Below the pieces are notes generated by a model. That model worked only from the letters and a program-made list of their open reading frames with translations, was not told the DNA's origin and did not search any database. Positions 1-64,000 of a stretch of 64,000 bases of DNA are shown here, in pieces. Within the stretch, counting starts at the first letter, position 1. Each line of letters opens with the position of its first letter. Source of the stretch: Dehalococcoidia bacterium (GTDB lineage: Bacteria > Chloroflexota > Dehalococcoidia > Bin125); contig JAJDTU010000010.1 in the NCBI GenBank assembly GCA_022826965.1, positions 62,001 through 126,000 on the forward strand, in the 5' to 3' direction. A program made the translations under genes and the position numbers.

Positions 1-180
1 GTTCGGGTGATGGTCGAGCTTCTCAGCCAGCAACGCGACCGACGACATAAAGCCGAATGCGGCCACGAAGTTGTCGAACTGGAACTCGCGGGTCAGCGAG
101 CCGTCCTCGTAACCCCAGCCGGGTATCTCGGACAGCCGACCGCTAATCTCGGAATCATCCAGCTTGCGTCGCTCCGGCAT
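1..180 (-). CDS. pterin-4a-carbinolamine dehydratase, 3' end cut by window edge
   Basis: Reading the minus strand from the ATG at 180 gives 60 open codons that run off the left edge. The translation starts MPERRKLDDSEISGRLSEIP and the last visible residues are LAEKLDHHPN. The family's conserved His-His-Pro motif (usually HHPE) and the N-terminal W-x-Y segment (GWGYEDGSLTREFQF) identify a PhhB/DCoH-type 4a-hydroxytetrahydrobiopterin dehydratase, which recycles pterin cofactor in the cytosol. About 35-40 C-terminal residues are missing, which fits a family length near 95-100. An aGGGGAGGc-like purine stretch just upstream (182-190, minus strand) serves as ribosome binding site. It is divergent from the PPOX gene at 233 and shares its 52-bp promoter region. 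Confidence 0.85.
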   Translation of the reverse strand, partial: MPERRKLDDSEISGRLSEIPGWGYEDGSLTREFQFDNFVAAFGFMSSVALLAEKLDHHPN

Positions 181-232
181 AGCAGCCTCCCCTGTGAAAT
201 CACGGTGGACGTGCCGCGAGTATAGGTAGCCG

Positions 233-682
233 ATGGCATCGCTCGACGACGTCCGCACGACGCTTGAGACCGCGCGTCACGGCTATCTGTCCACGGCATC
301 GGCTGAGGGCGATCCGCATCTGCAACCGGTTGTCTTCCAGATCGTTGGAGACTCCATCTACATCGCGATCGATGAGAAACCGAAGACGACGCTGCGGCTG
401 AGGCGGCTGACCAATATCGAGTCCAACCCACGGTTCGCGCTGCTGGTCGACCACTATGACGACGACTGGGACCGGCTCTGGTGGATCCTCCTGCGCGGTC
501 CGGCGGACGTGCTCTGGCCATCGGAAGGGCGCGCCGACGAGGCGAACGAGGTGATCGCTGCGTTGCGGGCCAAGTACTCGCAGTACACCTCGATGGGGCT
601 TGAAGAGCGCCCGTTGCTCAAGCTGACACCGGATCGCGTCACACGCTGGGCGGCCTCAGGCAGCTTCAAGGTTGGCGAGTGA
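233..682 (+). CDS. PPOX-class F420- or FMN-dependent split-barrel protein
   Basis: 149 residues with the pyridoxamine-phosphate-oxidase-like flavin/deazaflavin split-barrel fold. The opening ARHGYLSTASAEGDPHLQPV matches the start of TIGR03668/Rv0121-type proteins. KTTLRLRRLTNIESNPR is the typical phosphate-binding basic segment, and VDHYDDDWDRLWWILLRG is the conserved second barrel strand region. Such proteins usually bind coenzyme F420 (some bind FMN or heme) and reduce small substrates; the substrate here is unknown. It starts 52 bp from the divergent pterin dehydratase and ends 13 bp before the convergent SDR at 696. The family call is firm; cofactor identity is inferred from similarity to the actinobacterial group. 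Confidence 0.8.
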   Translation: MASLDDVRTTLETARHGYLSTASAEGDPHLQPVVFQIVGDSIYIAIDEKPKTTLRLRRLTNIESNPRFALLVDHYDDDWDRLWWILLRGPADVLWPSEGRADEANEVIAALRAKYSQYTSMGLEERPLLKLTPDRVTRWAASGSFKVGE

Positions 683-695
683 CGAGCTGTTGGAG

Positions 696-1487
696 CTACC
701 TCCAGTCCCTGCCGGTGATCTGGTTGTAGCGGGCGTCGGGACCGGTCCAGCCTCCGTCGACGACCAGCTTCTGTCCAGTGATCAGCGCGGAGGCGTCCGA
801 GGCCAGGAACAGGGCCGCGTTGGCGATGTCGATCGCTTCTCCCGATCGTCCGATCGGGTGCATCTTCGCCCAGTCTTGCCTTGACCGCTCGACCCGCTCT
901 TCGCTCAGCCAGCCCTGACCGGTTGCGATGCCGCCGGGACAGATGCAGTTGATCCGGATGCCTTTGGACGCCCATTCGCCGGCCGCCGCCTGAACCATGG
1001 CGATCACCGCGCCCTTGGATGCGCAGTAGGCCGCCATCCCGGCCAGGCCGACCAGACCGGCGACCGAGGCTGTCGCAATGATCGAGCCGCCACCGGCGCG
1101 CTCCAGGTGGGGGATGCCGTACTTCATGCCCAGCCAGACGCCGCGGATGTTGACGTCCGAGACCAGGTCGTAGGTATGTTCCGGACACTCCAGCACGCTG
1201 CCCTCGGGCGGTCCAACTCCGGCATTGTTGTAGATCACGTCGACACGGCCCCAGGCTTCATCGGCGGCCGAGAACATGCCCTGCACGTCCTCGCCGTTGC
1301 GCACGTCGGTCTCGACGTACAACGCAGCGTCGCCGATGTCTGAAGCGACCCATGGTCCTCGCTCCGCGTTGCGATCCGCGATCAGGACCTGTGCTCCTTC
1401 GGAGGCGAAGAGCCGCGCCGTCGCCTCGCCGATGCCCGAGGCTCCCCCGGTGATGACTGCGACCTTGCCGTTCAGTCGATCGGCCAT
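696..1487 (-). CDS. short-chain dehydrogenase/reductase (tandem copy 1)
   Basis: 263-residue classical SDR. TGGASGIG at residues 13-20 binds the dinucleotide, Asp38 at the end of strand beta-2 (LIADRN) predicts NAD(H) over NADP(H), NNAG lies at 87-90, and Ser141, Tyr154 and Lys158 form the catalytic set. The C-terminus has the usual GQKLVVDGGW. A GAGAGGAA ribosome site precedes the ATG. It is the last gene of a minus-strand run and lies 12 bp after the next SDR, to which it is nearly identical over long stretches. It probably oxidises a secondary alcohol or hydroxyacyl intermediate made upstream in the CoA-transferase operon; the substrate is not determinable. Confidence 0.9.
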   Translation of the reverse strand: MADRLNGKVAVITGGASGIGEATARLFASEGAQVLIADRNAERGPWVASDIGDAALYVETDVRNGEDVQGMFSAADEAWGRVDVIYNNAGVGPPEGSVLECPEHTYDLVSDVNIRGVWLGMKYGIPHLERAGGGSIIATASVAGLVGLAGMAAYCASKGAVIAMVQAAAGEWASKGIRINCICPGGIATGQGWLSEERVERSRQDWAKMHPIGRSGEAIDIANAALFLASDASALITGQKLVVDGGWTGPDARYNQITGRDWR

Positions 1488-1499
1488 GATCCGTTCCTC

Positions 1500-2297
1500 T
1501 CAGCCCTGCGAATACTGAGGTCCCATGACCTGGACGTAGCGGTCGTCGAGGCTGGTCCAGCCGCCGTCGACGACCAGCTTTTGCCCCGTGATGAGCGATG
1601 ATGCGTCCGAGGCCAGGAAGAGCGCGGCGTTGGCGATGTCGATCGCCTCACCGGAGCGGCGCACCGGGTTGTACTGCGCCATGAACTCGCGCGACTGGTC
1701 GATCTGGTCTTCGCTGCGCGTTCCCTGACCGGTCGCGATGTTGCCCGGCAGGATGCAGTTGATGCGGATGTTCTTCGAGGCCCATTCGCCCGCCGCCGCG
1801 CGGACCATGGCGACCACCGCGCCCTTGGAGGCGCAGTAGGCCGACACTCCCGCCACGCCCGCGATCGCGGCGATCGAGGCGGTGACGATGATCGAACCGC
1901 CGCCTGCCCGTTCCAGGTGCGGGATGCCATACTTCATACCCAGCCAGACGCCGCGGATGTTGACGTCGGAAATCAGGTCGTAGCGCTCCTCGGAGCATTC
2001 GGTCACCCTGCCCTCGGGACCTCCAACGCCGGCGTTGTTGTAGATCACATCCACGCGGCCCCAGGCGTCGTCCGCCACTGCGAACATGCCCTGCACGTCC
2101 TCGCCCGAGCGCACATCGGCCTCGACGAAGCGGGCCGCATCGCCGATCTCGGCCGCGACCTGCGGTCCGCGAGACGTGTTGCGGTCGGCGATGACGACTC
2201 GGGCGCCCTCGGAGGCGAAGAGCCTGGCGCTCGCCTCTCCGAGCCCCGACGCGCCGCCGGTGATGACCGCGACCTTGCCTGCCAGTCGGTCTGCCAT
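1500..2297 (-). CDS. short-chain dehydrogenase/reductase (tandem copy 2)
   Basis: 265 residues from the ATG at 2297. This start is preferred over one seven codons upstream because it has a well-placed GAGAGGAA and aligns with the MADRL start of its neighbour. It has the glycine-rich TGGASGLG, Asp at the end of beta-2 (VIADRN), YNNAG and YCASKG catalytic motifs. The segment NIRGVWLGMKYGIPHLERAG is shared word for word with the SDRs on both sides, so the three genes arose by tandem duplication. Differences concentrate in the C-terminal substrate lid, implying different substrates for the three copies. Confidence 0.9.
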   Translation of the reverse strand: MADRLAGKVAVITGGASGLGEASARLFASEGARVVIADRNTSRGPQVAAEIGDAARFVEADVRSGEDVQGMFAVADDAWGRVDVIYNNAGVGGPEGRVTECSEERYDLISDVNIRGVWLGMKYGIPHLERAGGGSIIVTASIAAIAGVAGVSAYCASKGAVVAMVRAAAGEWASKNIRINCILPGNIATGQGTRSEDQIDQSREFMAQYNPVRRSGEAIDIANAALFLASDASSLITGQKLVVDGGWTSLDDRYVQVMGPQYSQG

Positions 2298-2318
2298 GTC
2301 CGGTTCCTCTCTCGGCAA

Positions 2319-3125
2319 CTAGGAAAAGTCCACGCCGGCAAAATCGGACCAGCGCCCGTCAATCGCCGTCCAGCCGCCGTCGACGACGATCGCCTGCCCG
2401 GTCATGAACGAGGATTCGTCGGAGGCGAGGTAGAGCGCCGCCTGGGCGATGTCGCTGCCCTCACCGGATCGACCGAGCGGGTGCGCGGTGGCGTTCCGTT
2501 CACGTCGCCGGGCCATGCGGTCGGGGTCCTCGGGGCCGCGCGAATTGTCGCCGATCCGAGTCGCGATCGCCCCGGGACAGATGCAGTTGACGCGAATGCC
2601 CGCGGAGGCGAACTCACCGGCAACGGTCCGGGTCAGGGAGATCACGCCGCCCTTGGAGGCGCAGTAGGCGGTAATGCCCGACAAGCCCGAGATACCGGCG
2701 ACCGAGGCGGTGGAGATGATTGAGCCGCCGCCGGCCCGCTCCAGGTGCGGAATCCCGTACTTCATGCCCAGCCACACGCCGCGCAGGTTGATCGCCAGGA
2801 TCTCGTCGAACACCTCTTCGGGGCAGTCGCGGACGTTGTCTTCGCGGCCGCCGATGCCGGCGTTGTTGTAGATGACGTTGACCCCGCCGAAGGCATCGAC
2901 GGCGGCCTGGTACATCGCCTGGACATCCTCGCCCTTGGAGACGTCGCCGGTGAACGCGACCGCCGCCTCGCCGATCGAAGACGCGGCGTCCTCCGCGCGC
3001 TCGGCCCAGCGATCCATGACCAGAACGCGAGCTCCCTCCTGTGCGAACAGTTCTGCCGTCGCGCGACCCATGCCGGAGCCGGCGCCGGTGATCACGGCGA
3101 CCTTGCCATCGAGTAATCCAGCCAT
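2319..3125 (-). CDS. short-chain dehydrogenase/reductase (tandem copy 3)
   Basis: 268 residues from the ATG at 3125, which has a clear GGGAGG ribosome site (minus strand) a few bases upstream. The longer frame upstream of it has no such site. Motifs are TGAGSGMG (cofactor), NNAG, a Ser in STASVAG and YCASKG, with the usual VVDGGW near the end. This is the most divergent of the three tandem SDRs and has a longer C-terminal substrate loop (RGPEDPDRMARRRERNATAH). It is the first SDR after the CaiB pair in the direction of transcription, 96 bp from the CoA-transferase stop, so operon membership is likely but not certain. Confidence 0.9.
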   Translation of the reverse strand: MAGLLDGKVAVITGAGSGMGRATAELFAQEGARVLVMDRWAERAEDAASSIGEAAVAFTGDVSKGEDVQAMYQAAVDAFGGVNVIYNNAGIGGREDNVRDCPEEVFDEILAINLRGVWLGMKYGIPHLERAGGGSIISTASVAGISGLSGITAYCASKGGVISLTRTVAGEFASAGIRVNCICPGAIATRIGDNSRGPEDPDRMARRRERNATAHPLGRSGEGSDIAQAALYLASDESSFMTGQAIVVDGGWTAIDGRWSDFAGVDFS

Positions 3126-3221
3126 CTCAGACCTCCCGCTAGCAGCGCGGCCCGCGCCGCGCACCGTTGGGAGGGTAGAGCTTGCGACGATGTGATGTCG
3201 GAGCGGCCGAAGCCGGAAGGG

Positions 3222-4466
3222 CTACGTCAGCGCATCGGCGATGGCGAGTTCGGCGATATTCTCGTCGTCGTAGCCGAGGATGTCTCGCAGCACGATGTCG
3301 TTGTCGCGGCCGATGGATGGCGCGACAGAGCGATAGCTGGGAGGCGTTTCCGTTAGCTGCCCCTTGGCGGCCTCGAAGGTGGTGGTTCCGTGTTCCGGGT
3401 GTTCCATTTCGATGAAGTGGCCTCGGTGCTGGAACTGTGGATCCTGAGCGGCGGCAGAGCTGTTGGAGACGGCGTGGGCCGGCACGCCGAAGGCCTGGAG
3501 CATGTATTCGATTTCGATCGCGCCGTGTTCGGAGGTCCACGTCGAGACGATGCCGTTGAGTTCGTCCTCGTTGGCCTTGCGGGCGGCGATGTCGGCGAAG
3601 CGGTCGTCGCAGGTCAGTTCGCCCTGCCCCATGGCGGAACAGAGATTGGCCCAATCGCCGTCGTCGCGCACGGCGACGGCGACCCAATCGTCCTCACCGG
3701 ACGCTGCGTAGCATCCGTGTGGGGCCATGTCTGGGTCGGTGTTGCCGACGAGCTGCGGAACACGTCCGTTGACGTGGTAATCGAGCAGTGCCGTGCTCAT
3801 GAAGTGCAGCGAAGACTCCGCCTGAGCCTGGTCGATGTAGAGGCCCTCACCGGTGCGGTCGCGATGGTCGAGCGCGGCGAGGATGGTGGGCAGCGCGAAT
3901 CGCGGTGAGAGGTAGTCGGTGTAGGCGGAGTAGGGACCGATCGGGGAGCCGCCGGGATTGCCGGCGAGCGCGATGTAGCCGCCGATCGCCGCACCCATGG
4001 TTCCAAATCCCGCGACCCTGGAGAGCGGCCCTTCCTGCCCAAAGAGGCAGGTGGAGAGCATGATCAGTTCCGGCTTGATTCGCTTGAGCGAGTCGTAGTC
4101 CATGCCCCAGGCGCGCATCGCGCGGGGTGAGAACGACTCGGTCAGTACGTCACACCATTTGATCAGGTCGAGCAGGACATCACGGCCGGCATCGGTGCCG
4201 AGATTGAGTGAGAGTCCGAGCTTGTTGATGTTCATGTTGCTGAACAGGCCGGAGTGGTCGGGACCCTGTCCGTTGTTGTGATACGGCCCGATTCCGCGCG
4301 CCGTCTCGATCCGATTGGCGGACTCGACGCGCACGACGGTTGCGCCGAAGTCGGCCATCGCGCGGGTCGCGGTTGGCCCGGCCACGACCCACATCAGGTC
4401 GAGCACCTTGAGTCCGGCCAGCGCGCCCTCGGTCGGAATCCCGGGAGTGTTGCTGAGCGTTGTCAT
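3222..4466 (-). CDS. class III CoA-transferase (CaiB/BaiF), nucleophile present
   Basis: 414 residues. It has the N-terminal CaiB Rossmann segment (GLKVLDL...AGPTATRAMADFGATVVRVE), the NMNINKLGLSLNL strand and the family's GEGLYIDQAQAES helix. Asp184 (in YTDYLSP) sits 22 residues before the GxG of that helix, the position of the catalytic Asp that forms the aspartyl-CoA thioester in formyl-CoA transferase and CaiB. Its ATG directly abuts the stop of the preceding CoA-transferase gene at 4467, so the two are translationally coupled. It moves CoA between carboxylic acids; donor and acceptor are unknown. The partner gene lacks the Asp. Confidence 0.9.
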   Translation of the reverse strand: MTTLSNTPGIPTEGALAGLKVLDLMWVVAGPTATRAMADFGATVVRVESANRIETARGIGPYHNNGQGPDHSGLFSNMNINKLGLSLNLGTDAGRDVLLDLIKWCDVLTESFSPRAMRAWGMDYDSLKRIKPELIMLSTCLFGQEGPLSRVAGFGTMGAAIGGYIALAGNPGGSPIGPYSAYTDYLSPRFALPTILAALDHRDRTGEGLYIDQAQAESSLHFMSTALLDYHVNGRVPQLVGNTDPDMAPHGCYAASGEDDWVAVAVRDDGDWANLCSAMGQGELTCDDRFADIAARKANEDELNGIVSTWTSEHGAIEIEYMLQAFGVPAHAVSNSSAAAQDPQFQHRGHFIEMEHPEHGTTTFEAAKGQLTETPPSYRSVAPSIGRDNDIVLRDILGYDDENIAELAIADALT

Positions 4467-5708
4467 CTAGATCACCCCACGTTCCCGCAGGTCGCTGAGC
4501 GCGTCTTCGTCGAGACCGAGTTCCGCGTAGACCTCGGCGTTGTGTTCGCCGAGGGTAGGCGCGCGGCGGCGGTACTCGATCTGATTGTCGGAGAGTTTGA
4601 CGAACGGCCCCGGGAACCGTACCGGTTCGGGCCAGCCGGGCATTTCGTGTTCGCGCCAGAACTCCCTGGCCTCGAACTGCTCGGAGTTGGCGACCTCGTC
4701 GACGGTCGTGACCGGAACGATGAGCAGCGACCGCGACTGCGCCTCGTCGAACAACTCGGCGCGAGTGCGCTGCTTCAGGAACGCGCCGACCACGTCCATC
4801 AGCCGAGCCCAGTCGGAGAGCGGTCGCGCGCCGGAAATGAACTCCGCGCCCAGACCGATCCAGTCGAGGTCGCGGTCTTCCAGCGTGCACTCGCCTTCGT
4901 CGTACATCCAGTTGAACAAGCGCTGGGAGAAGGGGCCGATGCCCGAACCGAAGAGGAAGGTCAGCGAGATGTAGCCGTCGGCGACTTCCCAGATCAGTTT
5001 GCCCGTGAACGGACCGACGGCCATGCCCCCGGCGACTCGCGCGGTCTCGGCAGCGCCGATCGAGGCGGCGAGGTTGGCCGACATCGTGGCGGCAGCGACG
5101 GATTGCTGCGCGGAGATATCGATGTACTGTCCGCGGCCGATCTGACTCCGCGCGCGCAGCGCGATCATCGCCGCGATCGCGGCTTCGCCGCAGGCGTGGC
5201 TCCAGGCTTGCGGTACCGAGACACGGACGGGCGCTTCACCGGCGCCGCCCGAGAGAATCAGTGGGCCGCCGGCGGCCATCAGGATCAGGTCCGTCGCTTC
5301 GTACCCGGCCTTCGGTCCGGTCTGCCCGAAGGCGGAGATCGATGTGTAGATCAGGTCGTCGTGGTTGGTTGACAGGTCGTCGTAGCCCAATCCGCGAGCG
5401 GTCATCGCGCCGGGGTCGTCGGATTCGAGGACGAAATCGGCGCCGGCTGCGAGCTGATGGACCAGCGCCTGGCCGTCGGGATGATCGAGATTGCAGGTGA
5501 TCCCGCGCTTGTTGCGGGCATAGGCCCACCAGAAGAGGGAGCGGTCCGGCCCGGGATCGTCGCCGGCGAACGGCCCGATCGAGCGCGCTGATGAGCCCTG
5601 CGGCGGCTCAATCGCGATGACATCCGCGCCCAGATCAGCCAGGATCTGGCCGGTCAGCATGCCGCGCTGATCGGTCAGATCCAATACGCGGTACGGCGTC
5701 AACAACAT
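4467..5708 (-). CDS. CaiB/BaiF-like protein lacking the Asp nucleophile
   Basis: 413 residues of CaiB/BaiF fold: RVLDLTDQRGMLTGQILADL, GADVIAIEPPQG, ARNKRGITCNL and the GRGQYIDISAQQS helix. At the position 22 residues before the helix GxG the sequence is PQAWSHACGE, with Trp169 and no acidic residue nearby. Class III chemistry on this polypeptide alone is therefore unlikely. It is the promoter-proximal partner of the Asp-containing gene at 3222, with zero intervening bases, and probably forms a heteromer with it. Known heteromeric class III enzymes such as benzylsuccinate CoA-transferase BbsEF are precedents for two-subunit organisation. Confidence 0.88.
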   Translation of the reverse strand: MLLTPYRVLDLTDQRGMLTGQILADLGADVIAIEPPQGSSARSIGPFAGDDPGPDRSLFWWAYARNKRGITCNLDHPDGQALVHQLAAGADFVLESDDPGAMTARGLGYDDLSTNHDDLIYTSISAFGQTGPKAGYEATDLILMAAGGPLILSGGAGEAPVRVSVPQAWSHACGEAAIAAMIALRARSQIGRGQYIDISAQQSVAAATMSANLAASIGAAETARVAGGMAVGPFTGKLIWEVADGYISLTFLFGSGIGPFSQRLFNWMYDEGECTLEDRDLDWIGLGAEFISGARPLSDWARLMDVVGAFLKQRTRAELFDEAQSRSLLIVPVTTVDEVANSEQFEAREFWREHEMPGWPEPVRFPGPFVKLSDNQIEYRRRAPTLGEHNAEVYAELGLDEDALSDLRERGVI

Positions 5709-5768
5709 CGGGCGACCTCCTCCCGCTCAGCGATCGAAGGGTATCGCAACCAGATGGAGGTCGGCGGG

Positions 5769-6839
5769 CTACTGCAACGCGCCCGAACCGCTGATCTCCC
5801 ACGTTTCCTCGACGAGCCCGCCGCGATGCGCATGCAGCGTTCGATGCAGGAGCACGGTGCTGTCCGAGTAGTGAGGGATCATCTCGACACGGTCGCCTGT
5901 GGTCACCGGCTCGCCGCCCTCCCGCGAGAGGTGTGTGTGCTCCGCGCTCAGACCAACGCAACTCCAGCCGTTCGGATTGACCACCGAAGGCAAGCCGGTG
6001 TGTCGACCGGTCGATTTCCAGCCGGCGTCTCCTGCGGCCCGGTACGGGTTGGCCGCGGACACCACCTGACAGATGAGGCTCAGGGCTCGACGATGACCGC
6101 CCACACCCATCAGCTCATAGGTCAGATCCATCAATGCGGCTCCTCCCGCCTGGAGTTCGTTCAGAACGCCTTGCTCGAGCACATATCGGTAGTTGCCGCT
6201 GCCACCGCCTGAGAGCACCGCAATCTCGTGACCGTCGGCGAGGCAGAGCTGATTCGCCTTCGCCAGGATCGATGCTGAAGCCGCAGTTTCTCGTTCTTTC
6301 TCCTCATCCGGCAGCCCCATGACGTGACCTTCGTAGCCCATCAGGCCTCGGAGTCGGACCGCCGGCAGGTCTCCGATCAACGTGCAGAGCGCAGGCGCCC
6401 CCTCTGGCGTGACGCCGCAGCGGTGCAGATTGACGTCGATGTCGACCAGCAGGTCGACCGTCACGCCCGCCGAGTCGGCAGCGGCTGAGATCTCGCGGAT
6501 ATTGGCTGCATCGTCGACCGCGACGCATAGGGTCGCCAGTTTGGCGACCTCGATCAGCCGGGCTACCTTCTGCTCGCCGACGACCTCGTTTGCGATCAGG
6601 ATGTCGGTCACGCCGCCCTCGGCCATGACCAGCGCCTCTGTTGCCTTTGCGCATGTGACGCCGACTGCACCTGCGTCGATCAACCTCAGGGCCATCGCGG
6701 GGGCTTTGCAGGCCTTGACGTGGGGACGCCACGCGATGCCGGCATCGGCGCAGAGCTGTGCCATCAGTGATGCGTTGTGTTCGAGCGCATCCAGATCGAC
6801 CAGTAGCGCCGGTGTGTCCAACTCCCAGATTGAAGTCAT
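5769..6839 (-). CDS. PLP fold-type III D-threonine aldolase / D-serine dehydratase-like enzyme
   Basis: 356 residues with an N-terminal alanine-racemase-like TIM barrel. WELDTPALLVDLDALEHN and WRPHVKACKAPAMA carry the Schiff-base lysine region (RPHxK in this family). The barrel continues with ANEVV, VDIDVNLHRCG, GYEGH and LSGGGSGNY. The C-terminal beta domain has IPHYSDSTV, where the family places its metal ligands (HxC or HxD). These enzymes cleave or dehydrate D-beta-hydroxy amino acids. It lies 60 bp upstream of the CaiB pair on the same strand and may head that operon. It is divergent from the alpha/beta hydrolase at 6888. The exact reaction is uncertain between aldolase and dehydratase. 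Confidence 0.82.
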   Translation of the reverse strand: MTSIWELDTPALLVDLDALEHNASLMAQLCADAGIAWRPHVKACKAPAMALRLIDAGAVGVTCAKATEALVMAEGGVTDILIANEVVGEQKVARLIEVAKLATLCVAVDDAANIREISAAADSAGVTVDLLVDIDVNLHRCGVTPEGAPALCTLIGDLPAVRLRGLMGYEGHVMGLPDEEKERETAASASILAKANQLCLADGHEIAVLSGGGSGNYRYVLEQGVLNELQAGGAALMDLTYELMGVGGHRRALSLICQVVSAANPYRAAGDAGWKSTGRHTGLPSVVNPNGWSCVGLSAEHTHLSREGGEPVTTGDRVEMIPHYSDSTVLLHRTLHAHRGGLVEETWEISGSGALQ

Positions 6840-6887
6840 AGCATGCTCCCTGTCGAAGACAGTCGAATCCTAACGAAACACGGACCG

Positions 6888-7643
6888 ATGCCCTTTGCCC
6901 GGATTGATGGCTTGCAACTCTTCTATCACGAACAGGGACCGAACGATCCGGACGCTCCGACGATCGTTTTCGTCCACGGAACGCAGGGCAACGCCTCACT
7001 GTGGGCAGCGCTGATCGATGTGCTGTCGGACCGCTTCCGCTGCGCCGCGCTCAACCATCGCGGGCGGCCGCCGTCGGAGTCTCCGGACGATCCGTCGCTC
7101 TACAGCATCGAGCAATTCGCCGACGATCAGGCGGCGTTCATCGAGCAGCGCGGATATCGCAACATCACGAAGATTGGCTGGTCGCTCGGCGTGCGGACGA
7201 CGCTGGCCTACCTGCAGCGTCACGGATCGAAGCGCGTCGGACAGGCGATTCTCGTCGCAGGCCCGCCATCGCCGAACTTCGGGGGCCAGCCGTTGACGCC
7301 GCCCGACCAGGAGGCGCCGCCCCGCGAGGTCTGGGGTCAGCAATTCCGAGCTTCGACCGAGGCGTGCTGGGAAGGGTCGCAGCATTCGCGCGCCACGTGT
7401 GATCTGGAAGGTGCGCTTGCCCACATCGACGTACCGGTGGCGATATTCCCCGGACGCCACGATCCGATCTGCCCTCACGCGGCGGCCGAGTTTATGGCCC
7501 GCGAGATCCCGAACGCGACGCTCAGGACGTTTGAGGAGTCCGGGCATGCGCCGCTGGTCACGGAAGCGGATCGGTTTGTCGAGGAGACCGTCGCCTTCAT
7601 CGAGCGCTGCGAAGCAGCGCGCATGGCGGTCGAGGCTGACTAG
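6888..7643 (+). CDS. alpha/beta hydrolase
   Basis: 251 residues if started at the ATG at 6888 (MPFARIDGLQLFYHEQG), the usual N-terminus of the family; an in-frame ATG at 6843 would add 15 residues that look like leader sequence. It shows VFVHGTQGNASLW (oxyanion HG), the nucleophile elbow GWSLG, Asp in GRHDPICP and His in SGHAPL, a complete Ser-Asp-His triad. It resembles haloperoxidase or enol-lactone hydrolase-like esterases. No substrate can be inferred. It is divergent from the PLP enzyme and followed by a 180-bp gap before katG. Confidence 0.85.
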   Translation: MPFARIDGLQLFYHEQGPNDPDAPTIVFVHGTQGNASLWAALIDVLSDRFRCAALNHRGRPPSESPDDPSLYSIEQFADDQAAFIEQRGYRNITKIGWSLGVRTTLAYLQRHGSKRVGQAILVAGPPSPNFGGQPLTPPDQEAPPREVWGQQFRASTEACWEGSQHSRATCDLEGALAHIDVPVAIFPGRHDPICPHAAAEFMAREIPNATLRTFEESGHAPLVTEADRFVEETVAFIERCEAARMAVEAD

Positions 7644-7695
7644 TTATCCCCTAGACAAACGGTGGGCTGAATCGTCGCCTCCCGGCTGTGTCAGG

Positions 7696-7715
7696 CGGCT
7701 TATCCGGCTAAGCCG
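7696..7715. repeat. inverted repeat in hydrolase-katG intergenic region
   Basis: CGGCTTA at 7696-7702 is perfectly complementary to TAAGCCG at 7709-7715 around a 6-nt loop. It lies 53 bp after the hydrolase stop and about 110 bp before katG. No T-run follows, so it is either a weak terminator on the plus strand or an operator upstream of katG. No FurA or OxyR gene is adjacent. Confidence 0.45.
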
Positions 7716-7757
7716 ATCGGGCGCGATGATACGCTGAATCCAACAAGAAGCGACTGA

Positions 7758-9995
<2,238 letters not shown>

Positions 9996-10011
9996 CGGAC
10001 GTCCACCGGAC

Positions 10012-10028
10012 CTCCCCCCACGGGGGAG
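10012..10028. terminator. GC-rich hairpin between convergent katG and sulfurtransferase
   Basis: CTCCCCC at 10012-10018 pairs perfectly with GGGGGAG at 10022-10028 around CAC. It sits in the 40 bp between the ends of katG (plus) and the sulfurtransferase gene (minus), so it could act as a bidirectional terminator. It also matches the short hairpins at 17259 and 57168 and belongs to the same dispersed repeat group. Confidence 0.6.
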
Positions 10029-10035
10029 TTCTCGC

Positions 10036-10908
10036 TCAGTCCACGACCAGCGGTAGCGACTCGTCGGCCGCGTATTCCGACATTGACGCGTCGTACACGG
10101 CGACGTTCTCGTAGCCGAGCAGGCTGAGCACCAACGCGTCGTTCGAGGCCGCGATGCCGCCGCCGCAATAAGTCACGACTCGCTGCGACTTGTCCGGCGC
10201 GACCTCGGCGAACATGCCGGCCAGTTCCTTCGATGGTCGGTAGAGTCCGGTGTCGGGGTCAATCAACTCCATCGCCGGCACATTGGTCGCTCCCGGGATG
10301 TGTCCTGCGCGACCGTAGGTCCGACCGCCGTCGGCGCCCGAGTGCTGGTCTCGGCCGAGTGCGTTGATCAGGCAGCTCCCGCCCGACTCGACGAATGCAC
10401 TGACCTCGGCCAGATCAGCGAAGCGGTCAAGGTCGGCTGTCGGAGCGAACGTGCTCGGAGCGTAGGTTGCCTCGGCCGTTGACGCGGCTCGGCCCTCGTC
10501 CGACCAGCGACGCCAACCACCGTCCAGCACGGCGGCGTTCTTGCAGCCCATCGACTGGAACATCCACCACAGCCGCGCCGCCCACATCGAGCCGAGGCGG
10601 TCGTAGAGGATCAGCTTCGACGATTCCGAGATACCGTGGCGGCCGGCCGCATCAGCGAACGCCTCCGCCGAGGGCATCATGAAGCGCAGGCGCTGGTCGT
10701 TGTCGGAGAAGTCGGCCTGGAGATCGAGGAATCCGGCCCCGGGGATGTGTCCCGACTCGTACTCGGCTCGCCCGGATTCGACTCGGTAACCGCCTCCGTC
10801 ACGTGGACGGAGGAAGACGGTCGACTCGAAGACGCGGACGTCCGGGTCCTCCAGGTGCTGCGCCAGCCAATCGGTCGAGACCAGGTATTCGGGATGCGCG
10901 AACGCCAT
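10036..10908 (-). CDS. sseA: thiosulfate / 3-mercaptopyruvate sulfurtransferase (two rhodanese domains)
   Basis: 290 residues with two rhodanese domains. The N-terminal one is structural and begins YLVSTDWLAQHLEDPDVRVF. The C-terminal one (from about residue 160) carries the persulfide-forming Cys248 in TYCGGGIAAS. GHIPGA occurs in both halves, as expected for the duplicated fold. The enzyme transfers a sulfane sulfur from thiosulfate or 3-mercaptopyruvate to cyanide or thiol acceptors. The active loop CGGGIA is intermediate between the rhodanese type (CRKGV/T) and the mercaptopyruvate type (CGSGVTA), nearer the latter. It is divergent from the alpha/beta hydrolase at 11027. Confidence 0.92.
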   Translation of the reverse strand: MAFAHPEYLVSTDWLAQHLEDPDVRVFESTVFLRPRDGGGYRVESGRAEYESGHIPGAGFLDLQADFSDNDQRLRFMMPSAEAFADAAGRHGISESSKLILYDRLGSMWAARLWWMFQSMGCKNAAVLDGGWRRWSDEGRAASTAEATYAPSTFAPTADLDRFADLAEVSAFVESGGSCLINALGRDQHSGADGGRTYGRAGHIPGATNVPAMELIDPDTGLYRPSKELAGMFAEVAPDKSQRVVTYCGGGIAASNDALVLSLLGYENVAVYDASMSEYAADESLPLVVD

Positions 10909-11026
10909 GATCGAGTCTCCTTGTCAATGTTGTCCGTGGTTCACGGCTAGGTTAGCCACACCCCGCGATAGACTGCCCCAGAGCCGACCCGCCTATACGT
11001 CCAGCAGAGCCCAAGAAACCCTGCCA

Positions 11027-11983
11027 GTGCCCTACCTCAACACTTTCGCCCCCACCGCCGACGCTGTCGATCTGACCGGAACCGACGAGTTCGCATCGCT
11101 CTGTGAGTCCGCGGCCGACCTCGGCATTGCGCACGCAGATGAGATTCGCTACGTCTCGCGCAACAAGGTGATTAACCACCTGCGACTGCATCTGCTCGAG
11201 TGGGGCGAGCCGGCCAACCCGACGATCGTCATGCTGCACGGCGGCAACCAGTCGGCGCATAGCTGGGACCTGGTTGCGTTGCATCTGGCCGACCGCTTTC
11301 ACATCATCGCCCCGGACCAGCGCGGGCATGGCGACTCCGAGTGGGCCCGCGACGCGGACTACGGCCCGGACCAGATGGCCTCCGACGCGCTTCAGCTAGT
11401 CCACGAAGACGGCATCGCGCGACCGATCGTGATGGGCCATTCGATGGGCGGCATGGTCACTATGCGCTTGACTTCGCGAGAGCCCTCGTTGCCGCGCGCG
11501 GTCGTGCTGGTTGATGTCGGACCGGAGGTCTCGCAGCGCGGCGCCCAGGCAATTCGCAACTTCGTCGTGCGCAACGTCGAGTTCGACCACCTGGACGAAT
11601 TCATCGACCGCGTCGCCGCGTACGACCCGTTCCGCTCGCGCGAACACATGGAGCGCACGGCCCGGTACAACCTTGTCCACCGCTCCGACGGCAAGTACGT
11701 CTCCAAATCGGACCGCATCCTGCACGATCCCGGGTTCCGCCGGCCCGCCGCCGACCGCCGCGACGTCGCCGACGGATTCCACCAGTTCGAGGGCCCGACC
11801 CTCCTCGTGCGGGGCGAGTCCAGCAACATCCTCGAAGCCGACGCGGCCGAGCGGTTCGTTGGCGATTTGCCCAACGCCCGACTGGTTGAGGTGCCGGACT
11901 GCGGTCACAACGTGCACTCACAGAACACACCGGGATTCATCGAGGCGGTGTCCGACTTCCTGGGCGCAGCGGCGCAGGTCTGA
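11027..11983 (+). CDS. alpha/beta hydrolase
   Basis: 318 residues from the GTG at 11027 (VPYLNTFAPTAD). Extending to 10907 would overlap the divergent gene's start and read through promoter DNA as a low-complexity peptide. Motifs are VMLHGGNQSAHSWD (oxyanion hole), DQRGHGDS, the nucleophile elbow GHSMGG, an acidic residue in RGESSNILE and His in DCGHNVHS. It resembles 2-hydroxymuconic-semialdehyde hydrolase-type and epoxide-hydrolase-like enzymes; the substrate is unknown. The small hypothetical gene at 12002 follows after 18 bp on the same strand. Confidence 0.85.
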   Translation: MPYLNTFAPTADAVDLTGTDEFASLCESAADLGIAHADEIRYVSRNKVINHLRLHLLEWGEPANPTIVMLHGGNQSAHSWDLVALHLADRFHIIAPDQRGHGDSEWARDADYGPDQMASDALQLVHEDGIARPIVMGHSMGGMVTMRLTSREPSLPRAVVLVDVGPEVSQRGAQAIRNFVVRNVEFDHLDEFIDRVAAYDPFRSREHMERTARYNLVHRSDGKYVSKSDRILHDPGFRRPAADRRDVADGFHQFEGPTLLVRGESSNILEADAAERFVGDLPNARLVEVPDCGHNVHSQNTPGFIEAVSDFLGAAAQV

Positions 11984-12001
11984 CAGGCGTACCATCGAAT
12001 C

Positions 12002-12559
12002 ATGGCCGAGCAATATGTCGCCAGGGACAAGAACACCGGCTTCGAGGTGTCCGTTACCGGCGATTTCCCGGAGCATCCCGACGACCGCATGCGGATTGCC
12101 AGGACGACCACGCTCTTCACCCGATTGATGTCCACGCTGCTCCAGCGGGACGAGGGACAGCGCCGAATCGGCTTTCGCGCGATTGAGACCCAGCTCGAAC
12201 TGGCCGATGCGTTGATCCGACAGGACCACGCCGAGGTCCAGCGGCTGGTGCGCGAGACGCTGACCTCGATGGGCGTGAGCGAAGACCAGTTGCGCGAGCT
12301 GGCGCAACGTCTGGCTGAGGCGGGCGGTCTCGATCCGCGCGTCGCTCAAGAGCTGTCGCGGGCATTCGGCCTCGAGGCGGACGCTCTGGAGATGGAAGCC
12401 GAACCGGCGGACGACTCGTCGGACGATGACGATCGGGCACTCGATCCAAAGATCATGCAGCAGCTCGAAGATCTGCTCGCCGATTCCGAGACGACGAAGC
12501 CGGACCCCGACGCCGAAGCAGATGAGCCGGAAGATTCTCCGAAAGGACCGACAACATGA
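12002..12559 (+). CDS. conserved-looking hypothetical protein with acidic tail
   Basis: 185 residues, not recognised. The first 125 residues are predicted largely helical (LMSTLLQRDEG, IETQLELADALIRQDHAEVQRLVRETL, DQLRELAQRLAEAGGL). The last 55 are very rich in Asp, Glu and Pro (SSDDDDRALDPK, TTKPDPDAEADEPED), suggesting a disordered acidic tail. There is no signal peptide or membrane segment. Its stop overlaps the start of the DinB gene by four bases (ATGA at 12556-12559), so the two are co-translated, which supports it being real. Confidence 0.7.
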   Translation: MAEQYVARDKNTGFEVSVTGDFPEHPDDRMRIARTTTLFTRLMSTLLQRDEGQRRIGFRAIETQLELADALIRQDHAEVQRLVRETLTSMGVSEDQLRELAQRLAEAGGLDPRVAQELSRAFGLEADALEMEAEPADDSSDDDDRALDPKIMQQLEDLLADSETTKPDPDAEADEPEDSPKGPTT

Positions 12560-13092
12560 GCACCTCAGCGGTTGGCTACATCAAGGACATGCTTTCGTTC
12601 ATCCATGGCGGCTTCCGCGATGCCCGCAGCGGACAGACGGCGGATCAGCTCCACTTCGTCCCCGACGGAGAATCCCATTCGGTGGCCTGGGTGCTCTGGC
12701 ACGCCGCGCGAGTGGAAGATTTGCTCGTCCAGGGCGCGTGGCAAGGTAAGCAGGAGATCTGGCGCGAGGGCAACTGGGCGGAGAAGACTGGTCTGCCCGA
12801 ACGCGGCTTCGGCACGGGACAGTCGACCGAGGAAGCCTCTGCCGTAGCGATCGGCGACATGGACGCCTTCTGGGCGTATCAGGACGCCGTCAACGAATCG
12901 ACGCACGCGTTCCTCGACTCGCTCAGCGACGACGACCTGGCGCGCGAGGTGAAGCTGGGTGAAGCGACGGAGACGCTCGGGCAATCGATCACGCTGCATC
13001 TCTGCACGCATCTCAACGGCCACCGCGGCGAAATCAACCTGATTCGCGGTATGCACGGCCTCGACCCGGTCCGGCCGAACATGGGCGGCTGA
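12556..13092 (+). CDS. DinB-superfamily metal-binding protein
   Basis: 178 residues with the DinB/YfiT four-helix bundle. Histidines that typically bind one divalent metal are seen in WVLWHAARVEDLL and in HLCTHLNGHRGEI, the conserved C-terminal helix of the family. Members act as thiol-dependent transferases (bacillithiol or mycothiol S-transferases, maleylpyruvate isomerases) or are uncharacterised damage-associated proteins. It is translationally coupled to the acidic-tailed protein upstream. The specific function is unknown. Confidence 0.8.
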   Translation: MSTSAVGYIKDMLSFIHGGFRDARSGQTADQLHFVPDGESHSVAWVLWHAARVEDLLVQGAWQGKQEIWREGNWAEKTGLPERGFGTGQSTEEASAVAIGDMDAFWAYQDAVNESTHAFLDSLSDDDLAREVKLGEATETLGQSITLHLCTHLNGHRGEINLIRGMHGLDPVRPNMGG

Positions 13093-13135
13093 TTGCGCAC
13101 CTCCGCGGGCAGGGAAACGGGAAGGGAGCCGACAG

Positions 13136-14017
13136 ATGCACATCGTCATCACGGGCGCCAGTGGTCTGGTCGGGGGAGCGCTGATTGCTGAACTGCGAAA
13201 CCGCGGCATCAGCGTCACCGCCGTTTCCCGCAATCCCCGAGCGCATACCGCGCTCACCGGAGTCAACTGGACCGGCTGGGACGGTCTGACCGACGCGGTC
13301 GCCGGCGCTGCCGGTGTTGTCCACCTGGCGGGCGAGGGCATCGTCGACCAACGCTGGTCGGGTGCCCGTAAGGCCGCGCTGCGCGACAGCCGCATCGACA
13401 CGACCCGGCAGGTCGTGCAGGCGATCCAGGAGGCGGCCGAGAAGCCGGCCGCGCTGGTCTGCGCATCGGCCATTGGCTACTACGGCAACCAGGTTGAGCG
13501 GGAATCGACCGAAGCCGCGCCGGCCGGCGATGATTTCCTGGCCCGACTGTGTGTTGACTGGGAGGCAGAATCGCGGGGCGCCGGCGTGCGCACGGTCAAC
13601 GCCCGATTCGGCATCGTCATGGCCAACGAGGGCGGCGCGCTCCCGCGTCTGCTGTTCCCGTTCCGGCTCGGTCTGGGCGGACCGATCGGACTCGGCCGCG
13701 CGTGGTGGAGCTGGATCCACATTGACGACGCGGTCGGTGCGATCCTTTACGCGCTGGAACAGAATCACGTCGAGGGGGCCATCAACCTGACCGCCCCCAA
13801 TCCGGTTCGCAACAGCCAGTTTTCCGGCGCGCTCGGTCGAGCGCTCGGACGGCCGGCACTGATGCCCGTACCGCCGCTGGCCCTGAAATTGGCGCTCGGC
13901 GAAGGCGCGAGCGTGCTGCTCGCCTCTCAGCGCATTTTGCCCACCAGGACGCTCGATCTCGGCTATCGGTTCAAGTTCACCGACATCGACGCCGCGCTCC
14001 AGGACCTCGTCTCCTGA
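13136..14017 (+). CDS. TIGR01777-family NAD(P)-binding epimerase-like protein
   Basis: 293 residues. The N-terminal Rossmann motif is VITGASGLVGGALIAELRNRG. Family hallmarks are VHLAGEGIVDQRWS, KAALRDSRIDTTR, CASAIGYYGN, FGIVMANEGGALPRLL, WWSWIHIDDAV and NLTAPNPVRNSQF, followed by a C-terminal DUF1731-like segment ending LGYRFKFTDIDAALQDL. These define the YfcH/SDR39U1 group of extended SDRs, whose reaction remains poorly characterised. It lies 43 bp after DinB and 5 bp before the AICAR formyltransferase. Confidence 0.9.
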   Translation: MHIVITGASGLVGGALIAELRNRGISVTAVSRNPRAHTALTGVNWTGWDGLTDAVAGAAGVVHLAGEGIVDQRWSGARKAALRDSRIDTTRQVVQAIQEAAEKPAALVCASAIGYYGNQVERESTEAAPAGDDFLARLCVDWEAESRGAGVRTVNARFGIVMANEGGALPRLLFPFRLGLGGPIGLGRAWWSWIHIDDAVGAILYALEQNHVEGAINLTAPNPVRNSQFSGALGRALGRPALMPVPPLALKLALGEGASVLLASQRILPTRTLDLGYRFKFTDIDAALQDLVS

Positions 14018-14022
14018 CAGAT

Positions 14023-15192
14023 ATGTCCGACACCATCCCGCTGCGCTACGGCATCAATCCTCATCAGACCCCGGCGAGCGCGTCAGCTATCGGCGCGTGG
14101 CCGTTTGAGATCCTGAACGGGCAGCCGGGCTACATCAATCTGCTCGACGCCTTGAGTTCGTGGAACCTCGTCCGAGAGTTGCGGGCAGCCCTTGACCAAC
14201 CGGCCGCGGCGTCGTTCAAGCATGTCTCGCCAGCCGGAGCCGGGATTGGGCTCCCGCTGTCCGAGCAGCTCGCCCGCTCTTATGAGGTGGAGAAGCTGGA
14301 ACTGTCTTCGGTGGCCGCCGCCTACGTGCGCGCTCGCGGCGGCGACCTCGTCAGCGCGTACGGGGACTTCGCCGCTGTCTCGCACACGGTCGACCAGTCG
14401 CTCGCTCGATTCCTTCGACGCGAAGTGTCCGACGGCATCATCGCGCCGGGCTACGAACCGGAGGCGCTTGAGATCCTGCGCCGAAAGAAGGGTGGACGCT
14501 ACCTCATCCTGCAGGCCGATCCGGCAGTGCCAACGCCGACCGTCGAATCGCGTGACCATTTCGGAATCCGCCTCGAACAGCCGCTCGACGGCAACACGAT
14601 TGACGAGTCAATCTTCGACAATCCCGTCACCAAGCTGGCCGAGTTTCCCGAGAATGTCCGCCGCGACCTAGTGGTCGCCACGATCGCACTGCGTTACACG
14701 CAATCCAACTCGGTCTGTGTGGCCGCCGAGGGGCAAGTGATCGGTCTGGGCGCGGGTCAGCAGTCGCGGATCCACTGCAGCCGTCTGGCTTGCGGCAAGG
14801 CTGACCGTTGGATGCTGCAGCAACACGATCGGGTGCTCGGCCTGCAGTTCGACTCGTCGCTCAAACGACCCGACCGTTTCGCCGCGCGCGAACAGTACAT
14901 CGCCTGGAGTGAGCTTTCACAACCGGAACGTGAGCGGCTGCGGTCGCAGATCGTCAATTGGAGCGGCCCGCTCTCGGATGACGATCGCGGCGACTGGATC
15001 GGCCGGTTCCGCACCGTCCTCAGCCATGACGCCTTCATGCCCTTCCGCGACAACGTCGACCGCGCGCAGGCATCGGCCGTCACTCACATCCTCCAGCCTG
15101 GCGGCTCGATCGCCGACGACGATACGACCGATGCCTGTGATCAGTACGGCATCACGATGGCGCTGACAGGACAACGGCTCTTCCGCCACTAG
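14023..15192 (+). CDS. stand-alone AICAR formyltransferase (PurH C-terminal domain type)
   Basis: 389 residues corresponding only to the AICAR transformylase half of PurH; the N-terminal IMP cyclohydrolase domain is absent. Landmarks are LRYGINPHQTP, SFKHVSPAGAG (the catalytic Lys-His pair in the family's KH motif), DGIIAPGYEPEALEIL, KKGGRYLIL, RYTQSNSVC, GAGQQSRIHCSRLA and LQPGGSIADDD. It would transfer a formyl group from 10-formyl-THF to AICAR, the ninth step of IMP synthesis. The missing cyclohydrolase step is plausibly supplied by the archaeal-type enzyme at 45519. Stand-alone versions have been called PurV or PurH2. Confidence 0.92.
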   Translation: MSDTIPLRYGINPHQTPASASAIGAWPFEILNGQPGYINLLDALSSWNLVRELRAALDQPAAASFKHVSPAGAGIGLPLSEQLARSYEVEKLELSSVAAAYVRARGGDLVSAYGDFAAVSHTVDQSLARFLRREVSDGIIAPGYEPEALEILRRKKGGRYLILQADPAVPTPTVESRDHFGIRLEQPLDGNTIDESIFDNPVTKLAEFPENVRRDLVVATIALRYTQSNSVCVAAEGQVIGLGAGQQSRIHCSRLACGKADRWMLQQHDRVLGLQFDSSLKRPDRFAAREQYIAWSELSQPERERLRSQIVNWSGPLSDDDRGDWIGRFRTVLSHDAFMPFRDNVDRAQASAVTHILQPGGSIADDDTTDACDQYGITMALTGQRLFRH

Positions 15193-15241
15193 TGTCACCG
15201 CCATTGACATGTCCGCCGCTGATCAGTTGTAACCTCAATCC

Positions 15242-16885
15242 ATGTCCACCTTCACCGACTCTCCCATCGCGCTCTACGACACGCTGCTCCGAGACGGGTC
15301 GCAGATGGAAGGCATCGCCTTCTCGCTGCAGGACAAGATTACGGTCGCCCATCGCCTTGACTCACTCGGCATGCACTACGTCGAGGGCGGCTTCCCGGGC
15401 TCGAATGAGAAGGACAAGGCGTTCTTCGAGCAGATGAAAGAGCGTCCGCTCGAGCGCGCGCAGCTCGTCGCCTTCGGTGGCACGCGCAAACCAGGCGCGG
15501 ATGTCGAAACCGACTTCAACATCGTCGCCCTGCGCGAGGCCGAAACGCCTGTCGTCACGTTCGTCGGCAAAGCGATCGCGTCGCAGGTCAAGACCGTGCT
15601 CAGCACATCGCGTGAAGAGAACCTGTCGATGGTCCGCGAGTCGGTCGAGTACATGTCATCGATCGGACGCGAGGTCCATTTCGACGCCGAGCACTTCTTC
15701 GACGGCTTCAAGGAAGACCCTGACTACACACTCAACGTTGTCAGCACCGCGTACCGATCGGGCGCGCAGTATCTGATTCTGTGCGACACCAACGGCGGTG
15801 CGATGACGGACGAGGTGACCACCGCGATCAGCGCTGTCCGCGAGATGCTGCCTGATGCCAGATTGGGCATTCACACCCATAACGACTGCGACCTCGCGGT
15901 CGCCAACTCGCTGGCCGCGGTTCAGGCCGGGGTTGAGCAAGTCCAGGGCTGTCTCAATGGCTACGGGGAGCGCTGCGGTAACGCCAACCTGTCCTCGATC
16001 ATCCCCAACCTGCAGCTCAAGATGGGCATTCGCGTCGTCGACGACCATCAGTTGCGGGAGATCACCACCGCATCGCGGTTCATCGCCGAACTGGCGAACC
16101 TGCCGTTGAACGGACTCTCTCCGTACGTCGGCGCGTCAGCCTTCGCCCACAAAGCTGGCTACCACGTGGCCGCAGTGGTCAAGGACCCGATGCACTATCA
16201 GCACATCGAACCGGCCGAGGTCGGCAACGACCGTCGCGTCCTCGTTTCCGAGCTCTCCGGCCGGCGCAATATCCAGTTCAAGCTCGCAGAGCGCGGCCAT
16301 GACCTGCCCTTGACCCCTGAAGAGACCACGGCCCTGCTTGGCCGGGTCAAGCAGATGGAGTCGCGCGGGTTCCAGTACGAGGCAGCCGATGCGTCCTTTG
16401 AGTTACTCGCGCTGCGCTCGCGACCGGACTATCGCGCCCCGTTCGAGTTGGACGATTTTCTCGTCATTGAGCGCCGTCGGCCCGGCTCGCCGCAAGGGGG
16501 CAACGGCGGCGGCGACGAGTCCATGATGATGGCCGAGGCGACCACCAAGATCCGCGTCAACGACGAACTGTTCCACACGACGGCAGACGGCAACGGCCCG
16601 GTCAACGCGCTGGACAGCGCAGCCCGCAAGGGGCTCGAACTCGCGTACCCGGAGTTGGCGTCCGTCTCCCTGCTCGATTACAAGGTTCGCATCATCGACA
16701 CCGACGCCGGTACCAGGGCGCAAACCCGCGTGCTGATCGAGTCGACCGATGGTCGGCGCATCTGGACGACCGTCGGCGCCTCGCCCGATGTCATCGAAGC
16801 TTCCTGGATCGCGTTGGCCGAGGCCTACGAGTATTACCTCCTGTATCGCGAACAGTGGCAAAACGAGGACCAGTCGACCGGCTGA
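15242..16885 (+). CDS. cimA: (R)-citramalate synthase
   Basis: 547 residues. An HMGL-like TIM barrel begins ALYDTLLRDGSQMEG (Arg17 and Asp18 at the active site). Metal ligands are in HTHNDCDLAVANS, with GYGERCGNANL, and AFAHKAGYHVAAV follows. The C-terminal LeuA-type dimer/allosteric domain spans about residues 415-540 (VNALDSAARKGLELAYPEL, YKVRIIDTDAGTRAQTRV). Length and the GYGERCGN motif fit citramalate synthase rather than 2-isopropylmalate synthase. It condenses acetyl-CoA and pyruvate, opening the threonine-independent route to isoleucine, and is likely feedback-inhibited by isoleucine through the C-terminal domain. It is co-directional with the gene before it, 49 bp away. Confidence 0.93.
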   Translation: MSTFTDSPIALYDTLLRDGSQMEGIAFSLQDKITVAHRLDSLGMHYVEGGFPGSNEKDKAFFEQMKERPLERAQLVAFGGTRKPGADVETDFNIVALREAETPVVTFVGKAIASQVKTVLSTSREENLSMVRESVEYMSSIGREVHFDAEHFFDGFKEDPDYTLNVVSTAYRSGAQYLILCDTNGGAMTDEVTTAISAVREMLPDARLGIHTHNDCDLAVANSLAAVQAGVEQVQGCLNGYGERCGNANLSSIIPNLQLKMGIRVVDDHQLREITTASRFIAELANLPLNGLSPYVGASAFAHKAGYHVAAVVKDPMHYQHIEPAEVGNDRRVLVSELSGRRNIQFKLAERGHDLPLTPEETTALLGRVKQMESRGFQYEAADASFELLALRSRPDYRAPFELDDFLVIERRRPGSPQGGNGGGDESMMMAEATTKIRVNDELFHTTADGNGPVNALDSAARKGLELAYPELASVSLLDYKVRIIDTDAGTRAQTRVLIESTDGRRIWTTVGASPDVIEASWIALAEAYEYYLLYREQWQNEDQSTG

Positions 16886-16890
16886 CGCCG

Positions 16891-16906
16891 CTCGCGAGTC
16901 CGCGAG
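16891..16906. terminator. hairpin after citramalate synthase gene
   Basis: CTCGCG at 16891-16896 and CGCGAG at 16901-16906 form a perfect 6-bp stem with an AGTC loop, six bases after the cimA stop. No T-tract follows, so termination efficiency is uncertain. The next gene starts 120 bp downstream. Confidence 0.45.
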
Positions 16907-17025
16907 TCGTTAACGATCTGAAACCCGCAGCCGCTACCATACCCATTGGACAACGTGGGCCGCTGCTGAGCGGGACTGTGCTGTGGATGCCGGTGAGCGG
17001 GCGTGGCCCAAGGGAGAGTGGGGCG

Positions 17026-17250
17026 ATGGCGAACGATGATCTCGGCGTGGTGCAGGGCGGATATCCCAGGTGCGCCCAGTGCGAGGGCGGCGTACTCGTG
17101 CCGCTCTCGGACTTCGGAGGACAGGGCGCCGCTGTCCACTTCAAGGCCTGGGTCTGTACGGACCCCAAGTGTTTGTTCAACCTCAAGATCCGCAACGGCG
17201 ACGTCTACCTCAACGAGCCCATCTACGACGGCCGCGACGATCGCCGCTGA
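17026..17250 (+). CDS. small zinc-ribbon protein
   Basis: 74 residues from the ATG at 17026, which is preceded by an AGGGAGAG ribosome site; an upstream extension of this frame has no such site. CAQC at residues 17-20 and CTDPKC about 30 residues later form a Cys4 zinc-ribbon arrangement (CxxC...CxxxxC). The rest is short strands (GVLVPLSD, HFKAWVC, FNLKIRNGDVYLN). No function is recognised. It could be a nucleic-acid or protein adaptor. It ends just before a repeat hairpin at 17259. Confidence 0.75.
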   Translation: MANDDLGVVQGGYPRCAQCEGGVLVPLSDFGGQGAAVHFKAWVCTDPKCLFNLKIRNGDVYLNEPIYDGRDDRR

Positions 17251-17258
17251 CCGCTGAG

Positions 17259-17279
17259 AGCTCCCCCTTAGGGGGAGCT
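17259..17279. repeat. short dispersed hairpin repeat
   Basis: AGCTCCCCC at 17259-17267 pairs perfectly with GGGGGAGCT at 17271-17279 around TTA. The same 9-bp arms recur at 57168-57188 with loop TCT, and a shorter version is at 10012. The 70 bases after it are also GC-rich and palindromic (CGGCCTTCGGCCG around 17318-17331) up to the enolase-family gene at 17380. It may terminate transcription of the zinc-ribbon gene. Confidence 0.75.
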
Positions 17280-17379
17280 GTCGCGCAGCAACTGTGGGGG
17301 GCTCCGCGCACGGCCCCCTCGGCCTTCGGCCGCTCCCCAAGGGCGGGAGTTCTTTCAGCGTGAAACCGGGAAACGCGCC

Positions 17380-18518
17380 ATGAAGATCGCCAGCGTCGAC
17401 ATCTACCCGATCATGGCCTGGCGGCCACACCTGTTCGTCACCGTCACCGCCGACGACGGCGCCTACGGCGTGGGTGAATCCGGTCTGAGTTGGCAGGAGC
17501 AGCCGGTCGCCGCCGCGGTCGAGCGATTCTCCGAGTTGGTCATCGGCGAAGACCCGATGCGTACCGAGCATCTCTGGCAGCTCATGGCGCGCGCCTCATT
17601 CTTTCCCGCCGACCGGATCAACTGCGCCGCCATCTCCGCCATCGATCTCGCGCTCTGGGACCTCAAGGGCAAGCTGCTCGGCCAGCCCGTGTACAACCTG
17701 ATCGGCGGACTCGTCCGCGAGCGTATCCACTGCTATCCGCACAACGAAGGGGAGGACGACCCCGCGCAACTGATCGACGACATCGAGCAAACCGTCGCCG
17801 ACGGCTGGCGCTTTGCCCGTTGGGGCTTCAGCGGAACCAGCGGTGAGACGTTCGACCCCTCCGACGCCGTGCGCAAGTCGATTCGCGCCATCGAAGCGGT
17901 GCGTTCCCACTTCGGACCCGAACTGGAGCTCTGCGTCGATGTCCACACGCGTATCGATCTGCCCGATGCGCTCCGCTATTGCCGCGCGGTCGAAGATGTG
18001 AATCCGTACTTCATCGAAGATGCTCTGCGGTCTGAGCGGCCGGAATCCTATCGACGCCTGCGTGAGCGCACCAGCGTCCCGCTCGCCGCCGGTGAGCAAT
18101 GGTTCACCAAATGGGGTTTCGCCACGGCGATTGAGGAGGAACTGATCGACTACGCCCGCATCGACCTCTGCCTCGTCGGCGGGTTCACCGAGGCGCTCAA
18201 GATTGCTCGCTGGGCGGAGACGCACCACATCCAGATCGTGCCGCACAATCCTCTCGGCCCGGTATCGTCGGCCGCCGGAGCGCATCTGACGTTGGCCGCC
18301 GCCAATGCCGGTGTCCTGGAGATGGCGAAAAACCCGGTACCTCGCTCGAGGACGCCTTCCCCCAACAGACCCCGTTCGAGCGCGGTCACGCGCTGCCCAC
18401 GGAACAGCCCGGCTGGGGTATCACGTTTGACGCAGAAGCTGCGTCGAAGTACCCGGAACCCGGTGTCGGCTACGCGCCCATGCTCGAGCGACGCGACGGG
18501 TCATTCACGAATTGGTAG
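17380..18518 (+). pseudogene. enolase-superfamily acid-sugar dehydratase, single-base frameshift near the 3' end
   Basis: Mandelate-racemase/galactonate-dehydratase type. Metal ligands appear in order: Asp in CVDVHTRID (with the DxH His of D-galactonate dehydratase), Glu in YFIEDAL and Glu in AAGEQW. The acid/base His is in VPHNPLGPVSSAAG. The frame is intact to MAKNP at about 18336. It then leaves homology, while the next frame continues with a natural end (SLEDAFPQQTPFERGHALP ... SFTNW, stop 18516-18518). One base is missing in the CCCGG run at 18333-18337; restoring it gives a 379-residue protein. Either a recent inactivating deletion or a sequencing error. Read without correction, it ends at 18528 with a scrambled tail. 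Confidence 0.88.
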
Positions 18519-18542
18519 GGGCTGGTAGTAAGCTGAATCGGT

Positions 18543-18620
<78 letters not shown>

Positions 18621-18636
18621 CACATTCCCAACTGCG

Positions 18637-19938
18637 CTACATGTCCAACCGAGCCTGTCGAGCGAACGGCTGCGGCAAGCGGCTTGCGACCAGGAAGACC
18701 AGGCAACTCGCCGCCACGCAGATCGCGTAGATGATCAGCACCAGGTCATAGTTCCCATCCCGGTCGAAAATGCTGCCGGCGATGATCGGCGAGAAGACGA
18801 TCGCGATCGTCTGGAAGAGGAAGGCCGTGCCCATGATCGTGGCGAAGTTCTTCAGTCCGAACGCGCGCGACAGCATCAACGCCTCCAGCGGCGGAGTCGC
18901 GGCGAAGCCCACGATGTACAGCACCACCGCGACGCTGACGCCTGGGATGTTGCCACCGGTCACGTAGAGCACGAGCAGCGAGCCGCAGACGAACAACGCT
19001 CCGACCGCAGCGATCCGCTCCGGTCGGCGAATCCGCTCCAGTTGCGAACCAGCCGTCAGCAACCAGATCACCGCGCCGCCGGCGGTGAGTGAAACGATTT
19101 GCGCGGACCAGGCGTCGGAGAAGCCGACCGACTGGTAGTACGGCACGCCCTGCGACATCCAGCCGAACACGACGAAATAGAGCAGCATCAGTCCGAACAC
19201 CAGCGCCCAGAACAACGGTGTACGCATCGTCTGGCCGATCGTCAGGCCGCTCAGTGCAATCGGTTGCGCCGAAGTCGCAGACCCAGGACCGGTCGCCGCT
19301 GCCTCGGTGTCGTCCGCTCGGGGATTGTCGCGGACGAAGATGAATGCGACCACGTAGGCCCCGACGATCAGCATCGCCGAATAGATGAAGGCGTCCTCCC
19401 AGCCGAGCCTGGAGATGATGATCTGCACCAGGGGCAGCATCACGAGCTGCCCCATCCAGACCGACGCGCCGATGATGCTCAGGGCGACTGCCCGCCGCTG
19501 GTCGAACCAGCGCACCGCCAACGCCTGCGCCGGGATGTACGCGATCAACCCAAGCGCCAGCGACGAAATGCCGAGGTACACGTACCACTGCCAGAGCTGG
19601 GTCATGAACGCGAGAAGCACGAACGCGGCCGCGCAGAGCGGCGCGCCGATCAGCATCAGCCGCCGCGGTCCGACCACGTCGATCAGCCGTCCGATGATCG
19701 GCGCGAACAGGCCGATCGTCCCCACCGTGACGGAGAAGCCCATCGATACCTGGGCGCGTGTCCAGCCGAAGTGATTCTCCAGTGGCTGCGTGTACGCGCT
19801 GAGCGAACCGATCGTCACACCCTCGGCGACGATCAGCGCCACCACCATCCCGAACAAGACGTACCAGCCGTAGTAGACACGAGAGATACGCCAGCGCCGC
19901 CTGGCCCGAGGCTCGTAAGTCGTCGTCTCGACAGCCAT
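18637..19938 (-). CDS. MFS transporter, monocarboxylate/oxalate-formate antiporter-like
   Basis: 433 residues with twelve predicted membrane spans and a soluble loop around residue 215-235 ([20 protein letters not shown]) between the two six-helix halves. [19 protein letters not shown] and [20 protein letters not shown] are characteristic of the OxlT/MCT branch; the loop-2/3 motif is [13 protein letters not shown]. It probably moves an organic anion across the inner membrane. It is divergent from the amidohydrolase at 20206, with a repeat-rich 267 bp between them, and convergent with tRNA-Pro. Confidence 0.88.
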
Positions 19939-19981
19939 AGCCCGCAGGCTACCGCGCTACCCGGCCTCCCCCCTTCTGATC

Positions 19982-20014
19982 CCCTCTCCCCGAGGGAGAG
20001 GGTTAGGGTGAGGG
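19982..20014. repeat. hairpin repeat of the widespread CCCTCACCCTAACCC type
   Basis: A perfect 9-bp stem (19982-19990 with 19994-20002, loop CGA) is followed by GTTAGGGTGAGGG. Read on the minus strand this is the CCCTCACCCTAACCCTCTCC family that recurs in intergenic DNA of many unrelated bacterial genomes. It lies between the divergent MFS and amidohydrolase genes, next to copies of the local repeat. Confidence 0.7.
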
Positions 20015-20058
20015 CCCTGCCGGGGCCTGCTCCCCCGCTGCCCAATCCCCACTTCCAC

Positions 20059-20154
20059 TCTCCACCCGCCTTGCGTGGGGAAATGCCGCAGGCTCCACTT
20101 CCACTCTCCCCCCGCGAAGCGGGGGGAGATGCCGCAGGCAGAGGGGGGCTTCCC
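20059..20154. repeat. tripartite hairpin repeat, one degenerate and one full copy in tandem
   Basis: 20059-20094 is a degenerate copy keeping TGCCGCAGGC. 20105-20154 is full. Its first stem of 11 bp is perfect (TCTCCCCCCGC 20105-20115 with GCGGGGGGAGA 20119-20129, loop GAA). The second stem is TGCC/GGCA (20130-20140). The third element is GAGGGGGG with a following TCCC. Other full copies are near 39101, 46310, 53049 and 57206, all in this orientation. It occupies the upstream region of the amidohydrolase gene. Confidence 0.85.
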
Positions 20155-20205
20155 GGAACGCACTATCCTGCATGGCAACGATCCTTGCAGTCTGAGAGAC
20201 GCCGC

Positions 20206-21339
20206 ATGACCACAACACTGAGCAGCATCAGCACGACCCCTCTGCCCTGGCCCAACCAGCGCGAACTCCCCGAGACCACGCGGCCGCTGCCGGCCGGCAC
20301 CACCGTCGTCTCGGCCGACAGCCATTGGCTCGAGACCGGCGAGTTTATCGACCGCATGCCGGCCAAGTACCGAGACCGAGCTCCGCGCGGCATCTTCAAC
20401 GAGCGCGGCTTCCACATGGAGATCGACGGCGAGACGACTGACAACCCGGCCATGCCCAGCGAGATGATCGAAGGCCGCGCCGGGATGTGGGACGCCGGGA
20501 TCCGCGTCGAGGAGATCTCGCGCGAGGGCGTCGACCAGGAAATCCTCTTCCCCCAGCGCATGCTCGGCGTCATCCGCAACAAGGACTTCGACTACATCCA
20601 GGCCTGCATGGACGCCTACAACGAGATGCTGGCCGAGTTCTGCGCCAGGTACCCGGACAAGCTGCATGGGCTGGCGCTGCTCAACTACTGGGATCCGGAG
20701 CGGACCGAGGACGAACTGCAGAAGATCAAGGCGCTCGGCTTCAAGGGCATCCTGATGCCCTCGCTGCCGCCGCCGCACGCCAAGGTGTACTACAACGCCC
20801 GCGCCCTCGAGCCGATGTGGAAGGCGATCGGCGAGGCCGGTCTGCCGCTTAGCTTCCACGTCGGCGAGACCTTCGACGCCCGCGGTCAGGGCGGTCTGGC
20901 CACGACCATCGTCGTCGCCTTCCAGCCTTTCCGCCGATTGTTTGCCTTGCTCGCCTTCGCCGGCATCTTCGAGCGCAACCCGGGAATCCGCGTCGTCTTC
21001 ACCGAGGGCGGCATCTCCTGGGTGCCGAGCTGCCTCTTCGACTGCGACAAGGTCTACGCCTCGTTCGAGAGCGAGATGACACCCAAGCTGGCCAAGCGGC
21101 CGAGCGAGTACTGGTTCGAGAACTGCTACGCGACGTTCATCGAGGACCCCAGTGGTCTGCGCCAGCTCGACCTGATCGGCGTGGACAACGTCCTCTGGGG
21201 CTCCGACTACCCGCACCCCGAGAGCGCCGTCGGCTACACCCAGCAAAGCATCTGGGACGTCTTCGACGCCACCGACTCCATCGAAGACGCTCAGAAGATC
21301 GTCGGAGGCAACGCCCAGAAGGTCTGGGGCCTGAGCTAA
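20206..21339 (+). CDS. amidohydrolase 2 family metal-dependent hydrolase/decarboxylase
   Basis: 377 residues from the ATG at 20206; the same frame stays open far upstream only because it crosses GC-rich repeat DNA. It has PF04909-type features: SADSHWLETGEF near the N-terminus, FHVGE in the barrel, GIRVVFTEGGISWVPS and the metal-binding Asp in WGSDYPHPES. Relatives are ACMSD-like decarboxylases and hydrolases of aromatic or lactone intermediates. Cytosolic, TIM-barrel. Its 5' flank contains two repeat copies. The RloC-like gene follows after 39 bp but differs in base composition, so they need not be an operon. Confidence 0.88.
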   Translation: MTTTLSSISTTPLPWPNQRELPETTRPLPAGTTVVSADSHWLETGEFIDRMPAKYRDRAPRGIFNERGFHMEIDGETTDNPAMPSEMIEGRAGMWDAGIRVEEISREGVDQEILFPQRMLGVIRNKDFDYIQACMDAYNEMLAEFCARYPDKLHGLALLNYWDPERTEDELQKIKALGFKGILMPSLPPPHAKVYYNARALEPMWKAIGEAGLPLSFHVGETFDARGQGGLATTIVVAFQPFRRLFALLAFAGIFERNPGIRVVFTEGGISWVPSCLFDCDKVYASFESEMTPKLAKRPSEYWFENCYATFIEDPSGLRQLDLIGVDNVLWGSDYPHPESAVGYTQQSIWDVFDATDSIEDAQKIVGGNAQKVWGLS

Positions 21340-21378
21340 GCCACCGCCGTAAGAACAAGAAACGGAAGATACCAACTA

Positions 21379-23646
21379 GTGTTGACAAGAATTGACCGAA
21401 TATCAGAATCTGCAGTTTTCCGCGACTTTCGATGGCACGACTTAACGGACTTCGGTACCTACAACCTCCTTTTCGGCGCAAACGGCTCCGGAAAATCAAC
21501 CATAAGCAAGGCACTCGCTTCCATCGGGAAGGACTCGTCACCGCCCGGAAGAATGACCCTGACTTTCTCCGATCGCACGCAATTGACTCTACCTGCGAAC
21601 ACAGCCTCACCCTTTCCTCTCTCTGTGTTCAACGCAGATTACATCTCAGAGAATCTACTCTATCGCGCAGGGGCAAAGGCGCAAGCGCTATACTACATCG
21701 GTCAAGCCAGTACCGCCGCTAGAGTGGAGCTCGATGCGGCGGAAGCAACGCTTGAAACAGCTCAACAGGCTGTGACCACCTCACGAACAGATGCGCAAAC
21801 CGCTCAAAGGGCCCTCAACAGCTTTGGAACTGATTCTGCTCGTCTAATACGTACGACCCTCAGCGCCCTTGGCGATACTCGATACTCCCGATACGAGCGA
21901 CCAAACTATTTCCGCGCTGCAGACGAGCTGAACGAGACTGGACCTGACAACATCACGCTCAAAGCCAACCTGGATAAGGATTCTCTGGCGGCCAGGGCTT
22001 CAGCTTCAGCAATGAGTCCGGTTGCGCGAGTACCCGAATCACTCTCCGAGGCATCAAACGCCGTACGCACGGCTTCATCCTTAGTCAACCGCGGTTTCGT
22101 ACTCGATGGTCTCGACGACCTGCTCGCCTCCGGGGGACCAACACAGTGGTTAGCGGATGGAACACGTCTGCATATGGAGATCGATTACAAGGAGTGCCTC
22201 TTCTGCGGCCGTACTGGTTTTCCGCTTGAACGACGACGCCTGCTTGAACGAGCTTTCTCGCAGGCCTTCATTGACTATCAGGACTCAATACGAGACCATC
22301 TGGCGCTCTTGGCGACACAATTGTCGCTGTGCGAGCAGTTTTCCACGCCGGACGAAGGTCTCCTGTACGAAGATCTACGAGCCAACTACCGAGCCAGCAC
22401 ACCCGCCCTGAAACAAGCTGTGAAGGGATTCGAGACAACAATCCAGGAGATCACGGAGCTACTAGAGGCTGCCCGTGCCAATCCGTCACCTCACCCGGCA
22501 ACAAGCCTTAGTGAACTGCCGGCATACGACACACGCGCTGCAGCCGTCAACAACATCGTTGATCGACACAACGACCGGTGCGCTCATGCGGAAGACGACA
22601 AAAAACTTGCGGGTACTGAACTAGAGGTGCATCTAGTTGCCGTATCTCTCCCTAACTATCGGCACTTGACGAGAGATAAAGCGAAGGCGGAAGAGCGACT
22701 TGCTGTCGCCCGAGACAACCTCGACGCAGCTAGAAACGATGTGCGACTATGGAGATCGAGACTCAGAGACTCCATTGCCGCAGCCAAAGGACTTGAGGAT
22801 GACGTACAGCACTATCTGGGGCATGACGAACTGCAAGTCGCCGTCTCCGCGGAGGATGATGCGTTCGTCATTACGAGAAACGGGGAGCCAGCTGACGGCC
22901 TGAGCGAGGGAGAACAGACTGCGATCGCCCTACTCTACTTTCTGCGGACCTTGGATCACGATGATGGGAACAGAAAAAGCGATCGCATCGTTGTTCTGGA
23001 TGATCCTGTATCGAGTCTCGATGGCAACTCGCTGCTCGCAGCATCGGAATACATACAGGAGAGGACGCACGGTGTTAAGCAGCTGTTCGTCTTCACGCAC
23101 AACGATCAGTTGTTTCTGGACGTGATGCGCTGGATGACCAGTGTGCAACCATCCGCGACTCACCTATACATGCTCAACGTCGCTCGCACGAGTGACGGCA
23201 GAGCTAGCAGAATCGTGCCTCTGGATCCGATGTTGGAGAAGTATCGGTCAATGTATATGTTTGCCTTTGTGGAGATGTATCGATATAGATACGGTGGCGA
23301 AGACGAGTTTGCTGTCGATGTGTATCGGTTGCCAAACATGGCGAGGCGTTTTCTCGAGCAGTTCTGCCTCCATCGCTTCCCAAGCATTCGCGCTGGCATT
23401 GGTGTTGCCAAAGATCAGTTCCTTAGCGAAGGATTGGAAGAGGTAGCGACGAGGAGGCTGGTGAATATTCTTCACGCTGAGTCCCACGGACTGAGGGAGC
23501 AAGACTTGGGACTAGGCTTGTTTCGACACGAGGAGTTGCGAAACGTGGTTAGTGACGTCCTGAGGCTTGTCGAACTTAGTGACAATCGGCACTACAAGTC
23601 TCTAGAGGAGATAGTGCTGCGACTCAACCCCGATTTGGCGTCGTAG
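21379..23646 (+). CDS. RloC/PrrC-like AAA ATPase, candidate wobble-cleaving anticodon nuclease
   Basis: 755 residues of the SMC/RecF-like AAA_13 (COG4694) type: Walker A GANGSGKST at 33-41, ABC signature LSEGEQ at 508-513, Walker B IVVLDDPVSSLD at 537-548 and switch His574 in VFTHN. CLFC at 273-276, inside the region between the ATPase halves, matches the zinc-hook position of RloC. In the C-terminal domain Arg656, Glu660 (RRFLE) and His699 or His703 (NILHAESHG) could be the Arg-Glu-His triad known from PrrC. Such enzymes cut tRNA anticodon loops on phage attack or DNA damage. The gene is AT-richer with different codon use than its neighbours, suggesting transfer. No restriction-modification genes flank it. 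It starts with GTG. Confidence 0.82.
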   Translation: MLTRIDRISESAVFRDFRWHDLTDFGTYNLLFGANGSGKSTISKALASIGKDSSPPGRMTLTFSDRTQLTLPANTASPFPLSVFNADYISENLLYRAGAKAQALYYIGQASTAARVELDAAEATLETAQQAVTTSRTDAQTAQRALNSFGTDSARLIRTTLSALGDTRYSRYERPNYFRAADELNETGPDNITLKANLDKDSLAARASASAMSPVARVPESLSEASNAVRTASSLVNRGFVLDGLDDLLASGGPTQWLADGTRLHMEIDYKECLFCGRTGFPLERRRLLERAFSQAFIDYQDSIRDHLALLATQLSLCEQFSTPDEGLLYEDLRANYRASTPALKQAVKGFETTIQEITELLEAARANPSPHPATSLSELPAYDTRAAAVNNIVDRHNDRCAHAEDDKKLAGTELEVHLVAVSLPNYRHLTRDKAKAEERLAVARDNLDAARNDVRLWRSRLRDSIAAAKGLEDDVQHYLGHDELQVAVSAEDDAFVITRNGEPADGLSEGEQTAIALLYFLRTLDHDDGNRKSDRIVVLDDPVSSLDGNSLLAASEYIQERTHGVKQLFVFTHNDQLFLDVMRWMTSVQPSATHLYMLNVARTSDGRASRIVPLDPMLEKYRSMYMFAFVEMYRYRYGGEDEFAVDVYRLPNMARRFLEQFCLHRFPSIRAGIGVAKDQFLSEGLEEVATRRLVNILHAESHGLREQDLGLGLFRHEELRNVVSDVLRLVELSDNRHYKSLEEIVLRLNPDLAS

Positions 23647-24212
23647 AATCGTGCGGCGGAGCGTGGCGACTGCCGCCGAATAGAGTTGCACTCCTATAGA
23701 TGATCAGATCCAGGCTGCGATCGGGTGTGGCGCAGCGCTCGTGGGGATAGAGTGCTAATCGCGCCTCGTGAGGCGGCTGAAGCGCCCCATCATTCCCCTG
23801 GCGGCGGTGCAGCGTTTCGTCCTTTCACCTGTCGCGCACGCCACGAACCGGCCATTTACACCGAACAGATGGCCATATACCGTGATTGTGACCCACCGGA
23901 TCCTGAGACCAAGGCAACCCCAGTGTCCACGCCACAGATCTCCGGCATCCGCGGAGCAGCCCCGGACTGGCTGACCAACACTGACCAGGACTTACCAAAA
24001 CTAACCACCTCCAACCACTCCCTCGCGGCCGATTCCCAGTGTTTTCCGCGGCCTCGTGCCCGTTTTTCCTCAGCGGGCCTCGGAGAAAAATTCTCGACCA
24101 ACCACCTACCAACCGACCGCCCACCGTCCTGGCGGCGCCCAGATGCCGCGACGCCTACCCTTCGGAGGGCGGCGCAGCCGACGCCGCTCGCCGCCGAGAA
24201 TCGAGGCCAACC
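23647..24212. other. 566-bp gap without a convincing gene
   Basis: Open frames on both strands here lack ribosome sites and recognisable protein features, so I call none. The first 100 bases still have the AT-richer character of the RloC-like gene. The middle holds a phased repeat array at 23971-24020, and CCAACCACCTACCAACCG-like repeats recur around 24097-24116. A CCTCAGCGGGCCTCGG segment lies between them. It probably carries regulatory DNA for the hydrolase at 24213 and the scar of an insertion. Confidence 0.5.
23971..24020. repeat. five helically phased 10-bp direct repeats
   Basis: Successive 10-mers are CTGACCAACA, CTGACCAGGA, CTTACCAAAA, CTAACCACCT and CCAACCACTC. Each begins with C, has ACCA at positions 4-7, and follows the previous one without a gap, so the core falls on the same DNA face each turn. 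The array lies about 190 bp upstream of the alpha/beta hydrolase start. Such spacing suits cooperative binding of a regulator, but it could also be a decaying low-complexity tract. Confidence 0.6.
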
Positions 24213-26099
24213 ATGTCCGTCGAACGAATCGAAATCACACATCAAGAGCCCTATGCCGACGGGCAGGCATTCGGCGACGCCGGCCCGTTCGAGCTAATCC
24301 GAGCCCGGCTGCGCTATGCCGTCAACCCGATGCTGGAAGACCACCAACGCATCACCGACCTCGACTGCGCCCCACCCGGCACCGACGGCTGCGTCCGATT
24401 CAGCGGCGACCTCGTGCTGATGTGGCCTCAGGACCAGTCGGGCGGCAACGGCGCGCTCGTGATCGATGTCCCAAACCGCGGCCGTAGCCTGCTTCCAGGC
24501 GCGCTCAATCGCACGCCGCCCGAGTTCTCGCTGACCGACCCGCTGCATCCGGGCGACGGCTTCCTCTTCAGCCAGGGATTCAGCGTCGCCTCGGTCGCCT
24601 GGCAGTGGAACACACCGGACATGGACACGCTGCTCGACTTCGAGGCGCCCGACGCACTTGGCTTAGACGGAAACTCGATCACGGGGGAGGCGATCACCGA
24701 TCTCCGCCCCAGCGAGGCCGTGGCCTCGATGCCGATCGAGCACCTGGGCCAGCCGGGATACCCGGTCTCTGAGAACGAGAACGGACGCGCCCGTCTCTAC
24801 GAGCGCGACTTCGAGGATGACGAGCCCCGCGAGATTCCCCGCGAGCGGTGGCGATTCGCCCGCCAGACCGCCGACCGCGTCGTCCCGAGCGCTCGCGACC
24901 TCTGGATCGACGGTGGCTTCACACCAGGCAAGATCTACGAGGTCGTCTACCCGACCGACCGTTCGCCGGTCGTCGGAACCGGTCTGCTCGCCTTCCGCGA
25001 CGCAGCCCTCTTCCTGCGCAACTGGCAGCGCTCCTACGAGCGCGTCCACGGCTTCGGCATCTCGCAGAGCGGCCGCTTCCTCCGGCATCTGCTCTATCTC
25101 GGCCTCAATCGCGACCCGGACGCGCTGACTGAGCGCGCCTTCGACGGTATGCACATTCATGTCGCCGGCGGTATCCGCGGCGAGTTCAATCGGCGCTACG
25201 GGCAGCCGTCGCAACTCTTCCTTGCCGGCCCAATCCACGAGTTCCCCTTCGCCGACGTCACCCGCGAGGATTCGTTGACAGACGCGACCGACGGCCTGCT
25301 TAAGCGTTCAGACGAGCAGGGAGTCACGCCGAAGGTCATCAAGACCAACACCAGCTGGGAGTATTGGCGCGGCGACGCATCGCTGGTCGACATCGACCCG
25401 GCCAGCGGCGAGGACATCACCCAGCATCCGAACTCGCGCCACTATCTGCTCGCCTGCACCCAGCACGGCGCTGGCCAAGCCGAGCCAATGGACAGCTTCT
25501 TCCTGACCGCCGACCGCAGCATGCACCGCCACAACGCCGTCGATCAGTCCCCGCTGATGCGAGCAGCGCTGGTCAACCTGGATCGCTGGGCGGCCGGCAC
25601 GTCCGAACCGCCCCCGAGCAATGTGCCGAGCCTCGAACATGGTACAGCCGCGACGCGGGACGAGGTGCTCTCGCAACTGAGCGAGCGGGTGACCACACCG
25701 AATGCCGATCACCTGTCGAGAGTCCGGACGGTCGATTGGTCGACCTTGCCAGCGGTCGAGGGCGACGAGTACCAGGGCTACGTCTCCTCAGTCGACGAGG
25801 CCGGCAACGAGGTCGCCGGGCTCCGCCTGCCCGACCTCACACAGCCCCTGGGCATGCACACCGGCTGGAATCCAAGACACCCAGAGACCGGCGGAGAAGA
25901 CCTCACCAGCCACTTCGTCGGTCTGACCCAGTGGTTCAGCAAAGAGGAGATTATCGCGCGCTACGGAGACAAGGCGTCGTATCTCGACCGAGTCAGGGGT
26001 GACGCTGAGCAACTCGCCGCCGACTGCCACATCCTCCCGGAGGACGTCGACCTCGTCGTCGCCAACTGCGGAGAGCGCTGGGATGTCGCTGTGCGCTGA
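24213..26099 (+). CDS. large alpha/beta hydrolase-domain protein (PF20091-like)
   Basis: 628 residues from the ATG at 24213 (GAGG nine bases upstream). It resembles the long 'alpha/beta hydrolase domain-containing' family: N-terminal VERIEITHQEPYADGQAFGDAGPFE, VIDVPNRGR, GFSVASVAWQWNTPDMD, a nucleophile region GFGISQSGRFLRHLLYLG (Ser284/Ser286) and TNTSWEYWRGDASL, ending with KEEIIARYGDKASYLDRV. No signal peptide is seen. The physiological substrate of this family is unknown. It converges on the CaiB gene at 26118 with 18 bp between stops. Confidence 0.82.
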   Translation: MSVERIEITHQEPYADGQAFGDAGPFELIRARLRYAVNPMLEDHQRITDLDCAPPGTDGCVRFSGDLVLMWPQDQSGGNGALVIDVPNRGRSLLPGALNRTPPEFSLTDPLHPGDGFLFSQGFSVASVAWQWNTPDMDTLLDFEAPDALGLDGNSITGEAITDLRPSEAVASMPIEHLGQPGYPVSENENGRARLYERDFEDDEPREIPRERWRFARQTADRVVPSARDLWIDGGFTPGKIYEVVYPTDRSPVVGTGLLAFRDAALFLRNWQRSYERVHGFGISQSGRFLRHLLYLGLNRDPDALTERAFDGMHIHVAGGIRGEFNRRYGQPSQLFLAGPIHEFPFADVTREDSLTDATDGLLKRSDEQGVTPKVIKTNTSWEYWRGDASLVDIDPASGEDITQHPNSRHYLLACTQHGAGQAEPMDSFFLTADRSMHRHNAVDQSPLMRAALVNLDRWAAGTSEPPPSNVPSLEHGTAATRDEVLSQLSERVTTPNADHLSRVRTVDWSTLPAVEGDEYQGYVSSVDEAGNEVAGLRLPDLTQPLGMHTGWNPRHPETGGEDLTSHFVGLTQWFSKEEIIARYGDKASYLDRVRGDAEQLAADCHILPEDVDLVVANCGERWDVAVR

Positions 26100-26117
26100 C
26101 CACGGCGTTCCGGCAGC

Positions 26118-27311
26118 TCAAGCCGTGGACACGATCCCCGACTGTGCGAGTGCCTCAACCTCCGAGGCCGCGAGCCCCAGCTCCTCGGCCAACACCTCGG
26201 CCGTATGCTCCCCGAGCAGCGGCGCCCGGCGATGCACGGCGGGACTCTCGCTCAGCCGGATCGGACACCCGAGCAATGTCATCGGACCGCGGGTTGGGTG
26301 CTCGATGTCGACCAGCATGCCGCGCTCGCGCAGGTGCTCGTTCGCAAAGATCTCACCTGAATCGAGCACCGGACCGGACGGCACGCCGACTTCGCGCATC
26401 TTGTCCATGACCTCGTACTTGGTCCGCTGACTGGTCCAGGCCTCGATCGCCTGACGCACGTCGTCGCCTTCGTCGCGCGTGATGGTTCTCGAAGCATCGG
26501 GTTTGATCAGGTCGGGCCGGCCGATGGTCTCCATCAGCGCCTGGCGCATCCGTCCGCCCGCAACCACGACCCAGACCCAGTCGGATCGTCCGCCGGGTTT
26601 GCAGGGAAAGAGACCCGTCGGGGCGGTCAGTCCGTCGCCGTAGGGAGGCGCAGGATCTCCGGAGACCTCGCGTCGCGTCATCGGCACGCGCGTGTAGTTG
26701 GTCACGGCCTCCATCATCGACAGTTCGACCTTCTGGCCAACGCCGTCGCGTTGGCGCTGCCAGAGCGCCGCCAGCATCCCGATCGCCGCCTGAACGCCTG
26801 TGCCGGTGTCGCCGATCGTTGGACCGGGCTTGAGCGGCATGCCGTCTGCCATGCCTGTCACGGCCATGGCGCCTCCGGCCGCCTGGGCGACCATGTCGAA
26901 CGACTTCGTCGGCGCCCAGGGGCCGGTCGTGCCGAAGCCCTTGACGGTGCAGTAGATCAGTTGCGGATGAAGCTCCTTGAGGGTGTCGTAGCCAATGCCC
27001 AGGCGCTCCATCGTGCCCAGCGTGAAGTTCTCGACGACGATGTCGAACTTCGGCACAAGCTGCAGGAAGATCTCGCGGCCCTCGTCCGACTTCAGGTCGA
27101 GCGTCAACGAGCGCTTGTTGTTGTTCAGCGTGATGAAGTAGGTCGAATCGACCGAGTTGCCCGCGCCCAAACGTCGTCCCGGCTCACCCCGTCCGGGCGG
27201 CTCCACCTTGACAATCTGGGCGCCCAGCCAACCCAGAGCCTGGGTCGAAGACGTCCCCGCCTCATACTGGGTCAGGTCGAGAATTCGAACGTCGGAAAGC
27301 GCCAAGGACAT
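26118..27311 (-). CDS. class III CoA-transferase (CaiB/BaiF), solitary, nucleophile present
   Basis: 397 residues, a typical single-domain CaiB/BaiF protein: VRILDLTQYEAG, GAQIVKVEPPGRGEPGR, TLNNNKRSLTLDL and the GQKVELSMMEAV helix. Asp168 in PGPTIGDTGTG is at the nucleophile position and the motif is close to the formyl-CoA transferase consensus. Unlike the other CaiB genes in the window it has no adjacent Asp-less partner; the DUF2283 gene is 46 bp upstream on the same strand. It probably works as an ordinary interlocked homodimer. Substrate unknown. Confidence 0.92.
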   Translation of the reverse strand: MSLALSDVRILDLTQYEAGTSSTQALGWLGAQIVKVEPPGRGEPGRRLGAGNSVDSTYFITLNNNKRSLTLDLKSDEGREIFLQLVPKFDIVVENFTLGTMERLGIGYDTLKELHPQLIYCTVKGFGTTGPWAPTKSFDMVAQAAGGAMAVTGMADGMPLKPGPTIGDTGTGVQAAIGMLAALWQRQRDGVGQKVELSMMEAVTNYTRVPMTRREVSGDPAPPYGDGLTAPTGLFPCKPGGRSDWVWVVVAGGRMRQALMETIGRPDLIKPDASRTITRDEGDDVRQAIEAWTSQRTKYEVMDKMREVGVPSGPVLDSGEIFANEHLRERGMLVDIEHPTRGPMTLLGCPIRLSESPAVHRRAPLLGEHTAEVLAEELGLAASEVEALAQSGIVSTA

Positions 27312-27357
27312 GATTCATCCCCCACTCGATCAGCGATGAGCAGAGGGTAGCGGAGTG

Positions 27358-27621
27358 TCAAGTCTGGACTTCGACCGCCTCGACATCGACCCACTTGCCG
27401 CCGATGTTCTCGATTTCGACGACGCCGCCCGTGACCCGCTCGAACTCGAAATCGGGAAGGATGTTGCGTTCCTTGGCGTGCTCCAGGGTCAGGCCGACTA
27501 TCTCGCCATCGCCGCCCAGCTCCATCAGGTCTGCGCTGCCGACATCGACATAGTCTTCAACCGGCTCAGCAAGGAACCGGAGGACGAGCGTGTCGGTGTC
27601 TTCGAAATAGGTGGCCTTCAT
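27358..27621 (-). CDS. DUF2283-like small protein, possible antitoxin
   Basis: 87 residues, starting MKATYFEDTDTLVLRFLAEP, then DLMELGGDGEIVGLTLEHAKE, which is the pattern of DUF2283 proteins (an acidic start with D-x-L-x-x-x-F, then D-x-x-G-x-I-V-G). Net acidic. It overlaps the DUF4258-like gene by four bases (27618-27621). DUF4258-DUF2283 pairs recur in bacteria and are predicted toxin-antitoxin systems; as second gene and acidic partner it would be the antitoxin. The C-terminus (VEIENIGGKWVDVEAVEVQ) is longer than the family minimum. Confidence 0.7.
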   Translation of the reverse strand: MKATYFEDTDTLVLRFLAEPVEDYVDVGSADLMELGGDGEIVGLTLEHAKERNILPDFEFERVTGGVVEIENIGGKWVDVEAVEVQT

Positions 27622-27854
27622 CGTCTGAACCTTCTGTCCAGAAACGCGGTCAGCACGGTCTCACCGTCAGGCAACAGTACCACCCTGAGATGACGGCCAT
27701 CCAGATCCGGTACGGTCCCCCACCTCCGAATGCGACCATCCGGCTGCACTTCTTCAGCAACGGGATTCTCAATGACATGATCGATCCATGCCAGCTCGAT
27801 CCACTTCCTGTCATCCTCCAGCCTGGATCTCAGGAAGTGGGCCGTTACCTTCAT
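27618..27854 (-). CDS. DUF4258-like small basic protein, possible toxin
   Basis: 78 residues. WIDHVIENPVAEEVQPDGRI, then RRWGTVPDLDGRHLRVVLLP and TVLTAFLDRRFRR, fit the DUF4258 layout: a helix with H-x-x-x-x-P, a G-R-x-R strand, R-x-L-R-V-V and a final strand with T-x-F. It ends in a basic RRFRR tail. Its ATG overlaps the stop of the upstream CaiB fusion (27851-27854) and its stop overlaps the DUF2283 start, so three genes are translationally coupled. A type II toxin role is inference from the pairing. Confidence 0.65.
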   Translation of the reverse strand: MKVTAHFLRSRLEDDRKWIELAWIDHVIENPVAEEVQPDGRIRRWGTVPDLDGRHLRVVLLPDGETVLTAFLDRRFRR

Positions 27855-30049
27855 CCGGCAGCCGCATCAGCCGCCACAACTACGCCTGCAGACCTCAACT
27901 CCTCAGCCTTCTCACCCACCACCTCAGATGCAGCCGAGCCCGGCAGCATCGCCGGCCGACCAATCGTCGCGGGCGTCCGGCTCATCTTGATCGATGGTCC
28001 ATTGGTCCGCACTCGGCCTCGACCTTCGTGCTCGCGAGTCACGGAGAAACCATTCGTCACCGCGCGATACTCGGTCATCGCCTCTTCGACGGAGCCCACC
28101 GGCGATGCGCCAATCCCCTTTGCTGTCAGCTCGGAGACCCACTCGCCGACGGTCTTCGTCGCGAACGCCTCCGCGCTGGGCATGTCGTCGGATTGCTCGG
28201 GCTTCGCACCGACAAACAGCCAGCCGTCCGATGCCTCGTAGAGGCGGTGCAACGGACCGTCTCCGACCGCATCCTGACCTCCCGGTTCGTCCCAATGCTT
28301 GCCCTCGTAACCGTGCAGCACGTTCGACTGCAGCGTGCAGGCCGTTCGCGCGAGCGCCGTGAACACTTGCTGGCCTTCTCCCGTGCGCAGGCGGTGATAC
28401 AGCGCCATCCCAACGCCGAACGCGCCGTTGATGCCGGTGCCGTAGTCGTTGATCGCGAACGGCTGCAGCGTCGGCTCGGTGTCGCCGTAGCGAGTCTGCA
28501 TGCCCGTCGCGGCCTGGGCGAGCTGTTCCCAGCCGGCTCGCTCGGCCCACGGTCCGATCTCGCCGAACGCGTTCAAGGACGCGTAGATGACGTCGGGATT
28601 GATCTTCCGCACCGACTCGTAGTCGACGCCAAGGCCGCCCACCTTGCCCTGGCGGTAGTTCTGGACCACGACGTCAACCTCGGCAGCCAGATCCAGGAAG
28701 ACCTCGCGACCCTCGTCACGCTTCAGGTCGAGCAGCACAGACCGCTTGCCGCGGTTGATGTCCTCATGCAGCATGATCCCGTTCTCGCGCGACGGGTTGT
28801 CGATCTTGACGACGTCGGCGCCGTATTCGGCCAGGGTTCGACCGCAGGTCGGGCCGGCGAGGATGATGCAGAGGTCCAGCGCCTTCATCCCTTCCAACGC
28901 CTGGGACAACCGATTGCCAGGTGCGCGAATAGCGGGAGGGACCGATGCGGCAAGCTCCGCAAGGATGTCCTGACGATCCGCGTCGAGCGACTTCCGCGGT
29001 CCGCGAATCTCACCCGGCGTGCCGCTCATGCGGACCTGGATGCCCGGCTGCAGCGTCGGGCCGAGCAGTGGATCATCAAGCTCCGTGATGATCTCCGCCT
29101 CACGCGCGTGCGGTTCGTGCAGCCACTCGGCCGAATCGAGGCAGCGCACCGTCGGCGGCCCAGCGCCGCCGTCGTTGATCAGATCCTCCCACTCGTGCGA
29201 CGTGCGGGTCAGGAAGATGTTCGTCAGCTGGGCCCGCGCAGTATCGGCGAGGGAGAAGTCCTTCAGGATTTCCGACGCCTTCGACCAGGGCTCATCCAGC
29301 CACTGCGGCACGCCGGCCGAGACGCAGAACTGCCGGATGAAGTGCGAGTACGCGGCATGGAAGAACACCCAGCGCCCGTCCGAGCACTCATACGGTCCCA
29401 CCCACGGCACCGGCGGACGTGGCGCGTCGCGATCGAGATAGCGCAAGCCGCGAATCCCGATCGCCTGGTAGAGGTTGTCGTGCAGCGACGCTTCGATCCG
29501 CTGGCCGAAGCCGTCGCGTTCACGCGCGACCAGCGCCATCGCCACGCCGGCACAGCCTGTGAAGGCCGCGTATGACGAAGCAATGGGTACCGCCGTGTAG
29601 ACCGGCTTGGGCGCGTCTTGGAGCAGCGAACCGCTATAGGTGCCGACGCTGGCCGAGACCACACCTTCCCATCCCGGGATCGACGCGCGCTCATCGTCCG
29701 AGGAAAAGCCCGGCAGCGAGAGATAGATCAGGCGGTCGTTGTTGTTGGTCGACTCCTCCGCGCCCAACCCGAGCCGGTCCATCACCCCGGGCCGGAAGTT
29801 CTCGACCACGACGTCTGCGGATGCAATCAAATCCTGCGCCGTGCGACGACCTGCGCCCGTCTTGAGATCCAACGAAATGCGGCGCTTGCCGCGATTCCAG
29901 ACGGCATTGGCGGGGGTATCCCACATCGGACCCGACATCGGGTCGACGCGGATCACGTCCGCGCCCTGGTCAGCGAGCATCATCGCCGCCAGCGGTCCCG
30001 CCATGTACTGGCCGAAATCAATCACCCGAAGGCCGTCGAGCGCGCCCAT
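27851..30049 (-). CDS. two-domain CaiB/BaiF fusion; Asp only in the C-terminal unit
   Basis: 732 residues from the ATG at 30049, chosen because GGAGG lies five bases upstream (an ATG at 30061 has none). Unit 1 (about 1-370) begins LRVIDFGQYMAGPLAAM. At the nucleophile site it has AVPIASSYAAFTG (Ser158), so no Asp. Unit 2 (about 380-732) begins MKALDLCIILAGPTCGR and has Asp535 in AINDYGTG at the correct spacing. Unit 2 lacks part of the usual C-terminal region. The architecture mimics a CaiB heterodimer in one chain. The TA-like genes follow with a 4-base overlap. Confidence 0.88.
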   Translation of the reverse strand: MGALDGLRVIDFGQYMAGPLAAMMLADQGADVIRVDPMSGPMWDTPANAVWNRGKRRISLDLKTGAGRRTAQDLIASADVVVENFRPGVMDRLGLGAEESTNNNDRLIYLSLPGFSSDDERASIPGWEGVVSASVGTYSGSLLQDAPKPVYTAVPIASSYAAFTGCAGVAMALVARERDGFGQRIEASLHDNLYQAIGIRGLRYLDRDAPRPPVPWVGPYECSDGRWVFFHAAYSHFIRQFCVSAGVPQWLDEPWSKASEILKDFSLADTARAQLTNIFLTRTSHEWEDLINDGGAGPPTVRCLDSAEWLHEPHAREAEIITELDDPLLGPTLQPGIQVRMSGTPGEIRGPRKSLDADRQDILAELAASVPPAIRAPGNRLSQALEGMKALDLCIILAGPTCGRTLAEYGADVVKIDNPSRENGIMLHEDINRGKRSVLLDLKRDEGREVFLDLAAEVDVVVQNYRQGKVGGLGVDYESVRKINPDVIYASLNAFGEIGPWAERAGWEQLAQAATGMQTRYGDTEPTLQPFAINDYGTGINGAFGVGMALYHRLRTGEGQQVFTALARTACTLQSNVLHGYEGKHWDEPGGQDAVGDGPLHRLYEASDGWLFVGAKPEQSDDMPSAEAFATKTVGEWVSELTAKGIGASPVGSVEEAMTEYRAVTNGFSVTREHEGRGRVRTNGPSIKMSRTPATIGRPAMLPGSAASEVVGEKAEELRSAGVVVAADAAAG

Positions 30050-30088
30050 TTCCGCCTCCATCGCATGTGAATCCAGTGCGAGTAGAGG

Positions 30089-30700
30089 CTAACGGCTGGC
30101 GTGGTTACCTAACGCCTCGCCAACGGCGACGTCAATCGCCGCCTGGAATTCCGCGATCGAACCGTTGTTGTGCAAGACGAGATCGGCCTTGGGAGCGCGT
30201 TCGCTCCACGGCGTCGCAGAGGCCATCCGCTGCTCGGCTTCCTCGCGCGTCAGGCTGTTGCGAGCCATCAGCCGATCGATCGCCCGTTCATCTTCGGCTG
30301 CGACCAGCCATCCGGCGTCGCAAATCTCCATGTACGGACCCTCGAACAGCCGAACCGCCTCGAACACGGCGATCGGAGCCGGATCGTGTTTCAGCTCGCA
30401 CAGCAGGCGCATGAACTCGCCCTCGATGTCGCCAATCGCGGTTCGCAGAGCAGCCAGCAAATCCGGTTTGCCGAACACAATGTCGCCCAGCGCCTTGCGA
30501 TCGATGTAACCGTCCGCACTCACGACGCCCTCGCCGAACTCAGCGACGATCCGATCGAACGCGGGCTTGCCTGGTTCGTACATCGTGTGGACGTGCCGGT
30601 CGGCGTCAACGTGCCGCGCGCCGTGAAAGTTCGACAGGTGTCGGCAAAGCACCGACTTGCCGCAGGCGATCGACCCGGTGACCCCGAGGAGGTAGGCCAT
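30089..30700 (-). CDS. coaE: dephospho-CoA kinase-like protein
   Basis: 203 residues from the ATG at 30700. It has the P-loop GVTGSIACGKS and the substrate segment VDADRHVHTMYEPG, followed by FGEGVVSADGYIDRKALGDIVF, the CoaE signature (D-G-x-I-D-R-x-x-L). EAVRLFEGPY stands where CoaE usually has VPLLFE, and LMARNSLTREEAEQRMASATPWSERAPKAD carries the R-x-x-x-Q and ADxVxxN end, here as DLVLHNNGS. It would phosphorylate dephospho-CoA, the last CoA biosynthesis step. The altered LFE region leaves some doubt; a paralogue with other specificity is possible. It lies 39 bp upstream of the CaiB fusion start. Confidence 0.78.
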   Translation of the reverse strand: MAYLLGVTGSIACGKSVLCRHLSNFHGARHVDADRHVHTMYEPGKPAFDRIVAEFGEGVVSADGYIDRKALGDIVFGKPDLLAALRTAIGDIEGEFMRLLCELKHDPAPIAVFEAVRLFEGPYMEICDAGWLVAAEDERAIDRLMARNSLTREEAEQRMASATPWSERAPKADLVLHNNGSIAEFQAAIDVAVGEALGNHASR

Positions 30701-30793
30701 TGGCACAGGTTACGCCCGCGTGGCCAACCGGCTGATGTTTCGCGACTACTCTGTACGTCGCGACAACGCCACGAGAGCCGATCGTTGAGCCCA

Positions 30794-31381
30794 ATGTCCG
30801 AACGGTGCACCTGGCCCGGGGACGATCCTGATGAGATCGCCTACCACGATTTTGATTGGGGCGTGCCAACCCAAGATGAATCGACGCTGTTCGAGGCGCT
30901 GACGCTCGAAGGCGCGCAGGCCGGACTGTCCTGGCACACGATCCTGCTGCGTCGTGACGGCTACCGACGGGCGTTCGTTGACTGGAATGTCGAGGCCGTG
31001 GCCGAGATGGATGAGGCGAGCGTGGACTTGCTCGTGCAGGACGAGGGCATCATCCGACATCGACGCAAGATCGAATCGACCATCGGCAATGCCCAGGCGA
31101 CCCTGCTGTTGCGTGATCAAGGACTGTCTCTGGCCGATGTCGTCTGGGCGTATGCCGATCCGTCCAACGAGCCCCGTGCCGACATCCAGGCGCATACCGC
31201 GGAGTCCAGGGCGATGTCCCGGGAACTCAAGCGCCGTGGGTTCCGCTTCGTCGGGCCGACCACGTGCTACGCCTTCATGCAGGCGGTCGGGATCGTCAAC
31301 GACCATGCCGCGGCCTGTTTCCGATTCCCGGAGATCGCCCAGATGCGCGATACGCTGCTCAGCGAACGGAGCGATTCATGA
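30794..31381 (+). CDS. tag: 3-methyladenine DNA glycosylase I
   Basis: 195 residues from the ATG at 30794. MSERCTWPGDDPDEIAYHDF, WGVP, LFEALTLEGAQAGLSWHTIL and RRDGYRRAF match Tag closely. The zinc snap ligands are all visible: Cys5 and His18 (YHDFDW) at the N-terminus, and HAAAC (His-x3-Cys) near the C-terminus. It removes 3-methyladenine from alkylated DNA. It is the first gene of a four-gene plus-strand set, and its stop overlaps the next start by four bases (ATGA at 31378). Confidence 0.95.
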   Translation: MSERCTWPGDDPDEIAYHDFDWGVPTQDESTLFEALTLEGAQAGLSWHTILLRRDGYRRAFVDWNVEAVAEMDEASVDLLVQDEGIIRHRRKIESTIGNAQATLLLRDQGLSLADVVWAYADPSNEPRADIQAHTAESRAMSRELKRRGFRFVGPTTCYAFMQAVGIVNDHAAACFRFPEIAQMRDTLLSERSDS

Positions 31382-32172
31382 CATTCCAACATCTACGCCT
31401 CGAGATCTCCGACCAGATCGGCACGATCACGCTCGACCGACCGGAAAAGCTGAACGCGCTCTCGGTCGACCTGCACTACGAGATGGTCGATGCAGCCAAT
31501 CAGCTGCAGGCCGATGACGACGTCCGGGTTGTGATTGTGACGGGCGTCGGTCGCGGCTTCTGCTCGGGTGCCGATCTTACGGCCCGTCCCGGCGATACGC
31601 CCCGTGAGACGCAAAACCAACGAATGGACGAGTTCGGTTGGGTTGGCCACCAGGCGCTCGCGTTTGGACACCTCGACAAGCCGACGATTGCCGCCGTCAA
31701 CGGCGTAGCCGCGGGCGCCGGCATGAGCCTGGCGTTGTCCTGCGACCTGCGCGTCGGTTCCGAGAAAGCGCGCTTCAAAGTCGTCTTCCTCGAGCGCTCG
31801 CTCAGCCCCGACGCCGGCATGACCTGGTTCCTTCCGCGGGTCGTCGGCTACCCCAAAGCAGTCGAGCTGGTTCAGACCAGCCGCTTCGTCGAGTCCGACG
31901 AGGCGCTCCAAATCGGGCTGCTCAACCAGCGGGTGCCACACGAGGAACTGATGAACAGCGCTCGCGCCATGGCCCGCGAGATCGCCTTCTGGCCGCCGCT
32001 CGCCTCCCGAGCCGCCAAGCGGGTGATGCAGCGCAACCTCAACGCGACGCTGGAGGAGGCGCTGAGAAACGAGATCACGGCCATCTCCCACGCGACGCGA
32101 TCCGAGCATGATGTCCGCGAGGCGCAGGCCTCATTCATCGAGAAGCGGCCGCCGGTCTTCACCGGCGAGTAG
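31378..32172 (+). CDS. enoyl-CoA hydratase/isomerase (crotonase superfamily)
   Basis: 264 residues. TITLDRPEKLNALS, the oxyanion-hole pair GRGFCSGADL and VNGVAAGAGMSLALSCDLRV, and SLSPDAGMTWFLPRVVG. In the last motif Asp/Ala occupy the region where hydratases carry a catalytic Glu, as in PaaG-like isomerases with LSPDGGxxW. It is therefore likely an enoyl-CoA isomerase or another crotonase member rather than a classical hydratase. The gene overlaps tag by four bases and is 11 bp before the GNAT gene. Confidence 0.9.
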   Translation: MTFQHLRLEISDQIGTITLDRPEKLNALSVDLHYEMVDAANQLQADDDVRVVIVTGVGRGFCSGADLTARPGDTPRETQNQRMDEFGWVGHQALAFGHLDKPTIAAVNGVAAGAGMSLALSCDLRVGSEKARFKVVFLERSLSPDAGMTWFLPRVVGYPKAVELVQTSRFVESDEALQIGLLNQRVPHEELMNSARAMAREIAFWPPLASRAAKRVMQRNLNATLEEALRNEITAISHATRSEHDVREAQASFIEKRPPVFTGE

Positions 32173-32183
32173 TTGGGCTCGAC

Positions 32184-32678
32184 GTGCCAGATGTCATCAT
32201 CCGCGAGGCCGTTCCCAACGACGCGCAAACGATCCTCGACTTCATCATTGGCCTGGCAGAGTTTGAGAACGAGCCTCGCTCGATCGTCGAGGCCACGGTT
32301 GAGAGCATCCGCCGCGACGGGTTCGGTGAAGGTCGGCTGTTCGAGACGTTGATCGCCGAACGCAACGGCGAGCCGCTCGGAATGGCTCTGTTCTTCCCGC
32401 ACTACTCCACCTGGACCGGCACCCCGGTGCTCTACCTCGAAGACCTCTTCGTCAAGCAGGAGGCGCGAGGTACCGGTGCGGGCTTTGCGCTCATGCAGGC
32501 GCTTGCGGAGATTGCTGACGAACGCGGCTGGAAGCGCCTCGATCTCTCGGTACTCGATTGGAACCCAGCCCGCCGGTTCTATCAGCAACTCGGCATGGAG
32601 CACGAGTCCGAGTGGCTGCTCTACCGGCTCGATGACGCTGGTATTGCCAATCTGGCTCAAGCAGGGCGCGATGGCTGA
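32184..32678 (+). CDS. GNAT N-acetyltransferase
   Basis: 164 residues starting at a GTG. EDLFVKQEARGTGAGFALMQ is the acetyl-CoA pyrophosphate-binding motif A (R/Q-x-x-G-x-G/A), and RLDLSVLDWNPARRFYQQLGM is motif B. The layout (IREAVPNDAQTILDFIIGLAEFEN, ALFFPHYSTWTGTPVLYLEDLFV) is close to the diamine/spermidine N-acetyltransferase-like group. Substrate unknown. The last 8 bases overlap the start of the thioredoxin-reductase fusion. Confidence 0.9.
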   Translation: MPDVIIREAVPNDAQTILDFIIGLAEFENEPRSIVEATVESIRRDGFGEGRLFETLIAERNGEPLGMALFFPHYSTWTGTPVLYLEDLFVKQEARGTGAGFALMQALAEIADERGWKRLDLSVLDWNPARRFYQQLGMEHESEWLLYRLDDAGIANLAQAGRDG

Positions 32679-33870
32679 GCTCAAGGTGTACGGCGCACCC
32701 TGGTGTCCCGACTGCCGGCGCTCCAAGCAGTTCCTCAGCGAACACCGGATCGACTACGACTGGATCGACATCGACCAGGATGCCGATGCCCTGGCATACG
32801 TCGAGGAGTTGCAGAGCGGCGGCCGCTCGATTCCAACGGTGATCCTGCCCGACGGCGAGATGTTGATCGAACCGAGCGACCAGGAGTTGGCCGAGGCGTT
32901 GGGCATCCAGGTGCGTCCCCAGCGTCAGTTCTACGACCTCGCCATTGTCGGAGGCGGGCCGGCCGGGTTGGCCGCGTCGATCTATGCCGCTCGTGAAGGC
33001 ATCGACACCGTCGTCATCGAGCGCTCCGCGCTCGGCGGGCAGGCCGGATTGACCAATCGGATCGACAACTATCCCGGATTCCCCGATGGAGTCGACGGCG
33101 ACGACCTCGTGTCGCGTTTCGTCGCTCAGGCGCGGCGATTCGGTGTGGAGCTCCTGTCGGCCGTCGGCGTCACCGAGATGTCCGCACCATCGGACGTTGA
33201 GATCGTGCTCTCCAGCGGCGACCGTATCGCCGCGCATGCGGCCATCCTGACGCCGGGCACCACCTACCGCCGACTCGGCGTTCCCGGCGAGGACAAACTC
33301 ATTGGCGCCTCGGTTCACTTCTGCTCCACCTGCGACGGTCCGTTCTACGCGGGCGCGAAGCAGCTCGCCGTGATCGGCGGCGGCAACTCGGCGCTGGAAG
33401 AAGGACTGTTCTTGACCCAGTTCGCCGAGCAAGTGCACATCATCCAGCGCGGCAGTGAACTCACCGGTTCCGCCGTGTTGCAGGACAAGGTCAGGTCCCA
33501 TCCGCAGATTGAGCTGTCGCTCAACACATCGGTCAGTTCGTTGGAGGGCGAGGGCAGGCTCTCGACCCTCACCCTGCAATCGGACGGCGAGACGATTCAG
33601 ACATCACCGGACGGCGTCTTCGTCTTCATCGGCCTGAGGCCAAACACCGACTTCCTGCGCGGCGTCGTCGAGCTCGACGAGCGCGGCTTCATCCAGACGG
33701 ATCAATGCTTCCAGACCAATGTCGATTCGATCTACGCCGCCGGCGACGCGCGCGCGGGCTCAACGAAGCAATTGGGCGCCGCCGCGGGAGAAGGAATCAC
33801 GGCACTGATGATGGCCCGCGAGTACCTGAGGTCGCATCAGCACATCCGCACCCCGTCAACGGACGAGTAG
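32671..33870 (+). CDS. glutaredoxin-like domain fused to thioredoxin reductase
   Basis: 399 residues from the ATG at 32671. Residues 1-80 are a glutaredoxin/thioredoxin fold with redox motif Cys12-Pro-Asp-Cys15 (YGAPWCPDC) and cis-Pro region RSIPTVILPDG. From residue 90 it is a low-Mr thioredoxin reductase: FAD motif IVGGGPAGLAASIYAARE, ERSALGGQA, the redox disulfide CSTC in HFCSTCDGPFY, NADP motif VIGGGNSALEEG and the closing AAGDARAGSTKQLGAAAGEG. The fusion suggests electrons pass from NADPH through FAD and CSTC to the attached CPDC. It ends 3 bp before the convergent CaiB gene. Confidence 0.93.
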   Translation: MAELKVYGAPWCPDCRRSKQFLSEHRIDYDWIDIDQDADALAYVEELQSGGRSIPTVILPDGEMLIEPSDQELAEALGIQVRPQRQFYDLAIVGGGPAGLAASIYAAREGIDTVVIERSALGGQAGLTNRIDNYPGFPDGVDGDDLVSRFVAQARRFGVELLSAVGVTEMSAPSDVEIVLSSGDRIAAHAAILTPGTTYRRLGVPGEDKLIGASVHFCSTCDGPFYAGAKQLAVIGGGNSALEEGLFLTQFAEQVHIIQRGSELTGSAVLQDKVRSHPQIELSLNTSVSSLEGEGRLSTLTLQSDGETIQTSPDGVFVFIGLRPNTDFLRGVVELDERGFIQTDQCFQTNVDSIYAAGDARAGSTKQLGAAAGEGITALMMAREYLRSHQHIRTPSTDE

Positions 33871-33873
33871 GCC

Positions 33874-35208
33874 CTATCGGCGACTCCCGAGCCGCGGTGT
33901 ATCGACCAGTGTCCCGTCGGAGACAAACTCGGCAATCTCGGCGTCGCTGAAGCCCAGTTCCTCGCAGATCTGCCGGTTGTCGCCGCCCAACCGTGGAGCC
34001 GGACGCATCTCCGCCGGTCCCCTCTCGCTGAAGTGGATCGGCGAGCCGCCGTACTCGTAGGTGCCGACTCCGGGCTGGTCCCACTCGACGATGAACCCTC
34101 GCGCCCGCAGATGCTCCGATTGGACCAGGTCGCCGTTCGTCATCACCGGCAGCGCGGTGATGTCTGCGGCCTGCAGCCGTGCTGCCAGCTCGAAACGATC
34201 GCAATCGCGGGTCCACGCCGAGATCAGCGCATCAAGTTCATCGTGCAGCGCAAACCGGCCGGCGTTGCTCTCAAAGCGGGAGTCGTCGAGACGCTCATCG
34301 CCGACCATTCTCTTGAACCGCCCCCATGCGGCGGCGTCTTCAATCGTGATCGCGATCCACATATCCATCGACTCACGCGCATCGGGGCTCTCATCACGGC
34401 AGCGATAGACGCCCTGCAACGAGCCGTCCCTCGAGCGGTTGCCGCGCGTCTGCGGCTGACCCTGCACCGACGTCTCGAGTACGAGCTCACCGGCCACCGC
34501 CGTGTAGGTCTGAAGCTGCGAGAGGTCAACGAAGCAACCCTGCCCGGTCTCGTCGCGTTCCCAGAGCGCCGCGAGCACCGCGAACGCTCCATGCAGGCCG
34601 CCGATCGGGTCCGGGAAGGCGTGACCCATCTTCATCGGTCCGCCCTCGAGATAGCCGGTTACTGACGTCGTGCCGGAGTGCGCCTCAAGCACCGGACCGT
34701 ACGAGACACGCTGCCGAAATGGGCCGGTGTGACCGTAGCCCGTGCAGGAGACTGAGATGATTCGCGGATTCCACCGTTTGACGGTCTCGTAGTCGATGCC
34801 CAGGCTCTTCGATCCGCGCGGACTGAAGTTGTCGACGATCACGTCCGACTCTTCAACCAGCCGACGCCAGATCCGCTTGCCGGACGGAGTCTTCAGATTG
34901 GCGCACAGTCCGCGCTTGTTGCGGTTGTGCTTGTTGTAGATGCCTGAGCTGTTCCAGGGCTCCGCCCCGGGTTGGCCTTCGGGATACACCGACGCGCGCA
35001 GGGTCGGCTCGACCTGCTCGCCGCGACGCCAATCGTCGAGTGCGGCTCGCAGTACAGGATCATCCGGTACAGGACCGCCCCGCGCGTTGTCCTGCTCCAC
35101 CTTGATCACGTCCGCGCCCAGATCGCCCATCGTCCGACCGACCAATGGCCCAGCCCAGGCATAGCCGAACTCCACCACACGCAGACCCGACAACATGCCC
35201 TCAACCAT
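33874..35208 (-). CDS. class III CoA-transferase (CaiB/BaiF), nucleophile present
   Basis: 444 residues from the ATG at 35208, chosen because it gives an 8-base ATGGTTGA overlap with the upstream partner's stop. RVVEFGYAWAGPLVGRTMGD and GADVIKVEQDNARGGPV; an insertion of about 25 residues follows before NKHNRNKRGLCANL. Asp200 in AFPDPIGG is at the nucleophile position, followed by the GQGCFVDLSQLQ helix. The partner encoded just upstream (35201-36412) lacks the Asp. It is convergent with the thioredoxin-reductase fusion. Substrates unknown. Confidence 0.9.
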   Translation of the reverse strand: MVEGMLSGLRVVEFGYAWAGPLVGRTMGDLGADVIKVEQDNARGGPVPDDPVLRAALDDWRRGEQVEPTLRASVYPEGQPGAEPWNSSGIYNKHNRNKRGLCANLKTPSGKRIWRRLVEESDVIVDNFSPRGSKSLGIDYETVKRWNPRIISVSCTGYGHTGPFRQRVSYGPVLEAHSGTTSVTGYLEGGPMKMGHAFPDPIGGLHGAFAVLAALWERDETGQGCFVDLSQLQTYTAVAGELVLETSVQGQPQTRGNRSRDGSLQGVYRCRDESPDARESMDMWIAITIEDAAAWGRFKRMVGDERLDDSRFESNAGRFALHDELDALISAWTRDCDRFELAARLQAADITALPVMTNGDLVQSEHLRARGFIVEWDQPGVGTYEYGGSPIHFSERGPAEMRPAPRLGGDNRQICEELGFSDAEIAEFVSDGTLVDTPRLGSRR

Positions 35209-36412
35209 GCGCTGTTCCGTGCAGTGCAATCACGCCGGCATCCAACAGCGATTCGATCTCCGCGTCGTCGATACCGGCCTCGGAGAGCACCGCGCGAGTG
35301 TCGGCGCCGAGACTCGGCGCGGCCCGGAAGTCATCGGGCGACGACGGCAGGACGAACGGCAGACCCGGCATCTTCGCGCCTGACGCCAGGTGTTCGGGAT
35401 ACGCCCAGAATGCCCGAGCCTCGAGCTGTTCATCCTCCTGAACCTCGTCCATTGAAAGCACGGCGCTGGCCGGAACGTGAAATTCCTGCAGCAGCTCGAC
35501 GACTTCGGTGCGCGTCCTCGACATGAGGAAGGGCGCAAATCGTCCGTCGATCTCCTCGGCCGCGTCGAATCGCAGGCCCGAAGTGGCGTAGCGCGGGTCA
35601 TCGGCCATCTCCGGCAACTCCAGCGCGATGCAGAGGCTGGTCCACTGCGCGGCTGTCGGCGCGCCGATGCAGACCCAGCCGTCGCTGACCTGCATCAGCG
35701 ACACCGGATGATGCGCCTCGGCGTGGCGATTGTTGGCGCGGTGCTTGATCCGTCCCTGGTGCGACCACATGACCAGGCTCCACTGGTGCGACGACGCCAT
35801 CGACTCCATCGTCCCCACATCGACCAGTTGACCCCGTCCGCTCGTCCGCCGTGCATGCAGCGCGGCCATCGTTCCGACTGCCGCGGTGATCCCGGCCACG
35901 TAGGACGTCCACGGACCCGCTCCCTGAAGCGGTTCGCGCAACGGATCGCCGGTGATGTACAGATAGCCGCCCGACGCCCAGTCTGTCAGGTCGGACGAGC
36001 GCCAGCCGGCCCACGGTCCGCTCAGTCCGTAGGCGGTCGCCGAGACGTGAACCAGGCCGGGACGCTCGGAGCGGACCCGGCCGTCGAACGCCAACGCCTG
36101 GGAGTCGGCCATCGAGGTGATCACCACGTCCGCTTGGTCGAGCAGATGCCCGAACGCGTCGAAGCCTGGCCCCGAGTCCCAATCGAGAGCAACGCCGCGC
36201 TTCCAGGCCGAGAGGTACTCGAAGGCGGCACTGCGCATCGGATCAATGGCCGTCAAGAGCGGTGGCCTCGACCGCAACCTGGATCCGGCCGTCGGCTCGA
36301 CCAGCGTGACCTGTGCGCCGGCGGTCGCGAGCAGCCGCCCACAGTACGCGCCCGAGACCTGATCGCTCAGGTCGAGCACACGCAGGCCCGACATCCCTTG
36401 CATGTTCGCCAT
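35201..36412 (-). CDS. CaiB/BaiF-like protein lacking the Asp nucleophile
   Basis: 403 residues. It opens LRVLDLSDQVSGAYCGRLLA, sharing the 'D-S-x-x-x-G-A-Y-C-x-(K/R)-L-L-A' signature with the N-terminal half of the fusion at 46417 and, loosely, with the protein at 58974. At the catalytic position GAGPWTSYVAG has Ser170 instead of Asp. AWKRGVALDW and SGRGQLVDVGTMES complete the fold. Its start is 4 bp after the patatin stop with GAAGG upstream, and its end overlaps the Asp-containing gene. A heteromeric role is inferred. Confidence 0.88.
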   Translation of the reverse strand: MANMQGMSGLRVLDLSDQVSGAYCGRLLATAGAQVTLVEPTAGSRLRSRPPLLTAIDPMRSAAFEYLSAWKRGVALDWDSGPGFDAFGHLLDQADVVITSMADSQALAFDGRVRSERPGLVHVSATAYGLSGPWAGWRSSDLTDWASGGYLYITGDPLREPLQGAGPWTSYVAGITAAVGTMAALHARRTSGRGQLVDVGTMESMASSHQWSLVMWSHQGRIKHRANNRHAEAHHPVSLMQVSDGWVCIGAPTAAQWTSLCIALELPEMADDPRYATSGLRFDAAEEIDGRFAPFLMSRTRTEVVELLQEFHVPASAVLSMDEVQEDEQLEARAFWAYPEHLASGAKMPGLPFVLPSSPDDFRAAPSLGADTRAVLSEAGIDDAEIESLLDAGVIALHGTAHG

Positions 36413-36416
36413 CGGG

Positions 36417-37295
36417 TCAGACCTTCGCCACCGGGACGACGCCCTCGTAGATGCCGGGAATCCACTCGCCCAGTGAATCGAGCGCCTGGTCGATCATCAC
36501 CGGCGCCAACTCCCTCGCCTCGCCGTAGAGTTCCTTGACGTCGTGGAACGAGCCGAACGACTCTGCTCGCAGACCAGGCCGCCAGATCACGGTTGGCACG
36601 ATGGAACCAAACTGGTCGATCTCAGCCTTGGTCCGTTCCTGCACGGCAATCTCCATTGAACGAGCCAGGAGGTCTACAAGCCCGCGCGGCTGATACGGGG
36701 AAGGATGTACCCCAAGGTCAATCGCGATTGTATGCGTCGCTCCCTGCAGAATCGCCGTCTCCAGGTCGAGACCGGATGAGAGCCCGCCGTCGACGCACCA
36801 GTCACCGTCAAAGCGGACCGGCGGGAACAACCCGGGCAGCGCGATCGACGCCATCACCCCTGAGAGCAATTGCCCGCGCGACAGTATCCGCTTGCGACCG
36901 TTCGACAGGCTGGTCGTGACGAGATACAGGGGTATCTCAGCGGCCGCAATCTCGTCGATCGTTACGTGTGGCTTGAACAGCTCCCGGAGGAAGCGGTTGG
37001 AGTAGACAGACGTGCCCTTGGTCAGCAGATTTCTCGTGATGCGCAGGATGTTGCGGTGCCAGAGCCGGGTGTTGCGCAGCTCGATCCAGAGGTCCGCGAG
37101 GCCCTCGATGCTGTTCGGATGAAATGCGAGAAACGCACCGTTCACCGCTCCGACCGACGATCCGACGATCAGGTCGGGATGAATGTCACGGCGAATCAGT
37201 TCCTCGAGGAACGGGACCTGGACGATTCCCGACGCCCCGCCTCCGCTCAACACCAGTGCCAGTCGCCGCTCCTCTAGCCCCCTGAGACTCGTCAT
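36417..37295 (-). CDS. patatin-like phospholipase
   Basis: 292 residues. ALVLSGGGASGIVQVPFLEEL gives the oxyanion-hole glycines, IVGSSVGAVNGAFLA holds the nucleophile elbow (GSSVG, Ser), and WCVDGGLSSGLDLETA carries the catalytic Asp of the Ser-Asp dyad. No signal peptide. It is RssA-like and may hydrolyse acyl chains of phospholipids or acyl-CoA esters. It lies 14 bp after the methylmalonyl-CoA epimerase gene and 4 bp before the CaiB pair, so it is part of that transcription unit. Confidence 0.92.
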   Translation of the reverse strand: MTSLRGLEERRLALVLSGGGASGIVQVPFLEELIRRDIHPDLIVGSSVGAVNGAFLAFHPNSIEGLADLWIELRNTRLWHRNILRITRNLLTKGTSVYSNRFLRELFKPHVTIDEIAAAEIPLYLVTTSLSNGRKRILSRGQLLSGVMASIALPGLFPPVRFDGDWCVDGGLSSGLDLETAILQGATHTIAIDLGVHPSPYQPRGLVDLLARSMEIAVQERTKAEIDQFGSIVPTVIWRPGLRAESFGSFHDVKELYGEARELAPVMIDQALDSLGEWIPGIYEGVVPVAKV

Positions 37296-37309
37296 CCCGC
37301 TCGCTCGAA

Positions 37310-37744
37310 CTACGCTTGCGGCCTGCGATCCGGCACGATCTCGGTCAGGATCCCGCCCGCGGTCTTCGGGTGGAAGAACGAGGCGGTGATCTCATCGATC
37401 GGCCCACCGAAGTCGATGTAGTTGAGCCCGCGTTCCATGAACAGCTTGGTGTCGCCCACGACGTCCGTCGACCCGTAGCCCAGGTGATGCAGCCCGGGTC
37501 CGCGACGCTCCAGGTACCTGCCGATCCCGCTGACGTTGTCCTCGGGCAGCAGGATCTCGATCCGCGTCTCGCCGAGGTTGACCTTGACGAAGAAGATCTT
37601 CGTCCGCTCTGGAGCGAAGTAGCCACCCTCCGGGTACGGAGTGCGCTCTGTGTCTCGCAGCAGGCCCAATTGGTCAACCAGTACCGACGTCGCTTCTTCC
37701 AGCGAGTTCGCCACGATTCCCACGTGATCGAGATATGTAATCAT
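37310..37744 (-). CDS. mce: methylmalonyl-CoA epimerase (VOC/glyoxalase fold)
   Basis: 144 residues from the ATG at 37744, which has GAGAGGGGC upstream; the longer frame is not coding. MITYLDHVGIVANSLEEAT gives His7 as first metal ligand, HHLGYGSTDV a second and ILTEIVPD the C-terminal Glu. The segment LPEDNVSGIGRYLERRGPGL is typical of methylmalonyl-CoA epimerase. It interconverts the (S) and (R) forms in propionyl-CoA catabolism. The nearby biotin carboxylase/BCCP gene at 43573 could supply methylmalonyl-CoA, though no mutase is visible here. Confidence 0.88.
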   Translation of the reverse strand: MITYLDHVGIVANSLEEATSVLVDQLGLLRDTERTPYPEGGYFAPERTKIFFVKVNLGETRIEILLPEDNVSGIGRYLERRGPGLHHLGYGSTDVVGDTKLFMERGLNYIDFGGPIDEITASFFHPKTAGGILTEIVPDRRPQA

Positions 37745-37833
37745 GCCCGCCCCTCTCAACTCGTCGTCGAATCGTCCGACGATGGCGCCAAGATAATCGA
37801 CTGTCCAGGGCCTGCTGACACTATGGCAGAGGC

Positions 37834-39267
37834 CTATTGCAGGCGACGCAGGGTCGGCGAGAAGCTGCCGAACAGCATCAGCGCGGCCAATAGTGCGGCG
37901 GCGACGACAAACACGGTGAGCCGCACCCCGACTAACTCCGCCGCGATGCCCAGCACGAACACGCCGCCCTGCATCAACGCGAACTGCATCATCAGCACCG
38001 ACATCGCGCGTCCGCGATAGGCCGGCTCGGCCTGTTCTTGGATGAGCGCCGAGGCCATCGCCATCCGTCCAGACTGCCCGATGCCCATCAGGATCATGAT
38101 CGGCAGACTCAACCAGATCCACGGTGAAATCGCTACCCCCAGCGTCGCTCCGCCGACAAAGACGCCCATCAGGATCAAGAGCTTGCCCCGACCGCTGCGC
38201 CGGAGCGAGGCGATGATCAGCGCCGCCAGGAACGCTCCAATCGCCGAGAACGTCATGAACAACGCGGCCAATGCCGGTCCGGCGTCGAACGCGTCCTGGA
38301 CGAATCCCGGTAGCAGACCCTGGAATGGCATGCCCAGCACCGAGACGCAGAACGAGAGCAACAGGATCATCCTCAGCACACGGTGCCGGGCGATGTAGCG
38401 GAAACCGTCGGCGATGTCGCCCATCGCCTCCCGCAGTCCGCCGCCGCCGCGTCCTGCCTGCGCCGCCACCGTCGGAATCGGCAGCATCGTCAGGATCGCC
38501 AGCGCGTAGCAGCCGGCCATCACGTAGAACGTCACGCCGGCGCCGGCCGTGGCCAGCAATGCTCCGCCGATCAATGGCGCGGCGAACTGCATGATGTTCA
38601 TCGCTGCCGTGTTCAGCGCCACACCGTTCATGATCCGTTCCCTGGAGACGATCTCCGAGACCATCGCCTGCCGAGCCGGGACCATCAGCGCGACGAGGAT
38701 TCCTTGCGAGACCGCCGAGATCAGCAGGTGCCAGAACTCGAGGATGCCCAGGATCGCCAGCGTGCCGATGATGAACGCGTTGAGGAAGCCGACGAATTGG
38801 AAGATCTGGGTCACCGACTTCTTGGGAAAGCGGTCGGCCAGCACGCCACCGTACGGACCCAGGGCAAACTGAACAGCGCCGCTCACGAGCGCCACCAGCC
38901 CCATCGCCGCGTAGGAGTCAGTCAGTTCATAGACGAGAAACGAGCGGACAAACATCTGTCCGATCGCCGAATACATCTGTCCCAGGGTCGAGACGAAGAA
39001 CCAGCGAAAGGCGGGTTCGCGAAACGACTCGAACGTCCGTACCCGCCGCCCGAAGACCCGTATCGGCGGCGAGTCGGTGGGTGCGGCAGCCCCCGCGTTC
39101 TCTCCCCGCGCGGAGCGGGCGGAGATGTCACGGAGTGACAGAGGGGGGCTCCCCACCGGCTGCCCCCGTGAACCGTCGGGCCCGTTCGGCTCGGCGTCCG
39201 TTGAGTGGTGTTGGTGCTGTCCGGCGCGCCGCGCAACGACTGACTCGGACGGCGGCCTAGCCGCCAT
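37834..39267 (-). CDS. MFS transporter with repeat-derived N-terminal extension
   Basis: 477 residues from the ATG at 39267. Residues from about 80 form the MFS core (FRWFFVSTLGQMYSAIGQMF, LGPYGGVLADRFPKKSV as the loop-2/3 motif, SREQ-like ERIMNGVALNTAAMN), similar to the TMS_drug/enterobactin-exporter-like MFS group, with about 11-12 spans. The first 75 residues are hydrophilic, and residues around 38-58 (VGSPPLSLRDISARSARGE) are translated from the dispersed hairpin repeat. No ATG exists between the repeat and the first membrane span, so translation must pass through or start inside the repeat (a GTG at the V of VGSPP is possible). It overlaps the upstream gene by 11 bp. Confidence 0.85.
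   Translation of the reverse strand: MAARPPSESVVARRAGQHQHHSTDAEPNGPDGSRGQPVGSPPLSLRDISARSARGENAGAAAPTDSPPIRVFGRRVRTFESFREPAFRWFFVSTLGQMYSAIGQMFVRSFLVYELTDSYAAMGLVALVSGAVQFALGPYGGVLADRFPKKSVTQIFQFVGFLNAFIIGTLAILGILEFWHLLISAVSQGILVALMVPARQAMVSEIVSRERIMNGVALNTAAMNIMQFAAPLIGGALLATAGAGVTFYVMAGCYALAILTMLPIPTVAAQAGRGGGGLREAMGDIADGFRYIARHRVLRMILLLSFCVSVLGMPFQGLLPGFVQDAFDAGPALAALFMTFSAIGAFLAALIIASLRRSGRGKLLILMGVFVGGATLGVAISPWIWLSLPIMILMGIGQSGRMAMASALIQEQAEPAYRGRAMSVLMMQFALMQGGVFVLGIAAELVGVRLTVFVVAAALLAALMLFGSFSPTLRRLQ
39101..39155. repeat. tripartite hairpin repeat inside an ORF
   Basis: The first stem is imperfect (TCTCCCCGC against GCGGGCGGAGA). The second is TGTCAC 39126-39131 with GTGACA 39135-39140. 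GAGGGGGGCTCCCC follows as third stem. It is in frame within the 5' part of the MFS gene on the minus strand and reads PPLSLRDIS. The same peptide is encoded by the copy at 53049. Confidence 0.8.
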
Positions 39268-40051
39268 AGTGCCAGCCGGTGTAGAGCGAGGTCAGCGGCC
39301 CCTCGTCGATCGGCAGCGCATCGCCGTCGAACACCCGGCACAACGCGAGCACATGCTCGCCGACTGGTATGAACTGCTGCGCTTCGGCAGCGATCCAGGC
39401 CAACGAGTCCTCCAGCACCGGCGCGCCGTCGCCGAGTTGTGGATGCTCAAGCTGTACGTAGCCGACCCCGCGCATCTTGTCCGGCGCGGCGAACTCCGCC
39501 GAACGCCCCTCGATCTTCGATGGATCGGTCGGCTGCAGGAAGCGAGCTGCCAGGTCCATGCCCGATTCGGGCAGCAGACTGACGGTCAGCTGGCGCGTCT
39601 CGCGCACGTTGCGCAGCGACGCTGCGTCGCGCTCGAACGACACGCAGATGATTCGTGGCCGGAATGAGACCTGCATCACCCAGTCGGCGACCATCGCGTT
39701 CGCCTTGCCCTCAGGCGTCACTGTGCCGACCACGTAGATCCCGTAGGGCAGATGCTGCAGCGCCGACCGTATTCGCACGTCCTGGCGGCGCTCGCGTGTC
39801 GTCAACGCCCGATCATTCCGCGGCGCTTCGTCGATTCCCACATCGATTGTCGGAGTATCGGAGCCCAGCAACAAATCGACCGCCGCGTTGAGCTCCAGCA
39901 TCCGCACGCCGGCCGCGTCGTCATCCGGATTGGCGTCGGGATGGTAGATCCGCGCCAGGCGGCGATATCGATCACGAATCGTGTCCCGGTCGGCCGTCAG
40001 CCCCACGCCCAGGAGCGCTGCTGCATCTGCCGCCGTACTGGGAATCGGCAT
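39257..40051 (-). CDS. J-domain fused to flavin-reductase-like FMN-binding domain
   Basis: 264 residues. Residues 8-62 form a J-domain: DAAALLGVGLTADRDTIRDR, YRRLARIYHPDANPDDD with the HPD signature at 37-39, and AVDLLLG. Residues about 90-262 are a flavin reductase-like split barrel: ALQHLPYGIYVVGTVTPEGK, NAMVADWVMQVSFRPRIICV, the cofactor-binding SFERDAASLRNVRETRQLTVSLL, and a long loop FLQPTDPSKIEGRSAEF. J-domains stimulate Hsp70 ATPase; the reductase-like part binds FMN and reduces it or donates it to oxygenases. The combination in one chain is unusual. It follows the S9 peptidase after 8 bp. Confidence 0.88.
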   Translation of the reverse strand: MPIPSTAADAAALLGVGLTADRDTIRDRYRRLARIYHPDANPDDDAAGVRMLELNAAVDLLLGSDTPTIDVGIDEAPRNDRALTTRERRQDVRIRSALQHLPYGIYVVGTVTPEGKANAMVADWVMQVSFRPRIICVSFERDAASLRNVRETRQLTVSLLPESGMDLAARFLQPTDPSKIEGRSAEFAAPDKMRGVGYVQLEHPQLGDGAPVLEDSLAWIAAEAQQFIPVGEHVLALCRVFDGDALPIDEGPLTSLYTGWHYGG

Positions 40052-40059
40052 AGCGTCTC

Positions 40060-42177
40060 CTACCCCCTGCCCTTCAGGTGACGCTCGAAATAGCGAGCGA
40101 CCCGGCGCTCCTGATACTCGAGTCCCGCCTGATCTCGGGGCATGTGACGCTCCTCCGGGAACATCAGCAAATCGTAGTCGCGATCTGCCGAGGTCAGCGC
40201 CGTGATCAATCGTGCCGTATGCCGGAAGTGAACGTTTTCATCAACGCCGCCGTGAATGAGCAGCAGGCGACCTTGCAGCTTCTCGACATGGGTCAGTAGC
40301 GAGCCCTCGCGGTAGCCCTCCGCGTTGTTCTGCGGCGTGCCCATGTAGCGCTCGGTGTAGCCGGTGTCGTACCCGTCCCAGTCCGAGACCGGAGCGCCCG
40401 ACACGCCAACCTTGAACAGGTCCGGCCGGCGCAGCATCGACATCACCGTCATGTAGCCCCCGTAGGACCAACCGTAGACGCCGACCCGCTCGGCGTCCGC
40501 CGTCCCCTCCGAGACCAATTGATCCACCGCCGCCGCCTGGTCGTCCACCTCGATCGTGCCCATCTGTCGATGCAGGTGAGCCTCAAACTTAAGGCCGCGT
40601 CCCGCCATGCCACGATTATCCAGCTTGAGCACGAGAAATCCCTGCTGCGCCAGGTACTGCGCACGCAAGTCGACCGTCAGTCCCCACGCATCCAGCACCG
40701 TCTGCGCATGAGGTCCGCCGTACACCGCCACGAGCAGTGGTTTGGGGCCGTCATCGTCAGGTCGGTACAGCGCCCCGTACAAGGTCGTGCCGTCGGCGGC
40801 TGAGAATGTGCGCAGCTCCGGAGGAGCGACACCCAGTCCCGGTGCGGACACCTCGGACTGGTACAACGTCCGCCGCTCCGACCCGTCTGTTGCTACGAGT
40901 GCGATAGCCGGAGGCGACCCCAGCGACGAACTGAACATCGCCAACCACTTACCGTCCTTCGACAGGGAAGCCCCGTGCAGACCCCCGGGCTCGGAGAGCG
41001 TCTCGATTGCGCCGCCCGCCAGCGATACCCGTTCGACCCGCCGCTCCAGCGCCGACCCGCGCGTGCTGTTGAAGTAGACCCAGCCAGCGTCCTCGTCGAC
41101 GCCGATCGTGCCGTCCACCATCCACTCGCCCTCGGTCAAGGAGCGAATCAGCTCGCCATCGGCGGCATGCAGAGAAAGATGTCGAAAGCCTGATGCCTCA
41201 GACGACCAGAGGAACGTTCCGTCCTTCAGCGCCTGCGCGTCGTCGGCCACATTGATCCACGGTTCCTGCACCTCATCAATCAGCGTCACGCTGGTCTCGT
41301 CGTGGAACGCCAGCAGCCGAAGTCCCTTCTGTTCTCGGTCGACCCACTGCGCCACCAGTCGCTCTCCGCCGTCTCCATTCGGCGACCAGGCGACGCGGAC
41401 GAGGTATCCGTCCTCTTCGGGCAACGACAGTTGCGCGTCCTCGCCGCTCGCCACATCTACCAGGCGGAGGGACACGCGCGGGTTCTCGCCCCCCGCGAAC
41501 GGGTAGCGGTGCGTTTCCACATCAACACCGTCGCTGCCCTGGTGCACAATCGGATACGGAGCAATATGGCGCTCGTCCGCCTTCAGGTAGCCAATCCGAC
41601 CGTCGCCGGACCACCAGTGACCGCGCAACAGACCAAACTCTTCCTGCGCGATGTAGTCGGGCAGCCCGTGACTGAGGCCATCCTCGGCCCCATTCGTCAA
41701 CTGACGCGCCTCCGACAATCCATCGACCGCCATCACAAAGAGCTCGCCGCCGCGCACGAACGACAGCTGGGTTCCGTCGGGGCTGAGACTGGGTGTCAAG
41801 GCGCCCTCGCTACCTGCCAGTTCTCGCAGCGGCTCGCCATCGACGGAGACCCGCACCTGAGGACCGGGAATCATCAACACCGGGACCGCTGAATCCCGAG
41901 CCCAGGTGTACGCCGACACACCCAGTTCGCGTGTCCTCGTGCGTTCGCGCAGCAGCTCTTCCTCGCGCGACATCGGTGCCTCGGCGCCGGGCCCGGCGAG
42001 GACCGAACGTGCTCCCGTCGTCACGTCAATCTGCCAGAGAGAACGCACCAGGCCGCCATCGGCGGCGTGCAGCCAGTTGACTGCGGAACTGTCCGGTGTG
42101 AACCCAACCATGCCAGGCGCGTCCATGCCCGGCCGCGGGTAGCTGGCGACATCCGAGATCGTCAGCCGCTCAGCCAT
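40060..42177 (-). CDS. S9 family prolyl oligopeptidase / dipeptidyl peptidase IV-like
   Basis: 705 residues from the ATG at 42177, which overlaps the upstream stop as ATGGCTGA; an in-frame start at 42198 is less likely. The N-terminal two thirds is a DPP-IV-type beta-propeller (DGLPDYIAQEEFGL carries the Glu-Glu pair that binds the substrate amino terminus). The C-terminal alpha/beta hydrolase has Ser in YGWSYGGYMTVMSML, Asp in IHGGVDENVHF and His in EERHMPRD. No signal peptide, so cytosolic. It probably trims X-Pro/X-Ala dipeptides and works beside the PepP next door. Confidence 0.92.
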   Translation of the reverse strand: MAERLTISDVASYPRPGMDAPGMVGFTPDSSAVNWLHAADGGLVRSLWQIDVTTGARSVLAGPGAEAPMSREEELLRERTRTRELGVSAYTWARDSAVPVLMIPGPQVRVSVDGEPLRELAGSEGALTPSLSPDGTQLSFVRGGELFVMAVDGLSEARQLTNGAEDGLSHGLPDYIAQEEFGLLRGHWWSGDGRIGYLKADERHIAPYPIVHQGSDGVDVETHRYPFAGGENPRVSLRLVDVASGEDAQLSLPEEDGYLVRVAWSPNGDGGERLVAQWVDREQKGLRLLAFHDETSVTLIDEVQEPWINVADDAQALKDGTFLWSSEASGFRHLSLHAADGELIRSLTEGEWMVDGTIGVDEDAGWVYFNSTRGSALERRVERVSLAGGAIETLSEPGGLHGASLSKDGKWLAMFSSSLGSPPAIALVATDGSERRTLYQSEVSAPGLGVAPPELRTFSAADGTTLYGALYRPDDDGPKPLLVAVYGGPHAQTVLDAWGLTVDLRAQYLAQQGFLVLKLDNRGMAGRGLKFEAHLHRQMGTIEVDDQAAAVDQLVSEGTADAERVGVYGWSYGGYMTVMSMLRRPDLFKVGVSGAPVSDWDGYDTGYTERYMGTPQNNAEGYREGSLLTHVEKLQGRLLLIHGGVDENVHFRHTARLITALTSADRDYDLLMFPEERHMPRDQAGLEYQERRVARYFERHLKGRG

Positions 42178-43576
42178 TGGCAGCGCCCAAGCCGTCACGT
42201 CGGATCGCTTCGATCTCGTCCGCCGACTTCGGCAGCGCCTCGCTCATCACCTCGCAACCGTCGCCGGTAATCAACACATCATCCTCAATCCGAATTCCGC
42301 CGAAGTCGAGCAGGCCATCGACGACATCCCAGTTCACCATCTCCGCGTATCGTTCTCGACGCGCCGGGTCGGTCAGCAACGCCGGAACGAAGTAGATGCC
42401 CGGCTCGATCGTGACCACGTAGCCCGGTGCGAGCGGCAGGTCGGTCCTCAGGTAGGCGAGACCGAACCGATCCTCAGGCACACGACCTTCGAGATATCCG
42501 GCACAGTCGTGGGTCGAGAGGCCCAGCATGTGTCCGAGTCCGTGAGGAAAGAACAGGGCGTGCGCGTCGGCTGCGACCAGCTCCTCAACCGACCCACGCA
42601 GGATGCCCGCATCGACCAGTCCCTGGGCAATCGTCGCCGACGCCTGCATGTGCAACGACTTGTACTCCACGCCCGGGCCAGCGCCCGCGATCGCTTCCTG
42701 CTGCGCCGCCAGCACCACGTTGTAGAGGTCTCGTTGGATACCTGTGAACTCAGCCGACACCGGGAAGGTCCGCGTCACATCCGAGGCATAACCCTCGATC
42801 TCCGCGCCCGCGTCGATCAGTACCAGTTCCCCGTCAGACATCACCCGCTCTCCCGGCGTCCCATGCAGGATCGCCGAGTTCGGTCCCGAGCCGACGATCG
42901 ATCCGTAGGCCGTCCGCGCGCCGCCCCGGCGGAAGAACTCCGCTTCCATCTCAATCTGCAACGCCCGCTCCGTCAGGCCATGGCGGGCGAGGCGCTGCGC
43001 CGCAAGATGCCCAAAGACAGCGGCGTCGACCGCTCGAGTCATCCGATCAAGTTCGACTGCGTCCTTCGCCCGCCGCAGCTCCGCCAGCGCCTTGCCCAGG
43101 CGCTCCGTGGCCTCCTCGTCCACAACCGCCTCAAGCGACGACCACGACTCCACCCCGTACTCGGTCGCACGCAGCTCGACATCCCGCGAGCCCAGTAGCG
43201 CCATGCCTCGCCCGCGCCGCGACTCCAGCCAGCCGGCCAGCTCGGAGCGATCGACCGAGCGCGACACGCCGGTCTCGGCCGCCAGTTCGTCCGCCGATGG
43301 CGGAGCCGACATCCAGACCAGATCCTCTACCGACAGCGATGGCGCGAACAGCGTCCAGCCGTCGCCCGGCTCCCACGCGAGCGCTGCTCCCGGTTCCGCC
43401 ACTCCGGTCAGGTACTGGAACTCGGGATGTGCATGAAACTCGTGAAACTGGTCGGTGCCGTCAATCGGAATTGGCAAACTGGCCGGAATCAACACCGGGC
43501 CATCGAACTCGGCGCTCGACCAAGCCGCCTCGACGCGCAGCCGACGCTCGCGCAGGACTTCGGTATCGCTCATCAT
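42170..43576 (-). CDS. pepP: Xaa-Pro aminopeptidase (M24B)
   Basis: 468 residues; start ATGATG at 43576/43573 overlaps the carboxylase stop. The N-terminal AMP_N domain (FHEFHAHPEFQYLTG) is followed by the pita-bread domain with five metal ligands: two Asp in LIDAGAEIEGYASDVTRTF, His in FFPHGLGHMLGLSTHD, Glu in TIEPGIYF and Glu in GGIRIEDDVLIT. A dinuclear Mn enzyme removing N-terminal residues before proline. It is adjacent to and overlapping an S9 peptidase, making a coordinated proline-peptide degradation pair. Confidence 0.94.
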   Translation of the reverse strand: MMSDTEVLRERRLRVEAAWSSAEFDGPVLIPASLPIPIDGTDQFHEFHAHPEFQYLTGVAEPGAALAWEPGDGWTLFAPSLSVEDLVWMSAPPSADELAAETGVSRSVDRSELAGWLESRRGRGMALLGSRDVELRATEYGVESWSSLEAVVDEEATERLGKALAELRRAKDAVELDRMTRAVDAAVFGHLAAQRLARHGLTERALQIEMEAEFFRRGGARTAYGSIVGSGPNSAILHGTPGERVMSDGELVLIDAGAEIEGYASDVTRTFPVSAEFTGIQRDLYNVVLAAQQEAIAGAGPGVEYKSLHMQASATIAQGLVDAGILRGSVEELVAADAHALFFPHGLGHMLGLSTHDCAGYLEGRVPEDRFGLAYLRTDLPLAPGYVVTIEPGIYFVPALLTDPARRERYAEMVNWDVVDGLLDFGGIRIEDDVLITGDGCEVMSEALPKSADEIEAIRRDGLGAANG

Positions 43577-45471
43577 GGCGCTCCTAGCTCGATCAGCACA
43601 TCGTCCTCGTCGACCGACGATCCTGCTGCTGTGTGAATCGCCGAGACCACGCCGCCGTTCGGCGCGCTCAGCAGATGCTCGATCTTCATTGCCTCCATGA
43701 TCGCGAGTGTCTGGCCCGGCGCAACCTCGTCGCCCACCGCGACGAGAACCTCGATCATCGTGCCGGGCATGGGCGCGCGAACCACATTGGCGCCCGAAGC
43801 CCGGCTCCGTCCGGCGCCGGTCCGAATCCGACGCTCCCGCAGGAACACCCAGCGCCGATTCGCGTGGCTGACCACGACGCCGTTTGCAGAAACCTCCGCC
43901 GACCAGTCGCGCCCGGTTGGAGCCGGTATCACGTCGCCATCGTCAACTGAAGCCGACCATCCGTCAGATGATCGTCGCAGCCGGACCTCGTGGGCTTGAC
44001 CATGACGCAGATACTTGCGGACCAACTCGCCCGACGATCGCCAAGCGCCATCCGATACCTCTGCGAGCGCTGCGGCGCCCAGCGCCTCAGCAGGCACGGG
44101 CCTCCCCGCGAGTTCGACCCGATCCAGCCAGCCAATGTCGACCGCGCCGGCGCCAAAATCATCCGAGGCCAGTACGGCGGAGAGCTGAGCCAGATTGGTC
44201 GTGACTCCGTCGATCGCCCACGCATCCAGCGCCTCCGAAGAACGCGCCAGCGCCGCCGCCCGATCCTCAGCGTGGACGATCGTCTTGGCCAACATCGGGT
44301 CGTAGTGCGCCGTCACGACATCGCCCGAGGTCGGGCCCGAGTCGTGCCGCGCCCGATCGTCGAGCGGCTCGAACCACCGCAATCGGCCAGTCGACGGCAC
44401 GTAACCGCGCGACGGATCTTCGGCGTAAATCCGAGTCTCGATCGCATGGCCTGCGAACGAGACATCGTCCTGCGAGATCGGTAGCGGTTCGCCTTCTGCG
44501 ACGCGAAGCTGCAGTTCGACCAGGTCGAGGCCGGTCAGCATCTCTGTGACCGGATGCTCCACCTGGATACGCGCATTCACCTCCAGGAACATGAACTCGC
44601 CGTCGGGCATCAGCATGAACTCGACGGTGCCAGCTCCGACATATCCGGCCGCGTGGCAGACCTGCAACGCCGCGTCGCCCAGCCGTGCGCGCAGCGCATC
44701 GTCGACCGCCGGGGAGGGCGTCTCCTCGATCACCTTTTGCCGCCGACGCTGGACCGAGCAATCGCGTTCACCCAGGTGGACGCCATGGCCGTGGGCGTCG
44801 AAGATCACCTGGACCTCGACGTGCCGACCTTCCGACAGCGCCCGTTCGACCAACAACCGTCCGTCGCCGAAGGCCGCCTGCGCCTCGCGCCGAGCGCCGG
44901 CCACAGCGGCCTCGATACCGTCGGGCGCATCGTCTTCGCTGCGGATCAGGCGCATACCGCGCCCGCCGCCGCCCGCGGCCGCTTTGATCATGATTGGCAA
45001 TCCCATCGCGCCAATCTCCGCAGCCAGCGCGGCGTCACCTTCGTCCTCCTCCACCCCCTCGGCGACCGGTACGCCGGCCTGAACCGCAAGACGACGCGCC
45101 GACACCTTGTCGCCCAACGCGTCAATCACCGCCGCCGGCGGCCCGATCCACGTCAGTCCAGCCTCAACCACCGCCTGCGCGAAGTCGGCTCGCTCGGAGA
45201 GGAAGCCGTAGCCGGGATGAACTGAATCTGCGCCCGACGACTTCGCCGCGTCGACGATCGACGCAATGTTCAGGTAGCTCTCGCTGGCAGGAGATCGACC
45301 GATTCGCACTGCGTCGTCCGCTGCCGAGACGTGAGGAGCCGATCGATCGACATCGGAGTACACGGCGACCGTTCGCACGCCCAGCTTGCGGCAGGTACGG
45401 ATGATCCGTGATGCGATCTCGCCGCGATTGGCAATCAGGACACTCACGGGCTGCCGCGTTGCCTCGGTCAT
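43573..45471 (-). CDS. acyl-CoA carboxylase alpha chain (biotin carboxylase plus BCCP)
   Basis: 632 residues. The biotin carboxylase part spans 1-450: LIANRGEIASRIIRTCRKLG, SVHPGYGFLSERADF, the ATP-grasp glycine loop KAAAGGGGRGMRL, GERDCSVQRRRQKVIEE and EVNARIQVEHPVTE. The linker is 470-560, and a C-terminal biotinyl domain has the attachment Lys596 in EAMKIEH (AMKM is the usual form). It matches acetyl/propionyl-CoA carboxylase AccA3/PccA-type chains. No carboxyltransferase beta gene is in the window, so the partner is elsewhere. It leads a minus-strand operon with pepP. It is divergent from the IMP cyclohydrolase gene, 47 bp away. Confidence 0.93.
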   Translation of the reverse strand: MTEATRQPVSVLIANRGEIASRIIRTCRKLGVRTVAVYSDVDRSAPHVSAADDAVRIGRSPASESYLNIASIVDAAKSSGADSVHPGYGFLSERADFAQAVVEAGLTWIGPPAAVIDALGDKVSARRLAVQAGVPVAEGVEEDEGDAALAAEIGAMGLPIMIKAAAGGGGRGMRLIRSEDDAPDGIEAAVAGARREAQAAFGDGRLLVERALSEGRHVEVQVIFDAHGHGVHLGERDCSVQRRRQKVIEETPSPAVDDALRARLGDAALQVCHAAGYVGAGTVEFMLMPDGEFMFLEVNARIQVEHPVTEMLTGLDLVELQLRVAEGEPLPISQDDVSFAGHAIETRIYAEDPSRGYVPSTGRLRWFEPLDDRARHDSGPTSGDVVTAHYDPMLAKTIVHAEDRAAALARSSEALDAWAIDGVTTNLAQLSAVLASDDFGAGAVDIGWLDRVELAGRPVPAEALGAAALAEVSDGAWRSSGELVRKYLRHGQAHEVRLRRSSDGWSASVDDGDVIPAPTGRDWSAEVSANGVVVSHANRRWVFLRERRIRTGAGRSRASGANVVRAPMPGTMIEVLVAVGDEVAPGQTLAIMEAMKIEHLLSAPNGGVVSAIHTAAGSSVDEDDVLIELGAP

Positions 45472-45518
45472 GCCCTGAGTCTATCCCCGAGGCCTTCGCC
45501 GATAGATACTCTGAGACC

Positions 45519-46268
45519 ATGACCACCCAGATTGACGAGCTCCACGTCTACGCCGAGCAGAACTTTGGTCGACACCTGCTCGCCAACAGCTATCCCGGCC
45601 GGGGCATCGTGGTCGGGCGCCTCAAGTCCGACACCGACGAGGATCGCTGGGTTCAGATCTACTGGATCATGGGACGCAGCGAACACAGCCGGAATCGCCG
45701 CTTTGTGATCGGAGGCGACAAGGACGAGGAACTGCGCACGGAGGCGCGCGATCCAGCGTTGCTCAGCGATCCAACCAACATCATCTACGACGCGATGCTG
45801 GAATCGCCGGACCTCTACTACGTCTCCAACGGCAACCACACGCACACGATGAAGGGTGCGATCGAGTGCGCAGCCCGCCTGGAAGACGCACTCGCCGTCC
45901 GCGAGCGCGAGGACGACGCACCGAACTACACCCCGCGCATCGCGGCGATGCTCGATCTCCGTGGACAGGGCGAACTCAGCTTTGCCATCCTTCGCGCCAA
46001 CGCCGCCAACCACGACGAGACCGACCGCATCGTCTGGCGCTTCCCATTTCCGCCGAAGGGTCTCGGCTACGGAATCACCACGTACCGGCACGACGGCAAC
46101 CCGTTACCCGCCTTCGCCGGAGACCCGCTCTGGCTACCGCTCTCGGGAACACCAGAAGACGTCGCTAATACCTACTGGAACGCCCTCGACCAGGATAACA
46201 AGATCGCGTTGGCAGTCAAAGTCATTCAAGACGGCAAATCCCGCATCATCCTCCGCCAACCGCCCTAA
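45519..46268 (+). CDS. archaeal-type (PurO-like) IMP cyclohydrolase
   Basis: 249 residues from the ATG at 45519. It resembles PF07826 IMP cyclohydrolase: NSYPGRGIVVGRLKSDTDED at the start, WIMGRSEHSRNRRFV, DPTNIIYDAMLESPDLYYVSNGNHT and AARLEDALAVRERED, then a long C-terminal extension with YTPRIAAMLDLRG and YGITTYRHDG. PurO closes FAICAR to IMP in Archaea. With the stand-alone AICAR formyltransferase at 14023, both PurH activities are present as separate proteins. It is divergent from the carboxylase gene; a repeat copy lies after its stop. Confidence 0.82.
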   Translation: MTTQIDELHVYAEQNFGRHLLANSYPGRGIVVGRLKSDTDEDRWVQIYWIMGRSEHSRNRRFVIGGDKDEELRTEARDPALLSDPTNIIYDAMLESPDLYYVSNGNHTHTMKGAIECAARLEDALAVREREDDAPNYTPRIAAMLDLRGQGELSFAILRANAANHDETDRIVWRFPFPPKGLGYGITTYRHDGNPLPAFAGDPLWLPLSGTPEDVANTYWNALDQDNKIALAVKVIQDGKSRIILRQPP

Positions 46269-46309
46269 GACCGCCCAATCGGAGACCTCCGCGCAACCGG
46301 TATCACCTG

Positions 46310-46358
46310 TCCCCTCGCGCAAGCGGGGGGAGAAGCCGCAGGCAGAGGGGGGACTCCA
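46310..46358. repeat. tripartite hairpin repeat
   Basis: A degenerate first stem (CCCCTCGC against GCGGGGGG) and second stem GCC/GGC are followed by GAGGGGGGACTCC. It sits between the convergent IMP cyclohydrolase and CaiB-fusion genes, a position suited to termination, and has the same orientation as the other copies. Confidence 0.7.
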
Positions 46359-46416
46359 ACCCGATGGCTGAGTTTATCCTGAGCCGCTACGCACCAGCTC
46401 CCGCACGCGGCAGCGC

Positions 46417-48816
46417 TCAATCATCCGACGAACTCAGCCCGCTCCGTGCGATCAATACCGGCGCCGTGGGTACGTCAGACGTGATCTCCAGCGCGTACAA
46501 CTCGGCGATCTGTTCGTCGTCGTAGCCCAAATCCGACAGCACCTCCTGGTTGTGCTCGGCGAACCTCGGCGCCGCTCGCCGAATCGACGGTTCCGTGCGG
46601 CTGAAGCGCCATGGCCAGCTTGGATAGGGGTACACGCCGACCACCGAGTGCTCCACCCACCGGTAGAACCCGCTCGCGTGGATGTGCGGATCGTGCAGGA
46701 CCTGCCAGTTGGCCAGGATCGGCGCCGCCGAGATCCCCGCGCGCTGTAACTCCCAGGCGCCTTCGTACTGCTCACGCTCGCTTGTCCACGTCTCGATCGC
46801 TGCGTCGAGTTCATCGTGTCGAGAGCGCCGACCCGCCAACGTCGACAACTCGCCGTCGGCCAACAGGTCGTCGCGCTCGATCACCCGACACAGCGTCGCC
46901 CAGTCAGCGTCGTTTTGAACCGAGACGGCTATCCAACAGTCCTCACCGGCTGCGCGATACGCGCCCTGCGGCGCGTAGCGGCGGTCGCGGTTGCCGTCCG
47001 GACGCCGAATCTCACGCGTCGTCTGGTACTCCATCAGCGCTTCGAAGAAGTACGCCGCCCCGGCTTCGTTCAAGGCCACATCGATGTACTGTCCCTCGCT
47101 GGAACTGTCCCGATGCTCCAGCGCCGCCAGGATCGCGACGGTCGCGTGGTTGCCCGAGACCGGGTCGGCGTAGAACAGCGGCGTCCGCCGCACCTGGTCG
47201 GCGTTGTAGCCCGTCACCGATGCCAGGCCCGAGGACGCCTCGATGTTCGATCCGTACGCCGACCAGTCGCGCCACGGTCCGGTCGCGCCGAATCCGGACA
47301 TCGAAACGTAGATCAACCCCGGATTCTCTTTGCGCACCGTCTGATAGTCCAACCCGAGGTTGGGCATGACCCGAGCCGAGTTGTTCTCCACGAACACATC
47401 AGCCTCGCGCATCAGCTCAACGAAGATCTGCTTGCCCTCCTCGGTCGACAGATCGACCACGAGATCACGTTTGTTGCGATTGAGCAGGTTGAAGTACATC
47501 GCCCGGTCGTACGGGTACTTCTGCGGGTCCTGCGTCGGACCGGGCATGAACAGAGCCCGCGTCGCCGGACGGGCCGCCCATTCCAGCTTGACCACGTCCG
47601 CACCGAGGTCGCCCAGGTGCCGGCCGACGATCGGCCCCGCCCAGTTGCCGGTCAGTTCGACCACCTTGAGCCCTGCCAATGGCAGATCGGTCGTCGCCAT
47701 CGCGACCGGAGGCCTTGGCGCAGGCGTCAATGCGAATTCTCGACTCACCGACGCGGTGTGCTCACCCAGATTGGGCGCTTCCCCTTGGCGCTCTGCGGGC
47801 GTGGCCGACATCACATAGGCGGGACCCGGATACCGCAGGTCGTCCCACTCGGGATCGTTGCCGTACTCCCACCAGCCGCGAGTCGCCAACTGGATGTTGT
47901 TCGACAACCCCCGCGCGTCGAGCACCGGCGTGCAGGCAATCCGCAACTCCTGCGCCTTCGTTGCCACCTCCTCCGAGCCGTACTCCTGCGCCCACGCCTC
48001 CACGTCCTGGTAGAGCTGTCCGAGTTGCTTGCGCCAGTCGTCGATGTCGTTGATCTCGACGCTGTCCATCCGCTCCGGTTGATCGATCAGCAGGAAAATG
48101 TTGGGATTCGGCACCGCCCGCATGAACAACGCCCAGCCGTCCTGCGTTTTGGTGAAGTCGTGCGGAACCCGATTCATCGCCGAGCCGCTCGCGATCCACG
48201 AAGAGATCAGCCACGCATGCGCCGACAGGTTCGACTCCAGCGCCGACACCTCAACTGTCTGACCGTGGCCGGAGCGCCGACGCTCGCGCACCGCGGTCAA
48301 GGCGCCGATCGCGGCGTGCACGCCGGCGTGCAACTCCGACTGCCCACCGGGGATCATCAGAGGCTCGCCGTCCGGATCGCCGGTGAAGAACATGTAGCCG
48401 CCCATCGCCCAGGTCGCGATCTCCGAGCCCCGCCATCCTGCATACGGCCCTTCCAACCCCCACGGCGACAACTCAATCCGAACCAGCCGCTCGGGCAGCA
48501 TCTTCGGCACGCTCGAACGCCAGGGAGAACCGTCGTCAAGGATCAGGACGTCGGCCGCTCGGCACAGACCCTCCAACAGTGCCCGCGCCGATTCCCCGTC
48601 CGAAGGCGCCGCCGACTCCTTGCCGCCGCTCAGGTGAGCCCACGGTCCGCCCCAGGCTCGGTCTTTCGCTCCCCAGCGGCGAAGCTCGGAACCCTCCGGC
48701 GGCTCGACAAGGATCACCCGAGCGCCAAGATCCGCGAGCAACTTCGAGCAGTAGGCGCCGCCCAACCCGGAACTCAGATCGACGACGAGCAACCCATCGA
48801 GTGATCGAGCGCTCAT
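46417..48816 (-). CDS. two-domain CaiB/BaiF fusion; Asp only in the C-terminal unit, Glu in the first
   Basis: 799 residues; ATG preceded by GAGAGGAC. Unit 1 (1-365) opens LLVVDLSSGLGGAYCSKLLA, the signature of the Asp-less group, and has Glu161 in GGQSELHAG where Asp is expected. Unit 2 (about 375-799) opens LKVVELTGNWAGPIVGRHLG and has Asp551 in FYADPVSGN. The linker near 362-378 is Pro/Ala-rich (LTPAPRPPVAMAT), as expected for a fusion joint. It is last in a minus-strand run after PepN, MOSC and the kinase-like gene, 13 bp from the latter. It corresponds in layout to the pair at 33874/35201 fused end to end. Confidence 0.9.
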   Translation of the reverse strand: MSARSLDGLLVVDLSSGLGGAYCSKLLADLGARVILVEPPEGSELRRWGAKDRAWGGPWAHLSGGKESAAPSDGESARALLEGLCRAADVLILDDGSPWRSSVPKMLPERLVRIELSPWGLEGPYAGWRGSEIATWAMGGYMFFTGDPDGEPLMIPGGQSELHAGVHAAIGALTAVRERRRSGHGQTVEVSALESNLSAHAWLISSWIASGSAMNRVPHDFTKTQDGWALFMRAVPNPNIFLLIDQPERMDSVEINDIDDWRKQLGQLYQDVEAWAQEYGSEEVATKAQELRIACTPVLDARGLSNNIQLATRGWWEYGNDPEWDDLRYPGPAYVMSATPAERQGEAPNLGEHTASVSREFALTPAPRPPVAMATTDLPLAGLKVVELTGNWAGPIVGRHLGDLGADVVKLEWAARPATRALFMPGPTQDPQKYPYDRAMYFNLLNRNKRDLVVDLSTEEGKQIFVELMREADVFVENNSARVMPNLGLDYQTVRKENPGLIYVSMSGFGATGPWRDWSAYGSNIEASSGLASVTGYNADQVRRTPLFYADPVSGNHATVAILAALEHRDSSSEGQYIDVALNEAGAAYFFEALMEYQTTREIRRPDGNRDRRYAPQGAYRAAGEDCWIAVSVQNDADWATLCRVIERDDLLADGELSTLAGRRSRHDELDAAIETWTSEREQYEGAWELQRAGISAAPILANWQVLHDPHIHASGFYRWVEHSVVGVYPYPSWPWRFSRTEPSIRRAAPRFAEHNQEVLSDLGYDDEQIAELYALEITSDVPTAPVLIARSGLSSSDD

Positions 48817-48829
48817 GTCGGCAGTCCTC

Positions 48830-49585
48830 TCACACCAGCGGCCAAGGATATGCTCGGCGACCCGGTGGGGGCGCGGGCAGGTGACCCTCTTCCAGTACCC
48901 GCTCCGCCCGCCGACGCAGCAGATCCATCTCGCCCTCGCTGAGGAAGCCTTCCAGTGACGCCGCCGCCCGACCGCCGCCCTGCAGACTCGGAATCAGCTC
49001 CTCAACATCCGCGATCAGTTCGGCGGGGATTGCCTCTCCGGCGTAGTCCCAGATCACGGTTCGCAACTTCTCGTCCTGGTGAAACGACAGTCCATTGTCG
49101 ATGCCCCACAACTGATCGCCGATGCCCTTGAGGATGTGCCCACCCTTGCGATCGGCGTTGTTCGCCATCCAGTCGAACAACGCAAACCGACGCATGTCGT
49201 CGGCATACTGCTCGCGAAGCTCGAAGAACGTGCAACTGTAGTCCGTCGGAATGTAGGCCTGCAGCGAGCCGATCCCGTACTCCAACCCATCCTCGCGCTC
49301 GACCGTCGGCGGGATCAGGTTCCAGCCCAGCGCCGCCGAGAACCGGTACGCCGCCACCTCTCGCCGGTACAGATTCGGAGGGAAGTCCCACAGCGGATTC
49401 TCGCCCTGGCCCGGCTTGTAGACCGCATAGCCCAGCGACGGCGCATCACTATGCCGTAGCTCCAGCAGGAACACGTAGTTGGAGGCGTACGGAATGCGCG
49501 CGCCGTCCGTCACGGTCGCCGAGGCAAGCCACGAGGGCACGCGCTTATCCAGCGGATCCCACGACTGCTCCGGAAAGCGCTCCAT
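48830..49585 (-). CDS. SCO1664/TIGR03843-like PI3K/HipA-fold protein
   Basis: 251 residues from the ATG at 49585. ASNYVFLLELRHSDAPSLGY and AVYKPGQGENPLWDFPPNL carry the phosphate-binding lysine region (YKPGxGExPLWDFP is the family hallmark). FALFDWMANNADRKGGHIL and LWGIDNGLSFH supply the catalytic Asp-x4-His/Asn and metal-binding Asp of the kinase-like fold. The C-terminus is PPPGRRAYPWPLV. The family is best known from Actinobacteria; its substrate is undefined. It lies 38 bp after the MOSC gene on the same strand. Confidence 0.88.
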   Translation of the reverse strand: MERFPEQSWDPLDKRVPSWLASATVTDGARIPYASNYVFLLELRHSDAPSLGYAVYKPGQGENPLWDFPPNLYRREVAAYRFSAALGWNLIPPTVEREDGLEYGIGSLQAYIPTDYSCTFFELREQYADDMRRFALFDWMANNADRKGGHILKGIGDQLWGIDNGLSFHQDEKLRTVIWDYAGEAIPAELIADVEELIPSLQGGGRAAASLEGFLSEGEMDLLRRRAERVLEEGHLPAPPPGRRAYPWPLV

Positions 49586-49623
49586 GGCCGCAAGCCTACG
49601 CGATGAGGCGCTCCCGCCGACCC

Positions 49624-50403
49624 TCAATCAAGGAGCGAAATCGCGTCGCCTACTCGCACATCGCCGCCAACGATCACATTGGCCTCGATGCCGAAATCGA
49701 GGTGCCCATACTCGGCGTTCAGCACTTTCATCAGGTCCATGTCGCGACCCTCGCCGGTCGGCGATGCGTTGACCGCGTTGCAGCGCTGGATCGGTGCCGT
49801 CACGTCAATCTCGACCGTCTCGCCAATCCGCACTCGCTTGCCGACCCACTCGAATTCGCCCCACTCGTCAAGACCGTCGACGGAGAAGTTGAGCCGGAAC
49901 CGGCGCATGTCGACATCGACGCCGGCCTTCTCCGACAGGTCGGCGAGCGAGGCCAGGCCGCCCAGCGAAATCTGCGTCGGGCCCCGGTCGGTGAATCGCG
50001 CCGCACCGTCACCAAGCAAACGCAGCGGCTCGCGCTCCGGTCGACCGCGCAGCGGATTCTCGGGCAAACCGAGCACGACATCGGTCATCCAGTCAGATAG
50101 CTCCAGGCGCGAAGCCTGGTCGTCGACCTCCGCAGACTTGGACTGTCCCTTGATCGTCACCGACAGCACGCGCGCGTCCGGATCCCAGCCCGACTCGATC
50201 CAGGCCAGGTAGGGCGTGTTGAGCATGGTCACCGAATGCCGCTTGGATACCCAGCCGACCGAGCCCGATGGCTCCGCATTGCCAAACGCAAAGATGAACG
50301 CCCGATCGCCCACGACCGACTCCCCCGGCCGCAACGTCAGCGACGGCATCGAGTGAGTCGTCATCCCCTTGACGGGGTAGGTGTAGCAGGCCGCAATCCG
50401 CAT
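49624..50403 (-). CDS. MOSC-domain protein
   Basis: 259 residues from the ATG at 50403 (GGGAG upstream). The N-terminal beta-barrel (MOSC_N: ACYTYPVKGMTTHSMPSLTL, GDRAFIFAFG) is followed by the MOSC domain with RFRLNFSVDG and the cofactor-coordinating Cys in TAPIQRCNAVN. Proteins such as YcbX and mARC use this Cys to bind molybdenum cofactor and reduce N-hydroxylated compounds; that reaction is only inferred here. It starts 2 bp after the PepN stop, so it is in the same operon. Confidence 0.9.
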   Translation of the reverse strand: MRIAACYTYPVKGMTTHSMPSLTLRPGESVVGDRAFIFAFGNAEPSGSVGWVSKRHSVTMLNTPYLAWIESGWDPDARVLSVTIKGQSKSAEVDDQASRLELSDWMTDVVLGLPENPLRGRPEREPLRLLGDGAARFTDRGPTQISLGGLASLADLSEKAGVDVDMRRFRLNFSVDGLDEWGEFEWVGKRVRIGETVEIDVTAPIQRCNAVNASPTGEGRDMDLMKVLNAEYGHLDFGIEANVIVGGDVRVGDAISLLD

Positions 50404-50405
50404 GA

Positions 50406-52988
50406 CTATCTCCCAGCCTGGGCGATCGCGAACCCGCGACAAGCGCGAGCCCGCTTCGCCTCATCTAGAGACTCACGCAACGGACGGGACAGGATCACCA
50501 GATCGTCGCCGAGCTCATCCAGCAACGCTTCCGACCGCTCAATGACATGATCGGACGGCTCCATCTGCGCGGGATACATCGCGCCGAAGAACCGCGAGGC
50601 GTACTCCTTGTCCCGCTTGTCGAACACCGAGCGCACCTCGTCGAAGAAGCGGTCCGTATACCCCTCGAGCAGCGCCGCCTGCGGTTTCCACCAGAAGCCG
50701 TGCATTGACGCCGTCAGCATCTGCAGCGACGCCTCCGTGTCTTCCTGATAGCGGGTCCACGCTTCGGCCTTCACCGCAGCGTCGGCCCGCGACGTGCGAA
50801 TCTGCTCCGCCGCTCGACGCCCGCGATCCGACCCGTCCCGCTCCAACTCGGCGTCCAGCCGCTCGAACCCGCCTTCGACGCCGTACGCCGTCGCTTTTGT
50901 CACCAGCGTCCAGCGCATGTCCTGATCGAGTTCGAATCCGTCGATACCCGTTCCCGCATCGACCAGCGCCAGGGCCTCGCCGATGTGCTCCACGCTCTGT
51001 GCCGCGCCGATCATCACCCGCGACCACATGATCCGGAAGTCCTGCTCGGTCGCAGAGAACAGTCGCTCCCGAGCGAACCGGTAGAGGCCGGCCGCACTCT
51101 CCAAACGCATCTCATCCGGCAGATACGAGCTCACCGCCTGCAGCGCGTTGTACGCCACCGTCTGCGCGATCTCCAACGTACGCTCCGACGCCAGCTTGTC
51201 CGTCGCCAGCGCCGCGTATTCGGCCGCCGAAAACTGTTGGTCGCGCACCATGTCCCACAGCGTGTGCCAGAGCAGCAGTCGCTGGAACCCGTCCGGGAAC
51301 CGGTCCAGCTCGTCCTGCACAAACGCCAGTGTGCGCTCGTCCAGCGCAATCTTGGCGAACGCGTGATCATCGTGGTTCGGGAAGACTGCCGCCGGCGCCG
51401 CCGCCCCCGACAGTTCTTCGATCACGGTCGATGCCCCGTCGATATCGACAGGCTGAGCATCGCGCAGTTGCGGTCCCTCGTCCGATCGGTCGTATACGGC
51501 AATCTCGGTGCGGTGTGGACGCAGCGTCGGGTGCTCGGCGATGGCGGTTTGCTGGATCGTGAAGGAGTTGACCGTGCCTTCGGCCACGTCCCACTGCGGC
51601 GCCAGCGTGTTGACCCCCGACGTCTCCAGCCAAGCCTGGGACCAGGCGCCCAACTCCCGTCCCGATCCACGCTCGAGCGCCGCCAGGAAGTCGGACAGCG
51701 TCGTGTTGCCCCACGCGTGAGTGCGGAAGTAGTCGCGCATCCCGTCGCGGAATCCGTCCGCCCCCAGGAACGCGACGAGCTGCTTCAGCACCGCCGCGCC
51801 CTTGCCGTAGGTGATCCCGTCGAAGTTGAGGAAGGTGGCATCCGTATCCGGTACCTCGCCCGCGATCGGGTGCGTGGTCGGCAACTGGTCCTGCTCGTAG
51901 GCCCACGCCTTCATCCGAGCATGGAACGCCGACCAAGCGCTCTCCGACCAGCGAGTCGCGTGGGCCATGGCGAGATACGACATGTACGTGGCGAACGACT
52001 CGTTCAGCCATAGGTCGTTCCACCAGCGCATCGTAACCAGGTCGCCGAACCACATATGAGCCATCTCGTGCAGCACCACCTCAGCCCGGTTCAGGCGCTG
52101 AATCTCCGTCGGCGGGTCGCGGAAGATCATCCGCTCCGAGAACGTGATGCAGCCCACGTTCTCCATCGCGCCCATATTGAACTCGGGCACAAACACCTGG
52201 TCGTACTTGTCGAACGGATAGCGGTAGTCGAAGAACTCCGAGAAAAACGTCAACCCGTCGCGCGTGACCTGGAAGAACTCGTCTGGATCGAAGTACGGAG
52301 CGATCGACTCGCGGCACAACACCCCGAGCGAAGTCTCCCCCGCCGCGTCCGACCACGTGTCCTCGTAGCGCTTGTACGGTCCCGCGATGAACGCATACAG
52401 ATACGTCGAAATCCGAGGCGTCTCCGTAAAGACGTGCGTCGTCCGACCCTCGCCGGCGTCCGACGACGACACCACTGGATAGTTCGCCGCCACTTCCCAC
52501 TCAGAGGGAGCCGTCACCGTTAGATCCAGTGAAGCCTTGATGTCCGGCTGGTCAAAGCACGGCAGCAACCGGTGGGCGTCATACGGCTCAAAGTGCGTGT
52601 ACAGGTACTCCTCGCCGTCTTCCGGATCGACAAACTGGTGCAACCCCGCGCCGATGTGGTCGTATTCGTTCGTGTACGAAATCTCAACCACGTTCCCCGC
52701 GTTCAGGTCTGCTCCATCGAGATACAGCCGATTGCGCTCGTGCTTCACGTCAACCGCGGAACCGTTGACCGTCAGCCCGTCAATCGACTTGGAGGTGCAG
52801 TCAAGAAACGTGCCCGCGGATGGATCGTCGAGAGCAAACCGAACACTCAGCGAGCCCTCATACGTCGGCGAACCCTTGGTCAGGCTCAACTCCAGCGTGT
52901 ACCCCACATCCGACACCCGCCCCGCCCGCTCCTGCGCCTCCACCTCACTGAGCACATTCAACGATTCCGCCGTCGAACCGTTCGCCAT
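50406..52988 (-). CDS. pepN: membrane alanyl aminopeptidase N (M1 family)
   Basis: 860 residues from the ATG at 52988, with AGAGG eight bases upstream. The same frame stays open another 320 bp only because it crosses repeat DNA. GAMEN at 273-277 (NMGAMENVG) binds the substrate amino terminus. The zinc site is HEMAH at 307-311 with Glu330 in NESFATY. The C-terminal helical ERAP1-like domain is complete. It removes N-terminal residues from peptides in the cytosol. First gene of the pepN-MOSC-kinase-CaiB run; repeat copies lie immediately upstream. Confidence 0.95.
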   Translation of the reverse strand: MANGSTAESLNVLSEVEAQERAGRVSDVGYTLELSLTKGSPTYEGSLSVRFALDDPSAGTFLDCTSKSIDGLTVNGSAVDVKHERNRLYLDGADLNAGNVVEISYTNEYDHIGAGLHQFVDPEDGEEYLYTHFEPYDAHRLLPCFDQPDIKASLDLTVTAPSEWEVAANYPVVSSSDAGEGRTTHVFTETPRISTYLYAFIAGPYKRYEDTWSDAAGETSLGVLCRESIAPYFDPDEFFQVTRDGLTFFSEFFDYRYPFDKYDQVFVPEFNMGAMENVGCITFSERMIFRDPPTEIQRLNRAEVVLHEMAHMWFGDLVTMRWWNDLWLNESFATYMSYLAMAHATRWSESAWSAFHARMKAWAYEQDQLPTTHPIAGEVPDTDATFLNFDGITYGKGAAVLKQLVAFLGADGFRDGMRDYFRTHAWGNTTLSDFLAALERGSGRELGAWSQAWLETSGVNTLAPQWDVAEGTVNSFTIQQTAIAEHPTLRPHRTEIAVYDRSDEGPQLRDAQPVDIDGASTVIEELSGAAAPAAVFPNHDDHAFAKIALDERTLAFVQDELDRFPDGFQRLLLWHTLWDMVRDQQFSAAEYAALATDKLASERTLEIAQTVAYNALQAVSSYLPDEMRLESAAGLYRFARERLFSATEQDFRIMWSRVMIGAAQSVEHIGEALALVDAGTGIDGFELDQDMRWTLVTKATAYGVEGGFERLDAELERDGSDRGRRAAEQIRTSRADAAVKAEAWTRYQEDTEASLQMLTASMHGFWWKPQAALLEGYTDRFFDEVRSVFDKRDKEYASRFFGAMYPAQMEPSDHVIERSEALLDELGDDLVILSRPLRESLDEAKRARACRGFAIAQAGR

Positions 52989-53007
52989 CGAGGGCCTCTT
53001 TCCCAGT

Positions 53008-53105
53008 CTCCCCCGCACAGTGGCGAGAGATGCCGCGCTCTTCTCTTTTCTCCCCCGCGTAGCGGGGGAGATGTCACGAAGTGACAGAGGGGGGGTCTCC
53101 CCCAC
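53008..53105. repeat. tripartite hairpin repeat plus degenerate copy upstream of pepN
   Basis: 53008-53040 is a degenerate copy. 53049-53103 is full, with a perfect 10-bp stem (53049-53058 with 53062-53071, loop GTA), second stem TGTCAC/GTGACA (53072-53086) and third stem GGGGG 53091-53095 with CCCCC 53099-53103. It lies in the 211 bp between divergent pepN and the hydrolase at 53200; no other feature is seen there. Confidence 0.85.
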
Positions 53106-53199
53106 GTCTATTGCAGCGAGCCTAGCAGCGCCAGTAGACGAACCGGCCTGCCTTACCATGCCGCACGACAACCCAAATCCGACGAGGAAGGCCGAGACC

Positions 53200-53964
53200 A
53201 TGTCCGACGGGTACACCGAGTCCACCATCGAGGTCGCCGGCCTCCCTATCCAGGTCCTCCGCGGCGGCGAAGGCCCATCAGTCCTCGTCATCCACCACGA
53301 AACCGGCAATCCCGGCTGGCTCGAGTTTCACAACGCCCTCTCCGGCAGCCGCGACACAATCCTGCCAACCCTCCCCGGCTGGGACGGCACCGAGCGCGGG
53401 GACTGGATGCGCAGCGTCCGCGACATCGCCGCCGTCTGCTCCCTCCTGCTTGACGAACTCGGCGTCGCCGACGTCACGTTGGTCGGCCTCGGCTTCGGCG
53501 GGTACGTAGCGGCCGAGATGGCCACCGCGAACCAGTCGCGACTGAGCGAACTCGTCCTCGTCAACGCCGTCGGCCTGCAGCCCGAGGACGGCGAAATCCG
53601 CGACCAGTTCCTCGAGGCTCACGCCGACTACGTCAAATCCTGCTTCGCCGACCCCGCCAACTTCACCGACCTCTACGGAGAGGAAGTCTCGACCGAGCAG
53701 CTCATCGCCTGGGACGCCAACCGAGAAATGACCGCCCGAACCGCCTGGAAACCGTTCCTCTACAGCCAGACCCTCCCCCATCTACTGAGAAACGTCACGG
53801 TCAAGACGAAGGTCATCCGAGGAACCCAGGACACCGTCGTCCCCGCCGCCGTCGCCCACCAGTACGTAAGCCTCCTCGGAGACGCCCAACTCATCGAACT
53901 CGTCGGAGGCCACAACCTCGAATCCGACGCCCCAGAAGCCCTCGCCGAGGCAATCGTCGCCTGA
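53200..53964 (+). CDS. alpha/beta hydrolase-fold protein without the nucleophile serine
   Basis: 254 residues from the ATG at 53200, shortly after GAGGAAGG. It is a normal alpha/beta hydrolase in layout (VLVIHHETGNPGWLEFHNAL, LPGWDGTE, a cap region, RGTQDTVVP, VGGHNLES). The nucleophile elbow reads GLGFGG, with Gly98 where Ser/Asp/Cys should stand, while the Asp and His of the triad remain. It may be a non-hydrolytic member or use another mechanism (cofactor-independent dioxygenase, decarboxylase or binding role). It is 4 bp before the secreted metalloprotease gene. Confidence 0.85.
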   Translation: MSDGYTESTIEVAGLPIQVLRGGEGPSVLVIHHETGNPGWLEFHNALSGSRDTILPTLPGWDGTERGDWMRSVRDIAAVCSLLLDELGVADVTLVGLGFGGYVAAEMATANQSRLSELVLVNAVGLQPEDGEIRDQFLEAHADYVKSCFADPANFTDLYGEEVSTEQLIAWDANREMTARTAWKPFLYSQTLPHLLRNVTVKTKVIRGTQDTVVPAAVAHQYVSLLGDAQLIELVGGHNLESDAPEALAEAIVA

Positions 53965-53968
53965 GCCG

Positions 53969-55867
53969 ATGTTCCGGCGGGTCATCGCAATCGTCTTGCT
54001 GTTGGCCTGCACTGCGGGCGCCGCCAACGTCGCCCTGCGTGTCTCGCCGGTGAATGCTCAAGAACCGCCTACCGCCGAGGTTCGCCTCGGCGCCCGAGCG
54101 TTCGGCGGAGGATCGTTCTCTATAGGGCTGCAACATCGCGTCGACGGCGACTGGCGGACGGTGACCCCGACTCGCCACATCCTGCCTCGGTCCGCGAACA
54201 CCAACCAGTGGCACACCACTTCGGCCGTTGCAATAGACGTCCCCCAGGCGAATGTCGAGGTCGGCCTACGCAATCGAACCTGGACTGACGAGGCAGGTCC
54301 GGAACAGTTCACCGTGACCCTCGGCGACACACGCTATCGCGCTCGCTGCGGGCGGCTGATCCTCGCGCTCAACGACGATGGTCTGGAGATGCAAACCGGC
54401 TCGCGCAACTGCGAGGAGATCGTCACCGTGCGGCCTGCAGAGTTAACCGATCCGACAGATGTCGGCGCTCAAGTGCTTCGAGTCGCCGCGCGGCAACTCT
54501 CGAACGTCGGGATAGAGCTCGGTCTGCAGCGACTGGTTGACGGTCGCTGGGAGGCGCTGCGCCAGCCAGCCCGGCCAGTGCTGTCCGGACTGCCCCGCAA
54601 TGTTTGGCGTTACACATCCGTTCTTGAGTTGCCAGCGTTGTCCGCCGACATCGTCGGCGAACTGCGGCGCGGGGCATCAATCATGACCCGCGACGGTGAT
54701 TTCGACATCGAAGTTGACGGTCGCGTCTACCGGTCCCAGTGCGGGGTCTTGGACCTTAGAATTCTGGTCGAACAGATCCTGGTTGATACCGCAACTGAGG
54801 GATGTCTTGGCAGTGCGCCGCTGCTTACGATCTGTCCGACTTCGCACTGCGATGTCCAACAAAACGCTGTCTATGCCTGGGAGTCGCGTCAGATTGGCGC
54901 GTCGCTCAACCTGATCGCAGTGACGCGCTCGGAGGCGCAAGCCGTCGTCAACGCCATCTATGCCGACTTCTATCCCCTGAGCACAGCGCCAACGGTCTCC
55001 TTCAGTGGTGAACAATCCCACGGCCACGCTGATCGATATGGGATCGTGCTGGGGACGAACGTTCGCTATCTCGGGGCCGTCGTTCACGAATTGGCGCACG
55101 CGTTGATAGATGGGTCGTTCGTCAGGGATCCCGGCCACGGCCGCGCGTTCACCTCCATGCTGTTGTACTTGTGGGAACGCTACTTTCAGGTCGTGGATGT
55201 GGAGGCCGCCCGCGATGATGCTGACCGCCTCGGCATTGAAGTAGGCTCGCAAGCCCCGCTGAGAGCCAAGTATCGCGAGGCGGATCACGTGATCGGCCAA
55301 CTGTTCTGCGAGCAGCCACACCATCGAAACAGTCTGGATCTGTGCGACGCAGCCTCCGGCGCGATGTCCGAGCGACTCGACGTAGCCGTCTCCGGGTCAT
55401 ACACGGGCTGGGGCGGCAATGATAATTTCCGCTGGGCTGCTCACGCTGATGACGAAGGCGGCGCACTTCGTTCCTACGTGGCGACCGATGCCGTAATCGG
55501 CCAAACCGGAAGCATCGCCCGACTAACCGTTCGGTGTGAGGACGATCAGCTCGAAATGAACGTCTACTGGGACGTCGAGCGTGACCTCGATTGGACCATC
55601 CTCTATCGCATCGACAACGGCGCAGTGCAGAACGAGGAATGGATCTCTGGTTGGGGCACCTGGGGGGACACCGAATACAAGTGGACCGGCCGAGAGGATG
55701 CCAGCGACTTGATCTCACAGATGGCTTGGGCCGCTCAGACAGGTGGTTCTTTCACCGTGCAATCACACGCCCAAGACAATCCGAGTGAGGTGTACACGGC
55801 CACCTTCGACCTTGACGGCCTCTTCGACACTCCGGTCCAACCCAATCTCGCCCGTTGTGGGCGCTAG
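53969..55867 (+). CDS. secreted multidomain protein with HExxH metalloprotease motif
   Basis: 632 residues. A signal peptide (MFRRVIAIVLLLACTAGAAN, likely cut near Ala30) is followed by two copies of a beta-rich domain: IGLQHRVDGDW at 52-62 with YRARCG at 123-128, and LGLQRLVDGRW at 184-194 with YRSQCG at 254-259. Next is a protease-like domain with HELAH at 373-377 and a third His390 in DPGHGRAF, then a C-terminal domain (about 460-632) with GNDNFRWAAHADDEG and VRCEDDQLEMNVYWDVERDL. Paired cysteines (127/148, 258/279, 289/294) suit an extracytoplasmic protein. I do not recognise the full architecture. It is co-transcribed with the hydrolase 4 bp upstream. Confidence 0.8.
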   Translation: MFRRVIAIVLLLACTAGAANVALRVSPVNAQEPPTAEVRLGARAFGGGSFSIGLQHRVDGDWRTVTPTRHILPRSANTNQWHTTSAVAIDVPQANVEVGLRNRTWTDEAGPEQFTVTLGDTRYRARCGRLILALNDDGLEMQTGSRNCEEIVTVRPAELTDPTDVGAQVLRVAARQLSNVGIELGLQRLVDGRWEALRQPARPVLSGLPRNVWRYTSVLELPALSADIVGELRRGASIMTRDGDFDIEVDGRVYRSQCGVLDLRILVEQILVDTATEGCLGSAPLLTICPTSHCDVQQNAVYAWESRQIGASLNLIAVTRSEAQAVVNAIYADFYPLSTAPTVSFSGEQSHGHADRYGIVLGTNVRYLGAVVHELAHALIDGSFVRDPGHGRAFTSMLLYLWERYFQVVDVEAARDDADRLGIEVGSQAPLRAKYREADHVIGQLFCEQPHHRNSLDLCDAASGAMSERLDVAVSGSYTGWGGNDNFRWAAHADDEGGALRSYVATDAVIGQTGSIARLTVRCEDDQLEMNVYWDVERDLDWTILYRIDNGAVQNEEWISGWGTWGDTEYKWTGREDASDLISQMAWAAQTGGSFTVQSHAQDNPSEVYTATFDLDGLFDTPVQPNLARCGR

Positions 55868-55906
55868 ACTGCCCTCCGATACCTCGACTCCTGAGAAGGG
55901 CTCGCC

Positions 55907-57157
55907 ATGCACCTGATGTACTTCACCGAACAGCCGATGTCGGCCTATGACGAGCACGCCGCCGAGGAGGGCGTCACCGCCCTGCTCTTCTCCAACTCCA
56001 ACTTCGACCCCGTCGCCGGCTCACAGCTCTACAACGACCGCCTGACCGAGTACAAGCTGGCCGAGGAAGTCGGTGTCGACGGGATCATGCTCAACGAGCA
56101 CCACAACGCGCCCTTCTGCATGCAGGCCAAATGCAACATCTGGGCCTCCGTCCTCGCCGGCGCGACCGAGCGCGTCAAGATCGTCCTGCTCGGCAACCCG
56201 CTGCCACTGGCCGACAACCCAATCCGGCTCGCCGAAGAGCTCGCCATGATCGACATGATCTCCGGCGGCCGGCTCGTCTCCGGCTTCGTCCGCGGCGGCG
56301 GCACCGAGCAGCTCGCCACCGGCGTCAACCCGGCCTACAATCGCGAGCGCTTTGAAGAAGCGCACGACCTTATTGTCGAAGCCTGGACCCGACCCGGACC
56401 CTTCCGCTGGGAGGGTCGCCACTACCAGCACCGCGTGGTCAACCCCTGGGCGCTGCCGATGCAGCAGCCCCACCCGCGCATCTGGATCCCGGGGGTGCTC
56501 TCCCGTGAAACCGTGATCTGGGCCGCGAAGCATCGCTACCCCTACATCGCGCTCAACACCACCATCGAGGCGACCAAGCGGATCTGGCAGACATACGACG
56601 ACGCAGCCAACGAGGTCGGCTACGACCCCGGCCCCGAAAACCGCGGCTACCTGCTCCGCGTCCATGTCGCCGACACGACGGAAAAGGCGATGCAGAACGC
56701 GTCGCAGTTCATGTGGATGCAGGGCGAGTTCACCGGACTCGCCCACCCGGTCTGGTCGAACCCGGCCGGCTATGCCTCGCCGCGCAACCGCGAAGCGCTG
56801 GTCGAAGTGATGAACGGCCGCCGACCCCCGCCGCGCGCGCAGTCCTTCGACAATCAGATCGAGAACATGCAGATCATCGCCGGCACGCCGGACGAGTGCA
56901 TCCGCAAGCTGCGCACGATCCTCGAAGAAACCCGCCCCGGCATCCTCGCCCTCTGGGGCAACGACGGTCGGGTCACGCACGAGGACTCGATGCGCTGCAT
57001 CGAACTGCTCGGCACCGAGGTCATGCCCGCCCTCCGCGACATCGGAGCCGAACTCGACCTCGACGGCCCCTTCGACTCCGAACCCCCCGTCAGCATCAGC
57101 TACGACGAAGCCGCAAAAGCCCGCGTCGCTTCAGCAGCAGCGGCATCGGGCGACTAG
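55907..57157 (+). CDS. luciferase-like flavin/F420-dependent monooxygenase (LLM class)
   Basis: 416 residues with the bacterial-luciferase TIM barrel: YKLAEEVGVDGIMLNEHHNAPF, RVKIVLLGNPLPLADNPIRLAEELAMID, ISGGRLVSGFVRGGGTEQ and ERFEEAHDLIVEAW, with HPRIWIPG and a C-terminal IAGTPDECIRKLRTILEETR. These group-C flavoproteins use reduced FMN (or F420) to oxygenate substrates and need a separate reductase. Expansion of such monooxygenases has been reported for SAR202. A hairpin repeat follows its stop. Confidence 0.92.
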   Translation: MHLMYFTEQPMSAYDEHAAEEGVTALLFSNSNFDPVAGSQLYNDRLTEYKLAEEVGVDGIMLNEHHNAPFCMQAKCNIWASVLAGATERVKIVLLGNPLPLADNPIRLAEELAMIDMISGGRLVSGFVRGGGTEQLATGVNPAYNRERFEEAHDLIVEAWTRPGPFRWEGRHYQHRVVNPWALPMQQPHPRIWIPGVLSRETVIWAAKHRYPYIALNTTIEATKRIWQTYDDAANEVGYDPGPENRGYLLRVHVADTTEKAMQNASQFMWMQGEFTGLAHPVWSNPAGYASPRNREALVEVMNGRRPPPRAQSFDNQIENMQIIAGTPDECIRKLRTILEETRPGILALWGNDGRVTHEDSMRCIELLGTEVMPALRDIGAELDLDGPFDSEPPVSISYDEAAKARVASAAAASGD

Positions 57158-57167
57158 AGAAGACAAG

Positions 57168-57254
57168 AGCTCCCCCTCTGGGGGAGCTGCCGTACCCATA
57201 ACCTTTCTCCCCCCGCGTAGCGGGGGGAGATGCCGAAGGCAGAGGGGGGTTCCC
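57168..57254. repeat. short hairpin and full tripartite repeat in one intergenic space
   Basis: 57168-57188 is the AGCTCCCCC/GGGGGAGCT hairpin with loop TCT. 57206-57254 is a full tripartite copy with a perfect 11-bp stem (57206-57216 with 57220-57230, loop GTA), second stem TGCC/GGCA around GAA (57231-57241) and GAGGGGGG. It lies between the co-directional monooxygenase and MBL genes and could terminate transcription. 60 bp after it the MBL gene starts. Confidence 0.85.
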
Positions 57255-57314
57255 AAAAGGAGCGAAGAACCAGAACCCACACCCGACCCAACACGAGCCT
57301 AAGGACTCCTAGAA

Positions 57315-58088
57315 ATGGCAACCGTAGACATCCTCCTCCCCGGCTACTCGTTTGGCACCGACTCCGGGACACCCGCCTTCTGCGCCGTGATCCTGGTCGA
57401 ATCCGACGGCCGCCGCATCCTCGTCGACACGGCCCACGTCGGCCGCCGCGTGCAGCTACAGGAACAGCTCGCCGCCCGCGGACTCGGCGTCTCCGACATC
57501 GACCTCGTCTTCATGACCCACGCTCACTGGGACCACGTCCAGAACTTCGACGCCTTCCCCGACGTGCCCATGGCCATCCATCCGCACGAACGTAAGTACG
57601 CCTCCGAGCCCCACGTCAACGACTGGGCCACTCCGCAGTGGACTGGCGCCGCGATCGAAACCCATCCCATGACCGAGGTCGACGAGGGTGACGAGCTGGC
57701 CAAGGGCGTCAGGGTCATTCACCTCCCCGGACACTCTCCCGGCAGCATCGGACTCCTGGTTGAGACCGAGGCCGGCATCTGCGGCATCACCGGCGACGCC
57801 ATGCACACCGCCGCCGTGGGCAAAGCCGGACGCAGCCCGCTCGTCTTCTACAGCGAGTCGCAGGCCAACGAGTCCATTGCCCGCGTGATGAGCGCCTCCG
57901 ACATCCTCTACCCCGGCCACGACCGGCCGTTCCAGATGGTCGACGGCGACCCGGAGTACGTCGAGGAGTACAAGCTCACCCTCAGCGGCGTGCAGCCCAA
58001 TATGGAGGGCCTAACCTTCGCCGACCCACCAGCCGAGCTCGTCACCTGGGTCATGCCCGGCATCGAGGACCAGCCCCAGTACGACTAG
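57315..58088 (+). CDS. metallo-beta-lactamase-fold hydrolase
   Basis: 257 residues. The zinc motif is HAHWDH (FMTHAHWDHVQNF), with further ligands in LPGHSPGSIGL, GDAMHT and YPGHD. The opening VDILLPGYSFGTDSGTPAFC is like that of the N-acyl homoserine lactonase-like branch of the fold. The active site fits a dinuclear zinc lactonase or esterase; substrate unknown. An ATG preceded by AAGGACTCC. The alpha/beta hydrolase at 58090 starts one base after its stop, so the two are co-expressed. Confidence 0.9.
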   Translation: MATVDILLPGYSFGTDSGTPAFCAVILVESDGRRILVDTAHVGRRVQLQEQLAARGLGVSDIDLVFMTHAHWDHVQNFDAFPDVPMAIHPHERKYASEPHVNDWATPQWTGAAIETHPMTEVDEGDELAKGVRVIHLPGHSPGSIGLLVETEAGICGITGDAMHTAAVGKAGRSPLVFYSESQANESIARVMSASDILYPGHDRPFQMVDGDPEYVEEYKLTLSGVQPNMEGLTFADPPAELVTWVMPGIEDQPQYD

Positions 58089-58089
58089 T

Positions 58090-58977
58090 GTGCGACTAGC
58101 AATCGTCAACGGCCGTCGCGTCGCCTACGAGATCGGAGGCGACCCGAACGGCCGGCCCGTCCTGATCATCCACGGAGCCTGGGGAGGCCCGTCCTCAACC
58201 CTCTGGAGCGGCCCCAGGCTCCGCTGGCAGGTCCCTACCGACGGCCTCAAGCTGATCTACTACGACCGCCGCTGCGCCGGCCTCTCCGAGTACGACACCG
58301 ACCCGTTCACGCTTGAAGATCTGGCCAACGACGCCGTTGGCGTCCTCGACTACCTCGGCATCGAGCAGGCTGCCGTCATCGCCACATCTGCCGGCGGTCC
58401 AATCGGCCTGAGGCTTGCTCTCGACCATCCCGACCGGGTCGAATCACTCGTCCTATTCAACACCGGCGCCTCCCTGATGTCGCTCGCACCGAGCGGGATC
58501 AACCCCACCGACCCATTCGTTGCGGATCGACTTCAGACCGTTGCGAGGCGGTTGGCCCTGTTGGATTTGTTCGATAGCCAAGGTCCCGAGGCCGCCGCCG
58601 CCGAATCGGAAGGCGAGTGGCGGTCCCCGCCTCAGCCAGCCGAACCGGACCCGGCGCTGAGCACCTTCCGAAACAACCGCCAGGCGGCGCTGAACAACCT
58701 CTCGGAGCCCGAACTCGCTCGACTCGCGGGCGGCACATTGCTCAACATGCGAGCGCAACGGGATGAGGACTTCAGCCATGAACTGCGCCGAATCACGTGC
58801 CCGGTCATGATCGTGCATGGCGACTGCGACACGACAGTGCCCATCGCTTTTGGCGAAACGCTGGCTACCTGGATACCTGACGCAACCTTTGTCAGGCTTG
58901 GCGGCGTTGGCCACGGATTGATCGTTAACCCCGAGGCTCAGCGCCTATCGACAGAGTGGCTCAGCCGAGTCGGCTAG
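58090..58977 (+). CDS. alpha/beta hydrolase, proline-iminopeptidase-like
   Basis: 295 residues, GTG start one base after the MBL stop. VLIIHGAWGGPSST (oxyanion hole), YYDRRCAGLSEYD, the nucleophile elbow ATSAGG (Ser), a helical cap, Asp in HGDCDTTVP and His in GGVGHGLIV. The elbow has the short-chain small-residue form seen in prolyl iminopeptidases and haloalkane-like esterases. Its stop TAG shares the palindrome CTAG (58974-58977) with the stop of the convergent CaiB gene. Confidence 0.88.
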   Translation: MRLAIVNGRRVAYEIGGDPNGRPVLIIHGAWGGPSSTLWSGPRLRWQVPTDGLKLIYYDRRCAGLSEYDTDPFTLEDLANDAVGVLDYLGIEQAAVIATSAGGPIGLRLALDHPDRVESLVLFNTGASLMSLAPSGINPTDPFVADRLQTVARRLALLDLFDSQGPEAAAAESEGEWRSPPQPAEPDPALSTFRNNRQAALNNLSEPELARLAGGTLLNMRAQRDEDFSHELRRITCPVMIVHGDCDTTVPIAFGETLATWIPDATFVRLGGVGHGLIVNPEAQRLSTEWLSRVG

Positions 58978-60230
58978 CCCAGGTCCGACAACACCTCGTC
59001 GGTGTGCTCCCCGAGCAACGGTGGACGCCGGGTGATCCCCCAGCTTCCCTTGGTCAACTGATACGGCGCGCCCGGGTAGATCACTTCCCGACTCAGCTCC
59101 GGATGCTCAACCGTGACCTGCATCCCGCGGTCGGCGAAATGCGGATCCTCCAGCGCTTCCTCCGGACTGTGGATCACGCCGACCTGGAAGCCGAAGTTCT
59201 GGGCTTTGGTGAAAAACTCATATGCGGTCAGCTTCGAGGCGAGCAAGTCGAACGCCTCCCGGCCCGCCCCAAAGATCGCGAGCAGCTCGTCGTTGTCCCC
59301 TCGGAAGACGTCCGCCAGCGAGAAGCTCTCTAGCTCCGCCCCGACCAGCAGCAGCGCCGCCTCGGGCAGCTGATCGAGCAGACCCTCGTCCTCGAGCCAC
59401 TGGTAGCAGAGACCGAACTCGGCGGGACGCCGAGGCGGAATGCCGGTGTTTACGTAGCGACCGTCGGCGCACTTGATCTGCGAGGGCATCGACGGCGCCA
59501 CGCCCGCGTGACGCCCGGTCTGACGCTGCACGGTCGAGTGTGAGACCAGCCACGAGTACGAGCCGGCCTCTGTGGTCACGTTGACCGAGGCATTGATGTT
59601 CACGTTGATGTGCTGTCCGACGCCGGTGGCATCGCGATGCAGCAGCGCCGTCAGGATCGACATGAATGCATAGTTCGATCCGGTGTGGTACGCCTGCTGA
59701 CCGCCGCCGCGGACCGGCGGCAGCGAGTGGTCGTCATAGCCGTTCATCCAGGCGAAGCCGCCGTTGGCGGCCAGGGTGAGGTCGGTGTGTGGCTCGTCGT
59801 CCCGCACCGAGCCGAAGCCGAAATTGGTGATCGTGCACCAGATCAGCCCCGGGTTGTCGGACATGATCTGGTGGTAATCGACTCCCAGGCGGCCGACCGG
59901 ATCGTATGTATTGGTGTCGAAGATGATGTCCGCAGACCCGGCCAGCTTGAGGAACGCATCGGCATTCGAGCGGTCGTTGAAGTCCATCACCACGCTGCGT
60001 TTGGACGTGTTGTAGTACCAGAAGAAGAGCGAGCGTTCGTGATGCGGCTGATCGTCGACGAACGGCTCGTATTGACGCGATGGGTCGCCCTCGGGTGGCT
60101 CGATTTTGATCACATCGGCGCCCATGTCGGCCATCAGCTTGCCGCACCAGGCTCCGCGCTCGTCGCCGATCTCAAGTACGCGCAGGTCGTCGAGTGCCAT
60201 CATCGCGAGGGGATTAGAGCTGGTCGCCAT
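58974..60230 (-). CDS. CaiB/BaiF-like protein lacking the Asp nucleophile
   Basis: 418 residues. LRVLEIGDERGAWCGKLMADMGADVIKIEPPEGD is the signature of the Asp-less group in this window. NTSKRSVVMDF and GVGQHINVNINAS complete the fold. At the nucleophile position GGGQQAYHTG has Tyr181. It is the second gene of the pair, its ATG overlapping the TAA of the Asp-containing gene by one base (TAATG at 60228-60232 on the minus strand). This is the one pair where the Asp-containing gene comes first. Predicted heteromer subunit. Confidence 0.88.
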   Translation of the reverse strand: MATSSNPLAMMALDDLRVLEIGDERGAWCGKLMADMGADVIKIEPPEGDPSRQYEPFVDDQPHHERSLFFWYYNTSKRSVVMDFNDRSNADAFLKLAGSADIIFDTNTYDPVGRLGVDYHQIMSDNPGLIWCTITNFGFGSVRDDEPHTDLTLAANGGFAWMNGYDDHSLPPVRGGGQQAYHTGSNYAFMSILTALLHRDATGVGQHINVNINASVNVTTEAGSYSWLVSHSTVQRQTGRHAGVAPSMPSQIKCADGRYVNTGIPPRRPAEFGLCYQWLEDEGLLDQLPEAALLLVGAELESFSLADVFRGDNDELLAIFGAGREAFDLLASKLTAYEFFTKAQNFGFQVGVIHSPEEALEDPHFADRGMQVTVEHPELSREVIYPGAPYQLTKGSWGITRRPPLLGEHTDEVLSDLG

Positions 60231-61504
60231 TAGAGCACGCCCTCTTCGTACAGCCCCGCGATCTCGTCCTGGCTCAGGCCCAGCAACTCGCCGTAGACGT
60301 AATCGTTGTCCTCTCCCAGCGTCGCCGCGCCGCGCGTCATCGACCAGTCGGTCTTCGTGAAGTGAGCCGGAATCCCGTCAACGCGCACGCGGCCCATCTC
60401 CGCCTGGCGAATCGTCGGCCAGAGCCGCGCCTCGGCCGAGTTGACGTCCTGATCGATGCGCTGCTCCGGCGTCTGCACCGCGTTCGCCGGGACGCCGGCC
60501 TCGCGCAGCAACTCCGCAGACTGGAACGGATCCCGACGCATGCACCACTCGCCGATTCGCTTGTCCAGTTCGTCCTGAGCCCCCATCCGGCCGGAGAGTT
60601 GCCCGTAGTCGTCATTCGCCGCCCAGTCGCAACCATCCGCGACCAGCACATCGCGCATGGCGTGCCAGTCTTCGTCGTTGCGGCACGCAATGGCGATCCA
60701 GGCCTCGTCGAACGAGCCGGGGATTGGTTTTGCCGCGTAGATGTTGTGCGGCGCCATCGCCGGGCTCAGCGAATGGTTGGCGTCCGGGAAACCGTCGCGG
60801 CGTAGTGGGCGTCCATTGACGGTGTAGTCGAGCAGCACCGGACCGTTCAGCGTCAGCGCCGCCTCGGTCGCCGCGACATCGACGTACTGGCCTTCCCCGG
60901 TGCGATTGCGATGATGGATCGCCAGCATGATCGCCATCGCCATGAAGTAGGCCCCGGTGTGGTCCATGTAGGAGTAGCCCCAGCCAGCCGGCGGCTGGTC
61001 GGGAATCGCCGACGACATTGTCAGCCCGCTGGTCGCCTGGACAATCGGTCCCCAGGTCTTGAACTTCTCGTAGGGCCCCGAATGTCCGAAGCCGCAATTG
61101 GAGACATAGATGATGTCTTCCCTGATCTCCTTGAGCACGTCGTAGTCGTAGCCCCAGGAGCGCATCACGCCGGAGGAGAAATTCTCCGTCACGCAATCGG
61201 AGATCGCGACCAACCGCTCGAACAGCTCGCGCCCCTTCTCCGTCTTGATGTTGAGCGTGATGCCCAGCTTGCCCACGTTGTGATTGTTGAACGGTCCGCC
61301 CAGTTCGTTGCCGCGCCGTTCGTCCACATACGGGGGCATCCCGCGCAGGATGTCCCAGCGGCCCTGATTCGACGGATCCTCGATCCGGATCACCTCGGCG
61401 CCAAACGCAGCCATGAACTTGGTCGCGCCCGCGCCGGCCAGCTGACCGGTGAAATCGCAGATCCGTAGATGCGAGAGAGCCTTGCTCTTGACGTGATGGG
61501 GCAT
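60230..61504 (-). CDS. class III CoA-transferase (CaiB/BaiF), nucleophile present
   Basis: 424 residues from the ATG at 61504, which has GGAGGAG about nine bases upstream; the frame's extension to 61567 overlaps the divergent SDR's promoter and has no such site. LRICDFTGQLAGAGATKFMA, GAEVIRIEDPSN, NNHNVGKLGITLNI and GEGQYVDVAATEA; Asp181 in SYMDHTGA is the nucleophile. Close in overall style to the protein at 3222 (both have VLLDYxVNGR and an MAPHxxYAA segment). Coupled to the Asp-less gene downstream. Confidence 0.92.
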   Translation of the reverse strand: MPHHVKSKALSHLRICDFTGQLAGAGATKFMAAFGAEVIRIEDPSNQGRWDILRGMPPYVDERRGNELGGPFNNHNVGKLGITLNIKTEKGRELFERLVAISDCVTENFSSGVMRSWGYDYDVLKEIREDIIYVSNCGFGHSGPYEKFKTWGPIVQATSGLTMSSAIPDQPPAGWGYSYMDHTGAYFMAMAIMLAIHHRNRTGEGQYVDVAATEAALTLNGPVLLDYTVNGRPLRRDGFPDANHSLSPAMAPHNIYAAKPIPGSFDEAWIAIACRNDEDWHAMRDVLVADGCDWAANDDYGQLSGRMGAQDELDKRIGEWCMRRDPFQSAELLREAGVPANAVQTPEQRIDQDVNSAEARLWPTIRQAEMGRVRVDGIPAHFTKTDWSMTRGAATLGEDNDYVYGELLGLSQDEIAGLYEEGVL

Positions 61505-61587
61505 CGTCCTACTCCTCCAGCGGAAGTCTATATGGCGGATATGCTGAGGCTCAGCCCAACCAAGCAAACAATCAGGGGAACATCACC

Positions 61588-62361
61588 ATGGCCAAAGTCG
61601 CACTTATCACCGGAGCCAGCCGAGGCATCGGCAAGCAACTCGCTCAGGACTTCGCCATCGCCGGTTACGACATCGCCGCCGTCGCCCGCTCGACCGCGGA
61701 TTCGCCGACCAAGCTGCCCGGCACGGTCAACGAGACGGCGCAACTGGTCGAGGAAGCCGGTCAGCAGTGCCTGCCGATCGGGGCCAACCTGGCCAAGGTT
61801 GATGATCTCGACCGCGTCGTCGCGGAGACCTTTGACCGCTTCGGCCAGATCGACGTGCTGATCAACAACGCAGCGATCGCGCCGCCGGGCAAGGCGCTGG
61901 AATCGGGCCGCAATCTCTGGGGCCTCGCGGTTGAAATCAACGTCAACGCACCCTTCTACCTCACCCACGCCGTCGCCCCGAAGATGGCCGACGGAGACGG
62001 TGGCGCGATCATCAACATCGGCTCCGGAGCCGCGGTCAGCCCCGACTTCGGCCGTGCCAGCTACACCACAACCAAGCGGGCGCTCGAAGCCATGTCTGAA
62101 TCATTGGCCAGCGATCTCAAGGGCACCGGCATCTCTGTCAACTGCCTCAGGCTCGAACTCTCGGTCTGGAGCGAGGGTTACGCCTTCACGCTCGGCGAGC
62201 AGGCCAAGCAGATGGACTTCGAAGACCCAATCATCATGTCCGACGCCTGCCTCTGGATCGTCGCCCAGGGCCCTGAATGGACCGGCCGAATCGTCACCAT
62301 CGCCGACCTGCGCAAGTACGGAGCCGTGCGCCCGACAACCCGAAAAACGTTCGACGACTAG
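61588..62361 (+). CDS. short-chain dehydrogenase/reductase
   Basis: 257 residues, not closely related to the three at 696-3125. VALITGASRGIGKQLAQDFA, VARS after beta-2 (basic, suggesting NADP), INNAAIAPPG instead of NNAG, INIGSGAA with the catalytic Ser, and SYTTTKRALE with Tyr and Lys. The C-terminus lacks the usual VDGG and reads GRIVTIADLRKYG. A good AGGGGAA site lies upstream. It is divergent from the CaiB pair, and its TAG overlaps the rmuC stop through CTAG at 62358-62361. Confidence 0.9.
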   Translation: MAKVALITGASRGIGKQLAQDFAIAGYDIAAVARSTADSPTKLPGTVNETAQLVEEAGQQCLPIGANLAKVDDLDRVVAETFDRFGQIDVLINNAAIAPPGKALESGRNLWGLAVEINVNAPFYLTHAVAPKMADGDGGAIINIGSGAAVSPDFGRASYTTTKRALEAMSESLASDLKGTGISVNCLRLELSVWSEGYAFTLGEQAKQMDFEDPIIMSDACLWIVAQGPEWTGRIVTIADLRKYGAVRPTTRKTFDD

Positions 62362-63779
62362 TCCGCCGCGTCTGCAGGATTGAGGTCACGCAGCTCTCGA
62401 TGAGTCAGATTGCGTGTAGTGACCGCAAGCTCGTCGAGCTCAGGGGCGTCTTTGCCTTCCGTGCCACCACCGAGTTCCCGCATTCGACGCGCACCGACGA
62501 GCAAGTCGCCCTGCAGAGAGCTGACCCCGGTGTCGTAGGCCTTGGCCGTGCTTGAGATTGCGCGTCCCAGGCGGGCGTAGTGCTCGGCGTGTCGTCGAAC
62601 CCCGTCATAGATTGTTTGGGCGTGTTGTTGAATCTCATTCGCCTTGTCATGAAAGCGTTCCTGTCGCAACGCCTCCGCCACTCCAGTCACCAAGGCGAGC
62701 ATCGTGACCGGAGTCGCCAGCAACACGCGATGCTTTTCGAACGCCTCGGCGATCAAATCGGGACGGGCTCGGGTTGCCGCTTCGAGAATGCTGTCAGATG
62801 GAATCCACATAACGACGACGTCGAGGGCCTGGTCGATGTTCTCGGCATACTCCACGCGAGCCAGGTCGCGAGCGGTGTTCAAGACATTCGACGCATGACT
62901 CCTGAGCAGTTCCTGCTGTTGCGCTTCGTCAGTGGCGTCAAGCGCCGATCGATAGTCGTCAAAGGGGACTTTTGAATCGATCACAATCTTTCGTCCGCCC
63001 GGCATGCGCACGACGACGTCAGCACGGCCCGACCCTTGATCGGTGTTGACCTGGGTCTGGTAATCGGTATCTGGTCGCATGCCTGCGAGCTGCAGGATGT
63101 TCTCCAACGTTCGCTCGCCCCAGTCTCCGCGTAGTTGACTTGAGCGCAGGATTTCTCGAAGGTCTCCAGTCTCAGAACTCAGTTGGCCGACCTGTTGTTG
63201 CGTGGCCTTGATCAACTCGCTGACGCCCTCGTAGGCGCCCTCACGCTGCTTCTCCAGGTCGTTGATTTGCTTGCGCAGCTCATCCAGGCTCTTCCCCACT
63301 GGTTCAACACGTTGCTTCAGTTCCTGCTCCGCCAGCTCGCGCTGCCGCTTGAAGTCCTCCGCGGCCTGCTTGCGGAATTCCTCGTTGCTGGCTTTCGCGA
63401 CATCGGCGGCGATGCTCTTGAACAGCGTGTCGATCTCCTGCTGCTTCTTGTTCAACTCCTCGATCCGTGCTTTCCGGTCCGACTCGACCTGTTTGAGTTC
63501 TTCGCGAGCCTCGCCCAGGCTGTCGCGCAGAGTAGAAGCGCGACCCCGCTCCGCCTGAAGATCGTGTGCAGCCTGCTGCAGTTGCGATGACCGCTCCTCC
63601 AACCGTGCGCTCGCCTCAGTTCGCTCCCGTTCGGCGTCTTGCAGCACTCCGCGAACATGATCCAACTCCGTGCGCAGGTCCGCCGATTCAGCGCGCAGTC
63701 CCGACGCCTCTCGCCTCACGAACCAGGCCACTGCCGCGCCAACCGCTAACCCAACGATCAATCCAATGACAATCTCCAT
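62358..63779 (-). CDS. rmuC: DNA recombination protein RmuC homologue
   Basis: 473 residues. An N-terminal membrane anchor (EIVIGLIVGLAVGAAVAWFV) is followed by a long coiled coil (about 25-205) rich in Glu, Arg and Gln, then the RmuC nuclease-like core: SSQLRGDWGERTLENILQ, GSGRADVVVRMPGGRKIVIDSKVPFDDY and MWIPSDSILEAA, then QERFHDKANEIQQHAQTIYDGV. RmuC limits inverted-repeat recombination and has been linked to phage defence; the PD-(D/E)xK-like DSKVP segment is present. Divergent from the lipoprotein gene at 63851. Confidence 0.94.
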   Translation of the reverse strand: MEIVIGLIVGLAVGAAVAWFVRREASGLRAESADLRTELDHVRGVLQDAERERTEASARLEERSSQLQQAAHDLQAERGRASTLRDSLGEAREELKQVESDRKARIEELNKKQQEIDTLFKSIAADVAKASNEEFRKQAAEDFKRQRELAEQELKQRVEPVGKSLDELRKQINDLEKQREGAYEGVSELIKATQQQVGQLSSETGDLREILRSSQLRGDWGERTLENILQLAGMRPDTDYQTQVNTDQGSGRADVVVRMPGGRKIVIDSKVPFDDYRSALDATDEAQQQELLRSHASNVLNTARDLARVEYAENIDQALDVVVMWIPSDSILEAATRARPDLIAEAFEKHRVLLATPVTMLALVTGVAEALRQERFHDKANEIQQHAQTIYDGVRRHAEHYARLGRAISSTAKAYDTGVSSLQGDLLVGARRMRELGGGTEGKDAPELDELAVTTRNLTHRELRDLNPADAAD

Positions 63780-63850
63780 CGCGTCCCCTCTGCTGCCGTG
63801 CTCTGCCGGCTGTCTCGATGCTATCTAATGGACGTAAGAGGGGAACCGGC

Positions 63851-64000
63851 ATGCCCGCGACCGTCGTCTATGCCATATCGATCATGCTGCTTGCCGCCTC
63901 GGCCTTTTCTGTCGCCGGCTGCGGCTCCGCCAACACCGTCAGCGGCGACGTCCGATTCCACCGCGACGTCGACCTGCCCGACGGCGCCACCGTCACCGTG
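63851..64000 (+). CDS. lipoprotein, YbaY/YscW-like domain, cut by window edge
   Basis: 50 codons are visible from the ATG at 63851, preceded by AGAGGGGA. MPATVVYAISIMLLAASAFS is a signal sequence, and VAGC is a lipobox with the acylated Cys at residue 24. The mature start GSANTVSGDVRFHRDVDLP, then DGATVTV, resembles the first beta strand of YscW/YbaY lipoproteins (a polar G-x-V-x-Y/F strand, then 'L-P-x-x-A-x-V-x-V'). The rest lies outside the window, so the family call is tentative. Confidence 0.7.
   Translation, partial: MPATVVYAISIMLLAASAFSVAGCGSANTVSGDVRFHRDVDLPDGATVTV

Follow-up and report, generated by a model that had tools for sequence, protein, structure and literature searches.

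J-proteins choose which substrates Hsp70 serves. Bacterial class C J-proteins, e.g., DjlA and HscB, possess a J-domain joined to an unrelated domain which confers specificity; the C-terminal domains of DjlA, HscB and others are unrelated to the barrel described here. Combinations of a J-domain with a redox cofactor domain have been described before. The DnaJ-Fer proteins of Thaumarchaeota and green plants (CDJ3/CDJ4 of Chlamydomonas, DJC76/77/82 of Arabidopsis) carry, like the fusion protein analyzed here, an HPD-type J-domain and a redox cofactor domain. Their partner is an Fe-S ferredoxin whereas here it is a flavin split barrel, and the lineages differ. Pfam finds no ferredoxin behind the J-domain of the fusion, which sets it apart from DnaJ-Fer. 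According to titles cited in PMC3564930 and PMC3720927, CDJ3/4 interact with the chloroplast HSP70B.

On the flavin side the closest described systems are TTHA0420 and its Flavin_Reduct (PF01613) relatives. They share with the fusion the barrel, the W-V-x-Q-x-S-F-x-P block, a GDH-type His and a C-terminal TGW-x-Y-G-G, yet lack a J-domain. TTHA0420 has been described as a flavin reductase that follows a ping-pong mechanism, and in ThdF the His of the GDH motif contacts the nicotinamide (PMC11795597). The reductases of two-component monooxygenases (StyB, HpaC, HsaB) have a weaker yet significant profile similarity to the barrel, which misses every NCBIfam equivalog cut-off (best 41 of 200 bits).

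What appears to be new is the flavin-reductase partner. The original prediction that no protein of this architecture has been characterized agrees with the open-access literature, where most subscription papers are missing and where we found no description of a protein with a J-domain and a flavin reductase. A maintained link of this kind would speak for a bacterium in which Hsp70 is connected with flavoenzyme biogenesis or with the supply of flavin. Being small and expressible, the fusion protein lends itself to studies of the coupling between cofactor delivery and chaperone action; its lineage has an unusual abundance of luciferase-family genes.

A J-domain and a flavin-reductase-like barrel in one frame

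The window, i.e., the whole 64-kb stretch of DNA which was analyzed, carries the fusion gene among peptidase and transporter genes (Table 1). The original prediction named no strand; the gene is on the minus strand, and the plus-strand frame at this locus is interrupted by a stop codon.

Table 1. Coordinates of the fusion gene, its parts and its neighbors in the window.
Feature	Position	Strand	Properties and basis
Fusion gene	39257..40051	-	264 aa plus stop; frame open from the ATG (40051) to the stop (39257), closely preceded by a GGAG-type ribosome site
J-domain module	39854..40051	-	Residues 1-66; HPD at 37-39; M-x-[IV]-P leader; Pfam, AlphaFold2, conservation, dN/dS
Variable linker	39767..39853	-	Residues 67-95; without domain match
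Flavin-binding split barrel	39260..39766	-	Residues 96-264; G[D/E]H at 231-233; C-terminal TGWxYxG; Pfam, profile match to 1wgb/1yoa
S9 dipeptidyl peptidase IV-like peptidase, upstream operon gene	40060..42198	-	Pfam; adjoins the fusion in the 12 genus loci compared; not found in G015-G017
M24 aminopeptidase P-like, upstream operon gene	42170..43576	-	Pfam
MFS transporter (MFS_3), directly downstream operon gene	37834..39267	-	Pfam; start codon uncertain
VOC/glyoxalase-like protein, downstream	37310..37744	-	Gene call; family named by eye from sequence
Patatin-like phospholipase, downstream	36417..37295	-	Pfam

The predicted combination of an HPD-containing J-domain and a flavin-reductase-like domain in one frame was confirmed, both Pfam domains scoring above their cut-offs. 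DnaJ (PF00226) matches residues 13-61 with 39.5 bits (curated cut-off 27.8; E 6e-10), and the HPD lies between helices II and III. Flavin_Reduct (PF01613) matches residues 99-247, i.e., across the barrel, with 86.7 bits (cut-off 27; E 2e-24; profile positions 2-135 of 153). Pfam finds these two domains alone; with a J-domain and neither a G/F region nor a zinc finger nor a DnaJ C-terminal domain, the protein belongs to class C (type III).

AlphaFold2 predicts J-domain helices at residues 7-14, 22-36, and 45-62 with block-mean pLDDT values of about 75-89; the model contains no helix IV. In an alignment of 17 fusions the HPD is invariant (17/17), as are N41 and P42, R30 in helix II, and M51, E53, L54, and N55 in helix III. 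Not every fusion retains the residues which correspond to R22 and R36 of E. coli DnaJ. The linker is mostly predicted with pLDDT <50 and has 18-21% identity to the other fused genera. For the barrel the model is poor (pLDDT about 30-60), since its alignment was shallow and comprised near-identical sequences only.

Among solved structures the barrel is closest to T. thermophilus TTHA0420 (PDB 1wgb, 1yoa; E 2e-12 with the single sequence, 2e-38 with a profile). The whole barrel including the C-terminus is conserved as in the stand-alone relatives, and all 17 fusions retain the catalytic-type His of the GDH motif. At window positions 39353-39361 (residues 231-233) the 14 members compared within the window genus all read GEH; GDH is present in the other fused genera and in nearly all stand-alone relatives. 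The barrel cannot be called a StyB, HpaC or RutF enzyme since its scores with these NCBIfam equivalogs are far below cut-off (best 41.5 bits vs 200). A separate internal start for the barrel was likewise rejected: residues 55-110 contain no conserved in-frame start codon.

Among 14 genus members dN/dS averages 0.051 (J part), 0.194 (linker) and 0.066 (barrel); these are Nei-Gojobori values with dS near or above 1, i.e., the ratios are rough. By these values, the J part is under purifying selection as strong as that of the barrel within the genus. The pattern of selection and conservation is unlike that of a J-domain which has become useless.

A protein search in 100 related genomes returned full-length matches (1-264) in 14 of 15 genomes of the same genus, that of the window included, with 86-100% identity. 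Further full-length matches with 46-50% identity come from two other genera of the same family (G016, G018, and G019). The sole genome of the genus without the fusion (G002) is explained by its assembly: the contig breaks off within the upstream S9 peptidase gene, and the expected fusion site thus lies past the contig end. The matching loci stem from Chloroflexota/Dehalococcoidia metagenome assemblies of several isolate series. An artefact, i.e., a frameshift or a chimeric contig which joined two genes, is therefore virtually precluded, because the same frame is open in 17 genomes of three genera from different assemblies and substitutions are of the coding type across both domains and the linker. 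The fusion is real and evolutionarily maintained in one uncultured Chloroflexota family.

Distribution and origin of the fusion

When 393 Dehalococcoidia genomes were searched with a profile of the fusion, the barrel subfamily was found in 109 and a J-domain plus barrel in 17. All 17 belong to three genera of one family (f1), where alone the match covers the full length (1-263). The barrel match in the other 92 genomes sets in well within the profile, for most of them at positions 69-95; for the few which start early (39-59) a stop codon lies in between. No HPD-containing J-domain precedes the barrel in those stand-alone relatives whose upstream stretch was read. Outside the family, a phylum sample of 400 genomes contained no further fusion at E 1e-12. 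Viral contigs yielded no relative; among the plasmid matches listed there are flavin domains, and no record there spans both parts.

Because 92 other Dehalococcoidia genomes carry a J-less barrel and no fusion was found elsewhere in the phylum sample, the J-domain appears to have been acquired in the lineage of this family, onto a pre-existing stand-alone barrel. Relatives with separate parts had been put forward as a possible refutation of the original prediction. J-less barrels are indeed common in the class; they date the fusion and do not refute it. In a maximum-likelihood tree the fused barrels form two groups with an unresolved backbone, which is compatible with either one or two fusion events.

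The window genus has this barrel subfamily in the fused form only, and G016 holds one fused and one stand-alone copy. The M-x-[IV]-P leader of the J module is family-specific. A protein from a fourth genus (G017; L122:8186-9292, minus strand) has the same family-specific J module and a quite different C-terminus, in which a charged low-complexity stretch precedes a domain which Pfam does not recognize; this C-terminal part has no match elsewhere in 294 Dehalococcoidia genomes. Since the J module resides there on another C-terminus, this family has joined it to two different C-terminal parts.

Stand-alone barrels in genomes of two genera, G069 (L129:9520-12414) and G035 (L131:9670-12631), are situated beside P450-like, luciferase-like and nitroreductase-like genes (families by eye).

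Gene neighborhood

The gene lies, as originally described, inside a peptidase/transporter operon, with the S9 peptidase gene 5' and the MFS gene directly 3'. The minus strand 5' of the fusion ATG reads TAGGAGACGCTATG. The TAG within it is the stop codon of the S9 peptidase, 8 bp upstream of the fusion gene; therefore, the two genes are probably translationally coupled. The order S9 peptidase, fusion, MFS gene prevails in the genus (12 loci compared). The MFS gene is called beside the fusion in 10/12 loci, and in L046 and L048 its frame was not called.

In other genera the surroundings are different. In G016 the fusion closes a series of genes which includes coxSLM-like genes, an O-methyltransferase and, upstream of the fusion on the same strand, a luciferase-like gene; in G018 the fusion is located between AIM24-like and FAD-oxidoreductase-like genes (all families by eye). 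We considered the peptidase/transporter operon as a guide to function and rejected it, for its gene order is confined to the genus. Since the fusions of the other genera do not have these genes as conserved neighbors, the operon tells little about function.

DnaK, flavoenzymes and possible functions

One full-length DnaK is encoded in the genome, beside a canonical DnaJ gene, and there are four J-domain genes including the fusion. Thus, an Hsp70 partner for the fusion exists. Recruitment of Hsp70, as originally proposed, is plausible: the HPD and most features of helix II are kept and a full-length DnaK is at hand. The genome (G000, 3.0 Mb) further contains about 67 luciferase-family (PF00296) genes, counted from 69 matches of which two are second pieces of one frame, versus four Flavin_Reduct genes. 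An expansion of flavin monooxygenases has been reported for SAR202 Chloroflexota (PMC5395668), and the number found here is in line with it. The more specific proposal, delivery of reduced flavin to the luciferase-like enzyme at 55907, was not borne out. This gene is 16 kb away and outside of the operon, and its position is at chance level: at one luciferase-family gene per about 45 kb, P is about 0.5 for finding one within 16 kb on either side. With genes of this family so common, the link is uninformative. FMN loading, likewise part of the original prediction, and flavin reduction fit the sequence data alike.

Our tentative preference, held with somewhat less than even confidence, is a class C J-protein in which the J-domain would stimulate the DnaK of the cell while the barrel would bind flavin and reduce it with NAD(P)H. 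The barrel would also set the target of DnaK, i.e., flavin-dependent enzymes, which are unusually many in this genome; with about 67 luciferase-family genes these are the most reasonable clients. The fusion protein may then help apo-flavoenzymes to fold or to stay loadable while it supplies flavin, a J module having presumably been joined to an older stand-alone barrel within the lineage of the family. The luciferase-like gene upstream of the fusion in G016 would fit this reading. Several points stand against it. The neighbors differ between genera, i.e., no partner is implied by context. The Asp of the GDH motif is Glu across the genus, the R22 and R36 equivalents vary, and the barrel model is poor. 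It is unlikely that the protein is a flavin-redox co-chaperone in the full sense. In that case it would be the first J-protein whose flavin reductase directs DnaK in addition to supplying reduced flavin, and it would couple cofactor supply and enzyme folding in one polypeptide in a lineage with an expanded set of flavin monooxygenases.

A possible, if doubtful, alternative is a sensor role of the barrel. The display of the J-domain would change with flavin occupancy or with the redox state, and DnaK would be recruited under oxidative or flavin-poor conditions. The flexible linker suits a movable J-domain, and J-proteins with redox-active Fe-S clusters which bind HSP70B are a precedent (CDJ3/4, by a title cited in PMC3564930 and PMC3720927). 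However, no sensing residue was identified, and the conservation of the GDH His and of the whole barrel as in stand-alone relatives suggests that ordinary chemistry has been kept.

It is rather improbable that the J-domain serves its own reductase exclusively, recruiting DnaK in cis to fold, stabilize or tether it with no other client. J-less barrels of the subfamily are common, so the reductase function is older than the J-domain, and the restriction of the window genus to the fused copy would fit. Yet stand-alone relatives persist without a J-domain, in G016 even alongside a fused copy. Least probable among the functional alternatives, and very unlikely, is a J-domain which no longer engages DnaK and operates as a small protein-interaction module: the missing helix IV and the variation at some positions where E. 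coli DnaJ contacts DnaK (R22, R36) point this way, but the HPD is invariant in every fusion, the dN/dS of the J part is about 0.05, and J-like proteins are usually distinguished by the absence of the HPD (PMC3720927).

The window contains many genes similar to CoA-transferase family III (CaiB/BaiF), starting at 3222, 4467, 26118, 27851, 33874, 35201, 46417, 58974, and 60230. The one at 35201-36412 was confirmed by Pfam, the others were recognized by eye from gene calls. An expansion of CaiB/BaiF CoA-transferases has been reported for SAR202, too (PMC5395668).
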